Below are positions 1-43,524 of a stretch of 43,524 nt of DNA, piece after piece. The notes beneath the pieces are model-generated. The model was not told where the DNA came from. It searched no databases and saw only the letters and a list, made by a program, of their open reading frames with translations. The stretch comes from Acidobacteriota bacterium (GTDB lineage Bacteria; Acidobacteriota; Vicinamibacteria; Fen-336): NCBI GenBank assembly GCA_003223555.1, contig QHVM01000085.1, forward strand, positions 156,211-199,734. Reading direction: 5' to 3'. Every line of letters starts with the position of its first letter. The stretch's first letter is position 1. Both the position numbers and the translations under genes were made by a program.

Positions 1-1098
1 GACGGTCAGCAGGAGGTCCAGGGGGCTGCGCAGCAGCGGACCGAGCAGCGCCGACGCGTAGGCGTCGGGCGAGAGGACGACGGAATCGGGCGCCGGGAGA
101 GGCGGACCGAGCACGGTGAAGACGGCCCGGATCGCGGCGGCGGCCAGCAGCGCCCGCCGCGCGGCGCCCGGCCCGCCCGCGGTGGCCGCCCCGGCCACCA
201 AGACGAGGGCCGCCAGCAGCGAGACGATGCGGCGATACGTGACGCCGAGGGAAGACTGGATCTGCGCCGCGCCAGGGGCGGTCACCCGCACCACGGCCAG
301 CGCATCCCCGTCGGAGTCGCGGAGCGTCGCCTGGCCGGATACGGCGCCGGCCGCGGGGGGAGGGAAGGCGGGGGCCGGGGGGCCGACCTGGGCGTCGACG
401 TATGCGACCTCGACCTCGGGCTTGCCACCGGTGAGCAGGTCGAAGTCACGCAGGAACTCCGTGCGGATGTTGCGGCGGACCGCGATGGGCAGGGCGGCCG
501 TCGCCACCCCCAGGACCTCGCCCTTCGGGCCGAGGAGCGGGGTCGCGCCGACCAGCGTCGTGGTGACGTTGCCCTCCACGACGAACACGTCGGGCCGGTT
601 GCCGACGACGCCCTGCAGCACGGTGGGATCGCTCGTCCGGCCCGACCAGGCCAGCGTCCGGAGGGGCAGGGCCTGGACGGCCAGCGCGGGCTGTTGGGCG
701 AACTGGCCGTGCAGCGCTTCGAGGGAGGCGAAGAGGCGGTCGAGAGCCGCGGGGTCGCCGGCGAGCGCGAGCCGGGTCTCGGGCAGGGCGGCGACCCGGT
801 CGGCGCCTCGCTGGACGAGCCTGACCAGCTCCGTCTTGCGCGCCTCCAGCCGCCGCAGCTCGCCCTGCACGCGGGCCTCGGAGCGGCGCGTCCACTGCGT
901 CCGTTCGATGCGGAGATGGACATGGGCGCCGACGTCGACGAGCACCAGCGCCGCGGAGAGCAGAGCCACCGGCCGCGGTGTTCGCCGCCACGCGGCGGCG
1001 AGGATGAGGGCGCCGGCGAGCGGAAGCACCACGAGCTGCTGCCCGGTGGCCGCATCAGCGACGACGAGGATGGCGGCGAGAAGCGCCAGCAGGGTCAC
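1..1098 (-). CDS. Membrane protein with large extracytoplasmic region, possible sensor (partial)
   Basis: Open from a GTG at 1098 to the window edge: 366 residues, C-terminus missing. It begins with hydrophobic segments (about residues 1-15, 21-35 and 42-55). A charged, helical stretch follows (about 60-110), then a roughly 130-residue soluble region, then further hydrophobic segments from about residue 285. This layout resembles the input part of membrane sensor kinases, but no kinase, HAMP or GGDEF motif lies inside the window, so the function is inference. The GTG sits two bases after the stop of the NTF2-like gene at 1101, so the two are probably co-translated. No clear Shine-Dalgarno is visible. 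The reading frame is the only minus frame here with normal protein composition; the other open frames are Arg/Pro/Ala-rich shadows. Confidence 0.6.
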   Translation of the reverse strand, partial: MTLLALLAAILVVADAATGQQLVVLPLAGALILAAAWRRTPRPVALLSAALVLVDVGAHVHLRIERTQWTRRSEARVQGELRRLEARKTELVRLVQRGADRVAALPETRLALAGDPAALDRLFASLEALHGQFAQQPALAVQALPLRTLAWSGRTSDPTVLQGVVGNRPDVFVVEGNVTTTLVGATPLLGPKGEVLGVATAALPIAVRRNIRTEFLRDFDLLTGGKPEVEVAYVDAQVGPPAPAFPPPAAGAVSGQATLRDSDGDALAVVRVTAPGAAQIQSSLGVTYRRIVSLLAALVLVAGAATAGGPGAARRALLAAAAIRAVFTVLGPPLPAPDSVVLSPDAYASALLGPLLRSPLDLLLTV

Positions 1099-1100
1099 GC

Positions 1101-1565
1101 CTACCGCGAGGCCAGGATCTCGTTGATGCGCCAGTCCCGATTTTCCTCGCGCAGCGTGAAGGTCAGCGTCTCCACCGTCTCCTGTCCTCCCGGGCGGGCG
1201 CGGCGCGTCCAGCGGCCCTTCGCGAAGGCCGTGCCCGGGGACGACACCGTCACGTCCTGCTTCCGGAAGGCGAAGTCGCGCGTGCGATTCTCGTCGAAGA
1301 TGCGCTCGAAGATCACCTGGAGCTGGCCCGGCCCGTAGGAGGCGGGCCCGTCAGTGAGGTCGCGGAGGTCCACTCGCACCTTGCCGGCGGCGGCCAGCGA
1401 GGAGCGGAGCGCGCTGGCGTCCCCGCCGCGGAAGGCGCCCTCGATGCGTTGCAGGCGGGACCAGAGCTGTGGGTCGGGGCCTTCGGCGCTCAGCGCAGGC
1501 CGAGATCCCGATATGCCCGCCACGGCGAGCGCGGCGGCCGCGAAGACCCGTCTCCAGCCCGTCAT
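1101..1565 (-). CDS. Small secreted NTF2-like/DUF4783-like protein
   Basis: 154 residues. The chosen ATG at 1565 is followed directly by a signal peptide (MTGWRR, then an Ala/Val-rich core and an A-L-S-A cleavage-like site near residue 27). The frame stays open upstream, but that part has no protein character. The mature part has a helix, a 'GDASALRSSL' segment, then beta strands ending in 'REENRDWRINEI', which is the pattern of cone-shaped NTF2/SnoaL-like folds that bind small ligands or act as scaffolds. No catalytic residues can be assigned. It is followed after two bases by the membrane-protein gene at 1098, so the pair likely forms a small operon. The family assignment rests on pattern only. 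Confidence 0.6.
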   Translation of the reverse strand: MTGWRRVFAAAALAVAGISGSRPALSAEGPDPQLWSRLQRIEGAFRGGDASALRSSLAAAGKVRVDLRDLTDGPASYGPGQLQVIFERIFDENRTRDFAFRKQDVTVSSPGTAFAKGRWTRRARPGGQETVETLTFTLREENRDWRINEILASR

Positions 1566-1725
1566 GGCGCCATTCTCATGCGATGGTAGACCTCCGCCGC
1601 CAAACCCGTCAACGTTGCTTGCACGGACGGTGCCGGACGATCTCGATGAAACGCAGGCACTTGGCGAGGTGACCGTCCTCCCCCCAGGACGCGCTGTCGC
1701 TCCGGTAGGCCGCACGGGCCCAGGT

Positions 1726-1731
1726 TATACT
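1726..1731 (+). promoter_or_regulatory. -10 box TATACT of the aminotransferase gene
   Basis: TATACT ends nine bases before the ATG at 1741, so transcription would begin about 0-3 nt before the start codon. No good -35 hexamer is visible at 17 bp. No Shine-Dalgarno fits in the gap. Confidence 0.45.
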
Positions 1732-1740
1732 GCCCCCTTC

Positions 1741-2991
1741 ATGCCCAGCCACGAGCCGCGCCTGTCCGCCGCCGCCCGGGAAATGCGCTTCTCCGCGATC
1801 CGCCGGATGAGCGCTCTCATCGAGCGCCCCGGCATCATCTCGTTCGCCCCCGGGCAGCCGAGCCCGGAGACGTTCCCGGTCGAGGCCTTCCGGCAGATCC
1901 TCGACGAGGTCGTCGAGAAGGAGAGCGCGGGGGCCTTCCAGTACATCCTGACCCGCGGCCTCGGCGACCTCCTGACCGCGGTGGGCGAATACGCGGCGGC
2001 CAAGGGCATGCGCGCCCGGCCGGCCGAGCTGATGCTCACCGAGGGCAGCCAGCAGGGGCTCGACCTCGTGAGCCGCGTCCTCCTGGATCCGGCCGACGTG
2101 GTCCTGGTCGAGCTGCCCTCGTACATCGGCGCCACCTCCGCCTTCCGCGCCTCCCGCGCGCGCATGGTCGGCGTGCGGCTCGACGAGGAAGGTCTCGACC
2201 TCGACGACCTGCGCCGCCGGTACCGCGCCGAGAGCGCCGAGGGCCGGCGGGTGAAGTTCCTCTACGTCGTGCCCAGCTTCCAGAACCCTTCCGGCATCTC
2301 TCACTCGGTGGCCCGGCGGCGCGGTCTGCTCGAGGCCGCGCAGGAGCTGGACCTGCTCGTCGTCGAGGACGACCCCTACGGCGACCTCTACTTCGAGGGC
2401 GATCCGCTTCCGACGCTGAAGTCGATGGACGAAGGGGGCCGGGTCCTGTACCTGTCTTCTTTTTCGAAGATCCTCGCGCCGGGCCTGCGCACCGCCTTCC
2501 TCCTCGGCCCCGAGGAGATCGTGGCGAAGATCGAGATCGCCAAGCAGTCGGCCAACCTGTGCGGCAGCGGTCTGGACCAGCGCGTGATCCTCGCCTGCCT
2601 CCGGCGCGGCCTGATCGAGGAGCAGAAGGCGCGCATCCGGCCGTACTACCGGAGCAAGCGCGATGCGATGCTGGCCGCCCTGGAGGCCGAGATGCCGGCC
2701 GGCATGCGCTGGACGCGGCCCGGTGGGGGACTGTTCGTCTGGGTCACGCTGCCCGAGGGCATGGACGCCGAGCAACTGCTGGAAGCGGCGGTGGCTGAGG
2801 GCGTCGCCTACGTGGCGGGCGGCTCCTTCTTCGTCGACGGCTCCGGGGCCAACACCATGCGCCTCACCTTCGCGCGAGAGGACGTCCCGACGATCCGGGA
2901 AGGCGTGAAGCGCCTGGCCCGAGCGGTGAAGGCCCGCCGCGCGAGCCCAGAGCGGGTTTCCGGGCGGGCCTATCCGTCCCCGGACGGATAA
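1741..2991 (+). CDS. PLP-dependent aminotransferase, class I/II (LysN/2-aminoadipate transaminase-like)
   Basis: 416 residues, close to the usual 390-430 for this family. Fold type I aminotransferase: it would transfer an amino group between an amino acid and a 2-oxoacid in the cytoplasm using pyridoxal phosphate. Visible features are 'SFAPGQPSPETFP' near the N-terminus, 'EGSQQGLDL' (PLP phosphate region), 'VPSFQNPSG' (the conserved Asn), 'EDDPYGDLYF' (Asp and Tyr contacting PLP), the Schiff-base lysine Lys243 in 'SSFSKILAPG', and a C-terminal 'MRLTFARED' with the carboxylate-binding Arg. Similar sequences are often called 2-aminoadipate aminotransferase or MocR-type aminotransferase, but substrate cannot be read from sequence. 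ATG 1741 is chosen because family homology begins here and a -10 box lies just upstream. It stands alone, with minus-strand genes on both sides. Confidence 0.9.
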   Translation: MPSHEPRLSAAAREMRFSAIRRMSALIERPGIISFAPGQPSPETFPVEAFRQILDEVVEKESAGAFQYILTRGLGDLLTAVGEYAAAKGMRARPAELMLTEGSQQGLDLVSRVLLDPADVVLVELPSYIGATSAFRASRARMVGVRLDEEGLDLDDLRRRYRAESAEGRRVKFLYVVPSFQNPSGISHSVARRRGLLEAAQELDLLVVEDDPYGDLYFEGDPLPTLKSMDEGGRVLYLSSFSKILAPGLRTAFLLGPEEIVAKIEIAKQSANLCGSGLDQRVILACLRRGLIEEQKARIRPYYRSKRDAMLAALEAEMPAGMRWTRPGGGLFVWVTLPEGMDAEQLLEAAVAEGVAYVAGGSFFVDGSGANTMRLTFAREDVPTIREGVKRLARAVKARRASPERVSGRAYPSPDG

Positions 2992-3004
2992 ACGCCTCGC
3001 CGTC

Positions 3005-3035
3005 CCTCGAGATTCTTCTTCTCGACCGCTCGAGG
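3005..3035. terminator. Weak inverted repeat after the aminotransferase gene
   Basis: CCTCGAG at 3005-3011 pairs with CTCGAGG at 3029-3035 across a 17-base loop. It lies 14 bases after the aminotransferase stop. No T tract follows, so termination is only a possibility. Confidence 0.2.
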
Positions 3036-3208
3036 AGGGTCAGGGCGCGTTCAAAAGGGGGCGCCCGGATGGGTGGCCGTGTACCGGAGGAAACGATCCA
3101 CCTCCACTCGTAGGCACCTTTCGCTTGGGGCAGGCCCGGGTGGCGCAGGGGAGGCAGTCCCTGCACGAGCGCCGGGTTCATGAACATCTTCCCCCAGCCC
3201 GGCTGCGA

Positions 3209-3424
3209 GGGCCCGGTGCTGGAGGGGTCCGTGTCGGCGGTCGGCCAGAACCGGGCCATCAGCTCATAGGTGACGCGCCCGTTCAGGAAGGCGCCCATCG
3301 CGCTGAGCTGCTCGTTGAAGTGGCGGTGCAGCTCGTCGTCGACCAGGTGCCAATCGAGCTCGCGGTCCGGTCCCTCGATGAAGCCATCAACAGACACCGA
3401 CATCATCAAGATGATCTTTCTCAT
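3209..3424 (-). pseudogene. Truncated dihydrofolate reductase-like (RibD C-terminal/YyaP family) gene
   Basis: The first 72 or so residues match the start of the DHFR/RibD-like family very well: 'MRKIILMMSVSVDGFIEG', then 'ELDWHLVDDELHRHFNEQL', 'AFLNGRVTYELMA' and 'WPTADTDPSSTGP'. Family members are about 180 residues long, with a second half that includes the active-site floor and the 'VDEY...HP' strand. Here homology stops after the Pro-rich turn. The frame runs on to 2864 with unrelated Arg/Pro-rich sequence and overlaps the 3' end of the aminotransferase on the opposite strand. The second half is not seen in the other minus frames either, so a 3' deletion is more likely than a single frameshift. 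It is probably non-functional. Confidence 0.65.
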
Positions 3425-3481
3425 CGTGGCTCCGTCCGAAGCGAGGTTCGGGCCCCACCGGCAGGCCGGATCGCGGCCGGC

Positions 3482-3895
3482 CTACCAGCGGTACAGCATC
3501 CAATAGACGACGACGCCGGTCACGGAAACGTACGCCCATAGGGGCAGCGTCACCCGGGCGATCGCGCGATGCCGGTCGAACCGGCCCCGCCGGGCGCGGA
3601 TGAAAGTCACGATGACCAGCGGCACGATGGCGGCTGCCAGCACCGTGTGGCTGGCCAAAATGGTCAGATAGACGGTACGGATCGGGCCCTGGCCCCGGAA
3701 GCGGACCGAGCCCACCTGGGCATGGTAGGTCAGGTAGGAAGCGAGAAACGCCGTCGAGCAGGCCAGAGCCGCCAGCATCGCCTTCTCGTGGGCGTCGCGC
3801 CGGCCCCGCCGGATGAGCAGGTAGCCGGTGGCGAGCAGGGCCGCGCTGGTGGCGTTGAGGACGGCGTTCAGCGCGGGCAGGTCGCGGAGCGTCAC
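3482..3895 (-). CDS. DUF420 membrane protein, cytochrome oxidase-associated (CtaM/YozB-like)
   Basis: 137 residues with four predicted membrane helices. Recognisable DUF420 features are 'LPALNAVLNATSAALL', 'HEKAMLAALACS', 'YLTYHAQVGSVRF', 'ILASHTVLAAAIVPLV' and a C-terminal 'YVSVTGVVVYWMLY'. Histidines in the 'HEK', 'YHAQ' and 'SHT' segments are typical of the family. A related Bacillus protein (YozB/CtaM) is needed for maturation of aa3 oxidase; the exact biochemistry is not settled. The GTG start at 3895 overlaps the TGA of the SCO gene (GTGA), implying coupled translation. It is the last gene of the oxidase cluster. Confidence 0.8.
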   Translation of the reverse strand: MTLRDLPALNAVLNATSAALLATGYLLIRRGRRDAHEKAMLAALACSTAFLASYLTYHAQVGSVRFRGQGPIRTVYLTILASHTVLAAAIVPLVIVTFIRARRGRFDRHRAIARVTLPLWAYVSVTGVVVYWMLYRW

Positions 3896-4506
3896 GAGCC
3901 CGGCTCCGAGTGCAGGCGGCTCGCATCGGCGACGAGCGCCTTCATCGCGTCTTCGTCGGTGCTGTCGTAGTAGCCGCGGACCTCGCCGCCCCGGTCGACG
4001 AGCACGATCTTCGTGCTGTGCAGGAATGGACCGTCGCCGCCCGCCTTCTGGTCCTGCGGTGGCACCTCCATCGCGGCGAGCTTGAAGCCCCCGGTGGACA
4101 GCGCGTAGAGGTCCTTTTGCGGTCCGGTCACGAACAGCCAGCGCCGATCGGCCTTGAAGCCGGCGGCGTAGCGGGCGAGCACTGCCGGCGTGTCGTTGGC
4201 GGGGTCCACCGTGAAGGAGACGAAGGTCACCTCGTCGGGGACTTCGCGCCGGAGGCGGGCCATGCGGGCCGTCATGGCGGGGCACGCGCCGCCGCAGCGC
4301 GTGAAGATGAAGTCCGCCACCCAGATCTTGCCCTGGAGTCCGGCCAGCGTGACCGGATGGCCGGACTGGTCGACCAGACTGAATCCGGGCAGTCGTCCGA
4401 AGAGGGGAAGCTTCTCCCGTCGCAGGCACGCCGAGACCGTGAGAAGCAGGACTGCGGCGGCGAGGCGACGCCGCGCGCCGGTCGTCGCGGGAAGGAAAGG
4501 CGTCAG
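3892..4506 (-). CDS. SCO1/SenC-family copper chaperone lipoprotein for cytochrome oxidase
   Basis: 204 residues. It carries an N-terminal lipoprotein signal ending in L-T-V-S-A-C (lipid Cys near 27) and a thioredoxin-like SCO domain. The copper ligands are the CxxxC pair Cys71 and Cys75 in 'TRCGGACPAM', plus His163 in 'FLHSTK'. SCO proteins deliver copper to, or reduce, the CuA site of subunit II, which fits the position behind the cox genes. The start is uncertain: there is no ATG, GTG or TTG between the signal peptide and the upstream gene, and the only sensible codon is CTG at 4506, overlapping the upstream TGA as CTGA. The frame continues upstream as a shadow of the preceding gene. Confidence 0.82.
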   Translation of the reverse strand: MTPFLPATTGARRRLAAAVLLLTVSACLRREKLPLFGRLPGFSLVDQSGHPVTLAGLQGKIWVADFIFTRCGGACPAMTARMARLRREVPDEVTFVSFTVDPANDTPAVLARYAAGFKADRRWLFVTGPQKDLYALSTGGFKLAAMEVPPQDQKAGGDGPFLHSTKIVLVDRGGEVRGYYDSTDEDAMKALVADASRLHSEPGS

Positions 4507-4805
4507 CGGGCCGGCCGGGCCAACAGCCGCAGCTCCAGCAGCCGCCGAACACGCCCCGGTCCGAGGCGCCGGACGAGGACGGCGGCGAGCGGCCGGCGGA
4601 AGACGGTCGCCATCAGGGTGCCGGCGACGAGATAGGGCGCGACCAGCATCAGCAGGATCGCGCGGTTGAAGGTCTGGTTGATGGCGCGGCCCTCGGGCGA
4701 ATCGGTGAGGGCGGCCTTGCACATCACGCACTGGGCGGAGGCGGGCCGGGCCGTCCCGGCGAGGACGATCGCGCCGAGCAGGCAGACGAGGGCGAGGCGG
4801 CGCAC
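4503..4805 (-). CDS. Small exported CxxC protein of the cytochrome oxidase cluster
   Basis: 100 residues. GTG at 4805 is preceded by GAGG with a six-base gap, so this start is well supported. A signal peptide (residues about 1-27, ending P-A-S-A) leads into 'QCVMCKAALTDSPEG', a CxxC pair that would lie just outside the membrane. 'GRAINQTFNRAILLMLVAPYLVAGTL' follows as a single membrane helix, then an Arg/Leu-rich tail on the inside. CxxC plus a helix could bind a metal or serve thiol exchange during CuA or heme assembly. I recognise similar small proteins beside cox genes but know no established function. It lies between subunit IV and SCO and overlaps the SCO start by four bases. Confidence 0.75.
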   Translation of the reverse strand: MRRLALVCLLGAIVLAGTARPASAQCVMCKAALTDSPEGRAINQTFNRAILLMLVAPYLVAGTLMATVFRRPLAAVLVRRLGPGRVRRLLELRLLARPAR

Positions 4806-4813
4806 CAGGATCC

Positions 4814-5113
4814 TCAGTTGCTGAGCCGCTCCACGATGTGGCGGAACTCGCGGCTGATGAAGGAATACAGGATCAGCGACGTCACCAGGATCCCGGCCGC
4901 GACCATCACCGCCAGCGAGGGCCGCTCGTACCGGAGGTGCATGAAGTTCCCGCCGATCATCGACGCCTTGACCATCATGAAGGCGAGCAGGAAGACGATG
5001 AGGAAGATGCGGGGCAGGTGGAACGACTCCGAGGCCAGCATGGCGACCGTGATGATGAGCAGGATGATCCACGTGACGCGGTAGATCCGGTACGGGTTGC
5101 CGGTGGCGTCCAT
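4814..5113 (-). CDS. Cytochrome c oxidase subunit IV (prokaryotic type)
   Basis: 99 residues with three membrane helices: 'WIILLIITVAMLA', 'IFLIVFLLAFMMVKASMI' and 'LAVMVAAGILVTSLIL'. The loop 'GGNFMHLRYERP' between helices 2 and 3 is the hallmark of the prokaryotic COX4 family (CtaF/CoxD). The ATG at 5113 has a strong GGAGGT Shine-Dalgarno seven bases upstream. It is a small, non-catalytic subunit thought to stabilise the oxidase complex in the cytoplasmic membrane. It lies 75 bases after subunit III and nine bases before the CxxC gene. Confidence 0.88.
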   Translation of the reverse strand: MDATGNPYRIYRVTWIILLIITVAMLASESFHLPRIFLIVFLLAFMMVKASMIGGNFMHLRYERPSLAVMVAAGILVTSLILYSFISREFRHIVERLSN

Positions 5114-5188
5114 AGTTAACCTCCGAATGCGGCGCGCTCCGCTACGCGCGCCGGACGCTCGGGATGGAAGAGTCTGCTCAACACGCCG

Positions 5189-5815
5189 CTATAGCAGGTA
5201 GAACAAAGTGAAGATGAAGACCCATACCAGGTCCACGAAGTGCCAGTAGAGCCCGGCCAGCTCCACCCCCTGGGCCGGCGTCTTGCCCATCGCGGCCCGG
5301 ATGACCGTGATGATCAGGATCACCAGCCCCGAGAACACGTGCGAGCCGTGGAAGCCGGTCAGGATGAAGAACGACTGGGTGAACTGCGGCGGGCCCCAGG
5401 GGTTGCCGGTCAAGCGTGCGCCTTCGCGGATGAGGTGGGTCCACTCGTAGGCCTGGCAGGCCAGGAACGAGAAGCCGCCCACGATCGTGAAGATCAGGTT
5501 GTTGATCGCGCGCCGGCGGTCACCGAGGCGGGCCGCGGTCACCGCGGTGCCCATCGTCATGCTGGAGGTGATGAGGATGAACGTCATGAGGGCGATGAAC
5601 GGGATGGAGAATACCTCGGACTGGTGCGGCCAGGGGACGGGTGACACGTGGCGCACGAACCCGTAGCCGCACAGCAGCCCGGAGAAGAGCAGGCCGTCGG
5701 TGACGATGAAGATCCACATCATCGTCTTCTGCCACGTGGCGCCGAACGGCGAGGCGCCCCCGCCCCAGTGCGCTTCGAGGGCCGGGACGTGGGCGGCGGC
5801 TTCGGCCTGCGTCAT
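5189..5815 (-). CDS. Cytochrome c oxidase subunit III (second copy, downstream)
   Basis: 208 residues with about five membrane helices, a heme-copper oxidase subunit III of the short bacterial type. Key segments are 'GATWQKTMMWIFIVTDGLLF', 'ITSSMTMGTAV', 'CQAYEWTHLI', 'FFILTGFHGSHVFSGL' and the C-terminal 'LYWHFVDLVWVFIFTLFYLL'. The 'TGFHGxHV' and 'WHFVDxVW' motifs identify the family. GGGAGGTC precedes two in-frame ATGs at 5821 and 5815; the second has the better spacing (eight bases), so it is chosen. It follows the other subunit III gene by 13 bases. Subunit III has no cofactor and supports proton uptake and stability of subunit I. Confidence 0.92.
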   Translation of the reverse strand: MTQAEAAAHVPALEAHWGGGASPFGATWQKTMMWIFIVTDGLLFSGLLCGYGFVRHVSPVPWPHQSEVFSIPFIALMTFILITSSMTMGTAVTAARLGDRRRAINNLIFTIVGGFSFLACQAYEWTHLIREGARLTGNPWGPPQFTQSFFILTGFHGSHVFSGLVILIITVIRAAMGKTPAQGVELAGLYWHFVDLVWVFIFTLFYLL

Positions 5816-5828
5816 CGCCATGACCTCC

Positions 5829-6470
5829 CTACAACACGAAGAGCAGCAGCAAGAGGTAGATCCACAACCCGGTCAGGAAGTGCCAGTAGGTGGCGAACAT
5901 CCCCAGCCCGTCGGCCTCGCCCGGCGTGTAGGCGAGGCGGCGGGCCTTGACGAGCACCACCGCGAACCAGACGAGACCGACCAGGAGGTGCAGGCCGTGG
6001 ATCCCGCTCAGCATGTAGAAGAACGAGTTGTGCGGGCTCCCGGACAGGAAGTAGCCGCGAGCGGCCAGGACCCGCCAGGCCGCCAGCTGTCCGGCGACGA
6101 AGAGGGCGCCCAGCGCGCCGGTGGCGGTCAGCCAGGGGCTCACCCCGGCGGGATTCCACCCGCGCAGCCGCCGGCGGGCAGCCTCCAGCGTGGCGCTGCT
6201 CAGCAGCAGGACCGCGGTGTTGATCCACAGCAGGCCGGGGGGCCTCAGCGGCGTCCAGTCCGGCGCCAGGCGCCGCACCATGTAGGCGCTGGTGAAGCCC
6301 ACGAACATCATGGAGAGCGTGGCCAGGAAGAGCCACAGCCCGAATCGGCCCGGGTCGAAGAAGACCTCCGGGCCTCCACGGCCGTTGCCGTCGCCACCGG
6401 GCTCGCCGCCGCCCTCGCCGCCGCGGTGGGGGCCGGGCCGGGACGGCTTGCGGAGGACCTCAGTGCTCAT
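5829..6470 (-). CDS. Cytochrome c oxidase subunit III (first copy, upstream)
   Basis: 213 residues. A Gly/Pro/Arg-rich, probably disordered N-terminus (about residues 1-35) precedes about five membrane helices. 'GLWLFLATLSMMFVGFTSAY' is helix I of the 'short' subunit III type. 'SGIHGLHLLVGLVWF' and 'TYWHFLTGLWIYLLLLLF' are the diagnostic helices. It differs strongly from the next gene, so this is not a recent duplication. The ATG at 6470 overlaps the 3' end of coxA by 11 bases, with GGAGGG about 12 bases upstream. Operons of some bacteria carry two subunit III-like proteins, one sometimes tied to quinol or alternative oxidases. Here both would serve the same subunit I. Confidence 0.88.
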   Translation of the reverse strand: MSTEVLRKPSRPGPHRGGEGGGEPGGDGNGRGGPEVFFDPGRFGLWLFLATLSMMFVGFTSAYMVRRLAPDWTPLRPPGLLWINTAVLLLSSATLEAARRRLRGWNPAGVSPWLTATGALGALFVAGQLAAWRVLAARGYFLSGSPHNSFFYMLSGIHGLHLLVGLVWFAVVLVKARRLAYTPGEADGLGMFATYWHFLTGLWIYLLLLLFVL

Positions 6471-8322
6471 GCCGGCTCGGTCCCTCCGCGGCCTTGACCT
6501 CCATCTCGGCGGCGGTCAGCGGCTCGTGCTGCATGACGTGGTCCTTGGGGAAGTCGGGGTTGGCGTATTCGTAGGGCCAGCGGTGCACCTCGGGGATCGG
6601 CCCCGGCCAGTTGCCGTGCGGCGGCGGCGAGGCGGTCGTCCACTCGAGCCCGTTGGCCTGCCACGGGTTCTCGGTCGCCTTCTTCCCGGCGAATGCGCTC
6701 CAGAAGAAGTTGACGAAGAACAGGATCTGCGAGCTGCCCAGGATGAGGGCGCTGATCGTGATGAGCTGGTTGATCGGCTGGAGCGGCTTCAGGAACTCGT
6801 ACTGGTAGGGGTCGTAGATGCGCCGCAGGTGGCCGGCGATGCCGATGTAGTGCATCGGGAAGAACGTCCCGTAGTAGGTGACGAACGTGAACCAGAAGTG
6901 CGCCTTGCCCAGGGTGTCGTTCATCATCCGCCCGAACATCTTCGGGAACCAGTAGCTGGTCGCCCCGAAGACGCCGAAGAGGGCCGCCCCGGCCATGATC
7001 AGGTGGAAGTGGGCGGCCACGAACATCGTGTCGTGGAGCTGGATGTCGGGAGCGGACTGGGCCAGCCACACGCCCGAGAGTCCGCCGCTGATGAACAGCG
7101 ACACGACCCCCACGGCCCACAGCATCGGGGTGTTGAAGCGGATGCGGGCCCCCCGCAGCGTGGCCAGCCAGTTGAAGACCTTCACCGCCGACGGGACCGC
7201 GATGAGGATCGTGCCCACCGCGAACGCCATCCCCAGGTACGGGTTCATGCCGGAGACGAACATGTGGTGGCCCCAGACGATGAAGCTGAGGCCGGCGATG
7301 GCCCACAAGGCCCCCACCATGGACTTGTAACCGAAGAGCGGCTTTCGGGCGAAGGTGACGAGGATGTCCGAGGTGAAGCCGAGCGCGGGCAGCATCAGGA
7401 TGTAGACCTCGGGGTGGCCGAGGAACCAGAAGAGGTGCTGCCAGAGCAGGGGCGAGCCGCCCTGGTGGAGGAATGTCTTGCCGTCGGGACCCAGGAGCGG
7501 GACGTTGTTGAGGACGAGGCCGGTCGGCAGGAAGAAGCTGGTGCCGAAGTGCCGGTCGAAGATCAGCATCAGGCAGGCGGCGACGAGGGCGGGAAACGCG
7601 AGCAGGCCGAGCACCGCGACCAGGAACATGGCCCACAGGGTCATCGGCATGCGCAGGGGCGTGAGGCCCTTCGTGCGCAGGTTGATGATCGTGGTCACGA
7701 AGTTGAGGCCGCCCATCGTGAACGACGCGATGAAGAAGACCATCCCGATGATCCAGAACGTCTGCCCGGTCTCGGACCCCGGCACCGCCCCCTTCAGGGC
7801 CGACAGCGGGGGGTAGGCCGTCCAGCCTCCCGCGGCCGCCCCCGCGCCGACGAAGAACGAGCTGAGGATCACGACGCAGCCCACGAAGAACGTCCAGTAG
7901 GAGAGCCCGTTCAGGAACGGGAAGGCCATGTCCCGCGCCCCCGCCTGGAGCGGGATGAGTATGTTGCCGAAGCCGCTCACCGGCGCGGTCGACAGCACGA
8001 AGAAGACCATGATCGTGCCGTGCATGGTGAACAGCATCGCGTAGAACTCTGGGCGCATGACCCCGAAGCCGCCGCCCACGTCGTAGCCCATGGGGAACAG
8101 CTTGGCCAGGACGCCCCAGTCGCGCTGCGGCCAGGCGAGCTGCAGCCGGATCAGCATCGCGAGCAGGCCGGCCACGAGCGCCATGACCATCGCGGTGACG
8201 TAGTACTGGATGCCGATGACACGGTGGTTCTTGCTGAAGACGTATTTCCAGATGAAGGCCTCCTCCGCGTGGGCGTGGGCCTCCGCGGCGTGGGCCTCCG
8301 GAGCGTGAGCCATGTCTGTCAC
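6460..8322 (-). CDS. ctaD: Cytochrome c oxidase subunit I (aa3-type, catalytic)
   Basis: 620 residues, the oxygen-reducing subunit with heme a, heme a3 and CuB. Visible ligands are His101 ('FTMHGTIM', low-spin heme), His303 with cross-linked Tyr307 in 'GHPEVY' (CuB), His352/His353 ('GHHMF', CuB), and His438 and His440 ('AHFHLIM', heme a3 and heme a). Proton-channel residues of A1-type enzymes are present: Asp131 ('GARDMAFP', D channel), Glu305 in 'HPEVY' and Lys333 ('GYKSMVG', K channel). A His-rich N-terminal tail (residues 5-19) is unusual and might bind metal. GTG at 8322 with AGGAG five bases upstream is chosen; an ATG three codons later is the alternative. It lies nine bases after subunit II. 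Confidence 0.96.
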   Translation of the reverse strand: MTDMAHAPEAHAAEAHAHAEEAFIWKYVFSKNHRVIGIQYYVTAMVMALVAGLLAMLIRLQLAWPQRDWGVLAKLFPMGYDVGGGFGVMRPEFYAMLFTMHGTIMVFFVLSTAPVSGFGNILIPLQAGARDMAFPFLNGLSYWTFFVGCVVILSSFFVGAGAAAGGWTAYPPLSALKGAVPGSETGQTFWIIGMVFFIASFTMGGLNFVTTIINLRTKGLTPLRMPMTLWAMFLVAVLGLLAFPALVAACLMLIFDRHFGTSFFLPTGLVLNNVPLLGPDGKTFLHQGGSPLLWQHLFWFLGHPEVYILMLPALGFTSDILVTFARKPLFGYKSMVGALWAIAGLSFIVWGHHMFVSGMNPYLGMAFAVGTILIAVPSAVKVFNWLATLRGARIRFNTPMLWAVGVVSLFISGGLSGVWLAQSAPDIQLHDTMFVAAHFHLIMAGAALFGVFGATSYWFPKMFGRMMNDTLGKAHFWFTFVTYYGTFFPMHYIGIAGHLRRIYDPYQYEFLKPLQPINQLITISALILGSSQILFFVNFFWSAFAGKKATENPWQANGLEWTTASPPPHGNWPGPIPEVHRWPYEYANPDFPKDHVMQHEPLTAAEMEVKAAEGPSRHEH

Positions 8323-8331
8323 CTCGATCTC

Positions 8332-9120
8332 CTACTGGACGGCCGCATCGGCGAGGGCCTTGTCGAACTGGGCCACCGGCACCACGTGGACCTGGCCCCG
8401 CATGCGGTAGTGGCCGAGGCCGCAATGCTCGGCGCAGGCGATCTCGAAGTCCCCCGTCTCCTTGGGCGTGAACCAGATCTGCACGGTCATGCCCGGCAGC
8501 GCGTCCTGCTTCACCCGGAAGTTGGGGAGGAAGAAGCTGTGGATCACGTCCATGGAGCGGACCTGGACCCGGACCGCCCGGTCCTGGGGCAGGTAGAGCT
8601 GGTTCAGGAGGAGGACGTCGTCCGCCGCGTGGGGATCGCTCTTGTCGAGGCCGATGGGGTTCTCCTGCGAGGCGAGCAGGTGGTCGGTCCGGCCCAGCAT
8701 GCCGTCCGGACCGGGGTAGCGGACGTTCCAGGCGAACTGCTGCCCGGTGACCTCGATCAGCATCGCGTCGGCCGGAGGCTCGGCGTTCACCGCGGCCCAG
8801 AGGTTCAGGGCCTTGAAGAGGAACGTGCACATGATGAGGGCGGTCACGAGGGTCCACGACCACTCGAGCCGGGGGTTGTGGTGCCAGTAGGCCGCCCGGG
8901 TCCGGCCGTCGTCCTGGTAGCGCCACGAGAAGTAGGCCAGGAGCAGGTTGGTGAGGATGAAGACGGCGCCGGTCACGACCAGCGACAGCCAGATGGCGTG
9001 GTCGATCGCGATGCGGTCCGACTTCAGCGGGGGCAGCCACGGACGGGTGAAGTAGAAGGTGGCCAGGACCACCAGCGCGACCGTCGCCAGCGCAAACAGG
9101 AGCCCCTGCAGCCTACCCAT
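8332..9120 (-). CDS. ctaC: Cytochrome c oxidase subunit II (CuA)
   Basis: 262 residues. Two or three hydrophobic segments in the first 110 residues anchor a periplasmic cupredoxin domain. The binuclear CuA ligands are complete: His194 ('VIHSFFLPN'), Cys229, Glu231, Cys233, His237 and Met240 in 'CAEHCGLGHYRM'. 'GQQFAWNVRYPG' is the aromatic electron-entry region. There is no C-terminal cytochrome c domain, so an external cytochrome c or cupredoxin donor is needed. The first hydrophobic stretch lacks a lipobox. ATG at 9120 has GGAGGT eight bases upstream. This is the first gene of the structural cox operon, 156 bases after ctaB, with its own probable promoter in that gap. Confidence 0.95.
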   Translation of the reverse strand: MGRLQGLLFALATVALVVLATFYFTRPWLPPLKSDRIAIDHAIWLSLVVTGAVFILTNLLLAYFSWRYQDDGRTRAAYWHHNPRLEWSWTLVTALIMCTFLFKALNLWAAVNAEPPADAMLIEVTGQQFAWNVRYPGPDGMLGRTDHLLASQENPIGLDKSDPHAADDVLLLNQLYLPQDRAVRVQVRSMDVIHSFFLPNFRVKQDALPGMTVQIWFTPKETGDFEIACAEHCGLGHYRMRGQVHVVPVAQFDKALADAAVQ

Positions 9121-9203
9121 CCGCGAGACCTCCGTGCCTCGGACTGTCGATCGTGGGACGCGCTTCCCGGCACACCGCGGTGAGAGCCGCGGTTCGGGGC
9201 CTC

Positions 9204-9233
9204 AAGCTATCGCAGGAGCCGGGAGGCCGTCAA
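9204..9233 (-). promoter_or_regulatory. Probable sigma-70 promoter of the cox structural operon
   Basis: On the minus strand TTGACG (9233-9228) and TAGCTT (9209-9204) are separated by 18 bases, 84 bases before the ctaC ATG. The 9121-9276 gap otherwise holds only the ctaC Shine-Dalgarno and GC-rich sequence. Confidence 0.4.
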
Positions 9234-9276
9234 CCCGCGCGGCGTTTCAAGATCGTCTCGTCAGACCGCGTGCCGA

Positions 9277-10155
9277 TTAATGGTCGGCCAGCAGCAGCGT
9301 GCAGAGGGCGACGAGGTAGAGGATCGAGGCGACGAAGAGCCACCGGGCGGCCTGGGGAGTGCGCAGCACGGCGGCCCGCACGGCGACCGCGGTGAAGCCG
9401 AGGCCGAGGGCGAGCGCGCCGGCGAGATACGTCCTTCCCGCGATCCCCGCCGCGGTGGGAACGAGGCTCACCAGCAGGAGCGCCATCGTGTTCGCCACCG
9501 CCTGCCGCCCGGTGATGCGGCCCTCGGGGTCCAGCACCGGGAGCATGGGCAGGCCGCCCCGCGCGTAATCCTCCCGGTAGATCCAGGCGATGGCCAGGAA
9601 GTGCGGGATCTGCCACAGGAACATGATCGCGAAGAGCACGAACGCTCCCGGCTCGAGCCTCCCGCGGGCGGCCGCCCAGCCGATGACCGGGGGCAGCGCG
9701 CCGGGGAGGGCGCCCACGACGGTCGAGAGCGACGTGCGCGGCTTCAGGGGCGTGTAGAGGAAGAGGTAGCTGGCCCAGGTGACGAAGGCGACCGCGGCCG
9801 CGAGCGCGCCCGTCCGCCACGCGAGCAGCGCGAGGCCGGCGCTCGTCGCGGCCAGGCCGCAGGCGAGCGCCTCGGGCGGCCGCAGGCGCCCGGCCGGCAG
9901 CGGTCGGTTGCGGGTGCGGAGCATGAGCGAGTCCACGCGGCGCTCCAGCAGCATGTTGAGGCAGCTCGCCCCCGCCGCGACGAGCGCGGTGCCGAGGAGG
10001 GTCGCGGCCAGGCGCCCGGTGAGCAGGCTTCCCGTCGACCCCAGCGCGTACCCGACGAAGGCGGTGAGGACCACCATGAGGGTGATGCGCGGCTTGGTCA
10101 GCTCGAGGTAGTCGGCGGCGGCGCCCCGGCTCGCGGCGAGGACGGACGAGCTCAT
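9277..10155 (-). CDS. ctaB: Protoheme IX farnesyltransferase (heme O synthase)
   Basis: 292 residues, UbiA-type prenyltransferase with about eight or nine membrane helices. It converts heme b plus farnesyl diphosphate to heme O, the first step to heme A. Signatures are 'YLELTKPRITLMVVLTAFVGY', the first polyprenyl-binding motif 'NMLLERRVDSLMLRTRNRPLP' (usual NxxxDxxxD appears as N-x3-E-x3-D), 'YTPLKPRTSLSTVVGALPGALPP' and 'IPHFLAIAWIYREDY'. The Asp-to-Glu change at the first position is conservative. ATG at 10155 overlaps the TGA of ctaA (ATGA), so translation is coupled and heme O is handed to CtaA by a co-made partner. Confidence 0.94.
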   Translation of the reverse strand: MSSSVLAASRGAAADYLELTKPRITLMVVLTAFVGYALGSTGSLLTGRLAATLLGTALVAAGASCLNMLLERRVDSLMLRTRNRPLPAGRLRPPEALACGLAATSAGLALLAWRTGALAAAVAFVTWASYLFLYTPLKPRTSLSTVVGALPGALPPVIGWAAARGRLEPGAFVLFAIMFLWQIPHFLAIAWIYREDYARGGLPMLPVLDPEGRITGRQAVANTMALLLVSLVPTAAGIAGRTYLAGALALGLGFTAVAVRAAVLRTPQAARWLFVASILYLVALCTLLLADH

Positions 10156-11141
10156 GACTGGGTCACCGGGCGGGCCACCGGGACCGCGAGCGCGGCCGGC
10201 GCCGGCCGCCGGAGGCGGAAGGCCCGCAGCGTCGAGAGCCAGCATCCGCCCAGGATGGCCGCGCCCGTGGCGACGTGGAGCGTCGTCGGCGTCACGGCCT
10301 TGCCGGTCAGCACGGTCGCGGCGCCGAGGGCGATCTGGAAGCCGACGAGCCCGAGCAGCGCCGCGCCGAGGCGGGTGAAGCGGGGATCGCCGGCCCGCCG
10401 GGCCCGCGCGAGGAAGCATGCGACGGCGAGCAGCACGAGCAGGGCTCCGATGCGGTGCGCGAAATGGACGAGGACGGGCGTGGTGGCGACGGGGGGGAGA
10501 ACGCGGCCGGAGGCGAGCGGGAAGTCGGGGATGGCGAGGCCGGCCCCGATGTGGCGCATCACGGCCCCCACCAGGAGCTGGCCGTAGACGATCAGCGTCG
10601 CGGTGAGAGCGGCGCCTCTCAGGCCCGTTTGGTCGACGTCCGGCGCCCGGGCGTCCCGCCACTCGCGAGACGTGGCGTAGGCGAGGGCAATGACCAGACA
10701 GAAGAAGGTCTGGGCGAGGCAGGCATGGGCCACGGAGACCGCGGTCGGAAGAAGGAAGATGACGGTCAGGCCGCCGAGGACGCCCTGGGCCACGACCGCC
10801 GCCAGCGCGGCCCAGGCGAGACGGCGAACGCCGGGCCGCGGCTCCGCCCGGGCCGTCCAGAGGGCGAGCGCGAGGGTGAGCGCGCCGACGAGGCTGGCGA
10901 CGATCCGGTGGCTGTGCTCGTAGAACACGCCGCCGACCATCGGGGGCATGAGCATGCCGTAGGAGAGCGGCCAGTCGGGGACCGACAGGCCCGAGCCGGT
11001 GCTGGTGACGAGGCCGCCGACGAAGATCAGGACGAGGGTCGTGGCGGCGGTCACGGCGCCGAAGAGGTGACGCGACCGGTCGAAGGCGGGGACGCCCCGG
11101 AGAGTCGATCCGGCGCGGTCGTCTCCGGGGCGGCCAGCCAA
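10152..11141 (-). CDS. ctaA: Heme A synthase (COX15/CtaA family)
   Basis: 329 residues with eight membrane helices in two four-helix repeats. It oxidises the C8 methyl of heme O to a formyl group. The heme-ligand histidines are all visible: 'YEHSHRIVAS', 'VSVAHACLAQ', 'VHFAHRIGAL' and 'TTLHVATGA'. 'GGLVTSTGSGLSVPDWPLSYG' and 'GAGLAIPDFPLA' are the paired family motifs. The start is TTG at 11141, four bases after the cupredoxin gene; no ATG or GTG lies in frame before the first helix. The extended 25-residue N-terminus is plausible but not certain. Confidence 0.93.
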   Translation of the reverse strand: MAGRPGDDRAGSTLRGVPAFDRSRHLFGAVTAATTLVLIFVGGLVTSTGSGLSVPDWPLSYGMLMPPMVGGVFYEHSHRIVASLVGALTLALALWTARAEPRPGVRRLAWAALAAVVAQGVLGGLTVIFLLPTAVSVAHACLAQTFFCLVIALAYATSREWRDARAPDVDQTGLRGAALTATLIVYGQLLVGAVMRHIGAGLAIPDFPLASGRVLPPVATTPVLVHFAHRIGALLVLLAVACFLARARRAGDPRFTRLGAALLGLVGFQIALGAATVLTGKAVTPTTLHVATGAAILGGCWLSTLRAFRLRRPAPAALAVPVARPVTQS

Positions 11142-11145
11142 GCGG

Positions 11146-11928
11146 TCAGCTCTTGTAGCTGAAGTCGGCCTTGGCCTTTTCCCCGTCCTTGACCGTGACC
11201 TTCTGGGTCTGGGTCTTGAGCTTCTCGTGCCAGGCCTCGATCTCGTAATCGCCGGCGGGCAGGCCCTTGATCTCGTAGGTGCCGTCGTCCTTGCTGACCG
11301 AGAAGAAGGGGTGGCCCACCACCGCGATGTAGGACCGCATCCACGGATGCACGTCGCAGCCGACCGGGATCATGATCTCCTGCTTGTCGAACGTCTTTGT
11401 CGACTCCATGCCCTGGCGCGGCTGGCCGATGTTGAACTCCGGGTTCGCCGTCGGGCGCGGATGGATGTTGTGCAGGGTGTCGTCGCTGTTGCGGATCTTC
11501 AAGGGCTGTCCGGCCTGCACCGTGATGATATGCGGCTGGTACATGCACCCCTTCTGGTCGAGCAGGACCGGCTCGGTGGGGGCGGGATAGGTCCCGCTGA
11601 GCCCGCTCTTGACGTACACGAAGACGTCCTTCAAGCCGCCCCCGCCGGCGTCGATCGTCTGCCGCTCCAGGCCCTGCGGGTGCATGGCCTGGCACTTGGG
11701 GTCCGCGGAGGTCTTGATCTTCTCGGGGGCGGGGGCCGTGCCCTCGAAGCTGATCTTGCCCGAGATGGAGGCGCTGCCGGTGGTGGCGCCGGCCGGCGCG
11801 CCGCCCGCGGGACCGGCGGCCGAGGTGGCGGCGGGACCGGGCGGCGGCGTCTCCTCCTTGGGCCCGCCACAGCCGGCGAAGGGGAGGCCGACGAGCGCCA
11901 GCACGGCAAGAGTGGTTCGCATGGACAT
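11146..11928 (-). CDS. Cupredoxin-like lipoprotein (plastocyanin fold with carboxypeptidase-regulatory-like tail)
   Basis: 260 residues. A lipoprotein signal ends in P-F-A-G-C (lipid Cys20) and is followed by a Pro/Ala/Gly linker to about residue 55. A type 1 copper site is suggested by His153 ('DTLHNIH'), Cys191, His194 and Met197 in 'GCDVHPWM', after 'IITVQAGQPLKIRNSDD', the usual plastocyanin strand. Residues 215-240 ('DGTYEIKGLPAGDYEIEAWH') match a carboxypeptidase-regulatory/SdrD-like beta domain. It could donate electrons to CuA or hold copper for the oxidase; this is inference from position before ctaA. The start ATG at 11928 (MSMRTT) has GAGGAG nine bases upstream. A longer frame starting at 11967 lacks this. 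Confidence 0.82.
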   Translation of the reverse strand: MSMRTTLAVLALVGLPFAGCGGPKEETPPPGPAATSAAGPAGGAPAGATTGSASISGKISFEGTAPAPEKIKTSADPKCQAMHPQGLERQTIDAGGGGLKDVFVYVKSGLSGTYPAPTEPVLLDQKGCMYQPHIITVQAGQPLKIRNSDDTLHNIHPRPTANPEFNIGQPRQGMESTKTFDKQEIMIPVGCDVHPWMRSYIAVVGHPFFSVSKDDGTYEIKGLPAGDYEIEAWHEKLKTQTQKVTVKDGEKAKADFSYKS

Positions 11929-11939
11929 CGCGTGTTGCT

Positions 11940-11951
11940 CCTCTATAGAGG
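11940..11951. promoter_or_regulatory. Perfect 12-bp palindrome CCTCTATAGAGG over the ribosome-binding site
   Basis: The palindrome overlaps the GAGGAG Shine-Dalgarno of the cupredoxin gene. With no loop it is a poor hairpin, so a protein operator site or a chance TATAGA -10 element are the alternatives. Confidence 0.3.
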
Positions 11952-11991
11952 TTTCTGTTGAGTGCATGGGCCCGGCGATCCGGGGAACGAG

Positions 11992-13155
11992 CTAGTCTGG
12001 CAACGCCTGCGGGGGCTTGTCAACGCCTTCCGGCGTTTCGGGGCCTGCGAGGCGGAAGCGCACCACCGAGCGATCGCGCATCCCGGCCACGACCGCGTCG
12101 CCGACGAGGATGGGCGGCGCGGCCAGCTCGGACGGCGTCTTCATGTCGCCCAGCCGGCGGCCGGTGCGGGCGTCGAAGCCCACCACGAAGCTCTCCTTCG
12201 GCCGGGTCCCGTAACAGGCGACGAGCACCGCTCCCTCCGCCACGAGCGGCGGGGAAAGCGGGCGCGACGGCAGGGGCGCGCGCCAGACGAGGTTCCCCCC
12301 GCCCTGTTTGAGGGCATAGAGCACGTCCTCGTGGCTGGCGAAGAGGACGGTGTCGCCCAGGAGGGTGGGCGGCGCCGGGACGTCGGCGCCGACCTTCCAC
12401 GTCCAGCGGGCCCGGCCCTGCTCGAGGCTCAGGGCCACGAACCGGCGATCGGCGGTGCCGAGCAGGACGCGCCGCCCGGTCTCGTCCACGGCGGGCCCGG
12501 CCTTCAGGGCCGCGCGAGTCGAGAAGGCCCACACCGCGTTCCCGGTGGCGGCGTCCCGGCAGCGAAGCGTGCCGTCCTGCTCGGGAACGAAGACCCATTT
12601 GCCCGCGGCCACCGGGGTTGCGCTGAGGCGGGGCGGCGGATCGGCCGTCCAACGCACGCTGCCGGTGGCCGCGTCGAGCGCCACCAGGCCCTCCCCGCCC
12701 ACGAGCACGGCGTCATCACCGAGGGCGGCGGGCAGGGCTCCGCCCACGCGGGTCTCCGTCTTCCACCGGGCGGAGCCGCTGGCCGGCGCCATCGCCCACA
12801 CGGTCCCGTCGGGCTCGCGCGCCACGAGCAGCCCCGGACGAGCCGACAGGGGCCCGGGCCGGTTCGCGACCGACCAGCGCTCGCGGCCCGTGCCGCCGTC
12901 GAGGCCGTGGACCGTGCCGTCCACCGTGGCCACGAACACGCGCGTTCCGTCGGTCGCCAGGGGCGGCTGGAAGGCCGGCCCCTCGAAGGGATCGCCGACC
13001 TGGGCGGTCCACTCGGTGCTGAGCGGAAAGATCGCCGGCGCCGCCGGAGCGCGTCGACGATGGAACACGCACGCCGCGACGGCGAGGGCGAGGACGAGGA
13101 GGAAAGCGGTCCGGGGCAAGAGACGGACTATAGCAGCGATATAATCCGCCGGCAT
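11992..13155 (-). CDS. PQQ-type beta-propeller lipoprotein (BamB-like)
   Basis: 387 residues from ATG 13155. Six or seven propeller blades are visible as repeats of 'DGTVHGLDGGTGRERW', 'DGTVWAMAPASGSARW', 'GLVALDAATGSVRW', 'DGTLRCRDAATGNAVW', 'ALSLEQGRARW' and 'VLYALKQGGGNLVW'. A lipobox-like A-V-A-A-C follows the signal core. BamB is the propeller partner of the BamA outer-membrane insertion machine, but other PQQ-repeat lipoproteins look alike, and no Bam gene is nearby. A TTG at 13119 is an attractive alternative start: it gives a compact 'PRTAFLLVLALAVAAC' signal and lies seven bases after a TATAGT box. It is divergent from guaA. Confidence 0.75.
   Translation of the reverse strand: MPADYIAAIVRLLPRTAFLLVLALAVAACVFHRRRAPAAPAIFPLSTEWTAQVGDPFEGPAFQPPLATDGTRVFVATVDGTVHGLDGGTGRERWSVANRPGPLSARPGLLVAREPDGTVWAMAPASGSARWKTETRVGGALPAALGDDAVLVGGEGLVALDAATGSVRWTADPPPRLSATPVAAGKWVFVPEQDGTLRCRDAATGNAVWAFSTRAALKAGPAVDETGRRVLLGTADRRFVALSLEQGRARWTWKVGADVPAPPTLLGDTVLFASHEDVLYALKQGGGNLVWRAPLPSRPLSPPLVAEGAVLVACYGTRPKESFVVGFDARTGRRLGDMKTPSELAAPPILVGDAVVAGMRDRSVVRFRLAGPETPEGVDKPPQALPD
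13127..13132 (-). promoter_or_regulatory. -10 box TATAGT, possible bamB-like promoter
   Basis: TATAGT on the minus strand ends seven bases before the TTG at 13119. If used, it would give a leaderless mRNA and a TTG start for the propeller lipoprotein. Confidence 0.35.
13140..13145 (+). promoter_or_regulatory. -10 box TATAAT for the guaA leader
   Basis: A perfect TATAAT lies 11 bases before the GTG of the first leader ORF at 13157. No convincing -35 hexamer is seen. The box overlaps the start region of the divergent propeller gene, so the two promoters are back to back. Confidence 0.5.
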
Positions 13156-13156
13156 C

Positions 13157-13255
13157 GTGAGACCCGCAGGCGGCGTCTCCCTGGCGTCCGAAGCGGGATC
13201 CATTCCCGCGAGGACGACATTGGCGAAGGGCGCGCCGCCGAGGACGCGAGAATGA
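13157..13255 (+). CDS. Leader ORF 1 upstream of guaA (32 codons)
   Basis: GTG-started small ORF covering the first 98-bp repeat copy. The encoded peptide begins [15 protein letters not shown] and ends P-P-R-T-R-E. Its TGA overlaps the ATG of leader ORF 2 (ATGATGA). It lies directly downstream of a TATAAT box. It may be a translated leader or simply the by-product of a repeat insertion; there is no run of regulatory codons as in amino-acid attenuators. Confidence 0.3.
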
Positions 13256-13363
13256 TGAGACCCGCAGGCGGCGTCTCCCTGGCGTCCGAAGCGGGATCCA
13301 TTCCCGCGAGGACGACATTGGCGAAGGGCGCGCCGCCGAGGACGCGAGAATGATGAGACCCGC
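13158..13363 (+). repeat. Tandem 98-bp direct repeat, two full copies plus 10 bp
   Basis: Copy 1 is 13158-13255 and copy 2 is 13256-13353, identical base for base. The first ten bases (TGAGACCCGC) recur at 13354-13363, inside guaA. Each unit contains the hairpin GCGGGA-TCCAT-TCCCGC and wider complementary arms GGCGGCG/CGCCGCC, which suggests a mobile palindromic element that has duplicated. Because the unit ends in ATGA, each copy re-creates a stop-start overlap. Confidence 0.95.
13252..13353 (+). CDS. Leader ORF 2 upstream of guaA (33 codons)
   Basis: ATG-ATG-started copy of leader ORF 1, carried on the second 98-bp repeat. Its TGA (13351-13353) overlaps the first ATG of guaA at 13350, so ribosomes ending here could restart on guaA. 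The peptide is the same as ORF 1 apart from the start. The coding status is uncertain. Confidence 0.3.
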
Positions 13364-14927
13364 GGACCAGGATTCAAGCGTGGCTCCTTCCCCCCGCGAC
13401 ACCGTCGCCATCCTCGATTTCGGCTCCCAGTACACCCAGCTCATCGCCCGGCGGCTGCGCGAGCTGCAGGTCTACTCCGAGATCCTGCCCCCCGGCACCA
13501 GGGCGGCCGAGCTGCGCCGGCGTCCGTTGCGCGGCGTCGTGCTGTCCGGGGGGCCCGACAGCGTCTACGCCAAGGGCGCGCCGCACTGCGACCCGCGGAT
13601 CTTCGACCTGGACGTCCCCGTGCTCGGCATCTGCTACGGCATGCAGCTCATGAGCCACGTACTCGGCGGCGACGTGAAGCCGGCCGGCCGCCGCGAGTAC
13701 GGCCATGCCTCATTCGACGCGCACGACAACTCCCCCCTGCTGCGGGGATTCGAGACGCCGGCCCGGGTGTGGATGAGCCACGGTGACTCGATCCTCCAGC
13801 CGCCGGCCGGCTTCGCGGTGATCGGGTCGAGCAGCACCAACCCGGTGGCCGCCATCGAGAACCGCCAGCGCGCGCTCTTCGGCATCCTCTTCCACCCGGA
13901 GGTCAACCACACCGAGCACGGCCTCACCGTGCTCGGCAACTTCCTCGACATCTGCGGATGCAAGCGCGACTGGAACGCCGCCTCGTTCGTCGAGGAGACG
14001 GTGGGGAAGATCCGCTCCGTCACCGGCGACGACGGACGGGTGATCTGCGCCCTGTCGGGCGGGGTCGACTCGGCGGTGACCGCGGTCCTCGTCCAGCGCG
14101 CCATCGGCGGCCGGCTGACCTGCGTCTTCGTCGACAACGGCCTCCTGCGCAAGGACGAGGCGCTGCAGGTGCGCAAGCGCTTCGCCGAGCGGCTCCGGTT
14201 GAAGGTCGTGTTCGTGGACGCGTCCCGCCGCTTTCTCGGCAAGCTGGGGGGGGTCAGCGACCCCGAGCGCAAGCGCAAGATCATCGGCCGGGAGTTCATC
14301 GAGGTCTTTCGCTCCGCCTCGCGCAAGGCCGGCCGGGCGCGCTTCCTCGCCCAGGGCACGCTCTACCCCGACGTCATCGAGTCGACCTCGGTCCGCGGGC
14401 CTTCCGTCGTCATCAAGAGCCATCACAACGTGGGCGGGCTCCCGCGCCGGCTGGGGTTCAAGCTCATCGAGCCGCTGCGGGAGCTGTTCAAGGACGAGGT
14501 GCGCCTGGTCGGCCTCCGCCTCGGGCTCGACGAGGAGTTCGTCTTCCGCCAGCCATTCCCCGGCCCCGGCCTCGCGGTGCGCTGCCTCGGTCCGGTCAGC
14601 CGTGACCGCCTCGACATCCTGCGGGAGGCCGACGACATCCTGGTGAAGGAGATCAAGGCCGCCGGCCTCTATCGCGCGCTGTGGCAGTCCTTTGCCGTCC
14701 TCCTGCCGGTGCGCTCGGTGGGCGTGATGGGCGACGACCGCACCTACCAGTACGCGCTGGCCATCCGGGCCGTCGAATCTGCCGACGGCATGACCGCCGA
14801 CTGGGCCCGCCTGCCCCACGACCTGCTGGCCCGCGTCTCGAGCCGGATCGTCAACGAGGTGCGCGGCGTCAACCGCGTGGTCTTCGACATCTCCAGCAAG
14901 CCCCCGTCGACGATCGAGTGGGAGTAG
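13350..14927 (+). CDS. guaA: GMP synthase (glutamine-hydrolysing)
   Basis: 525 residues, normal length. It aminates XMP to GMP with glutamine and ATP, the last step of GMP synthesis. The class I glutamine amidotransferase domain comes first, with nucleophile Cys95 ('GICYGMQ'), His182 and Glu184 ('[11 protein letters not shown]'). The ATP pyrophosphatase domain has the P-loop '[12 protein letters not shown]' (about 234-245), then '[11 protein letters not shown]' and '[11 protein letters not shown]'. The C-terminal dimerisation domain includes '[12 protein letters not shown]' and ends 'PPSTIEWE', the usual terminus. Two adjacent ATGs (13350, 13353) are possible starts; no independent Shine-Dalgarno is seen, and the start overlaps leader ORF 2. 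Residues 1-15 are encoded partly by the repeat edge. Confidence 0.97.
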
Positions 14928-14935
14928 GCCCTCCG

Positions 14936-15119
14936 GCCTCTTAACGCAGAGGACGCAGAGGGGAACAGAGAGGACGCAGAGGAAGGAAGAAAACGGACCT
15001 CCCTTGCGGCAAAGAGTGTCAGAATGTCTTTTTCGAAGGCAGGCTCTTGCGTGATCTTCTTTTCTTTTGATCCTCTGCGTCCTCTCCGTTCGTTCTCTGC
15101 GGCCTCTGCGTTGAGAGGC
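14936..15119. repeat. Palindromic intergenic element, copy A (guaA-dnaE)
   Basis: 184 bp with imperfect terminal inverted repeats: GCCTCTTAACGCAGAGG at the left end and the complement of GCCTCTCAACGCAGAGG at the right. Each arm holds further GAGGACGCAGAG-like repeats, so the RNA would fold into a long hairpin. The central part is T-rich and different from the other copies. The right end (GAGAGG) lies three bases from the dnaE ATG and may act as its Shine-Dalgarno. No ORF or transposase is inside. Confidence 0.9.
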
Positions 15120-15121
15120 TA

Positions 15122-18100
15122 ATGGCGAGCGCTCCGGAGTTCGTCCACCTCCATCTCCACTCCGAGTACAGCCTCCTCGACGGTGCCTGCCACATCGACG
15201 AGCTGGTCGAGCAGGCGGCCAGGACGGGGATGAAGGCCATGGCCCTCACCGACCACGGCAACATGTTCGGGGCGGTGGCGTTCCACGACGCCTGCCTGGC
15301 CCGGGGCCTCAAGCCCATCCTCGGGTGCGAGATCTACGTGGCCACGGGCAGCCGGCACGACCGCTCGGCGGCCGGGATCCAGGAGGCCTACAACCACATG
15401 ACGCTGCTCGCCGCGGACGAGGCGGGCTACCACAACCTGGTGAAGCTCGTGTCCATCGGCTACATGGAGGGCTTCTACCACCGGCCGCGCATCGACAAGG
15501 AGCTGCTGGGCAGGCACGCCACCGGCCTCATCGGCCTCTCCGGCTGCCTGAGCAGCGAGATCGCCACCCACCTGCGCGCCGGCGCGGAGTCGGCGGCGCT
15601 GCAGGCGGTCGGCGAGTTCTCGGAGCTGTTCGGCAAGGACCGCTTCTACCTCGAGCTGATGGACCACGGGCTGGAGGAGCAGCGGCGCGTCAACCAGGGG
15701 CTCGTCCGCCTCCACCGGCGGACCGGGCTGCCGCTCGTCGCCACCAACGACACCCACTACCTGCGCAAGGAGGACCACCAGGCCCACGACGTGCTGCTCG
15801 CCATCGGCTCGGGCAAGAAGGTCAGCGATACCGACCGGCTCCGCTTCGACGCCGAGGAGTTCTACCTGAAGACGGCGGAGGAGATGGCGCGGGTCTTCCC
15901 GGACCGGCCCGAGGCGCTGGCGAGCACGGTGAAGATCGCCGAGATGTGCTCGTTCCAGCTCAAGGGCGCCGCCTCGCTGCCCGCCTTCGCCGTGCCGGCC
16001 GGCTTCACGGTGGACGGCTACTTCGAGAAGGTGACCCGCGACGGCTTCGCCGAGCGGCGGCGCGCGCTGGAGCCGCGGGCGGCGTCGGGGCGGCTGCGCT
16101 CCCCGGTCCCCGTCTACGAAGAGCGGCTGGACAAGGAGATCGGCGTCATCCGGCGCGTCGGTTTCGCCGGCTACTTCCTGATCGTCTGGGACTTCATCCG
16201 CTATGCCCGCGAGCAGGGAATCCCGGTGGGTCCCGGTCGCGGCTCGGCGGCGGGGAGCCTGGTCGCGTACTCGCTGCGCATCACCGACCTCGACCCGATC
16301 GAGCACGACCTCATCTTCGAGCGCTTCCTCAACGAGGAGCGGATCAGCCCGCCCGACATCGACATCGACTTCTGCGAGAACCGGCGGGGCGAGGTGATCG
16401 AGTACGTCACGCGGAAGTACGGCCGGGAGAACGTGGCCCAGATCATCACCTTCGGGACGATGAAGGCGAAGGCCGTGGTGCGCGACGTCGGCCGCGTGCT
16501 CGACATGAGCTACGCCGAGGTGGACCGCATCGCCAAGATGATCCCCTTTGACCTCAAGATGACGCTCGACAAGGCCCTCGAGGAGTCTCCTCCGCTGAAG
16601 GAGGCCTACCAGAAGGACGCCCGGGTGAGGGAGCTGGTCGACATCTCGCGCCGGCTCGAGGGCACGACCCGGCACGCCTCCACCCACGCCGCGGGGGTGG
16701 TGATCGCTCCCCGTCCCCTCACCGAGTTCGTGCCGCTGGCCTCCTTCAAGGGGAACACGAACGAGGTCACCACCCAGTACGACATGCACGGGGTGGAGCG
16801 CATCGGCCTGCTCAAGATGGACTTCCTCGGCCTGCGCACGCTGACCCTCATCGACAACTGCGTGAAGATGATCGAGGCCCAGACCGGCGTCCGCATCGAG
16901 CCGGACAAGATCCCCCTCGACGACGCCAAGACGTACGAGATGTTCACCGCCGGCAAGACCAGCGGCCTCTTCCAGTTCGAGTCGGACGGCATGCGGGACA
17001 TCCTGCGCCGCTTCCGGCCCGACCAGCTCGAGCACCTCACCGCCCTCAACGCGCTCTACCGGCCCGGCCCGATGCAGATGATCGACGACGTCATCCGGCG
17101 CCGGCACGGCCAGACCAAGGTCAGCTACGAGCACCCGCAGCTGGAGCCGATCCTTTCCGCCACCTACGGGGTGATGGTCTACCAGGAGCAGGTGATGCAG
17201 ATCGCCTCCGCCCTCGCCGGCTTCACGCTCGGCGAGGCCGACATCCTGCGCAAGGCCATGGGCAAGAAGAAGGCGGAGGTCATGGCCGCCCAGATGGAGA
17301 AGTTCCTCCAGGGCTGCGTGCGCCACGGCGTGCCCGCGCGGACGGCGAAGAAGATCTGGGACCACATGGAGCAGTTCGCCGGCTACGGCTTCAACAAGTC
17401 CCACTCCGCCGCCTACGCGTGGCTCGCCTACCAGACGGCCTACTTCAAGGCCAACTACCCGGCGTTCTTCATGGCCGCCCTCCTCACCTCCGAGCGAGCC
17501 AACACCGACAAGATGGTCCAGTACATCGGGGAATGCCGGGACATGGGTATCCGGGTGCTCCCGCCCGACGTGAACCAGTCCGATATCTACTTCAGCGTCG
17601 TCGGCGACTCCATACGCTTCGGGCTGGCGGCGATCAAGAATGTCGGCGAGGGCGCCGTGGAGGCCGTGCTGTCGGCCCGGCGCGGGGGGTCTGGGGGACG
17701 CAGCGCGTCCCCCGGCTTGACGGGCGGAGCGCCGGATTCACTCCGGCGCGGAGCGAAGACCGGGCCCTTCGCCTCGCTCTTCGACTTCTGCGAGCGGGTG
17801 GACCTGCGGGCCGTCAACCGGCGGGTGGTGGAGAGCTTCATCAAGAGCGGCTCGTTCGATTCGCTCGATCCGCGCCGGGCGGCGCTCTTCTCGGCGATCG
17901 ACCGCGCGATGGACGCCGGCCAGAAGCTCCAGCGCGACCGCGAGCAGGGCCAGTCGAGCCTCCTCGGCATGCTGGGCGCGGCCGAGCCGCAGGCCGGGGG
18001 GGCCGGCGCCGAGCGCATCCGCGACGTGCCGGACTGGGGGGAGGGCGAGCGGCTCGGTTACGAGAAGGAGTCGCTCGGCTTCTTCATCACCGGGCACCCG

Positions 18101-18695
18101 CTGGAGCGCTACCGCGCCGAGCTGGAGCAGTGGGCCACGGCGACCACCGGCCGGCTGGCCGAGATGGCCGAGCGGGAGGTGAGCGTGGGCGGGATTATCG
18201 CCGCCCTGCGCCTCATCAAGACGAAGAAGGGCGACCGCATGGCCTCGTTCGTCCTCGAGGACCTGGACGGGGGTGCGGAGGCTCTCGTCTTCCCGGACAC
18301 CTACAAGAAGGTGGCCGGCCGGCTGGCCGAGGACCAGGTGGTCCTCGTCAAGGGCAAGGCCGAGGTACCCGAGGAGGGCAAGCCGCGCCTCCTGGTGAGC
18401 GAGGTCCTGCCGCTCGAGCAGGCCAAGCTGGCCGAAGCCCGCTACGTCACGATCCGCGTGCCGATGCCGCAGTGGGACCGGGAGAAGGGGGAGCGGTTGC
18501 GGGAGATCCTGGGCGCCCACAAGGGCGACTGCCCGGTGACCCTCGAGATCGTCCGCCCCGGCGAGTTCGCGGTGGCGGTCGCTCCCAGCTCGCTCTACCG
18601 CGTCCGGCCCGATGCGACGCTGCGCGACGAGGTCGAGGCGCTCCTGGGCCCGGGAGCCCTGGTGCTCGCCCGGACCAACGGCGCGGACCGCGACC

Positions 18696-18703
<8 letters not shown>
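15122..18703 (+). CDS. dnaE: DNA polymerase III subunit alpha
   Basis: 1193 residues, the replicative polymerase subunit. The N-terminal PHP domain shows 'HLHLHSEYSLLDGA' and 'ALTDHGNMFG'. The polymerase core has 'VGPGRGSAAGSLVAY' and the catalytic aspartates in 'PPDIDIDFCE' (about residues 410-416). 'HASTHAAGVVI', 'LNALYRPGPM' and 'FNKSHSAAYA' are further Pol III motifs. Helix-hairpin-helix ('AIKNVGEGAVEAVL') and OB-fold ('VGGIIAALRLIKTKKGDRMA') regions follow. Between 'AVLSARR' and 'GPFASLFDFCERVDLRAVNRR' there is an unusual in-frame Gly/Ser/Arg-rich insertion of about 25 residues (about 856-880), encoded by a double-hairpin DNA element. The 3' end overlaps accA by eight bases. Confidence 0.97.
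17689..17762. repeat. REP-like double-hairpin element inserted in frame in dnaE
   Basis: Two perfect hairpins stand side by side. GGGGGACGC (17693-17701) pairs with GCGTCCCCC (17705-17713) around a three-base loop. GCGCCGGA (17729-17736) pairs with TCCGGCGC (17742-17749) around a five-base loop. The segment translates without stops and is absent from the expected protein alignment at this point, judging by the flanking family motifs. Confidence 0.75.
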
Positions 18704-19651
<948 letters not shown>

Positions 19652-19655
<4 letters not shown>

Positions 19656-19945
19656 CGGAGCCGCCCAGCACCGACCTGCCCGTGGATCCGGAGCGGCTGC
19701 GGCGGCAGTTTCCGGGTCTGACCGCGGAGGACCTCGAGGCGTATGCCGAGGTGACCCGCCGGATACTCTCGGAGCCGCGGCCGGATCGGCGTGCCCGGCT
19801 CACGCGGGAGACAATTGCCCGCGGCCGGGAGGCCCGAGACAAGCGAGACGCCGGCGCGGCCTCCCTGACCGAGGCCGAGGCGCTCGACCTTCGCTACCTG
19901 CGGGCGGTCGAGAAGATGCAAGGGAGCACCGTCAAGCGCGCCTAG
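19652..19945 (+). CDS. Small hypothetical protein downstream of accA
   Basis: 97 residues, not recognised. The ATG overlaps the accA stop (ATGA), which strongly supports translation. The sequence is charged and helical: 'DPERLRRQFPGLTAEDLEAYAEVTRRIL', an Arg-rich middle, then 'EAEALDLRYLRAVEKMQGS'. There is no signal peptide, membrane helix or Cys. It could be a small accessory or adaptor protein. Nothing in the sequence ties it to carboxylase function beyond the coupling. Confidence 0.65.
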
Positions 19946-20032
19946 GAGCGTCGGATCCTCGGTCGAGGCGGTGAAGGCGATGGCGCCGCGATAGCGGCGG
20001 GGCGCTTCTCACAGGCTTGCGACAGCGGGCGG

Positions 20033-20038
20033 TAAAAT
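20033..20038 (+). promoter_or_regulatory. -10 box TAAAAT of lptCA
   Basis: GGTAAAAT ends five bases before the GTG at 20044, giving an expected start of transcription at or inside the start codon. The 19946-20043 gap contains no other clear signal. Confidence 0.45.
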
Positions 20039-20043
20039 GCCCT

Positions 20044-22104
20044 GTGCCCACCCCCCGAGCGGTCCGCCGTCTCCGCATCGCCCTGCTGGCCCTGGTGATG
20101 GTCGTGGGCGTGACGGTCGCCTTCACCTACCTTCGCTCCCGGCCGGCGGCGGCGACCGCCGCTCCGACGCCCGAGGCGCCCCCGGAGCAGCAGAGCGCGG
20201 CCCGCGCCGAGGGCTTCGAGTATCGGAGCTTCAAGGGGGACAAGCAGGGCTTCATCCTGCGCGCGCTCCACATGGTGGGCCAGGAGCAGCAGGACGTGCG
20301 GCTGAAGGGAGTGGACCTGACCTTCACTTACATGGCCAAGGGGCAGCCGGGGACGGGCCGAATCATCTCCGACGAGGCCCTCATCAACCCTTCCCAGCAG
20401 AAGGGGAACTTCCAGGGCCACGTCCTGGTCACCACCGAAGACGGCTTCGAGCTTCACAGCGACAGCCTCGTCTACCGCGGCGACAAGCAGCTCGCCCGCA
20501 CCGAGGCCCCGGTGCAGTTCAAGCGCAAGGACGTCTCCGGCACCTCGACCGGGATGACCTACGAGGCGGGCGAGGGCCGGCTGGAGCTGCCCGCCGACGT
20601 CGCGGTGAGGGTCCAGGCCGGGACCAACCCGGCCACCGACATCAAGGCGGCCCGGGCCCTGCTCGTGCGCGCGGAAGGCACGATGCGCTTCGAAGGCGGG
20701 GTGACGATCACGCAAGCGGGAGACGTCCTCAACTCGGACCGCTTCGAGATGGACTTCGGCAGCGACCAGGTGGTCTACCGGGCCCGGGCCATCGAGAACG
20801 TCGTCCTCGACTCGGCCACCGGCACGTTCCCGGGCACCGTGCCGGTGGCGGGCGGACAGGGGCCCCGCCACCTCACCTGCCGCAAGCTCGACCTGTGGCT
20901 GCGCCCGAACCGACAACTGGAGCAGGCCATCGCCGCGCCTGACGGCGACCTCACCCTCCGGCCGGGCCCGAAGGACCCGTCGGAGAAGCGGCGACTCCAG
21001 GCCCGGACGCTGACCTTCCGCTTCGACGAGCAGGGCCGGCTCTACGAGCTGCAAGGCCAGAAGGACAGCGCCTTCGACACCGATCCCATCCCGCCCGCCA
21101 AGGGCACGCCGCGGCGGATGAGGTGCCAGAGCTTCCTCGCCCGCCTGGACGCGGCAACCGGCGACATCAAGGACATCGAGTTCAACAAGGACATTACCTT
21201 CGAGCAGGCCCCCCAGAAGGCCACGGCCCAGAACGCTTCCTACGGGGGCTCCTCGGAGGTGCTCACCCTCCGTGGGGACGCCCAGGTCGAAGACGAGGAG
21301 CAGGGCAGCCGGCTCCGCGCGCTGGCGATCGACGTCGCCGTGCGGACGGGAGACATGACCGGACGCCGCAACGTCCATCACGTTCTGCAGCGCAAGGGCG
21401 GGCAAGGCCAGGGCCTCCTCATGGGCGGCGGATCCGAGCCGGCGCTCGTCACCGCGGTCATCATGGAGTACACAGCGGCCACCCGTACCGCCCGCTACCG
21501 GGAGAACGCGCTCCTGCGCTCGGGCAAGGACGAGATCCGCGCCCCCGAGATCCGACTCCAGCAGAGCGGGCCGGAAGGGAAGTGGCGCCTGGAGGCCACC
21601 GGCGGCGTCGTCTCGTTCCTCCACCCGCGCCGCGACACCTCCCGGGAGACCGCGAAAGGCGGGACCGCGAAGGCCGCCGACCCGGAACGGCAGACGGCGA
21701 CCGTCGAGGGCCGGGCCAGGGAGATGACGTACATCGAGGAAGGCCAGAAGGCGGTGTACAAGGGCGACGTCTCGATCCGGCAGGGCGACATCGCCACCCG
21801 CAGCCCCGAGGCCACGCTGACCTTCAGCCCCGACGGCTCGGCCATCCAGACCCTCGTCGCCGGGGAGCCGGTGGAGGTCCAACAGGGGCCGCGTCACGCG
21901 TCGGGAACGCGGGGGACCTACACCCCCCAGACCGAGACGATGCTCCTCGTGGGACCGCGGGTGGTGATGAAGGACCCCACCCAGGAGATCGAGGGGCGGT
22001 CGCTGACCTTCCACGTCGGCGACGACCGGGTGCTCGTCGACGGACAGGAGCAGGTCCGCACCCAGACCATCCTCCGGAACCGCAAGGAGCCGCCCCGGCC
22101 CTGA
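20044..22104 (+). CDS. Fused LptC/LptA-like lipopolysaccharide transport protein
   Basis: 686 residues. One N-terminal membrane helix ('IALLALVMVVGVTVAFTYL') is followed by an LptC-like beta-jellyroll ('GFEYRSFKGDKQGFILRALHM', 'DVRLKGVDLTF', 'GRIISDEALINPSQQKGNFQGHV'). At least two further OstA/LptA-type repeats follow ('SDSLVYRGDKQLARTEAPVQFKRKD', 'ATVEGRAREMTYIEEGQKAVYKGDVSIRQGD', 'SGTRGTYTPQTETMLLVG'). LptC and LptA normally are separate proteins of about 190 and 180 residues that form the periplasmic LPS bridge. Here one chain seems to do both. GTG 20044 is preferred over TTG 20017 because it sits just before the helix and near a -10 box. lptB, its ATPase partner, now lies beyond an inserted gene. 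Confidence 0.8.
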   Translation: MPTPRAVRRLRIALLALVMVVGVTVAFTYLRSRPAAATAAPTPEAPPEQQSAARAEGFEYRSFKGDKQGFILRALHMVGQEQQDVRLKGVDLTFTYMAKGQPGTGRIISDEALINPSQQKGNFQGHVLVTTEDGFELHSDSLVYRGDKQLARTEAPVQFKRKDVSGTSTGMTYEAGEGRLELPADVAVRVQAGTNPATDIKAARALLVRAEGTMRFEGGVTITQAGDVLNSDRFEMDFGSDQVVYRARAIENVVLDSATGTFPGTVPVAGGQGPRHLTCRKLDLWLRPNRQLEQAIAAPDGDLTLRPGPKDPSEKRRLQARTLTFRFDEQGRLYELQGQKDSAFDTDPIPPAKGTPRRMRCQSFLARLDAATGDIKDIEFNKDITFEQAPQKATAQNASYGGSSEVLTLRGDAQVEDEEQGSRLRALAIDVAVRTGDMTGRRNVHHVLQRKGGQGQGLLMGGGSEPALVTAVIMEYTAATRTARYRENALLRSGKDEIRAPEIRLQQSGPEGKWRLEATGGVVSFLHPRRDTSRETAKGGTAKAADPERQTATVEGRAREMTYIEEGQKAVYKGDVSIRQGDIATRSPEATLTFSPDGSAIQTLVAGEPVEVQQGPRHASGTRGTYTPQTETMLLVGPRVVMKDPTQEIEGRSLTFHVGDDRVLVDGQEQVRTQTILRNRKEPPRP

Positions 22105-22119
22105 GGGGCAGGAGCTCCG

Positions 22120-23682
22120 CTATCGATTGGGCAGCGGTTCTATGGTGATCCGGTCCAATACGGGGCCGGGTACCGCCGGGGACGCCTGGTGCAGCACCAT
22201 CCGGTTATCGCCGCGGAAGAGGGCCGAGCGCGGCACCCGTAACCTGACCGGCGACGGCTCGGCTCGAACGCCCACTTCACCCACCGGCGTCCCGTTCACC
22301 TCCACCCAGATGCCGTTCGGGTGAGGCGCGCTCAGGGCCAGCGTCAGTCCAAGGTCGTTCCGCGCGAAGCACGGGAGGAGCAGGGAGGCGGAGCCGGCTC
22401 GCATCGCCACCGGGCCGTAGCCGCTTTGCGGGAACGGGCCCCAGCCGTCCAGGAGGAACCAGCGCAGCCGCTTGATCTCGTGGTACTCGGCTGCCGATTC
22501 GAGGTAGCCGAGCTCGGCGGGGGCCCAGGAGACCGGCTTCCCTTCATCGAGCTGCTGGGCCATCCTGACACTCTCGCGGCAGAGCACCAACACCAGTGGG
22601 CCATCTCGGACCCCGCTCAGGTCGAAGCGCCGGTAGCGGTCCAGCGACCACGGCCCGGCCAGCGCCAGCGCCCCCGCGAGGGCCATGGCCACGCCGCCCG
22701 CCCATCCCCGGCGCACGGACGCGCTCGGGCTGGGGACGGGGACCGAGCCCAGAGCAGCCAAGCTGAGCGGCAGCAGCGGGGCAAGGGCGTAGATCAGCAG
22801 GCGCACGAGGCTCGCCGCAAAGAACACCTTGGCGGTACCCGGTGCAGCGGCCCAGGCCACGAAGGGTAGCACCACTGAGCTCAGCAGCAGCCAGCCGTAG
22901 CGCTGCAGGTAGGGGCGGCTGGCGGCACGCCTCGCTCCCACCACCGCGAGCGGTGCCATTCCGCCCAGCAGCAACGCGTACACCGCCTGTCCGGCCGAGC
23001 CGCCGAGGTGCTGGGCGGCGAAGGCTAGGGTATGCGGTCCGGGGGCCGCGACGCGAGCATGCAAGTGCGGCGTCCATCCCCATCGCAGTAGCAGGCTCAG
23101 CGCAATCGCGGGTGCGGCCGCCGCGGCGCAGGCCCCCAGCGCCTCCCGCTCGCCCAGCGATGGACGGCGGGCAAAGAACACGACCGGCGCGAGCAGGACG
23201 AGCAGCAGCTCCTTGTTCAGCGTGGCCAGCAGGAGCAGAAGGGCGAGGATGCCGAGCCCCGCTCCCGTCTCGAGGGCCAGCAAGAACCCGATCTCGAGCA
23301 GTACCGATACGGGCTCGGTCAGGAATGGGTTGGCCGCCGAATGGGCCACGGGCGCGGAGAGACCAAAGGCCGCCACCGCGGCCAGACAGCCGACCAGGCC
23401 GTGGCCGAGCCGGCGCAGCAAGAGGAACAGCAGGACGCCCGACACGCCCAGGGCGGAGAGGGTCAGTTGACGGTACGCGTGGTCGCTGCGGGCGGGCCAC
23501 AGCCGGACCAGGATCGGCGTGAGCAGGCGGTACCCCCATGGCCCCACCGTGAAGAACGCCGGGCGGTCGGCCATGGCCATGTAGATGTAGGCGTCGAACG
23601 CGGGAAGGGAGTTGCGATCGAACTGGAGCAGCCCGACCCGGCTGGCGCGGCATTGGGCCGCCATCGTGGCCGCCGCCACCAC
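22120..23682 (-). CDS. Polytopic membrane protein, glycosyltransferase-like (GT-C/DUF2029-like)
   Basis: 520 residues with about nine to eleven hydrophobic helices, then a soluble C-terminal beta region (about residues 430-520). 'FDAYIYMAMADRPAFFTVGPWGYRLLTP' near the N-terminus has the aspartate in an extracytoplasmic loop expected of GT-C lipid-sugar transferases. The tail resembles a carbohydrate-binding beta-sandwich ('GIWVEVNGTPVGEVGV'). The function is not certain. GTG 23682 is the only usual start, yet hydrophobic sequence continues a few residues upstream in frame without a start codon, so the N-terminus may be wrong or truncated. It is antisense to both neighbours, ends 15 bases from lptCA and lies between lptCA and lptB, suggesting insertion. 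Confidence 0.65.
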   Translation of the reverse strand: MVAAATMAAQCRASRVGLLQFDRNSLPAFDAYIYMAMADRPAFFTVGPWGYRLLTPILVRLWPARSDHAYRQLTLSALGVSGVLLFLLLRRLGHGLVGCLAAVAAFGLSAPVAHSAANPFLTEPVSVLLEIGFLLALETGAGLGILALLLLLATLNKELLLVLLAPVVFFARRPSLGEREALGACAAAAAPAIALSLLLRWGWTPHLHARVAAPGPHTLAFAAQHLGGSAGQAVYALLLGGMAPLAVVGARRAASRPYLQRYGWLLLSSVVLPFVAWAAAPGTAKVFFAASLVRLLIYALAPLLPLSLAALGSVPVPSPSASVRRGWAGGVAMALAGALALAGPWSLDRYRRFDLSGVRDGPLVLVLCRESVRMAQQLDEGKPVSWAPAELGYLESAAEYHEIKRLRWFLLDGWGPFPQSGYGPVAMRAGSASLLLPCFARNDLGLTLALSAPHPNGIWVEVNGTPVGEVGVRAEPSPVRLRVPRSALFRGDNRMVLHQASPAVPGPVLDRITIEPLPNR

Positions 23683-23928
23683 GACGGCCAGCGCAAGACC
23701 GACGTGGGGGTTGAGGCGTGGCTTGGCCGGCCCCGGGCGCGCCCGGTCGCGGTCGCCTGAAGAGATGGGCGTGCGGCCGGCAGTGGACGTATCGCTCGAG
23801 GTGCCCCCCTGCTGCTGCGGCCCCGGCAGGAGGGAAGCTACGCCGTCGCCGCAGACCTCGTCAAGCGGACTCGCGCGCCCGGGGGCCTCGTCTCCCGGCC
23901 CGGCAGACCCGCGCGGTAGAATGGCCGC
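23683..23928. other. Intergenic stretch between the membrane-protein gene and the lptB leader
   Basis: About 250 bases with no gene I can support. The minus frame of the membrane protein stays open through it but has no usual start. The plus strand holds only short, low-complexity frames. The TAGAAT box at 23917-23922 is the one clear signal. Confidence 0.5.
23917..23922 (+). promoter_or_regulatory. -10 box TAGAAT upstream of lptB
   Basis: GGTAGAAT ends six bases before a GTG at 23929. It would give lptB a separate promoter, now that a reverse-oriented gene separates it from lptCA. Confidence 0.45.
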
Positions 23929-23961
23929 GTGAACACGCCCGTCGAGCCGCCCCGGCCTTGA
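23929..23961 (+). CDS. Ten-codon leader ORF overlapping the lptB start (possible lptCA end remnant)
   Basis: GTG-AAC-ACG...CGG-CCT-TGA encodes [10 protein letters not shown]. The last codons and stop repeat the end of lptCA (E-P-P-R-P-stop, 22087-22104) in the same frame. The TGA overlaps the lptB TTG at 23958. It may be a coupling leader created when lptCA and lptB were separated, rather than a functional peptide. Confidence 0.3.
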
Positions 23962-24749
23962 GCGCCGCGCCCTCGCCGGCCGGCCCCGGGCCCTTGGCGT
24001 CGCCGCGAACCGTGCTCCAGGCCCGCGGCCTGACCAAGTCCTACGGCCGCCGGGTGGTCGTCCACCACGTCGACCTGCAGATCCAGACCGGCGAGGTCGT
24101 CGGGCTGCTCGGGCCCAACGGCGCCGGCAAGACCACGACCTTCTACATGGTGGTCGGCCTCACGCGCCCCGACGACGGCCAGGTGTTCCTCGGCCACGAA
24201 GACATCACCCGCCTGCCCATGTACCTGCGGGCCCGCTCCGGCATCGGCTACCTGCCGCAGGAGGCGAGCGTGTTCCGCAAGCTCACTGCGGAAGAGAACG
24301 TGATGGCGATCCTGGAGACCCTCGGCGCCTCGCCGGCCGAGCAGCGGGCCCGCACGCGCGGCCTGCTGGAGGAGCTGGGGATCCTGAACCTGGGTCGCCA
24401 GCCGGCCTACACCCTGTCCGGGGGCGAGCGGCGGCGGCTGGAGATCTGCCGCGCCCTGGCGACCTCCCCGTCCTTCATCCTCCTCGATGAGCCCTTCGCG
24501 GGCATTGACCCCCTGGCCGTGCTCGACATCCAGAAGATCATCGCCCACCTCAAGGACCGCGGAATCGGTGTCCTCATCACCGATCACAACGTGCGCGAGA
24601 CCTTGAAAATCACCCATCGGGCCTATATTCTCAGGGAGGGCCAGGTCTTCCGCGCCGGGACGCCCGGCGAGCTGGCCTCCGACGAAGAGGTCCGGCGCGT
24701 GTATCTCGGCGAGGCGTTCCGGCTCGACGAACACGGCCGGACGAGCTGA
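23958..24749 (+). CDS. lptB: LPS export ABC transporter ATP-binding protein
   Basis: 263 residues from TTG 23958, or 245 from GTG 24012, which matches the usual 240 better. The TTG is kept because it overlaps the preceding stop (TTGA). It is the ATPase that powers LPS extraction from the inner membrane with LptFG and LptC. Motifs are Walker A '[13 protein letters not shown]', Q-loop '[20 protein letters not shown]' (the LptB 'EASVFRKL' hallmark), signature '[11 protein letters not shown]', Walker B '[13 protein letters not shown]' and H-loop '[10 protein letters not shown]'. The C-terminal '[12 protein letters not shown]' is typical. rpoN follows after 78 bases, the common lptB-rpoN arrangement. 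Confidence 0.95.
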
Positions 24750-24827
24750 TCTCGGACCCGATCACGACCATGCGAAGAGCGAACCCCGGCGGCCGCCGCC
24801 CTCCCAGCTTCCTCCGGAAGCGATAGC

Positions 24828-26252
24828 GTGCCCATCCAGCAGAAGCTGGGGCTCTCCCAGCGCCTCTCCCAGCGGCTCATCCTCACCCCGTCCCTCCAGC
24901 AAGCCATCAAGCTGCTGCCGCTCACCACCCTGGAGCTGGCCGAGGTGCTGGAGCAGGAGGTGATGGAGAACCCGCTGCTGGAAGAGGTTCCGGCCCAGGA
25001 GACGTCTCCCGACGAGATCGCCAACGAGGAGGCCAAGGAGGAGCAGGAGCGGACCGACCCGCTGAAGGACATCGACGTCGAGAAGTTCTTCGAGGACTAC
25101 CTCGACGACGGAGACCGGCGGCGGACGCGGCCCTCGGAGGTGCCGGAGCTGCCCCCCATCGAGAACACCCTCACCGAGCAGCCGGACCTCTACGACCACC
25201 TGACCTGGCAGCTCCACATGTCGGTCTCGGACGAGCTGCTGCTGGAGATCGGCGACGCCATCATCCAGAACGTGGACGAGGACGGGATGCTGAGGGCCTC
25301 GGTGTCCGAGATCGCCAACCTCGGCCCGTATCCGCTGGAGGAGGTCGAGAAGGCCCTGCGCGTCGTGCAGAACCTGGACCCACCCGGGGTGGCCGCCCGC
25401 GACCTCACCGAGTGCCTGCGCCTCCAGCTCTGCCACCTCGGGCTCGAGAACTCCCCGACCGACGTGATCGTGCGTGACTACATGAAGCAGCTCCAGTGCC
25501 ACCAGTACCCCGAGATCGGGCGGCAGATGGGCCTCAGCCCCGACGAGGTGTCCCATCACCTCGAGATCATCCGGCGGTTGGACCCCAAGCCGGGCCTGAA
25601 GTACAGCCCCGACCACTCGACCTACGTCATCCCCGATGTGTTCGTGGTCAAGGAAGGCGACGAGTACAAGATCATCCTCAACGACGACGGGCTGCCCAAG
25701 CTGCGCATCAGCCCCACCTACCGGCGCATGCTGGAGGCCAAGGAGGCGGGCTCCGAGGAGACCCGCAACTATGTGAAGGAGAAGCTGCGCAGCGCGCTCT
25801 GGCTGCTGAAGAGCGTGGACCAGCGGCAGCGGACGATCTACAAGGTCGCGGAGTCCATCGTCCGCCATCAGCGCGGCTTCCTCGACCACGGCATCACCCA
25901 GCTCCGGCCGCTCGTCCTGCGCGACGTGGCCACCGACATCGGCATGCACGAATCGACCGTCTCGCGCGTGGTCGCCAACAAGTACATGCACACCCCGCGC
26001 GGGGTGTACGAGCTGCGCTTCTTCTTCCACAGCGGCATAACCTCCAGCATGGGGGAGGCGATCAGCTCCGTCACCATCAAGGACAAGATCAAGAAGATGA
26101 TCGAGGGCGAGGACCCGTCCCGTCCCCTCTCCGACTCGCGCATCGCGGAGCTGCTGGGCAGCGACGGGCTGCCCCTGGCCCGGCGGACGGTCGCCAAATA
26201 CCGGGAGGAACTGCGGATCCCACCCTCCAACCTCCGCAAGTCGGTCCACTGA
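24828..26252 (+). CDS. rpoN: RNA polymerase sigma-54 factor
   Basis: 474 residues, normal length. Sigma-54 directs polymerase to -24/-12 promoters and needs AAA+ activators. The N-terminal Gln/Leu-rich region I is clear: 'QQKLGLSQRLSQRLILTPSLQQAIKLL' from residue 3. Acidic region II follows (about 60-80), then the core-binding domain, the helix-turn-helix 'HESTVSRVVANKYMHTPRGVYELRFFF', and the RpoN box 'ARRTVAKYREELRIP' at the C-terminus. Start GTG 24828 has GGAAG nine bases upstream. It is followed by hpf, hprK and rapZ, as in many proteobacterial rpoN clusters. Confidence 0.97.
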   Translation: MPIQQKLGLSQRLSQRLILTPSLQQAIKLLPLTTLELAEVLEQEVMENPLLEEVPAQETSPDEIANEEAKEEQERTDPLKDIDVEKFFEDYLDDGDRRRTRPSEVPELPPIENTLTEQPDLYDHLTWQLHMSVSDELLLEIGDAIIQNVDEDGMLRASVSEIANLGPYPLEEVEKALRVVQNLDPPGVAARDLTECLRLQLCHLGLENSPTDVIVRDYMKQLQCHQYPEIGRQMGLSPDEVSHHLEIIRRLDPKPGLKYSPDHSTYVIPDVFVVKEGDEYKIILNDDGLPKLRISPTYRRMLEAKEAGSEETRNYVKEKLRSALWLLKSVDQRQRTIYKVAESIVRHQRGFLDHGITQLRPLVLRDVATDIGMHESTVSRVVANKYMHTPRGVYELRFFFHSGITSSMGEAISSVTIKDKIKKMIEGEDPSRPLSDSRIAELLGSDGLPLARRTVAKYREELRIPPSNLRKSVH

Positions 26253-26294
26253 CGGCGCGCTGCCCTCCGCGCGCGCGGTACGGGAGGTGACTCG

Positions 26295-26624
26295 ATGCAG
26301 GTCGAGTACACGGGCCGTCAGACCGAGGTCCCCGACGAGCTGAAGGCCCTGGCCGCGCGCAAGCTGAAGAAGCTGGCCCGGGTGCTGCGCGGCATCACCC
26401 ACGTCCACATCATCCTCACCGTCGACAAGCACCGCCACCAGGCCGAGGTGAGCGCGCGCTCGCCCCGCCGGAGCCTGGCCGCCCGGCAGCAGACGGGCGA
26501 CCTCGGCGTCTCCCTGGCCACCGTCTTCGACAAGCTGATCCGCCAGGCCAAACGGCACACGGGGAAGCGTCAGGAGCGCAAGCGCCGGGTCCCGGCCCGC
26601 GCCGCCGCCCAGCCCGAGGCCTGA
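26295..26624 (+). CDS. hpf: Ribosome hibernation-promoting factor, short form
   Basis: 109 residues, the HPF/RaiA-type S30AE domain only, without the long-form C-terminal dimerisation domain. It starts 'MQVEYTGRQTEVPDELKALAARKLKKLARVL' and has 'HVHIILTVDKHRHQAEVSA' in the sheet; the Arg/Lys-rich tail (about 85-109) is a little longer and more basic than usual. It binds the 30S decoding site and stores ribosomes as inactive forms in slow growth. The ATG has GGGAGGTGA just upstream. hprK starts five bases after its stop. Confidence 0.92.
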   Translation: MQVEYTGRQTEVPDELKALAARKLKKLARVLRGITHVHIILTVDKHRHQAEVSARSPRRSLAARQQTGDLGVSLATVFDKLIRQAKRHTGKRQERKRRVPARAAAQPEA

Positions 26625-26629
26625 GGGGC

Positions 26630-27655
26630 GTGGCGCGGCGCGCGCGTCCAGCGCCCGGGCCGTCGGTCGCGGTGCGGGAGCTGCTCCAGCAGGGGGGCGA
26701 AGGTCTGTCCCTGCGGCTGGTGGCCGGGCGGGCCGGTCTCGACCGCACCCTCCACCTCTCGCGGGTCCAGCGCCCGGGCCTGGCCCTCACCGGGTTCACC
26801 GACTACCTGCGCTACGGCCGGGTGCAGATCATCGGCGGCAGCGAGGTCACCTACCTGCGCACCCTTGCTCCCCGCCGGCGGGCCTCGATCCTCTCCCGCC
26901 TTGCCCGCACCCACGTGAGCTGCTTCGTGGTGACCAAGGGCTTGGCCCCGCCTCCCGAGCTGCGGGCGGAGGCGGAGGCCCGCGGCATCCCCGTCCTGGC
27001 CACGCCGCTGGAGTCGACGCGGTTCATCAAGCAGCTCACCGCCTTCCTCGACGAGCGGCTGGCCGAGCGCATCCACCTGCACTCGGTGCTGATGGACGTC
27101 TTCGGCCTCGGCGTCCTCATCGTGGGGGAGAGCGGCATCGGGAAGTCGGAGTGCGCCCTGGACCTCATCGACCGCGGCCACCGGCTGGTCTCCGACGACG
27201 TGGTGGAGATCAAGCGCATGTCCGACGCGCTCGTCGGCGCTTCCCCCGACCTCACGCGGTACCACATGGAGCTGCGGGGGCTGGGGGTGATCAACATCAA
27301 GGACCTGTACGGCGTTTCCTCGGTCCGCATGTCGAAGAAGGTGGAGCTGGTGGTGAGCCTGGAGCGGTGGGAGGCCGGCCGCGAGTACGACCGGCTCGGC
27401 CTGCGCGCGGAGCACTATGGGGTCCTCGGGGTGGAGCTGCCCCTGGTCCGCATGCCGGTCGCGCCGGGCCGCAACATCGCCATCCTGGTCGAGGTGGCGG
27501 CCCGCAACCAGCTCCTGAAGGCCCGGGGTTATGATGCGGCGCGGCGCTTCGCCGAACAGGTGGACGAGATGATCGGCACCGAAGGGGCCGGGGGCCACGT
27601 GCGCAAGGTCGCCGTGGCCCGGCGGCGCGCGCCGCGCAAGCGGGGGCATGCCTAG
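26630..27655 (+). CDS. hprK: HPr kinase/phosphorylase
   Basis: 341 residues. It phosphorylates HPr on Ser46 with ATP or pyrophosphate and removes it with phosphate. An N-terminal MurF-like domain (about 1-130) precedes the kinase domain with Walker A 'GESGIGKSECALDLI' (about 166-180), 'HRLVSDDVVEIKR' and the family signature 'ELRGLGVINIKDLYGVSSVR' (about 211-230). The C-terminus has 'MPVAPGRNIAILVEVAARNQLLK'. The N-terminal Arg-rich extension and the Lys/Arg-rich tail are lineage features. GTG 26630 has GAGG close upstream. The target Ser46 is present in the HPr gene 1.5 kb downstream. It overlaps rapZ by eight bases. Confidence 0.96.
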   Translation: MARRARPAPGPSVAVRELLQQGGEGLSLRLVAGRAGLDRTLHLSRVQRPGLALTGFTDYLRYGRVQIIGGSEVTYLRTLAPRRRASILSRLARTHVSCFVVTKGLAPPPELRAEAEARGIPVLATPLESTRFIKQLTAFLDERLAERIHLHSVLMDVFGLGVLIVGESGIGKSECALDLIDRGHRLVSDDVVEIKRMSDALVGASPDLTRYHMELRGLGVINIKDLYGVSSVRMSKKVELVVSLERWEAGREYDRLGLRAEHYGVLGVELPLVRMPVAPGRNIAILVEVAARNQLLKARGYDAARRFAEQVDEMIGTEGAGGHVRKVAVARRRAPRKRGHA

Positions 27656-28553
27656 CCGGAAGCGAGGGAAGGCGGCCGGGCCCCGGCCGGCCCGCGAGCC
27701 CCGCATCCTGATCATCACTGGCCTCTCCGGCTCGGGCAAGACGCATGTGGCCCGCGCGCTGGAGGACATCGGGTGGTTCTGCGTCGACAACCTTCCCTCC
27801 GCCCTCATCCCGCGCTTCGCCGAGCTGATCCGCGGCTCGGAGGAGCTCCGGCGCTCCGCGCTCGTGGTGGACATGCGGGAGCGGGAGTTCCTGAAGCAGT
27901 TCCCCCACGTGTTCCGGCAGCTGCGCGGCCGGGGCGGCCTGGGGGTGAGCCTGCTCTTCCTGGAGGCGGGCGAGAAGGCGCTGGTGCGGCGCTTCAGCGA
28001 GACCCGGCGTCCCCATCCCCTGGCCATCAACCAGCCGCCCATCGAGGGGATCCGCGAGGAGCGCGAGGCCCTGAAGCCGATCCGCAAGATGGCCGACCTC
28101 ATCCTGGACACCTCGGACTACACCGTCCACCAGCTCCGCGACTACATCCGGGAGCACTACGACGTGCGCCACGAGGCGGCCCCGCTGGTGCTCTCCGTGA
28201 TGTCGTTCGGCTACAAGTTCGGCGTGCCGTCGGAGGCCGACCTCGTGTTCGACGTTCGTTTCCTCCCCAACCCGAACTTCGTGCCATCCTTGAAGGCGCT
28301 GACGGGGAACCACGCCCCGGTGATCCGCTATATGCGCCGGCAGAAGGACACCGCCGTCTTCCTCGACAAGCTGCAGGCCTTCCTCGCCTACGTGATCCCC
28401 CGCTACATCAAGGAGGGGAAGAGCTACCTCACGATCGGCATCGGCTGCACGGGCGGCCGGCACCGCTCGGTGATGATCGCCAACGCGCTGGCCGAGGTGC
28501 TCGGGGCCCAGGGCCACCCGGTGCGGGTCCGCCACCGGGACCTGCGACAGTAG
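27648..28553 (+). CDS. rapZ: RNase adapter RapZ (YvcJ-family nucleotide-binding protein)
   Basis: 301 residues. P-loop NTPase with Walker A 'GLSGSGKTH' (residues 25-33), 'DIGWFCVDNLP', Walker B-like 'ALVVDMRER' and the RapZ C-terminal domain with 'VMSFGYKFGVPSEADLVFDVRFLPNP' and 'GIGCTGGRHRSVMIA'. In E. coli RapZ senses glucosamine-6-phosphate and brings RNase E to sRNA GlmZ; in other bacteria it has linked roles in cell envelope control. The gene neighbours (rpoN, hpf, PTS) are the usual ones. It overlaps hprK by eight bases and is followed by palindromic element B. Confidence 0.96.
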   Translation: MPSRKRGKAAGPRPAREPRILIITGLSGSGKTHVARALEDIGWFCVDNLPSALIPRFAELIRGSEELRRSALVVDMREREFLKQFPHVFRQLRGRGGLGVSLLFLEAGEKALVRRFSETRRPHPLAINQPPIEGIREEREALKPIRKMADLILDTSDYTVHQLRDYIREHYDVRHEAAPLVLSVMSFGYKFGVPSEADLVFDVRFLPNPNFVPSLKALTGNHAPVIRYMRRQKDTAVFLDKLQAFLAYVIPRYIKEGKSYLTIGIGCTGGRHRSVMIANALAEVLGAQGHPVRVRHRDLRQ

Positions 28554-28577
28554 CTCATGACACGTCGGCAGTGGCCT

Positions 28578-28698
28578 TTTAACGCAGAGGACGCAGAGGG
28601 AACGGAGAGGACGCGGAGACACAAGAGGAATAGGACATGATTCTCCGTTCTCTGCGTCCTCGGGCTCGTCTTGCCATCTCTGCGACCTCTGCGTTGAA
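28578..28698. repeat. Palindromic intergenic element, copy B (rapZ-EIIA)
   Basis: 121 bp, the shortest copy. The left arm starts TTTTAACGCAGAGGACGC, and the right arm ends CCTCTGCGTTGAA. The inner repeats GGAGAGGACGCGGAG and CTCCGTTCTCTGCG are partly complementary. It ends 21 bases before the EIIA start. Confidence 0.88.
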
Positions 28699-28719
28699 GA
28701 GTCCGTCCGGAGCGAAGGC

Positions 28720-29115
28720 ATGATTGGAATAGTGGTCGTGACGCACGGGCAGCTGGCGGGGGAGCTGGTGAATGCCGCCCGCACCATCGTGGGGGAAATC
28801 CCGCGCATCGCGGCGGTTTCCATCGGATGGAGCGACGAGGTGACGGCGGCCCGGGACGCCATCGCCCACGCGGTGGCGGAGGTGGGCGAGGAGGCCCTCA
28901 TCCTGACCGACATGTTCGGGGGAACGCCGACCAACGTCAGCCTGCCCTTCCTCTCGCCGCGGGTGGAGATCGTCACCGGGGTGAACCTGCCCATGCTCAT
29001 CAAGCTCACGTCGCTGAGGGACGGCAAGCTGGCGGAAGTGGCCCGGGCGGTGCGCGAGCAGGGCAAGGACGCGATCTACGTGGCGAGCGAGGTGCTGGAG
29101 AAGAAGCCTTCGTGA
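28720..29115 (+). CDS. PTS mannose-type EIIA domain protein
   Basis: 131 residues, the standard single-domain IIA-Man fold. The phosphorylated histidine is His9 in 'VVTHGQLAGEL', and 'LILTDMFGGTPTNVS' (about 61-75) is the second family motif. It receives phosphate from HPr. No IIB, IIC or IID gene lies in the window, so a regulatory role, rather than sugar uptake, is inferred. ATG 28720 has GGAG eight bases upstream. Its stop overlaps the HPr start (GTGA). Confidence 0.93.
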   Translation: MIGIVVVTHGQLAGELVNAARTIVGEIPRIAAVSIGWSDEVTAARDAIAHAVAEVGEEALILTDMFGGTPTNVSLPFLSPRVEIVTGVNLPMLIKLTSLRDGKLAEVARAVREQGKDAIYVASEVLEKKPS

Positions 29116-29381
29116 CCACGCGCGAGGTGCGGATCCGCAACCCGCTGGGCCTGCACGCCCGGGCCGCCGCCCGCTTCGTGCACACCGCCAGCCGGTTCCG
29201 CTCCCGCGTGACCGTCAGCCGCAGCGGCAAGAGCATGGACGGCAAGTCGATCCTGGGCATCCTGCTCCTGGCCGCCTCGCAAGGCACGCTGCTGCGCGTG
29301 GTCGCGGAGGGCGAGGACGAGGCAGCCGCCGTCGACGCCCTCACCGCCCTGGTCGAAGGCGGCTTCGGGGAGGACGCGTGA
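29112..29381 (+). CDS. ptsH: Phosphocarrier protein HPr
   Basis: 89 residues. His15 in 'NPLGLHARAAARFV' takes phosphate from EI. Ser46 in 'DGKSILGILLL' fits the HprK target exactly, so both phosphorylation sites are kept. The C-terminal helix 'DEAAAVDALTALVEGG' is usual. The GTG start overlaps the EIIA stop. It is separated from ptsI by palindromic element C rather than directly joined as in most genomes. Confidence 0.95.
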   Translation: MTTREVRIRNPLGLHARAAARFVHTASRFRSRVTVSRSGKSMDGKSILGILLLAASQGTLLRVVAEGEDEAAAVDALTALVEGGFGEDA

Positions 29382-29403
29382 GGCGCCGCAAGGACCGGGG
29401 CTC

Positions 29404-29547
29404 TTAACGCAGAGGTCGCAGAGAACGAACAGAGAGGACTCGGAGGAGGGAAATGATGAAGACGAAGGAACGGAAGAAGAAGACCAGATACGGTCCCTCT
29501 TCGTATCTCTGCGTCCTCTCCGTTCTCTCTGCGTCCTCTGCGTTGAA
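29404..29547. repeat. Palindromic intergenic element, copy C (ptsH-ptsI)
   Basis: 144 bp. The left arm is TTAACGCAGAGGTCGCAGAG; the right arm ends GCGTCCTCTGCGTTGAA. A purine-rich GAAGAAGAAG-like centre differs from the other copies. It ends 20 bases before the ptsI ATG and splits the ptsH-ptsI pair. Confidence 0.9.
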
Positions 29548-29567
29548 AGGCAATTGAGCGGTCGGCC

Positions 29568-31316
29568 ATGGAGCTGAAGGGGATCGGGGTCTCGCCCGGG
29601 GTGGCGATGGGTCAGGCCCTCGTGGTCGAGCGGGAGGCGGTCGCCGTCTTCCGCCTCCTGCTGGCTCCGGAAGCGGTGGAGGTGGAGGTCCAGCGCCTGA
29701 CCCGGGCCGTCGAGGCCTCGCAGAAGCAGCTGCTGGCCATCAAGGAGCGCCTGGCCAGGGAAGTGGGCGGCAGCCACGCCTACATCTTCGACGCCCACCT
29801 GCTGATGCTGGAGGACCCGCTGCTGCTCGACCGGGCGGTGACGGTCATCCGCGAGGACCACGTCAACGCCGAGTGGGCGCTGCGCACCGTGGCCGATCAG
29901 CTCCACGCGCTGTTCGACGAGTTCACCGACGCCTACCTGCGCGAGCGGAGCACCGACCTCGACGACGTGCTGGGCCGCGTCCAGATCAACCTCGGCGGCG
30001 CGGCCGACGCGCCCTCGCTGTCGCGCCTGCCCGGCAGCTTCGTGCTGGTCACCGAGGACCTCACGCCCTCCGAAGCCGCCGAGCTGGACTGGGAGCGCAT
30101 CCTGGCCGTGGCCATGGATGCCGGCTCGCCGACCCACCACACGGCCATCCTGGCCCGGTCGTTCGGCATCCCGGCGGTGGCCGGCCTTCAGGATGCGGTC
30201 CGCCGCGTGCCCCCGGGATCGCTGGTCGTCGTGGACGGGACCGGCGGCCGCCTGGTCGTCGAGCCCACCGCGCCCACGCTGGAAGGGTTCCGGGCCGTCC
30301 AGCAGCGCCACAAGCTGGAGGAGGAGCGGCTCCAGGCCACGAGCGCGCTGCCCGCGGTCACCCGGGACGGCGTGCGGGTGAGCCTCCAGGCCAACGTGGA
30401 GTTCCTCGACGAAGCCGACACGGCGCTCCTCTACGGCGCGGAAGGCATCGGACTCTTCCGCTCGGAGTACCTGCTGGGCCGATCGCGGGAATGGCCGGCG
30501 GAGAAGCGCCAGCTCGACGTCTACTGCCGGCTGGCGGAGCTCGTCCGGCCGCACGCCGTCACCGTACGCACCTGGGACGTGGGTCCCGAGGACCTGGCGC
30601 CGGGAGGCCCGACCAGCCCGAACCCCGCCCTCGGCGAGCGTTCGCTGCGCCTCTTGCGGCGCGCTCCCGAGGCGTTCCGCGGCCAGCTCCGCGCGCTGCT
30701 GCAGGCGGCCGCCCACGGAGCGCTGCGGATCATGTTCCCCTTCGTGTCGGGGCCGGCCGACTTCGAAGAGGCGCGGCAGCTGCTCGAGGAGGCCCGCCAG
30801 GAGCTGAGCCGCGACGGCCTTCCCTTCGGCGACAGGGTGCCGGTGGGCGTCACGATCGAGGTCCCGAGCGCCGCGATGACCGCCGACCTGCTCGCGTCCC
30901 GCGTCGACTTCTTCAGCGTGGGCACCAACGACCTCATCCAGTACCTGCTGGCGGTGGACCGGACCGATCCGCGGGTCTCGGCCCACTACCAGCCGCTCCA
31001 TCCGGCCGTGCTGCGGGCGGTGCGGGGGGTGGTGGAGGCGGCGGAACGGGTCGCGATCCCGGTCTCGGTCTGCGGCGAGATGGCCGCCGATCCGACCACC
31101 GCGCTCGTCCTCGTCGGCCTCGGCGTGAAGGAGCTGTCGATGAGCCCCGCCGCCATTCCGCGGGTCAAGGCCGCGCTCCGGGGCGCCTCGTTCGCCCGGC
31201 TCAAGGAGGTGGCCGAGGGCTGCCTCGCGCTTCCGAGCGCGCGCGAGATCGAGGCCCGGCTGCGGGCCGAGCTGTCGGCGGTCCTCGCGGCGGGCCCGGT
31301 GCTTCAGGGAGAATAG
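29568..31316 (+). CDS. ptsI: Phosphoenolpyruvate-protein phosphotransferase (enzyme I)
   Basis: 582 residues, usual length. It starts the phosphorelay by taking phosphate from PEP. The phospho-histidine is His191 in 'GSPTHHTAILARS'. PEP-site residues are kept: Arg in 'GLFRSEYL' and 'VRTWDVG', Glu in 'VTIEVPSA', Asn-Asp in 'VGTNDLIQY', Arg in 'VDRTDPR' and Cys in 'SVCGEMAADP'. One oddity: the near-universal 'GGDK' after 'RTxDxG' is replaced by 'GPEDLAPGG'. The N-terminal HPr-binding helices (about 35-140) look complete. ATG 29568 is used. The cupin gene follows by six bases. Confidence 0.95.
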   Translation: MELKGIGVSPGVAMGQALVVEREAVAVFRLLLAPEAVEVEVQRLTRAVEASQKQLLAIKERLAREVGGSHAYIFDAHLLMLEDPLLLDRAVTVIREDHVNAEWALRTVADQLHALFDEFTDAYLRERSTDLDDVLGRVQINLGGAADAPSLSRLPGSFVLVTEDLTPSEAAELDWERILAVAMDAGSPTHHTAILARSFGIPAVAGLQDAVRRVPPGSLVVVDGTGGRLVVEPTAPTLEGFRAVQQRHKLEEERLQATSALPAVTRDGVRVSLQANVEFLDEADTALLYGAEGIGLFRSEYLLGRSREWPAEKRQLDVYCRLAELVRPHAVTVRTWDVGPEDLAPGGPTSPNPALGERSLRLLRRAPEAFRGQLRALLQAAAHGALRIMFPFVSGPADFEEARQLLEEARQELSRDGLPFGDRVPVGVTIEVPSAAMTADLLASRVDFFSVGTNDLIQYLLAVDRTDPRVSAHYQPLHPAVLRAVRGVVEAAERVAIPVSVCGEMAADPTTALVLVGLGVKELSMSPAAIPRVKAALRGASFARLKEVAEGCLALPSAREIEARLRAELSAVLAAGPVLQGE

Positions 31317-31322
31317 CCGCCG

Positions 31323-31697
31323 ATGTCCGAGATGCCGCGCCGCGTCGACAAGCCGTGGGGCTACGAGCTGTGGTGGGCGCGAACGGAGCGCTACGTGGGG
31401 AAGATACTCCACCTGCGCCAGGGCGAGTCCCTGTCGCTGCAGTACCACAACGTGAAGGACGAGACGATCCTGCTCCAGTCGGGGCGGCTGCTCTTCGAGA
31501 CGCGGGCGAAGGGAGAGCCGGGCGAGCTGCGGCGCATCGAGATGAAGCCGGGCGACACCTTCCACATCACGCCCGGCACCCTCCACCGCATGACCGGCAT
31601 CGAGGACTGCGACATCCTCGAGGTATCGACGCCGGAGCTGGAGGACGTCGTGCGGCTGGAGGACCGCTACGGGCGGGCCGGCACGTCCAAGCCCTAA
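31323..31697 (+). CDS. Cupin protein, mannose-6-phosphate isomerase type II-like
   Basis: 124 residues, one cupin barrel. '[22 protein letters not shown]' at the start is the sequence typical of the isomerase half of GMP/PMI enzymes and of stand-alone sugar-phosphate cupins. Metal ligands can be read as the His and Glu in '[14 protein letters not shown]' and the His in '[12 protein letters not shown]'. It may isomerise or bind a phosphorylated hexose, which would suit its position after ptsI, but substrate is unknown. The ATG has GGGAGA 12 bases upstream. Its TAA overlaps the stop of the convergent E1 gene by three bases. Confidence 0.8.
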
Positions 31698-33769
31698 TAC
31701 CTCTTCAGCTCGCGGATGCCCCGCAGCACGGCGGCCACCTGGGGCAGGATCACGTTCTCCAGGATCGGGTTGTAGCCCACGAAGGTGTCCAGGGCCCCGA
31801 TGCGCCGCACCGGAGCGTCGAGCCACTCGAACAGCTCGTCCGCGATGCGGGCCGCGATCTCGGCGCCGTATCCCCACGACCGGCTGTCCTCGTGCACGAC
31901 GAGCGCCCGGCCCGTCTTCTTGACGCTGCGCGCGATGGCCGGCCAGTCGTAGGGCGACAGGCTCCGCAGGTCCAACAGGTCGGCCCGGATGCCCTCCGCC
32001 TCCGCCTGCCTCGCCGCCACCAGCGAGCGCTGCACCAGCGCGCCGAACGTGACGACCGTGACGTCCCCGCCTTCTCGCACGAGCGCGGCCCGGCCGAAGG
32101 GGACCGTGTAGTCGCGGCCGGGATAGCGGTCCTTGTTGTAGGTCTGCCGGTAGAGGTGCTTGTGCTCGAGGAAGAGCACGGGGTCGTCGCAGCGGATCGC
32201 GGTCCGGAGCAGCCCGCAGGCATCTCCGGCGTTGGAGGGGATCACCACCCGGAGGCCAGGGATGTGGGTGAAGAGGACCTCGCCGCACTGGCTGTGGTAG
32301 ATGGCCCCGCCCTGGAGGTAGCCGCCGTAGGTGACGCGGATGACGACCGGACACTTCCACGCCCCGTTGGAGCGCCAGCGGATGAGCGGCAGCTCGCTGC
32401 GCATCTGCATGAACGCCGGCCATATGTAGTCAACGAACTGGATCTCCACCACCGGCTTCAGCCCGCGGGTGGCCATGCCGATCGCCCGGCCCACGATGTT
32501 CGCTTCCGCCAGCGGCGTGTTGAAGACCCGCCGCGAGCCGAACTTCCTCTGCAGGTTGTAGGTGACCTTGAAGACGCCGCCCTTGCCCTTGACCTGGCCC
32601 AGGTTCTGCTCGCGGGAGCAGTCGGCCACGTCCTCGCCGAAGACGACGATGCGCGGATCGCGGTCCATCTCGTCGCGGAGGCAGGCGTTCAGCAGGTCGA
32701 CCATCGTCTTCGGGTCGCCCGCGGGATGCGCTTCGGCCGCGAAAGCCTCGGAGGTCGGGTCCACGTCGGCGGAGTAGACGTGCAGCGTGACGCTGTCCGG
32801 CGTGGGCATGGGAGCGGTCAGCGCCGCATCGGTGGCCTCCGCGATCTCCCGGTCCACCTCGGCCCGCAGGGCCTGCAGCTCCTCCTCGCCGGCCAGGCCC
32901 TCGGCGGCGAGGAAACGGGAATAGGAGACGAGAGGGTCGCGGCGCGCGTCCTCCTCCCGTTCGGCCGGCGGGCGGTACAGCGTCTCGTCGTCGGAGAGCG
33001 AGTGCGAGTAGGGGCGGATGACGCGCGCGTGTACGAGCGCCGGGCCGCGGCGGGCCCGGCACCAGGCCGCCGCTTCCTTGAGGACGGCCAGGCTGGCCAG
33101 CGGATCGCAGCCGTCCACCTCACGCACGAGGAGGTCGGGGAAGCTGCGGACCAGCCGGGAGATGCTGCCGCCGGCCGTCTGCACCTCGACCGGGACCGAG
33201 ATCGCGTAGCCGTTGTCCTCGATCAGGTAGAGCACGGGCAAGCGGCGGTTGCTGGCCGTGTTGAGGCTCTCCCAGAACTCGCCCTCCGAGGTGGTGCCCT
33301 CGCCCGCCGAGCAGAACACGACGGTGTCGCTCCTCTCCTCCAGGTACAGGCACGCCTCCGCGCAGCCGATCGCCTGGAGGAACTGGGTGCCGGTGGGGGA
33401 GGACTTGGTGACGACGTGGAGGGCCGGGCTGCTCCAGTGCGACGGCATCTGGCGCCCGCCGGAGTTGGGGTCGTTCTTGGCCCCGACCGCGCCGAGGAGC
33501 ATGTCGAGCGGCGACATCCCGAGCTGGAGCATGAGGGCCCGGTCGCGGTAGTAGGCGTAGAACCAGTCCGCGCCCGGCTTCAGCGCCAGACCCGCCGCCA
33601 CCAGCACCGCCTCGTGTCCGGCCCCGCTGATCTGGAAGAAGATCTTGTTCTGCCGCTTGAGCTGGATCTCCTTGTCGTCGAGCCGGCGGGACAGGTACAT
33701 CGTCCGGTAGACGCCGAGCAGCGTCCGCCGGTCGAGGCCCTGGAGCTTGTCGACCGACTGCGTGGCCAA
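31694..33769 (-). CDS. Fused alpha/beta E1 component of a 2-oxoacid dehydrogenase
   Basis: 691 residues. The alpha part (about 1-330) has '[21 protein letters not shown]', '[14 protein letters not shown]', the thiamine motif from '[15 protein letters not shown]' to '[10 protein letters not shown]', and '[11 protein letters not shown]'. The beta part (about 355-691) has '[30 protein letters not shown]', '[20 protein letters not shown]', '[16 protein letters not shown]' and '[16 protein letters not shown]'. It decarboxylates a branched-chain or similar 2-oxoacid on thiamine diphosphate; E2 and E3 are not adjacent. The start is TTG 33769, with GGAGG nine bases upstream and a TAGAAT box further up. 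The frame upstream is a shadow of the YceI gene. Confidence 0.92.
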
Positions 33770-33789
33770 GGCGCAGGACCTCCGGCGCC

Positions 33790-33795
33790 ATTCTA
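33790..33795 (-). promoter_or_regulatory. -10 box TAGAAT of the E1 gene
   Basis: TAGAAT on the minus strand ends 20 bases before the TTG start. A GGAGG ribosome-binding site lies between. It is back to back with the YceI promoter at 33830. Confidence 0.45.
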
Positions 33796-33829
33796 CTTCA
33801 CCGCGCCACGTGGGCACCCCGCCTTGGGC

Positions 33830-33835
33830 TAGACT
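33830..33835 (+). promoter_or_regulatory. -10 box TAGACT of the yceI-like gene
   Basis: TAGACT ends nine bases before the ATG at 33845, so the mRNA would have a leader of only a few bases. Confidence 0.4.
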
Positions 33836-33844
33836 CGGGCGGCC

Positions 33845-34477
33845 ATGAGCCCGCGCTTCGTGCCCGAGACGGCCGTGGTCGCGAGCCTGGCCATCGGTTT
33901 GGCCGGGCCCGCCGGGGCTGCGCCGCGCGCGTACGCGGTCGACCCCGGCGCCAGCTCGCTGGTGGTCCACGTGGGCAAGACGGGCGTGTTCGGCTTCGCC
34001 GGCCACCCCCACGACGTGGTCGCGGAGCGCTTCGCGGGCCGGGTGGAAGCGGACCCGGACGACCTGGCGCGCTCCTCGGTGACGTTGAGCTTCGAGGCGG
34101 CCGCCTTGAGGGTCTCCGCGCAGGGCGAGCCGGGGGGCGACGCGCCGAAGGTCCAGGAGGTCATGGCGGGACCGAAGGTTCTCGACGTCGCCCGGTTCCC
34201 GGCCATCTCCTTCCGCTCGCGCGAGGTCGCCGGCCGGCGTGCCGCCGACGGCGCCTACGAGCTGCAGCTCACCGGCGAGCTGGGCCTCCACGGCGCGACC
34301 CGCACGGTCACGCTGCCCGTGCGGGTGGAGGTCTCGGGCGACACGCTCACCGCCACCGGCCGGACCACCGTCGCCCAGCGCGCCTTCGGCATCGAGCCGG
34401 TCAGCGCCGGTGGCGGCACGGTCAAGGTCAAGAACGAGGTCGTCATCGAGTTCCGCATCGTCGCCCGGACGAAATGA
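33845..34477 (+). CDS. YceI-family periplasmic lipid-binding protein
   Basis: 210 residues with a signal peptide cut after about residue 26 (G-P-A-G-A-A). The YceI beta-barrel features are '[18 protein letters not shown]', '[18 protein letters not shown]', '[11 protein letters not shown]', '[17 protein letters not shown]' and '[24 protein letters not shown]'. YceI proteins bind isoprenoid or fatty-acid chains in a barrel; some bind polyisoprenoid quinone precursors. It stands alone between the divergent E1 gene and the convergent FAD gene. Confidence 0.9.
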
Positions 34478-34726
34478 GAGAGACCCGCGGCTAGAGCGCT
34501 GCACCTTCCAGACCTCTGCGCTACGGGCAAGTACGTGATCGAGAGTCTCGCGCGGTAGGATGGCGGCGCTATCCCTCTCAAGAAGAGGAGCCGAAATGAC
34601 TACCCGCGCGGCGGTCCTAGAGCCGGGGTCATTGGTCTTCTTCTCATTACGGTGCTGCCCTCGAACCCAGTCTCCTCCCCCTTCCAGGGAGAGGGGAAGC
34701 CCCGGCCAGTCGGAGCAAGGGAAGCC
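34478..34726. other. Intergenic region with promoter-like and start-like remnants
   Basis: No complete gene is visible. A TAGGAT box (34556-34561) is followed by GAGGAG and an ATG at 34596 that opens [11 protein letters not shown], the usual start of zinc alcohol dehydrogenases. After about 11 residues the frame becomes low-complexity. A C/T- and G/A-rich imperfect inverted repeat lies at 34672-34700. This may be the 5' end of a lost gene. Confidence 0.4.
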
Positions 34727-35938
34727 TCAGCACAGTCCGAGCAGCTCGAGCAGGAAGCTGGGGCCCAATGCAGTCCGGGCCGGCACGAAATCCCCGGCGA
34801 TGCTGACCAGGCGATCGGCCAGGTCAGGCCGCTGGACGAACCGGCGCGCGGCCGCGTTGGCCAGCCGCGGATGCCCGACCACGACCTGCAGCAGCCGGTT
34901 GAAGCGGAACTTGTGCCGCGTCGCGGCGTGCCGCGCCCGGTCGTACTCGCGCAGCCCCTCGGAAGATTGCGCGCGGAGGCAGCGATCGGCCACTGCGGCG
35001 GCGATCTCGGCGCTGCGCAGGGCCAGGGTCACGCCCTCCCCGGTGAACGGATCGTAGAACCCGGCGGCGTCGCCGACGAGGAGCGCCCCCGGCGCCGACA
35101 CCCGGGAGGCCTCCAGCGCCAGGGGCCCGATCGCGCGAGGGGGTGAGAGGAGCGTCGAGCGCGCCAGTCGCTCGGCGATGCGCGGCCAGCGACGCAGGGT
35201 CCGGCGGTAGAAGCGCTCCAGGCCGTCCCCCGCCGGCGCCATGTCCCGGCGATCGAGGACGAACGTCACGTTGGCGCGGGTGGCGGACAGCGGCGCCACC
35301 CCGCAGTACCCGCCTCCTCCTCCGTGCATCTCGCCCCGCTCCTCCAGCGCCTCCATGCCCTCCCAGTAGCCGCGCACGGCGAACTTGCGCAGGCGCGGGT
35401 GCTCGCGCAGGAGCCCGAGCCGGCGGGCCACGACGCTGCGCCGGCCGTCGGCGCCGATCACCAGCCGCGCCGGGAGCGCCTCGGCGCCGCGGCCGTTGGC
35501 CGCGGTGACGCCGACGACCGTCCCCTCCCGCATCAACAGCCCGCTGACCTTCGTGCCCTCGCGGACGTCCACGCCGGCCTCCCGCGCGCGGTCGAGCAGG
35601 ACGCGGTCGAGGCGCTCCCGGCGGACGGCGAAGCCAGGGCGAGGGGCGCCGCGGTAGTCGCCGCGGAAGCACGTGCCGTCCGGGGCGGTGACGGCCATCC
35701 CGTGGAGCGGATGGGGAGCCAGCATCCGCACGGCGCCGTCGACGCCGAGGGCGGCGAGCAGCCGCCAGGCTTCCGGCGAGACGGCCTCCCCGCAGACCTT
35801 GTCCCGGGGGAAGCGGGCCTCGTCGAGCAGCAGCACCTCGCGACCGTGCTGCCGGAGAAAGATCGCGACGGCCGCTCCGGCCGGCCCGCCGCCGACGACG
35901 ATCACGTCGCGAGGATCGACGCGCGGCGGCCCGGTCAT
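34727..35938 (-). CDS. FAD-dependent oxidoreductase (geranylgeranyl reductase/PHBH-like)
   Basis: 403 residues. Rossmann dinucleotide motif 'VIVVGGGPAGAAVAIFLRQHG' (residues 12-32), then 'DKVCGEAVSPEAW', typical of the geranylgeranyl reductase subfamily, 'LVIGADGRRSVVARRLGL', and the second FAD motif 'GALLVGDAAGFYDPFTGEGV' (about 285-304). It would hydroxylate an aromatic ring or reduce a double bond using FAD and NAD(P)H. In Streptomyces griseus the equivalent SrsC is a flavoprotein hydroxylase of phenolic lipids. The ATG overlaps the methyltransferase stop (ATGA), so it belongs to the PKS operon. Confidence 0.9.
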   Translation of the reverse strand: MTGPPRVDPRDVIVVGGGPAGAAVAIFLRQHGREVLLLDEARFPRDKVCGEAVSPEAWRLLAALGVDGAVRMLAPHPLHGMAVTAPDGTCFRGDYRGAPRPGFAVRRERLDRVLLDRAREAGVDVREGTKVSGLLMREGTVVGVTAANGRGAEALPARLVIGADGRRSVVARRLGLLREHPRLRKFAVRGYWEGMEALEERGEMHGGGGGYCGVAPLSATRANVTFVLDRRDMAPAGDGLERFYRRTLRRWPRIAERLARSTLLSPPRAIGPLALEASRVSAPGALLVGDAAGFYDPFTGEGVTLALRSAEIAAAVADRCLRAQSSEGLREYDRARHAATRHKFRFNRLLQVVVGHPRLANAAARRFVQRPDLADRLVSIAGDFVPARTALGPSFLLELLGLC

Positions 35939-36519
35939 GCCACCTTCTCCGCGACCGCCAGCAGCCGGTAGGGAAAGCCCCGGCGGATGCGCACCGGCAC
36001 TCCGGCCTCCGCGAACGCCGCGGCCAGCTCACGCGGAGTGAAAGCGCGGCGGACGGAGACGACCCCGTCCGCCCGGCTCACGCGGGAGCGGAGCAGGACG
36101 GGGAAGAGCCAGCGGGCCACGAGATAGGGCACGCGTGCGCGCCGGATGTCGTCGACGACGAGGGCGGAGCGGGCGAGGTCGTAGAGCCGGCGGAGGACGG
36201 CCGCCGCGTCCGAGCCGTCGAAGTGATGGACGAAGTGGGAGGCGACGACCACGTCGAAGGCCTCCGTCGCGAAGGGGAGCGCGTGCGCGTCGGCCACGAC
36301 GCGCCGGATCTCGGGCGGCGCGGCCCGCAGGTGAAGCAGCTTCAGGTCGACCCCCACCGTCAGCATCGGTCGGGAAAAGGCCCGCCGGATGCGGTCGGGG
36401 ATGTCGGCCGAGCCGCAGCCCACGTCGAGGAGCCGCGGCCGCGGCGACGATTCGAGAAACGGTCGCACGACCCGCCAGAGCCGCCTATGCGTGCCCAGCC
36501 AGCGGTTCACCCGGCGCAT
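35935..36519 (-). CDS. Class I SAM-dependent methyltransferase of the type III PKS cluster
   Basis: 194 residues. SAM site 'PRLLDVGCGSADIPDRI' (about 28-44), acidic residue after strand 2 in 'VGVDLKLLHL', 'ADAHALPFATEAFDVVVASHFVHHF' (motifs II/III). Predicted to methylate the PKS product's hydroxyl or ring, as SrsB does in S. griseus; that is inference from order. ATG 36519 lies 35 bases inside the end of the PKS gene. The frame stays open for about 35 further codons upstream with family-like 'EALESLADMRRVNRWL', but no usual start codon occurs there, so the true start could be unusual (for example CTG). Confidence 0.85.
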   Translation of the reverse strand: MRRVNRWLGTHRRLWRVVRPFLESSPRPRLLDVGCGSADIPDRIRRAFSRPMLTVGVDLKLLHLRAAPPEIRRVVADAHALPFATEAFDVVVASHFVHHFDGSDAAAVLRRLYDLARSALVVDDIRRARVPYLVARWLFPVLLRSRVSRADGVVSVRRAFTPRELAAAFAEAGVPVRIRRGFPYRLLAVAEKVA

Positions 36520-37624
36520 GTCGGCCAGGCTCTCCAGCGCCTCGGCTTCGGGGACCTCCTCGTCGAGCTGAAGCGAACTCCGCCCCGAAGCCGGGCCCGA
36601 ATGCCCCGAGAACCCCGCGCTCGCCGGGCCGAGGCCGGTCGGTGCGCAGGATCTCGTCGAGCACGAACAACACCGTCACCGAGCTCATGTTGCCGTGCTC
36701 GGCCAGCACCGCCTCGGTGGGGGCGAGGTCCCTTTCGGTCAGGCCGAGCTTGTCGCTCATCACCTCGATGATGCGCCGGCCTCCGGGGTGCATCACCCAG
36801 CGCGTGATGTCCTCGCGCCGCAGGCCCCGCGGCTCGAGGAAGCGCTTCACCGCCGCCCCGACCTCCCGGCGCACGAACGGAGCCAGCTCGCGGTCGAGGA
36901 CGATCTGCAGCCCCGGGTTGCGGAGCCGGAAACCCATGAGGTGGGTGGTGCCGGGGAAGAAGAGGCTCTCGGCGCCCGCCAGCCGGGCCAGGGCGGCGCC
37001 GCGGGCGCGGGGATGATCGGGGCCGGCCATCACCACCGCCGCGCCTCCGTCGCCGAAGATGGCGGTGGAGACGACGTTGGTCGCCGACCGGTCCCAGCGC
37101 TGGAAGGTGAGGCTGGCGAACTCGAGCGCGATGACCAGCGCACAGCGGTCGGGGTGGGCGGCCAGGTAATCGCCGGCCCGCGCCAGGGCCAGCACGCCGC
37201 CCGCGCAGCCGCTCTCGGTGATGGGCAGGCGGGCCAGGCGCGGCCCCATGCCGAGCGCGTCGGCGACGTAGGCGTCGACGGCCGGGATCATGAAGCCGGT
37301 GCAGGAGACGCTCACGACCAGGTCGACGTCCGCCGGCCGCAGCTCCGCGCGCTCCAGCGCCCGGCGCGCGGTCTCCGCCCCGGCGGCGCGAGCGATGTCG
37401 ATGTATCGGTCGTTCTGCCGCTCGAAGTCGCGGGGGGCGAAGACTTCCTCGATCGGCACCACGCTGGCCCGCCGCTCGACGCCGGCGGTCTCGTAGACCG
37501 ACAGGAGGCGCGCCGCCGCGGCGCCGCCGTTCTCCTCCAGCCAAGCGCGCACCCATCGCGTGACTTCTTCCTGCCGGTAGCGATGGGGAGGGAGGTACCG
37601 CTCGATGGAGAGCAGAAAGGACAT
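36485..37624 (-). CDS. Type III polyketide synthase (chalcone/alkylresorcinol synthase family)
   Basis: 379 residues from ATG 37624 (MSFLLSIERYLPPH), matching the family's usual 350-400; the frame extends upstream but without homology. The catalytic triad is present: Cys108 in 'SVSCTGFMIPAVDAY', His279 in 'WVMHPGGRRIIE' and Asn312 in 'EHGNMSSVTVLFVLDEI'. It condenses an acyl starter with malonyl-CoA units; long-chain starters would give alkylresorcinols or alkylpyrones. The C-terminal 30 residues are Arg/Gly/Pro-rich and may be a frame extension, since the family usually ends near 'GAFGPGFGAEF'. Followed by overlapping methyltransferase and FAD genes. Confidence 0.92.
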   Translation of the reverse strand: MSFLLSIERYLPPHRYRQEEVTRWVRAWLEENGGAAAARLLSVYETAGVERRASVVPIEEVFAPRDFERQNDRYIDIARAAGAETARRALERAELRPADVDLVVSVSCTGFMIPAVDAYVADALGMGPRLARLPITESGCAGGVLALARAGDYLAAHPDRCALVIALEFASLTFQRWDRSATNVVSTAIFGDGGAAVVMAGPDHPRARGAALARLAGAESLFFPGTTHLMGFRLRNPGLQIVLDRELAPFVRREVGAAVKRFLEPRGLRREDITRWVMHPGGRRIIEVMSDKLGLTERDLAPTEAVLAEHGNMSSVTVLFVLDEILRTDRPRPGERGVLGAFGPGFGAEFASARRGGPRSRGAGEPGRHAPGEPLAGHA

Positions 37625-37768
37625 CGCACCCGGCCCCCGAGTCAACCCCTGCCCGTGACCGCGAGGACCGGGCGCGGTTCGTCTATCGGACGCCAAGCAA
37701 GCCCGGTGCCACGCAAGCGCGCCTGCTCATCGAGATGTTTGCGGCGCTTGGGCCGCAAGCCCAGCTTA

Positions 37769-37794
37769 CCGCCGGCGTAAGCCCTTACGGGCGG
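37769..37794 (-). terminator. Hairpin downstream of ssb
   Basis: On the minus strand CGTAAG-GG-CTTACG with outer CCGCC/GGCGG arms (one bulge) follows the ssb stop by about six bases. No U tract follows. It could end the tol-ssb transcript or be a REP-like palindrome. Confidence 0.35.
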
Positions 37795-37799
37795 CGTAA

Positions 37800-38255
37800 C
37801 TAAAACGGCACGTCGTCGTCGGAGACCTGGAAGTCGTCCGCGGGCGCGGGCGCTCCCGTCCCCTCCGCCGGCTTGGCCGGCCCCCGAGCCGCGCCTTCGA
37901 CGCGCGGGCCTCCCGGCCCGCCGAGCAGGACCAGGCGCGAGTTGGGCCCTCCGACGTGGATCTTCGTCGTGTTGCGCTTGTTGCCGTCCTTGTCGGTCCA
38001 CTCGTCATAGCGGATGCTGCCTTCGAGGTACACCTGGCGGCCCTTGGTGAGGTAGTCGCGCACGACCTGGGCCGGCTTGCCGAAGACCTCGACGCGGTGC
38101 CACTCGGTCCGCTCCTGCTTCTGGCCGCTGCGGTCGGTCCACGCCTCGTTCGTGGCGAGGGAGAAGTTGGCGATCGGATCGCCGGCCTGGCTGTACCGGA
38201 TCTCCGGATCCCGGCCCAGGTTCCCGATCAGGATCACGCGGTTGACGCTGGCCAT
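37800..38255 (-). CDS. ssb: Single-stranded DNA-binding protein
   Basis: 151 residues. OB-fold begins 'MASVNRVILIGNLGRDPEIRYSQAGDPIANFSLATNEAW', then 'TEWHRVEVFGKPAQVVRDYLTKGRQVYLEGSIR'. A Gly/Pro/Ala linker (about 112-140) leads to the acidic tip 'DDDVPF', which recruits replication and repair partners. It binds ssDNA as a tetramer. The ATG has GAGGAG eleven bases upstream. It follows cpoB by 41 bases, an unusual partner for the Tol operon. Confidence 0.96.
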   Translation of the reverse strand: MASVNRVILIGNLGRDPEIRYSQAGDPIANFSLATNEAWTDRSGQKQERTEWHRVEVFGKPAQVVRDYLTKGRQVYLEGSIRYDEWTDKDGNKRNTTKIHVGGPNSRLVLLGGPGGPRVEGAARGPAKPAEGTGAPAPADDFQVSDDDVPF

Positions 38256-38296
38256 GGCGAGTTCATCTCCTCGGACCCCGGCGGCACCGGGGTGGG

Positions 38297-39058
38297 TTAG
38301 GGGTTGAGCTTCTCGCGGGCCTTGCGGCCCGCCTCTGAGTTGGGGTACCGCTCCACGACCGCGCGGTACTCGACGAGCGCCTCCCGCCTTCGGCCCAGCC
38401 GCTCCAGCGTCACCCCCTTCTTGTAGCGGGCGTCGGGGAGCTTGTCGCTGGCCGGGTAATCGCGGAAGAGCTGGTTCCACGCCTCGATCGCGTCGTCGTA
38501 GCGCCCCTTCGAGAAGTAACACTCGCCGATCCAGTACTGCGCGTTGTCGGAGAGGTCGGTGCTCGGATAGTTGCGCAGGTACTCCCGGTACTCCTGGATG
38601 GCGAGGTCGTAGTTGCCCCGGGCATAGTCGGCATAGGCCTGGCTGTACAGCTCGCGCGACGGGGGCGCCGCCGGCGCCAGGCCCGGGCCCGGACCGCCGC
38701 CCGCCTCCGGCCCGGCCGCCGCCGGGGCGGGCAGGGCGGCGGCCGCCGGCGCCGGCTGCTGCAGCCGCTCCTCCAGCTCCGACACCCGGTCGCCGAACTC
38801 CTTGAGCGCGGTCTGGAGCGCGTCGTCCTGGAGGCGGCGGTCCTGGAGCGCCTTCCTGAGGAACGCGTTCTGCTCGGTGAGCGTGTCGCCGAGCCGCTTG
38901 ATCTCCCGCTGGTTGTCCTCGGCGGTGCGCTGCAGGTCGGCGATCTGCCCCTGCAGCGCCGCGATCTGCATCTGCAGACGCTCGATGTCCTTGTTCACGG
39001 CCCAGGCCGGCGTGGCCAGGGCGATCACCACGCCGGCGAGCGCGAATCGACCGATCAC
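38297..39058 (-). CDS. cpoB: Tol-Pal system coordinator CpoB (YbgF family)
   Basis: 253 residues. A signal peptide (about 1-20, T-P-A-W-A) precedes a coiled coil ('IERLQMQIAALQGQIADLQRTAEDNQREIKRL', about 25-95), a Pro/Ala/Gly linker and three tetratricopeptide repeats ('AYADYARGNYDLAIQEYREYLRNYP', 'WIGECYFSKGRYDDAIEAWNQLF', 'KGVTLERLGRRREALVEYRAVVERYP'). CpoB joins peptidoglycan synthesis with Tol-driven outer-membrane constriction. GTG 39058 has GGAGG five bases upstream. The TATCAT at 39100-39095 may give its own promoter. Confidence 0.92.
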   Translation of the reverse strand: MIGRFALAGVVIALATPAWAVNKDIERLQMQIAALQGQIADLQRTAEDNQREIKRLGDTLTEQNAFLRKALQDRRLQDDALQTALKEFGDRVSELEERLQQPAPAAAALPAPAAAGPEAGGGPGPGLAPAAPPSRELYSQAYADYARGNYDLAIQEYREYLRNYPSTDLSDNAQYWIGECYFSKGRYDDAIEAWNQLFRDYPASDKLPDARYKKGVTLERLGRRREALVEYRAVVERYPNSEAGRKAREKLNP

Positions 39059-39094
39059 GGGAACCTCCGCGGGGGGTGCTTCTGTCGAGACGGC

Positions 39095-39100
39095 ATGATA
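39095..39100 (-). promoter_or_regulatory. -10 box TATCAT upstream of cpoB
   Basis: Lies 36 bases before the cpoB GTG, in the short gap after pal. No clear -35 is found. Confidence 0.3.
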
Positions 39101-39126
39101 GCACCCGGCCGCGACCGACCCGCCGC

Positions 39127-39705
39127 TCAACGGGAGACCGCGAAGTGATCGCGCCGGTTCGCGGCCCACGCCGCCTCGTTGCTCGCCGCGTCGAGCGGGC
39201 GCTCCTTGCCGTAGGACACCGTGCGCAGGCGGTCCGTCGAGACACCCAGGCTCGCCAGGTAGTCGCGCGCCGCTCGCGCCCGCTTCTCCCCCAGCGCCAG
39301 GTTGTACTCCACGGTGCCGCGCTCGTCGCAGTGGCCCTCGACCAGGACCTTGGCCGGCCGGTGGTTCTGGAGCCAGAGGGCGTGCTTCTCGAGGATGGAG
39401 CGGGCGTGGTCGGTGAGGTTGGCCGAGTCGTACTCGAAGCGGATGTCCTCCAGCGGGCCGCCCTCGCCGGTCTCGGGGTTCGAGACCGTGAAGTCCTCGC
39501 CCCGCGCCGCCTCGGTGTCGACCGCGCGGACGTCGGGCCCCGTCTCGACCGGCGGCGGCACCTCGGTCGGCTGACTCCGGCCCGAGGGCGCGGAGGAGGG
39601 GGGCGGCGCGGTGGCCACCGCCGGTGGTCGCTTCTTGCCTCCACAACCGGCGGCGAGCGCCGCCGCGACGGCCAGGAAGAGCCAGGCTCGAGCCAGACGA
39701 ATCAT
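39127..39705 (-). CDS. pal: Peptidoglycan-associated lipoprotein
   Basis: 192 residues. Lipobox L-A-A-G-C puts the lipid on Cys21; a Pro/Ser-rich linker runs to about residue 75. The OmpA-like domain has 'IRFEYDSANLTDHARSILEKHALWLQ', 'VLVEGHCDERGTVEYNLALGEKRARAARDYL' (the diaminopimelate-binding Asp and Arg) and 'VSYGKERPLD'. Pal anchors the outer membrane to peptidoglycan and binds TolB. ATG 39705 has a strong GGAGG six bases upstream. Confidence 0.96.
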   Translation of the reverse strand: MIRLARAWLFLAVAAALAAGCGGKKRPPAVATAPPPSSAPSGRSQPTEVPPPVETGPDVRAVDTEAARGEDFTVSNPETGEGGPLEDIRFEYDSANLTDHARSILEKHALWLQNHRPAKVLVEGHCDERGTVEYNLALGEKRARAARDYLASLGVSTDRLRTVSYGKERPLDAASNEAAWAANRRDHFAVSR

Positions 39706-39734
39706 CGCACCTCCTTCATCGGTCCCCTTGTCCC

Positions 39735-41099
39735 TCACGGGCCCCAGTCCGGCTGCTCGTTCTTGCCCGGACCGGCGGGCAGCATGGTGATCGTCTGGCC
39801 GAGGCGGTCCGCGACCGCGATCTGCCACTTCCCGCCCCGCCCGCAGGCGAAGGTGAGATGCCGTCCGCTCGGCGCCCACGACGGGTACTCGCACGAGCCG
39901 CGCCCCTGGGTGAGCTGGCGGACCTGGCGGGTGGCGATGTCGACGACCGCGATGTCGAAGGTCCGATTCTCGAGCCGGGCCGTGTAGGCGATCTCGCCGA
40001 ACTGCTTCGACGGGTTCCAGGCCGGGGCGTCGTTCCAGCTCCCGACGTTCGTCAGCCGGCGCACGTTCAGCCCCTCGGTGTCCATCACGTAGATCTGGGG
40101 CGAGCCCGAGCGGCCGGAGGTGAAGGCGATCTCCTGGCCGGTGGGGCTCCAGGTGGGCGCCGTGTCCAGGGCGCCGGTGGAGGTGAGCCGGCGCGGGCTG
40201 CTCCCGTCGATGTTCGCCACCCAGATGTCCATGTTGCCCGCGCGGCTGCTGGCGTAGGCGATGCGCTTGCCGTCGGGGCTGATCGCGGGCGCGAAGGCGG
40301 CGCCGCCCTTGTCCCCCGTGAGGTCCGCGCTGCGGCCCTCGTAGATGGAGGCCACGAAGACGTCCGGATTGCCCCGGCGGTAGGAGACGTAGGCCAGCGA
40401 GCGGCCGTCCGGGCTCCAGTTGGGCAGGATGTTGAGCGAGCGGTTCACGGTCACGCGCCGCGGGTTGTAGCCGTCGTAGTCCATGATGTAGATCTCCTTC
40501 GTGGCCCGGCCGGGCACCCGGTCGCGGTCGGAGACGAAGGCGATCTTGGTCCGCGCCACGCCCCGGTACTGGGTGAGGGTCATGACGTCGTCGGAGGCCT
40601 GGTGGGCGAAGACGCGCGGGTTGTCGGCCGGGCCCGAGTAGCGCTTGGCCAGCATCGACTGGCCGGTGTCGACGAAGTGCACGCGCACCTCGACGGTCGC
40701 TTCGCCGCCCGTCACCTGCGCCCGCGTGATCACGAGGACGCTCGCCCCGATGCCCTTCCAATCAGCGAAGTTCGGGTTCTCGGGGTCCATGGGCGGGATC
40801 GCGCTCATGAGGCTCTGGGGCACGAACTTGAACAGGTTCTCGAACTGCAGGTCGGCCCGCAGGACCTGGGTGACCGCCCGGCAGACCTCCCGGCTCGCCT
40901 CGTCTCCCTTGCGCGGCCCGCAGTCGGGGATGGCGAAGCGCTGCACCCCCTCCTGGATCACGATGGTGGGCGGTGGAGACGGGGGCGCCTGCGCCGGCCG
41001 GCTGTCGCGGGCGAGGAGCGCCGCGCCGGCGGCCAGGGTGACGACGGCGCTACGGAGCAGGCTTGAAGATGCCCTGGATCGTGAGGCGGTTCGTTCCAT
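39735..41099 (-). CDS. tolB: Tol-Pal system periplasmic protein TolB
   Basis: 454 residues. Signal region about residues 10-38 ('LLRSAVVTLAAGAALL'), an N-terminal alpha/beta domain ('VQRFAIPDC', 'VTQVLRADLQFENLFKFVP'), then a six-blade beta-propeller of 'NWSPDGRSLAYVSYRRGNPDVF', 'AISPDGKRIAYASSRAGNMDIW', 'TWSPTGQEIAFTSGRSGSPQIY' and similar repeats. It binds Pal and the Tol complex. The only ATG before the signal overlaps the tolA gene by 50 bases; the frame upstream is a shadow. This makes the overlap larger than normal but leaves no better start. Confidence 0.93.
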   Translation of the reverse strand: MERTASRSRASSSLLRSAVVTLAAGAALLARDSRPAQAPPSPPPTIVIQEGVQRFAIPDCGPRKGDEASREVCRAVTQVLRADLQFENLFKFVPQSLMSAIPPMDPENPNFADWKGIGASVLVITRAQVTGGEATVEVRVHFVDTGQSMLAKRYSGPADNPRVFAHQASDDVMTLTQYRGVARTKIAFVSDRDRVPGRATKEIYIMDYDGYNPRRVTVNRSLNILPNWSPDGRSLAYVSYRRGNPDVFVASIYEGRSADLTGDKGGAAFAPAISPDGKRIAYASSRAGNMDIWVANIDGSSPRRLTSTGALDTAPTWSPTGQEIAFTSGRSGSPQIYVMDTEGLNVRRLTNVGSWNDAPAWNPSKQFGEIAYTARLENRTFDIAVVDIATRQVRQLTQGRGSCEYPSWAPSGRHLTFACGRGGKWQIAVADRLGQTITMLPAGPGKNEQPDWGP

Positions 41100-41847
41100 A
41101 GTGCTTGGGCAAGGGACCGAACGGGGCCGCGTTGTAGATCGCGCGCTTGGCGGCCAGGTCGAGCAGCGGCACGCCGCTCGTCTGGGTGACGCGCACGTCC
41201 TCATCCAGCGAGCCGTCGGGGAGGATCGTGAACTGTACCGTGATCGGCTGGGTGAAGTTCGCTCGGACCTGCTGCATCCAGATCGTCCATACCTTCCGCT
41301 GGACCCCCGCCAGGTACCAGCCACCCATCATGTCCGTACCCCCCGGCACGCCAGGTCCAGGCGGACCGAACTCGAAGCCGGGGGTATCGATTCGGGTGCC
41401 GGCGCCCGCCCGCTCGCCGGCGCCGGGCCGGGAGGAGGCACCCTCGGCCGAAGGCGGGAAGTACCGGGGCGGGGGAGCCGGCTCGGCGCGGGCCTTGACC
41501 CGCTTCGCGTTCGGCTCCGGCAGTCCCTTCCTCGGCTCCTCCTTCGGCGGCTTGATGAGCTTCGGCGGCTGCGGCGCGGCGGCGGGCGGCGCGGCGGAAG
41601 GCGCGGGTGGGGGCGCGGCGGCGGGGGCGGGCGGCTCGATGGTGGCCCGGCCGAGGCCGCCGGGGGGCATGGCCACCACGAACCCGTCGATGACCTTGAG
41701 CGGCGGCTCGCGGGGGCCCAGCAGCACGACGGCGGCGGCCACGCCGACGATCATCAGGTGACCGAAGATCGAGATCAGCATGCCTCCCGGGAGCCCGCGG
41801 TCGATGGCCTCGCGCTCGGCAAGCAGGCGGTCGACCGGATCGTTCAC
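41050..41847 (-). CDS. tolA: TolA-like energy-transfer protein (TonB C-terminal domain)
   Basis: 265 residues. One membrane helix ('MLISIFGHLMIVGVAAAVVLL', about 23-43), a Pro/Ala-rich periplasmic spacer with 'PPKLIKPPKEEP' (about 70-150) and a C-terminal TonB/TolA fold ('VWTIWMQQVRANFTQPITVQFTILPDGSLDEDVRVTQTSG'). It transmits proton-motive force from TolQR to TolB/Pal. The long helical domain of E. coli TolA is replaced by a Pro-rich spacer, as in many non-enteric bacteria. GTG 41847 overlaps the tolR stop. Confidence 0.9.
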   Translation of the reverse strand: MNDPVDRLLAEREAIDRGLPGGMLISIFGHLMIVGVAAAVVLLGPREPPLKVIDGFVVAMPPGGLGRATIEPPAPAAAPPPAPSAAPPAAAPQPPKLIKPPKEEPRKGLPEPNAKRVKARAEPAPPPRYFPPSAEGASSRPGAGERAGAGTRIDTPGFEFGPPGPGVPGGTDMMGGWYLAGVQRKVWTIWMQQVRANFTQPITVQFTILPDGSLDEDVRVTQTSGVPLLDLAAKRAIYNAAPFGPLPKHYGTNRLTIQGIFKPAP

Positions 41848-42311
41848 CGGCGGGCCTTCTCCTCCGGCAGGACGTAGACGAAGCCGATCTGGTCGACGCC
41901 CGCGCTCTTGAGCCTGTCGACGACGGTGATGACCCGGCCGTAGCGCAGGCCCTCGTCCGCCCTCAAGTAGACGACCTTGTGCGTGCGCCCTTCCATCATC
42001 CCGCGCACGGTGTCCTCGAGGAGCTGGAGGTTGATGGGGCGGTCTCCGACGAAGATCCGCTCCTGGGCGCTGATGGAGACGGTGATGCGCTCCTCGGGCT
42101 CGGTCTCGGGCTGGTTGGCCACCGGCAGCGATACGTCGATGCCGCGGCTCATCATGGGCGCCGTGACCATGAAGACGAGGAGCAGCACGAGCACCACGTC
42201 CACGAGCGGGGTGACGTTGATCTCGCCCAGGGCGGAGGAGGTGCGGTGGCTGCGCAGCCCGCGATACGTGGCGGCGGCGTGGGAGCCGCCGTCGGTGCCT
42301 CCCGCCTGCAT
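41844..42311 (-). CDS. tolR: Biopolymer transporter TolR/ExbD
   Basis: 155 residues. A 25-residue cytoplasmic start leads to the helix 'INVTPLVDVVLVLLLVFMVTAP' with the proton-carrying Asp, then a periplasmic domain ending 'AGVDQIGFVYVLPEE'. Works as a dimer in the TolQ pentamer. ATG 42311 lies one base after the tolQ stop, which implies coupled translation. Confidence 0.94.
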   Translation of the reverse strand: MQAGGTDGGSHAAATYRGLRSHRTSSALGEINVTPLVDVVLVLLLVFMVTAPMMSRGIDVSLPVANQPETEPEERITVSISAQERIFVGDRPINLQLLEDTVRGMMEGRTHKVVYLRADEGLRYGRVITVVDRLKSAGVDQIGFVYVLPEEKARR

Positions 42312-42312
42312 G

Positions 42313-43041
42313 CTACGTGAAGTTACGCTCGACGATGTTGAGGAATTCCAGCGCGAAGTCGTCCATCATCGACGCCAGCACCTTGATGCGGGTGTTGTAG
42401 AAGTTGTAGAACACCGCGGCGGGGATGGCCGCGCCGAGCCCGGCCGCGGTGGTGATGAGGGCCTCGGAGATGCCGGGGGCGACCATCGCCAGGTTGGCCG
42501 AGCCGGTGCGACCGATCGCCTCGAACGCGTCCATGATCCCCCACACGGTGCCGAACAGGCCGATGAAGGGCGACACGGTGGCGGTCGTGGCGAGGAAGCT
42601 CACCCGCCGCTCCAGGCGCGTCGCCTCCACGGTGGCCGCGCGGGCCAGGGCGCGGGAGAGCGAGTCGAGGCTCTTCACGGTCGGGCGGGCGGCCGGCGCC
42701 ACGTTGCCTTGCGATCCGCCGCGCACCTGCTGGTTCACCTCCAGGTAACCGGCCTGGAACACTCCCACGAGCGGGCTCGCCTTGAGCTGGAGACAGACGG
42801 AGTTGACCTCCGAGAACTTGCTGCTCTTGCGGAAGACCTGCAGGAACGTCTGGGACTGGCGGTAGGCACGGTGCAGCGCGACGCCCTTGTAGATGATGAT
42901 GGCCCAGGAGACCAGGGAGAAGAGCACGAGCACGACCAGCACGCCCTTGGCCACCCATCCGATGTGTGACAGGGCGCCCAGCGCGCCCCCGGAGAACGCC
43001 GTGCTGGCCTGGGCAAGGAGGAAGAGCGTGCTGGAGGGCAA
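42313..43041 (-). CDS. tolQ: MotA/TolQ/ExbB proton-channel protein
   Basis: 242 residues with three membrane helices: 'VAKGVLVVLVLFSLVSWAIII', 'FLATTATVSPFIGLFGTVWGIMDAF' and 'LITTAAGLGAAIPAAVFYN'. The latter two hold the conserved Thr residues of the ion path. The start is TTG 43041, supported by AGAGGT four bases upstream; no ATG or GTG fits. It is the first gene of the tol operon, facing recN. Confidence 0.94.
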   Translation of the reverse strand: MPSSTLFLLAQASTAFSGGALGALSHIGWVAKGVLVVLVLFSLVSWAIIIYKGVALHRAYRQSQTFLQVFRKSSKFSEVNSVCLQLKASPLVGVFQAGYLEVNQQVRGGSQGNVAPAARPTVKSLDSLSRALARAATVEATRLERRVSFLATTATVSPFIGLFGTVWGIMDAFEAIGRTGSANLAMVAPGISEALITTAAGLGAAIPAAVFYNFYNTRIKVLASMMDDFALEFLNIVERNFT

Positions 43042-43094
43042 GCGACCTCTTTAACTAGCGCTGACGGCCCAGCCTGCCACAATGGCTTGGGGCA

Positions 43095-43100
43095 TGTCAA
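43095..43100 (-). promoter_or_regulatory. TTGACA, possible -35 of the tol operon
   Basis: A perfect TTGACA on the minus strand lies 53 bases before the tolQ TTG. No good -10 is at 17-18 bp, so this is tentative. Confidence 0.2.
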
Positions 43101-43172
43101 ACGGAATCGGCCCGGAAGGCCTGAAAGGGCCACCGGGCGGGCCTTCCCTGGCTTCTCCTTGCCCCATCATTA

Positions 43173-43202
43173 TTTACAGGGGCGGCGGCGTTGTGCTATC
43201 CT
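43173..43202 (+). promoter_or_regulatory. Probable recN promoter
   Basis: TTTACA (43173-43178) and TATCCT (43197-43202) with an 18-base spacer, 20 bases before the recN ATG. No LexA-type site was recognised. Confidence 0.5.
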
Positions 43203-43222
43203 GCCCGCGGCTGATCAGCTTC

Positions 43223-43524
43223 ATGCTCAAACTACTCAGGATCAGTAACATAGCGATCATCTCGGAGCTCGAGATGGAGTTCGCGCCCGGGCTGACCTTG
43301 CTGACCGGCGAGACCGGGGCCGGCAAATCGATCCTGGTCGATGCCCTGGGGCTGCTCTTCGGCGCGCGCGCTTCATCGGAGCTGATCCGCACGGGGGAGG
43401 ATCGAGCGGTCGTCGAGGCGATCTTCGAGAGCGCGGAGGGAGCCCGGGCGGCCGAGTCCCATGGCCTTCCCGTGGAGGGCGACGACGTCGTCCTGCGCCG
43501 CGAGGTGCACGCCTCCGGCAAGGG
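43223..43524 (+). CDS. recN: DNA repair protein RecN (N-terminal part)
   Basis: First 100 codons; cut by the window edge. SMC-like ATPase head: 'MLKLLRISNIAIISELEMEFAPGLTLLTGETGAGKSILVDALGLLFGARASSELIRTG', with Walker A 'GETGAGKS' at about residues 29-36. RecN helps repair double-strand breaks by holding DNA ends. ATG 43223 matches the family start. Divergent from tolQ, with about 180 bases of shared control region. Confidence 0.93.
   Translation, partial: MLKLLRISNIAIISELEMEFAPGLTLLTGETGAGKSILVDALGLLFGARASSELIRTGEDRAVVEAIFESAEGARAAESHGLPVEGDDVVLRREVHASGK

Follow-up and report, generated by a model that had tools for sequence, protein, structure and literature searches.

The window analysed here, a stretch of 43,524 nt from contig QHVM01000085.1 of an Acidobacteriota genome (GCA_003223555.1), contains three imperfect palindromes, designated copies A, B, and C. 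Together with the genes that flank them, they are arranged as follows:

13350..14927, strand +: guaA (GMP synthase; PF00117, PF00958), upstream of copy A
14935..15119, no strand: copy A, a long palindrome in the guaA-dnaE gap (185 bp with tips; core 14943-15112)
15122..18703, strand +: dnaE (DNA polymerase III alpha; PF07733, PF17657, PF02811), downstream of copy A
27648..28553, strand +: rapZ (PF03668, PF22740), upstream of copy B
28573..28702, no strand: copy B, a palindrome between rapZ and the EIIA gene (130 bp with tips; core 28581-28695)
28720..29115, strand +: PTS EIIA gene (mannose type; PF03610), between copies B and C
29115..29381, strand +: ptsH (HPr; PF00381), upstream of copy C
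29398..29551, no strand: copy C, a palindrome between ptsH and ptsI (154 bp with tips; core 29406-29544)
29568..31316, strand +: ptsI (enzyme I; PF02896, PF05524, PF00391), downstream of copy C

Copies B and C were found where a preliminary description of this DNA had placed them, and the lengths it gave (121 and 144 bp) fall between the lengths of the core and of the copy with its tips. Its further observations, that the three copies have common ends with unrelated centres and that they stop close before start codons, were borne out, with 2 nt between A and dnaE, 17 nt between B and the EIIA gene, and 16 nt between C and ptsI. On the other side, the copies begin 7, 19, and 16 nt after the stop codons of guaA, rapZ, and ptsH, respectively. 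The predicted fold of each copy was stronger than that of any of 200 dinucleotide shuffles, with z-scores of -8.92 (A), -5.95 (B), and -6.13 (C). No match to Rfam covariance models was found in the window at the gathering score, no intrinsic terminator-like site was seen at B or C, and BLAST searches of element B against collections of named plasmids and named phages returned no match in either. A tandem duplication of 98 nt, with 95% identity, was also observed at positions 13147-13342 of the window.

Copies A, B, and C are members of a repeat family that is abundant in the source genome (G000; 5.39 Mb, 151 contigs) and in a sister species of the same genus (G001), both of which are drafts in many contigs. 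Allowing up to one mismatch, 258 arm matches were found in G000, compared with 2 for a reversed control pattern, and 253 were found in G001. Stretches were fetched around arm matches (100 of the 258 match places in G000 were listed) and yielded 63 paired copies in 1.11 Mb of G000 and 26 in 0.47 Mb of G001, counts that are biased per megabase because the stretches were chosen by arm matches. The consensus of 124 arms begins with either GCC-TTTT or CAACGGATT and continues with AACGCAGAGGACGC(A/G)GAG(A/G)A, and conservation fades approximately 8 nt beyond the core; one copy near a locus end was dropped from the consensus and flank analyses, leaving 62 of the 63. As read from the sequence, the inner units repeat at steps of 9-10 nt, such that the arms consist of phased CGCAGAG heptamers. 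Core lengths range from 85 to 254 bp. Mosaic arms exist in the family, as in the right arm of copy A, where an outer GGCC unit is combined with an inner CGGAGAGG unit.

Among the 33 centres of at least 20 nt from the 63 copies, none of the 528 possible pairs were alike. With both arms read in one direction, position 10 carries A in one arm and T in the opposite arm in 27 of the 63 copies of G000, so the arms are mismatched there more often than chance would predict (14 of 63 matched vs. 21.4 expected, p 0.015). In duplex predictions restricted to copies of at least 90 bp, a copy's own arms paired no better than arms taken from other copies, either in G000 (-62.0 vs. -65.4 kcal/mol; 61 of 63 copies) or in G001 (-70.7 vs. 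-70.6 kcal/mol; 23 of 26 copies). The structure-preserving changes that the preliminary description had proposed to look for were thus not found, and the target-site duplications it had likewise suggested left no signal: direct repeats of at least 6 nt occurred in the flanks of 10 of 62 copies, compared with 9.6% in mismatched flanks, and the longest flank repeat was 4.53 for own flanks and 4.22 for mismatched flanks.

A home-made gene caller, for which known genes from the window served as the training set, placed 40 of the 63 copies of G000 in tandem gaps, 19 in convergent gaps, and 1 in a divergent gap; 2 copies fell within predicted ORFs and 1 at an edge. Element-free gene pairs numbered 644 tandem, 89 convergent, and 121 divergent. 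Most copies sit just after a stop codon. Where the gap would be long even without the element, the copy in most cases lies close behind the preceding gene's stop codon (L093, L144, L082, L142, L148, L138), with L074:1377 as an exception. In two other genomes, G293 and G033, placement behind stop codons was less tight, with 2 of 13 and 1 of 14 copies, respectively, in divergent gaps. The tetranucleotide CTAG, seen 39 times beside elements against 1.8 expected, was considered as a target motif and rejected, as by eye it seems to reflect TAG stop codons preceded by C. The placement of the family behind genes is as described for REPs, which, according to PMC3733652, lie within about 20 bp of the 3′ ends of genes and are transcribed.

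The other 12 genomes of the taxonomic family contained 0-10 arm matches with up to one mismatch, mostly near the control level. At the PTS locus of G001, an element is present in the gap between rapZ and the EIIA gene and none occurs between ptsH and ptsI, where the TAG stop codon is directly followed by TTG. No element was found in the former gap or after ptsH in ten family relatives (in two of these, the check after ptsH covered only 60 nt), a set that leaves out family genome G011 (L110) on account of its having the same coordinates as G013. Since nothing separates ptsH from ptsI in the sister species and the ten relatives lack the element after ptsH, copy C is an intruder between the two genes, as the preliminary description had proposed. 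That description had also named the pattern expected of old vertical inheritance, in which every distant relative would carry this element with an identical centre; the pattern was absent, as relatives outside the genus carry no element at sites B and C. Across the phylum, an exact arm match was found in 35 of 297 genomes, unevenly distributed (134 matches in G000, 58 in G243, 40 in G033), compared with a single match in total for the control pattern. Genomes differ in the spacer bases but retain the CGCAGAG heptamer, and a favoured spacer dinucleotide was suggested in several genomes when the matches listed were read by eye. An apparent case of a GG spacer, in G190, turned out to belong to another repeat of larger size, and only one paired element was found in that genome. 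The larger repeat (L348-L358) is approximately 355 bp long, has inverted ends (CCTGATTATCGGC / GCCGATAATCAGG), contains the heptamers, and shows 84-99% identity between copies; it is MITE-like and was probably active recently.

The sister genome is collinear with G000 over long stretches, with 76-91% nucleotide identity in most long blocks, which allowed the comparison of 23 orthologous sites bearing a copy in at least one of the two genomes. The element or its remains were present in the sister species at 17 of the 23, A and B included. The detector found 12 sites filled in both genomes and one more held a degenerate copy in both, giving 13 sites filled in each; the remaining classes, read by eye, were sites at which the second genome has an arm or a remnant together with other repeats (4 sites), an empty site in G001 (C, L142:4672, and L142:19395), other DNA in G000 (1 site), and a doubtful case (1 site). 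At the one site left (L093:14690 in G000, L284:6503 in G001), the left tip CAACGGACTCAACGC stands alone in G000 opposite a full copy in G001, and this remnant looks like a deletion scar.

At the 13 sites filled in both genomes, orthologous centres were more alike than non-orthologous ones (p 5e-5), and tip types agreed at 19 of the 21 ends typed in both genomes (for the other 5 of the 26 tip pairs, one genome gave no type). Site A gave a clear alignment of centres; at site B, where the copy of G001 has different arms, homology of the centres is only suggestive, as trimming left no scorable centre. The arms behaved differently from centres and tips. Arms at different sites were more alike within a genome than between genomes (label-swap p 0.001), and the nearest neighbour of an arm came from the same genome for 42 of the 52 arms at these sites. 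The inner unit CGGAGAGG was present in 11 of 13 copies in G000 vs. 1 of 13 in G001 (46 of 63 vs. 4 of 26 over all copies), and a common form of it is longer, by its sequence, than the unit of G001. A weak orthologous signal was left in the arms (identity of 0.72 vs. 0.66-0.69, p 4e-4 and 2e-3), which indicates that their overwriting is incomplete. This comparison shows that the insertions at most of the sites examined predate the split from the sister species, and that in each genome the arms have jointly shifted to a sequence of that genome's own, a change in which centres and tips took no part.

With A and B at the same sites in the sister species, and with homologous centres and tips and genome-specific arms over the sites filled in both, the observations point mainly to homogenisation of arms on old insertions. 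The preliminary description had left the choice between many independent insertions and conversion of the arms. Homogenisation of the arms is favoured at most sites, where centres and tips are related and arms are genome-specific, and insertion or excision also occurs; C, for instance, was either gained in this lineage or lost from the sister species. Copying of the arms alone fits best, since re-insertion would be expected to swap the centre as well, and parallel mutation is unlikely because a length change plus a substitution would be needed in dozens of loci. Short-tract gene conversion is the most likely process behind the homogenisation. We infer arm conversion as such from the comparison of sequences. 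Several points speak against this reading: the weak orthologous signal in the arms, the only suggestive centre homology at B, the insertion or deletion that site C requires, and an arm length of 20-45 nt, which is little for recombination by RecA. The looser placement in G293 and G033, the different repeat behind the G190 matches, and the 75 foreign loci with no inward partner also run counter to it. The arms would be copied between loci by ectopic conversion of short tracts, possibly with short, phased arms annealing during replication or repair, and copying confined to the arms would let the centres diverge site by site, leaving the same ends around different centres. A fresh copy such as C might occasionally enter via a step that acts in trans. 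In mRNA, the arms would form a long intercistronic hairpin that is tolerated behind genes and may serve as an RNase III-type processing site or an attenuation site, and placement behind genes could stem from the selective cost of disrupting promoters or coding regions. Taken in full, the view that the family consists of long, untagged, REP/BIME-like intergenic palindromes whose arms have been homogenised on old insertions by short-tract conversion has, in our estimation, an even chance of being correct.

Several of the observations would also suit a REPIN- or MITE-like miniature mobile element that is served by a transposase in trans and re-inserts into or over older copies, with arms of the currently active type. 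Such an element would account for the presence of C, L142:4672, and L142:19395 in G000 and their absence in G001, for the patchy occurrence in the phylum (35 of 297 genomes), for the paired arms found in 10 of 80 phage-labelled contigs among the matches listed, and for the near identity between copies of the ~355-bp heptamer-bearing repeat of G190. However, a survey of the Y1 transposase family (PF01797) gave 0 matches in the arm-rich genomes G000, G001, and G033, the flanks carry no target-duplication signal (10 of 62 copies vs. 9.6%), and centres are unlike in all 528 pairs but conserved between orthologs; a mobile element of this kind is rather unlikely.

Alternatively, the arms might be held alike by selection, if a sequence-specific protein bound them and a change in its preference carried all the sites along. 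The constancy of the CGCAGAG heptamer among spacer bases that vary between genomes would be in keeping with such a protein, as would the 9-10 nt phasing seen in the sequence, but the genome-specific inner unit joins a substitution with a change of length across dozens of loci, which is hard to achieve by parallel mutation, and no binding protein is known. We consider this explanation distinctly improbable, and give still less credence to a structured regulatory RNA (an attenuator, terminator, or processing site) selected for its fold. The latter would explain the strong hairpins predicted for A, B, and C and a placement like that of transcribed REPs (as described in PMC3733652), but it is at odds with own arms that pair no better than those of other copies in G000 and G001, with a position 10 that is mismatched more than expected (14 vs. 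21.4 of 63, p 0.015), and with the lack of an Rfam match in the window and of a terminator-like site at B and C. Since there is no Y1 transposase in G000, G001, or G033, no target duplication, and no better pairing between own arms, neither a RAYT-type REPIN nor fold-preserving selection is supported. Elements of the intervening-sequence type known from 23S rRNA were also considered and rejected, as neither of the 2 PF05635 genes in the genome is flanked by arms, and GxxExxY genes were discarded because PF13366 is absent.

Arms that stand alone are frequently joined to GC-rich palindromes of other families, three of which (alpha, beta, and gamma) were recognized in G000 (e.g., L071:15753, L090:8448, L134:9154, L146:7165, L081:880, L089:8193, and L095:7232). 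In the stretches of G000 examined, beta was joined to exactly one inward-facing arm in 7 of 7 cases and gamma to exactly one arm in 4 of 4; the single gamma of G001 was joined to both arms. Alpha mostly occurs alone; for one alpha motif, an arm is lacking at 40 of the 48 matches. At one orthologous site, two arms in G001 correspond to one arm plus beta in G000, and at another, two arms in G000 correspond to one arm plus alpha in G001. Such fusion among arms, alpha, beta, and gamma is BIME-like behaviour. To our knowledge, none of the alpha, beta, gamma, or arm motifs is a described BIME motif.

MITEs are short, non-autonomous elements with inverted ends; unlike these, the present family shows no target-duplication signal and has no common interior, and a survey confined to PF01797 brought up no parent transposon. 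The palindromic elements of Rickettsia (mentioned in PMC3733652) are inserted in frame inside genes. Some distant arm-bearing elements are read in frame in 3 ORFs with domain hits on both sides; the copies in the window are all intergenic. A tagged REP is a palindrome of 20-40 bp that carries an unpaired tag, GTAG or CGTC, at one of its ends, and untagged REP-like families exist (Di Nocera 2013, PMC3733652). Our family resembles REPs and REP dimers in being extragenic, palindromic, present in high copy number near the 3′ ends of genes in gaps of the tandem and convergent kind, unevenly spread among phyla, and, like the dimers, provided with variable spacers. It differs from tagged REPs, with units of 20-40 bp, in its core of 85-254 bp, in its genome-specific arms of phased CGCAGAG heptamers, and in the lack of a GTAG/CGTC foot in the 124-arm consensus. 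Two inverted arms and a spacer that form a hairpin as the repeated unit are shared with REPINs (Bertels and Rainey 2011, PMC3116915), but G000, G001, and G033 have no Y1 transposase (RAYT) and the centres are not common. With BIMEs (PMC2817692), mosaics built of REPs and further motifs, the family shares the fusion of its arms to other palindromic families (here alpha, beta, and gamma). By the tests run, the family acts like REP/BIME but is not a tagged REP, a RAYT-linked REPIN, or a MITE; it is long, untagged, and new, and a sequence-text search of open-licence literature found no description of the arm sequence. The two related genomes, with 13 shared sites at which centres and tips are homologous and arms have switched, make the question of gene conversion in REPs directly testable; a review by Higgins and co-workers from 1988 reportedly asks in its title whether REP-like repeats evolve in this way.

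An exact-pattern scan of 84,980 species, with one genome per species, identified at least 120 further loci. An inward-facing second arm lay within 300 bp at at least 45 of these, compared with 0 for the reversed pattern; no inward partner was found at 75 of the 120 loci listed, and with 15 fixed bases many single matches are expected by chance. By the titles of the entries, from which phyla were assigned, the 45 paired loci include Acidobacteria, Planctomycetes, Verrucomicrobia, Bacteroidetes (Saprospiraceae), Chloroflexi, Latescibacterota, and alpha-, beta-, gamma-, and deltaproteobacteria, with Chthoniobacter flavus, Ramlibacter, and Thiohalophilus among the isolates. A recurring partner gene beside the arms was sought and rejected; the largest group of shared ORFs covered 11 of the at least 120 loci and was taken, by its size, for a common gene family. 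The cross-phylum matches represent either one family by descent or a type that has arisen recurrently. That one arm type recurs across many phyla, in phage-labelled contigs, and in a few genes suggests a widespread class of repeat. We propose only tentatively, and with slightly more doubt than belief, that phased CGCAGAG palindromes form a cross-phylum class, present in phages and chromosomes behind genes or in frame at domain junctions, which spreads without RAYT, with arms rewritten in each host and centres that remain local.

The in-frame cases comprise a palindrome at L369:5869-5959 in the large subunit of a phage terminase, flanked by domain hits; one at L445:4425-4497 between the domain hits of a phage portal and Mu-F-like fusion, where the Pfam match to Mu-F is below cut-off and PHROGs supports it; and one at L245:6273-6426 in a bacterial DNA ligase D, again with domain hits on both sides. 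The scan of viral sequences gave at least 120 rows, of which the 80 listed were examined. Two phage-labelled contigs were dense in the arm motif, namely IMGVR_UViG_3300024287_000138 (L408, L423), with at least 9 exact matches, and IMGVR_UViG_3300050015_000339 (L375, L447), with at least 6, nearly all of them on one strand.
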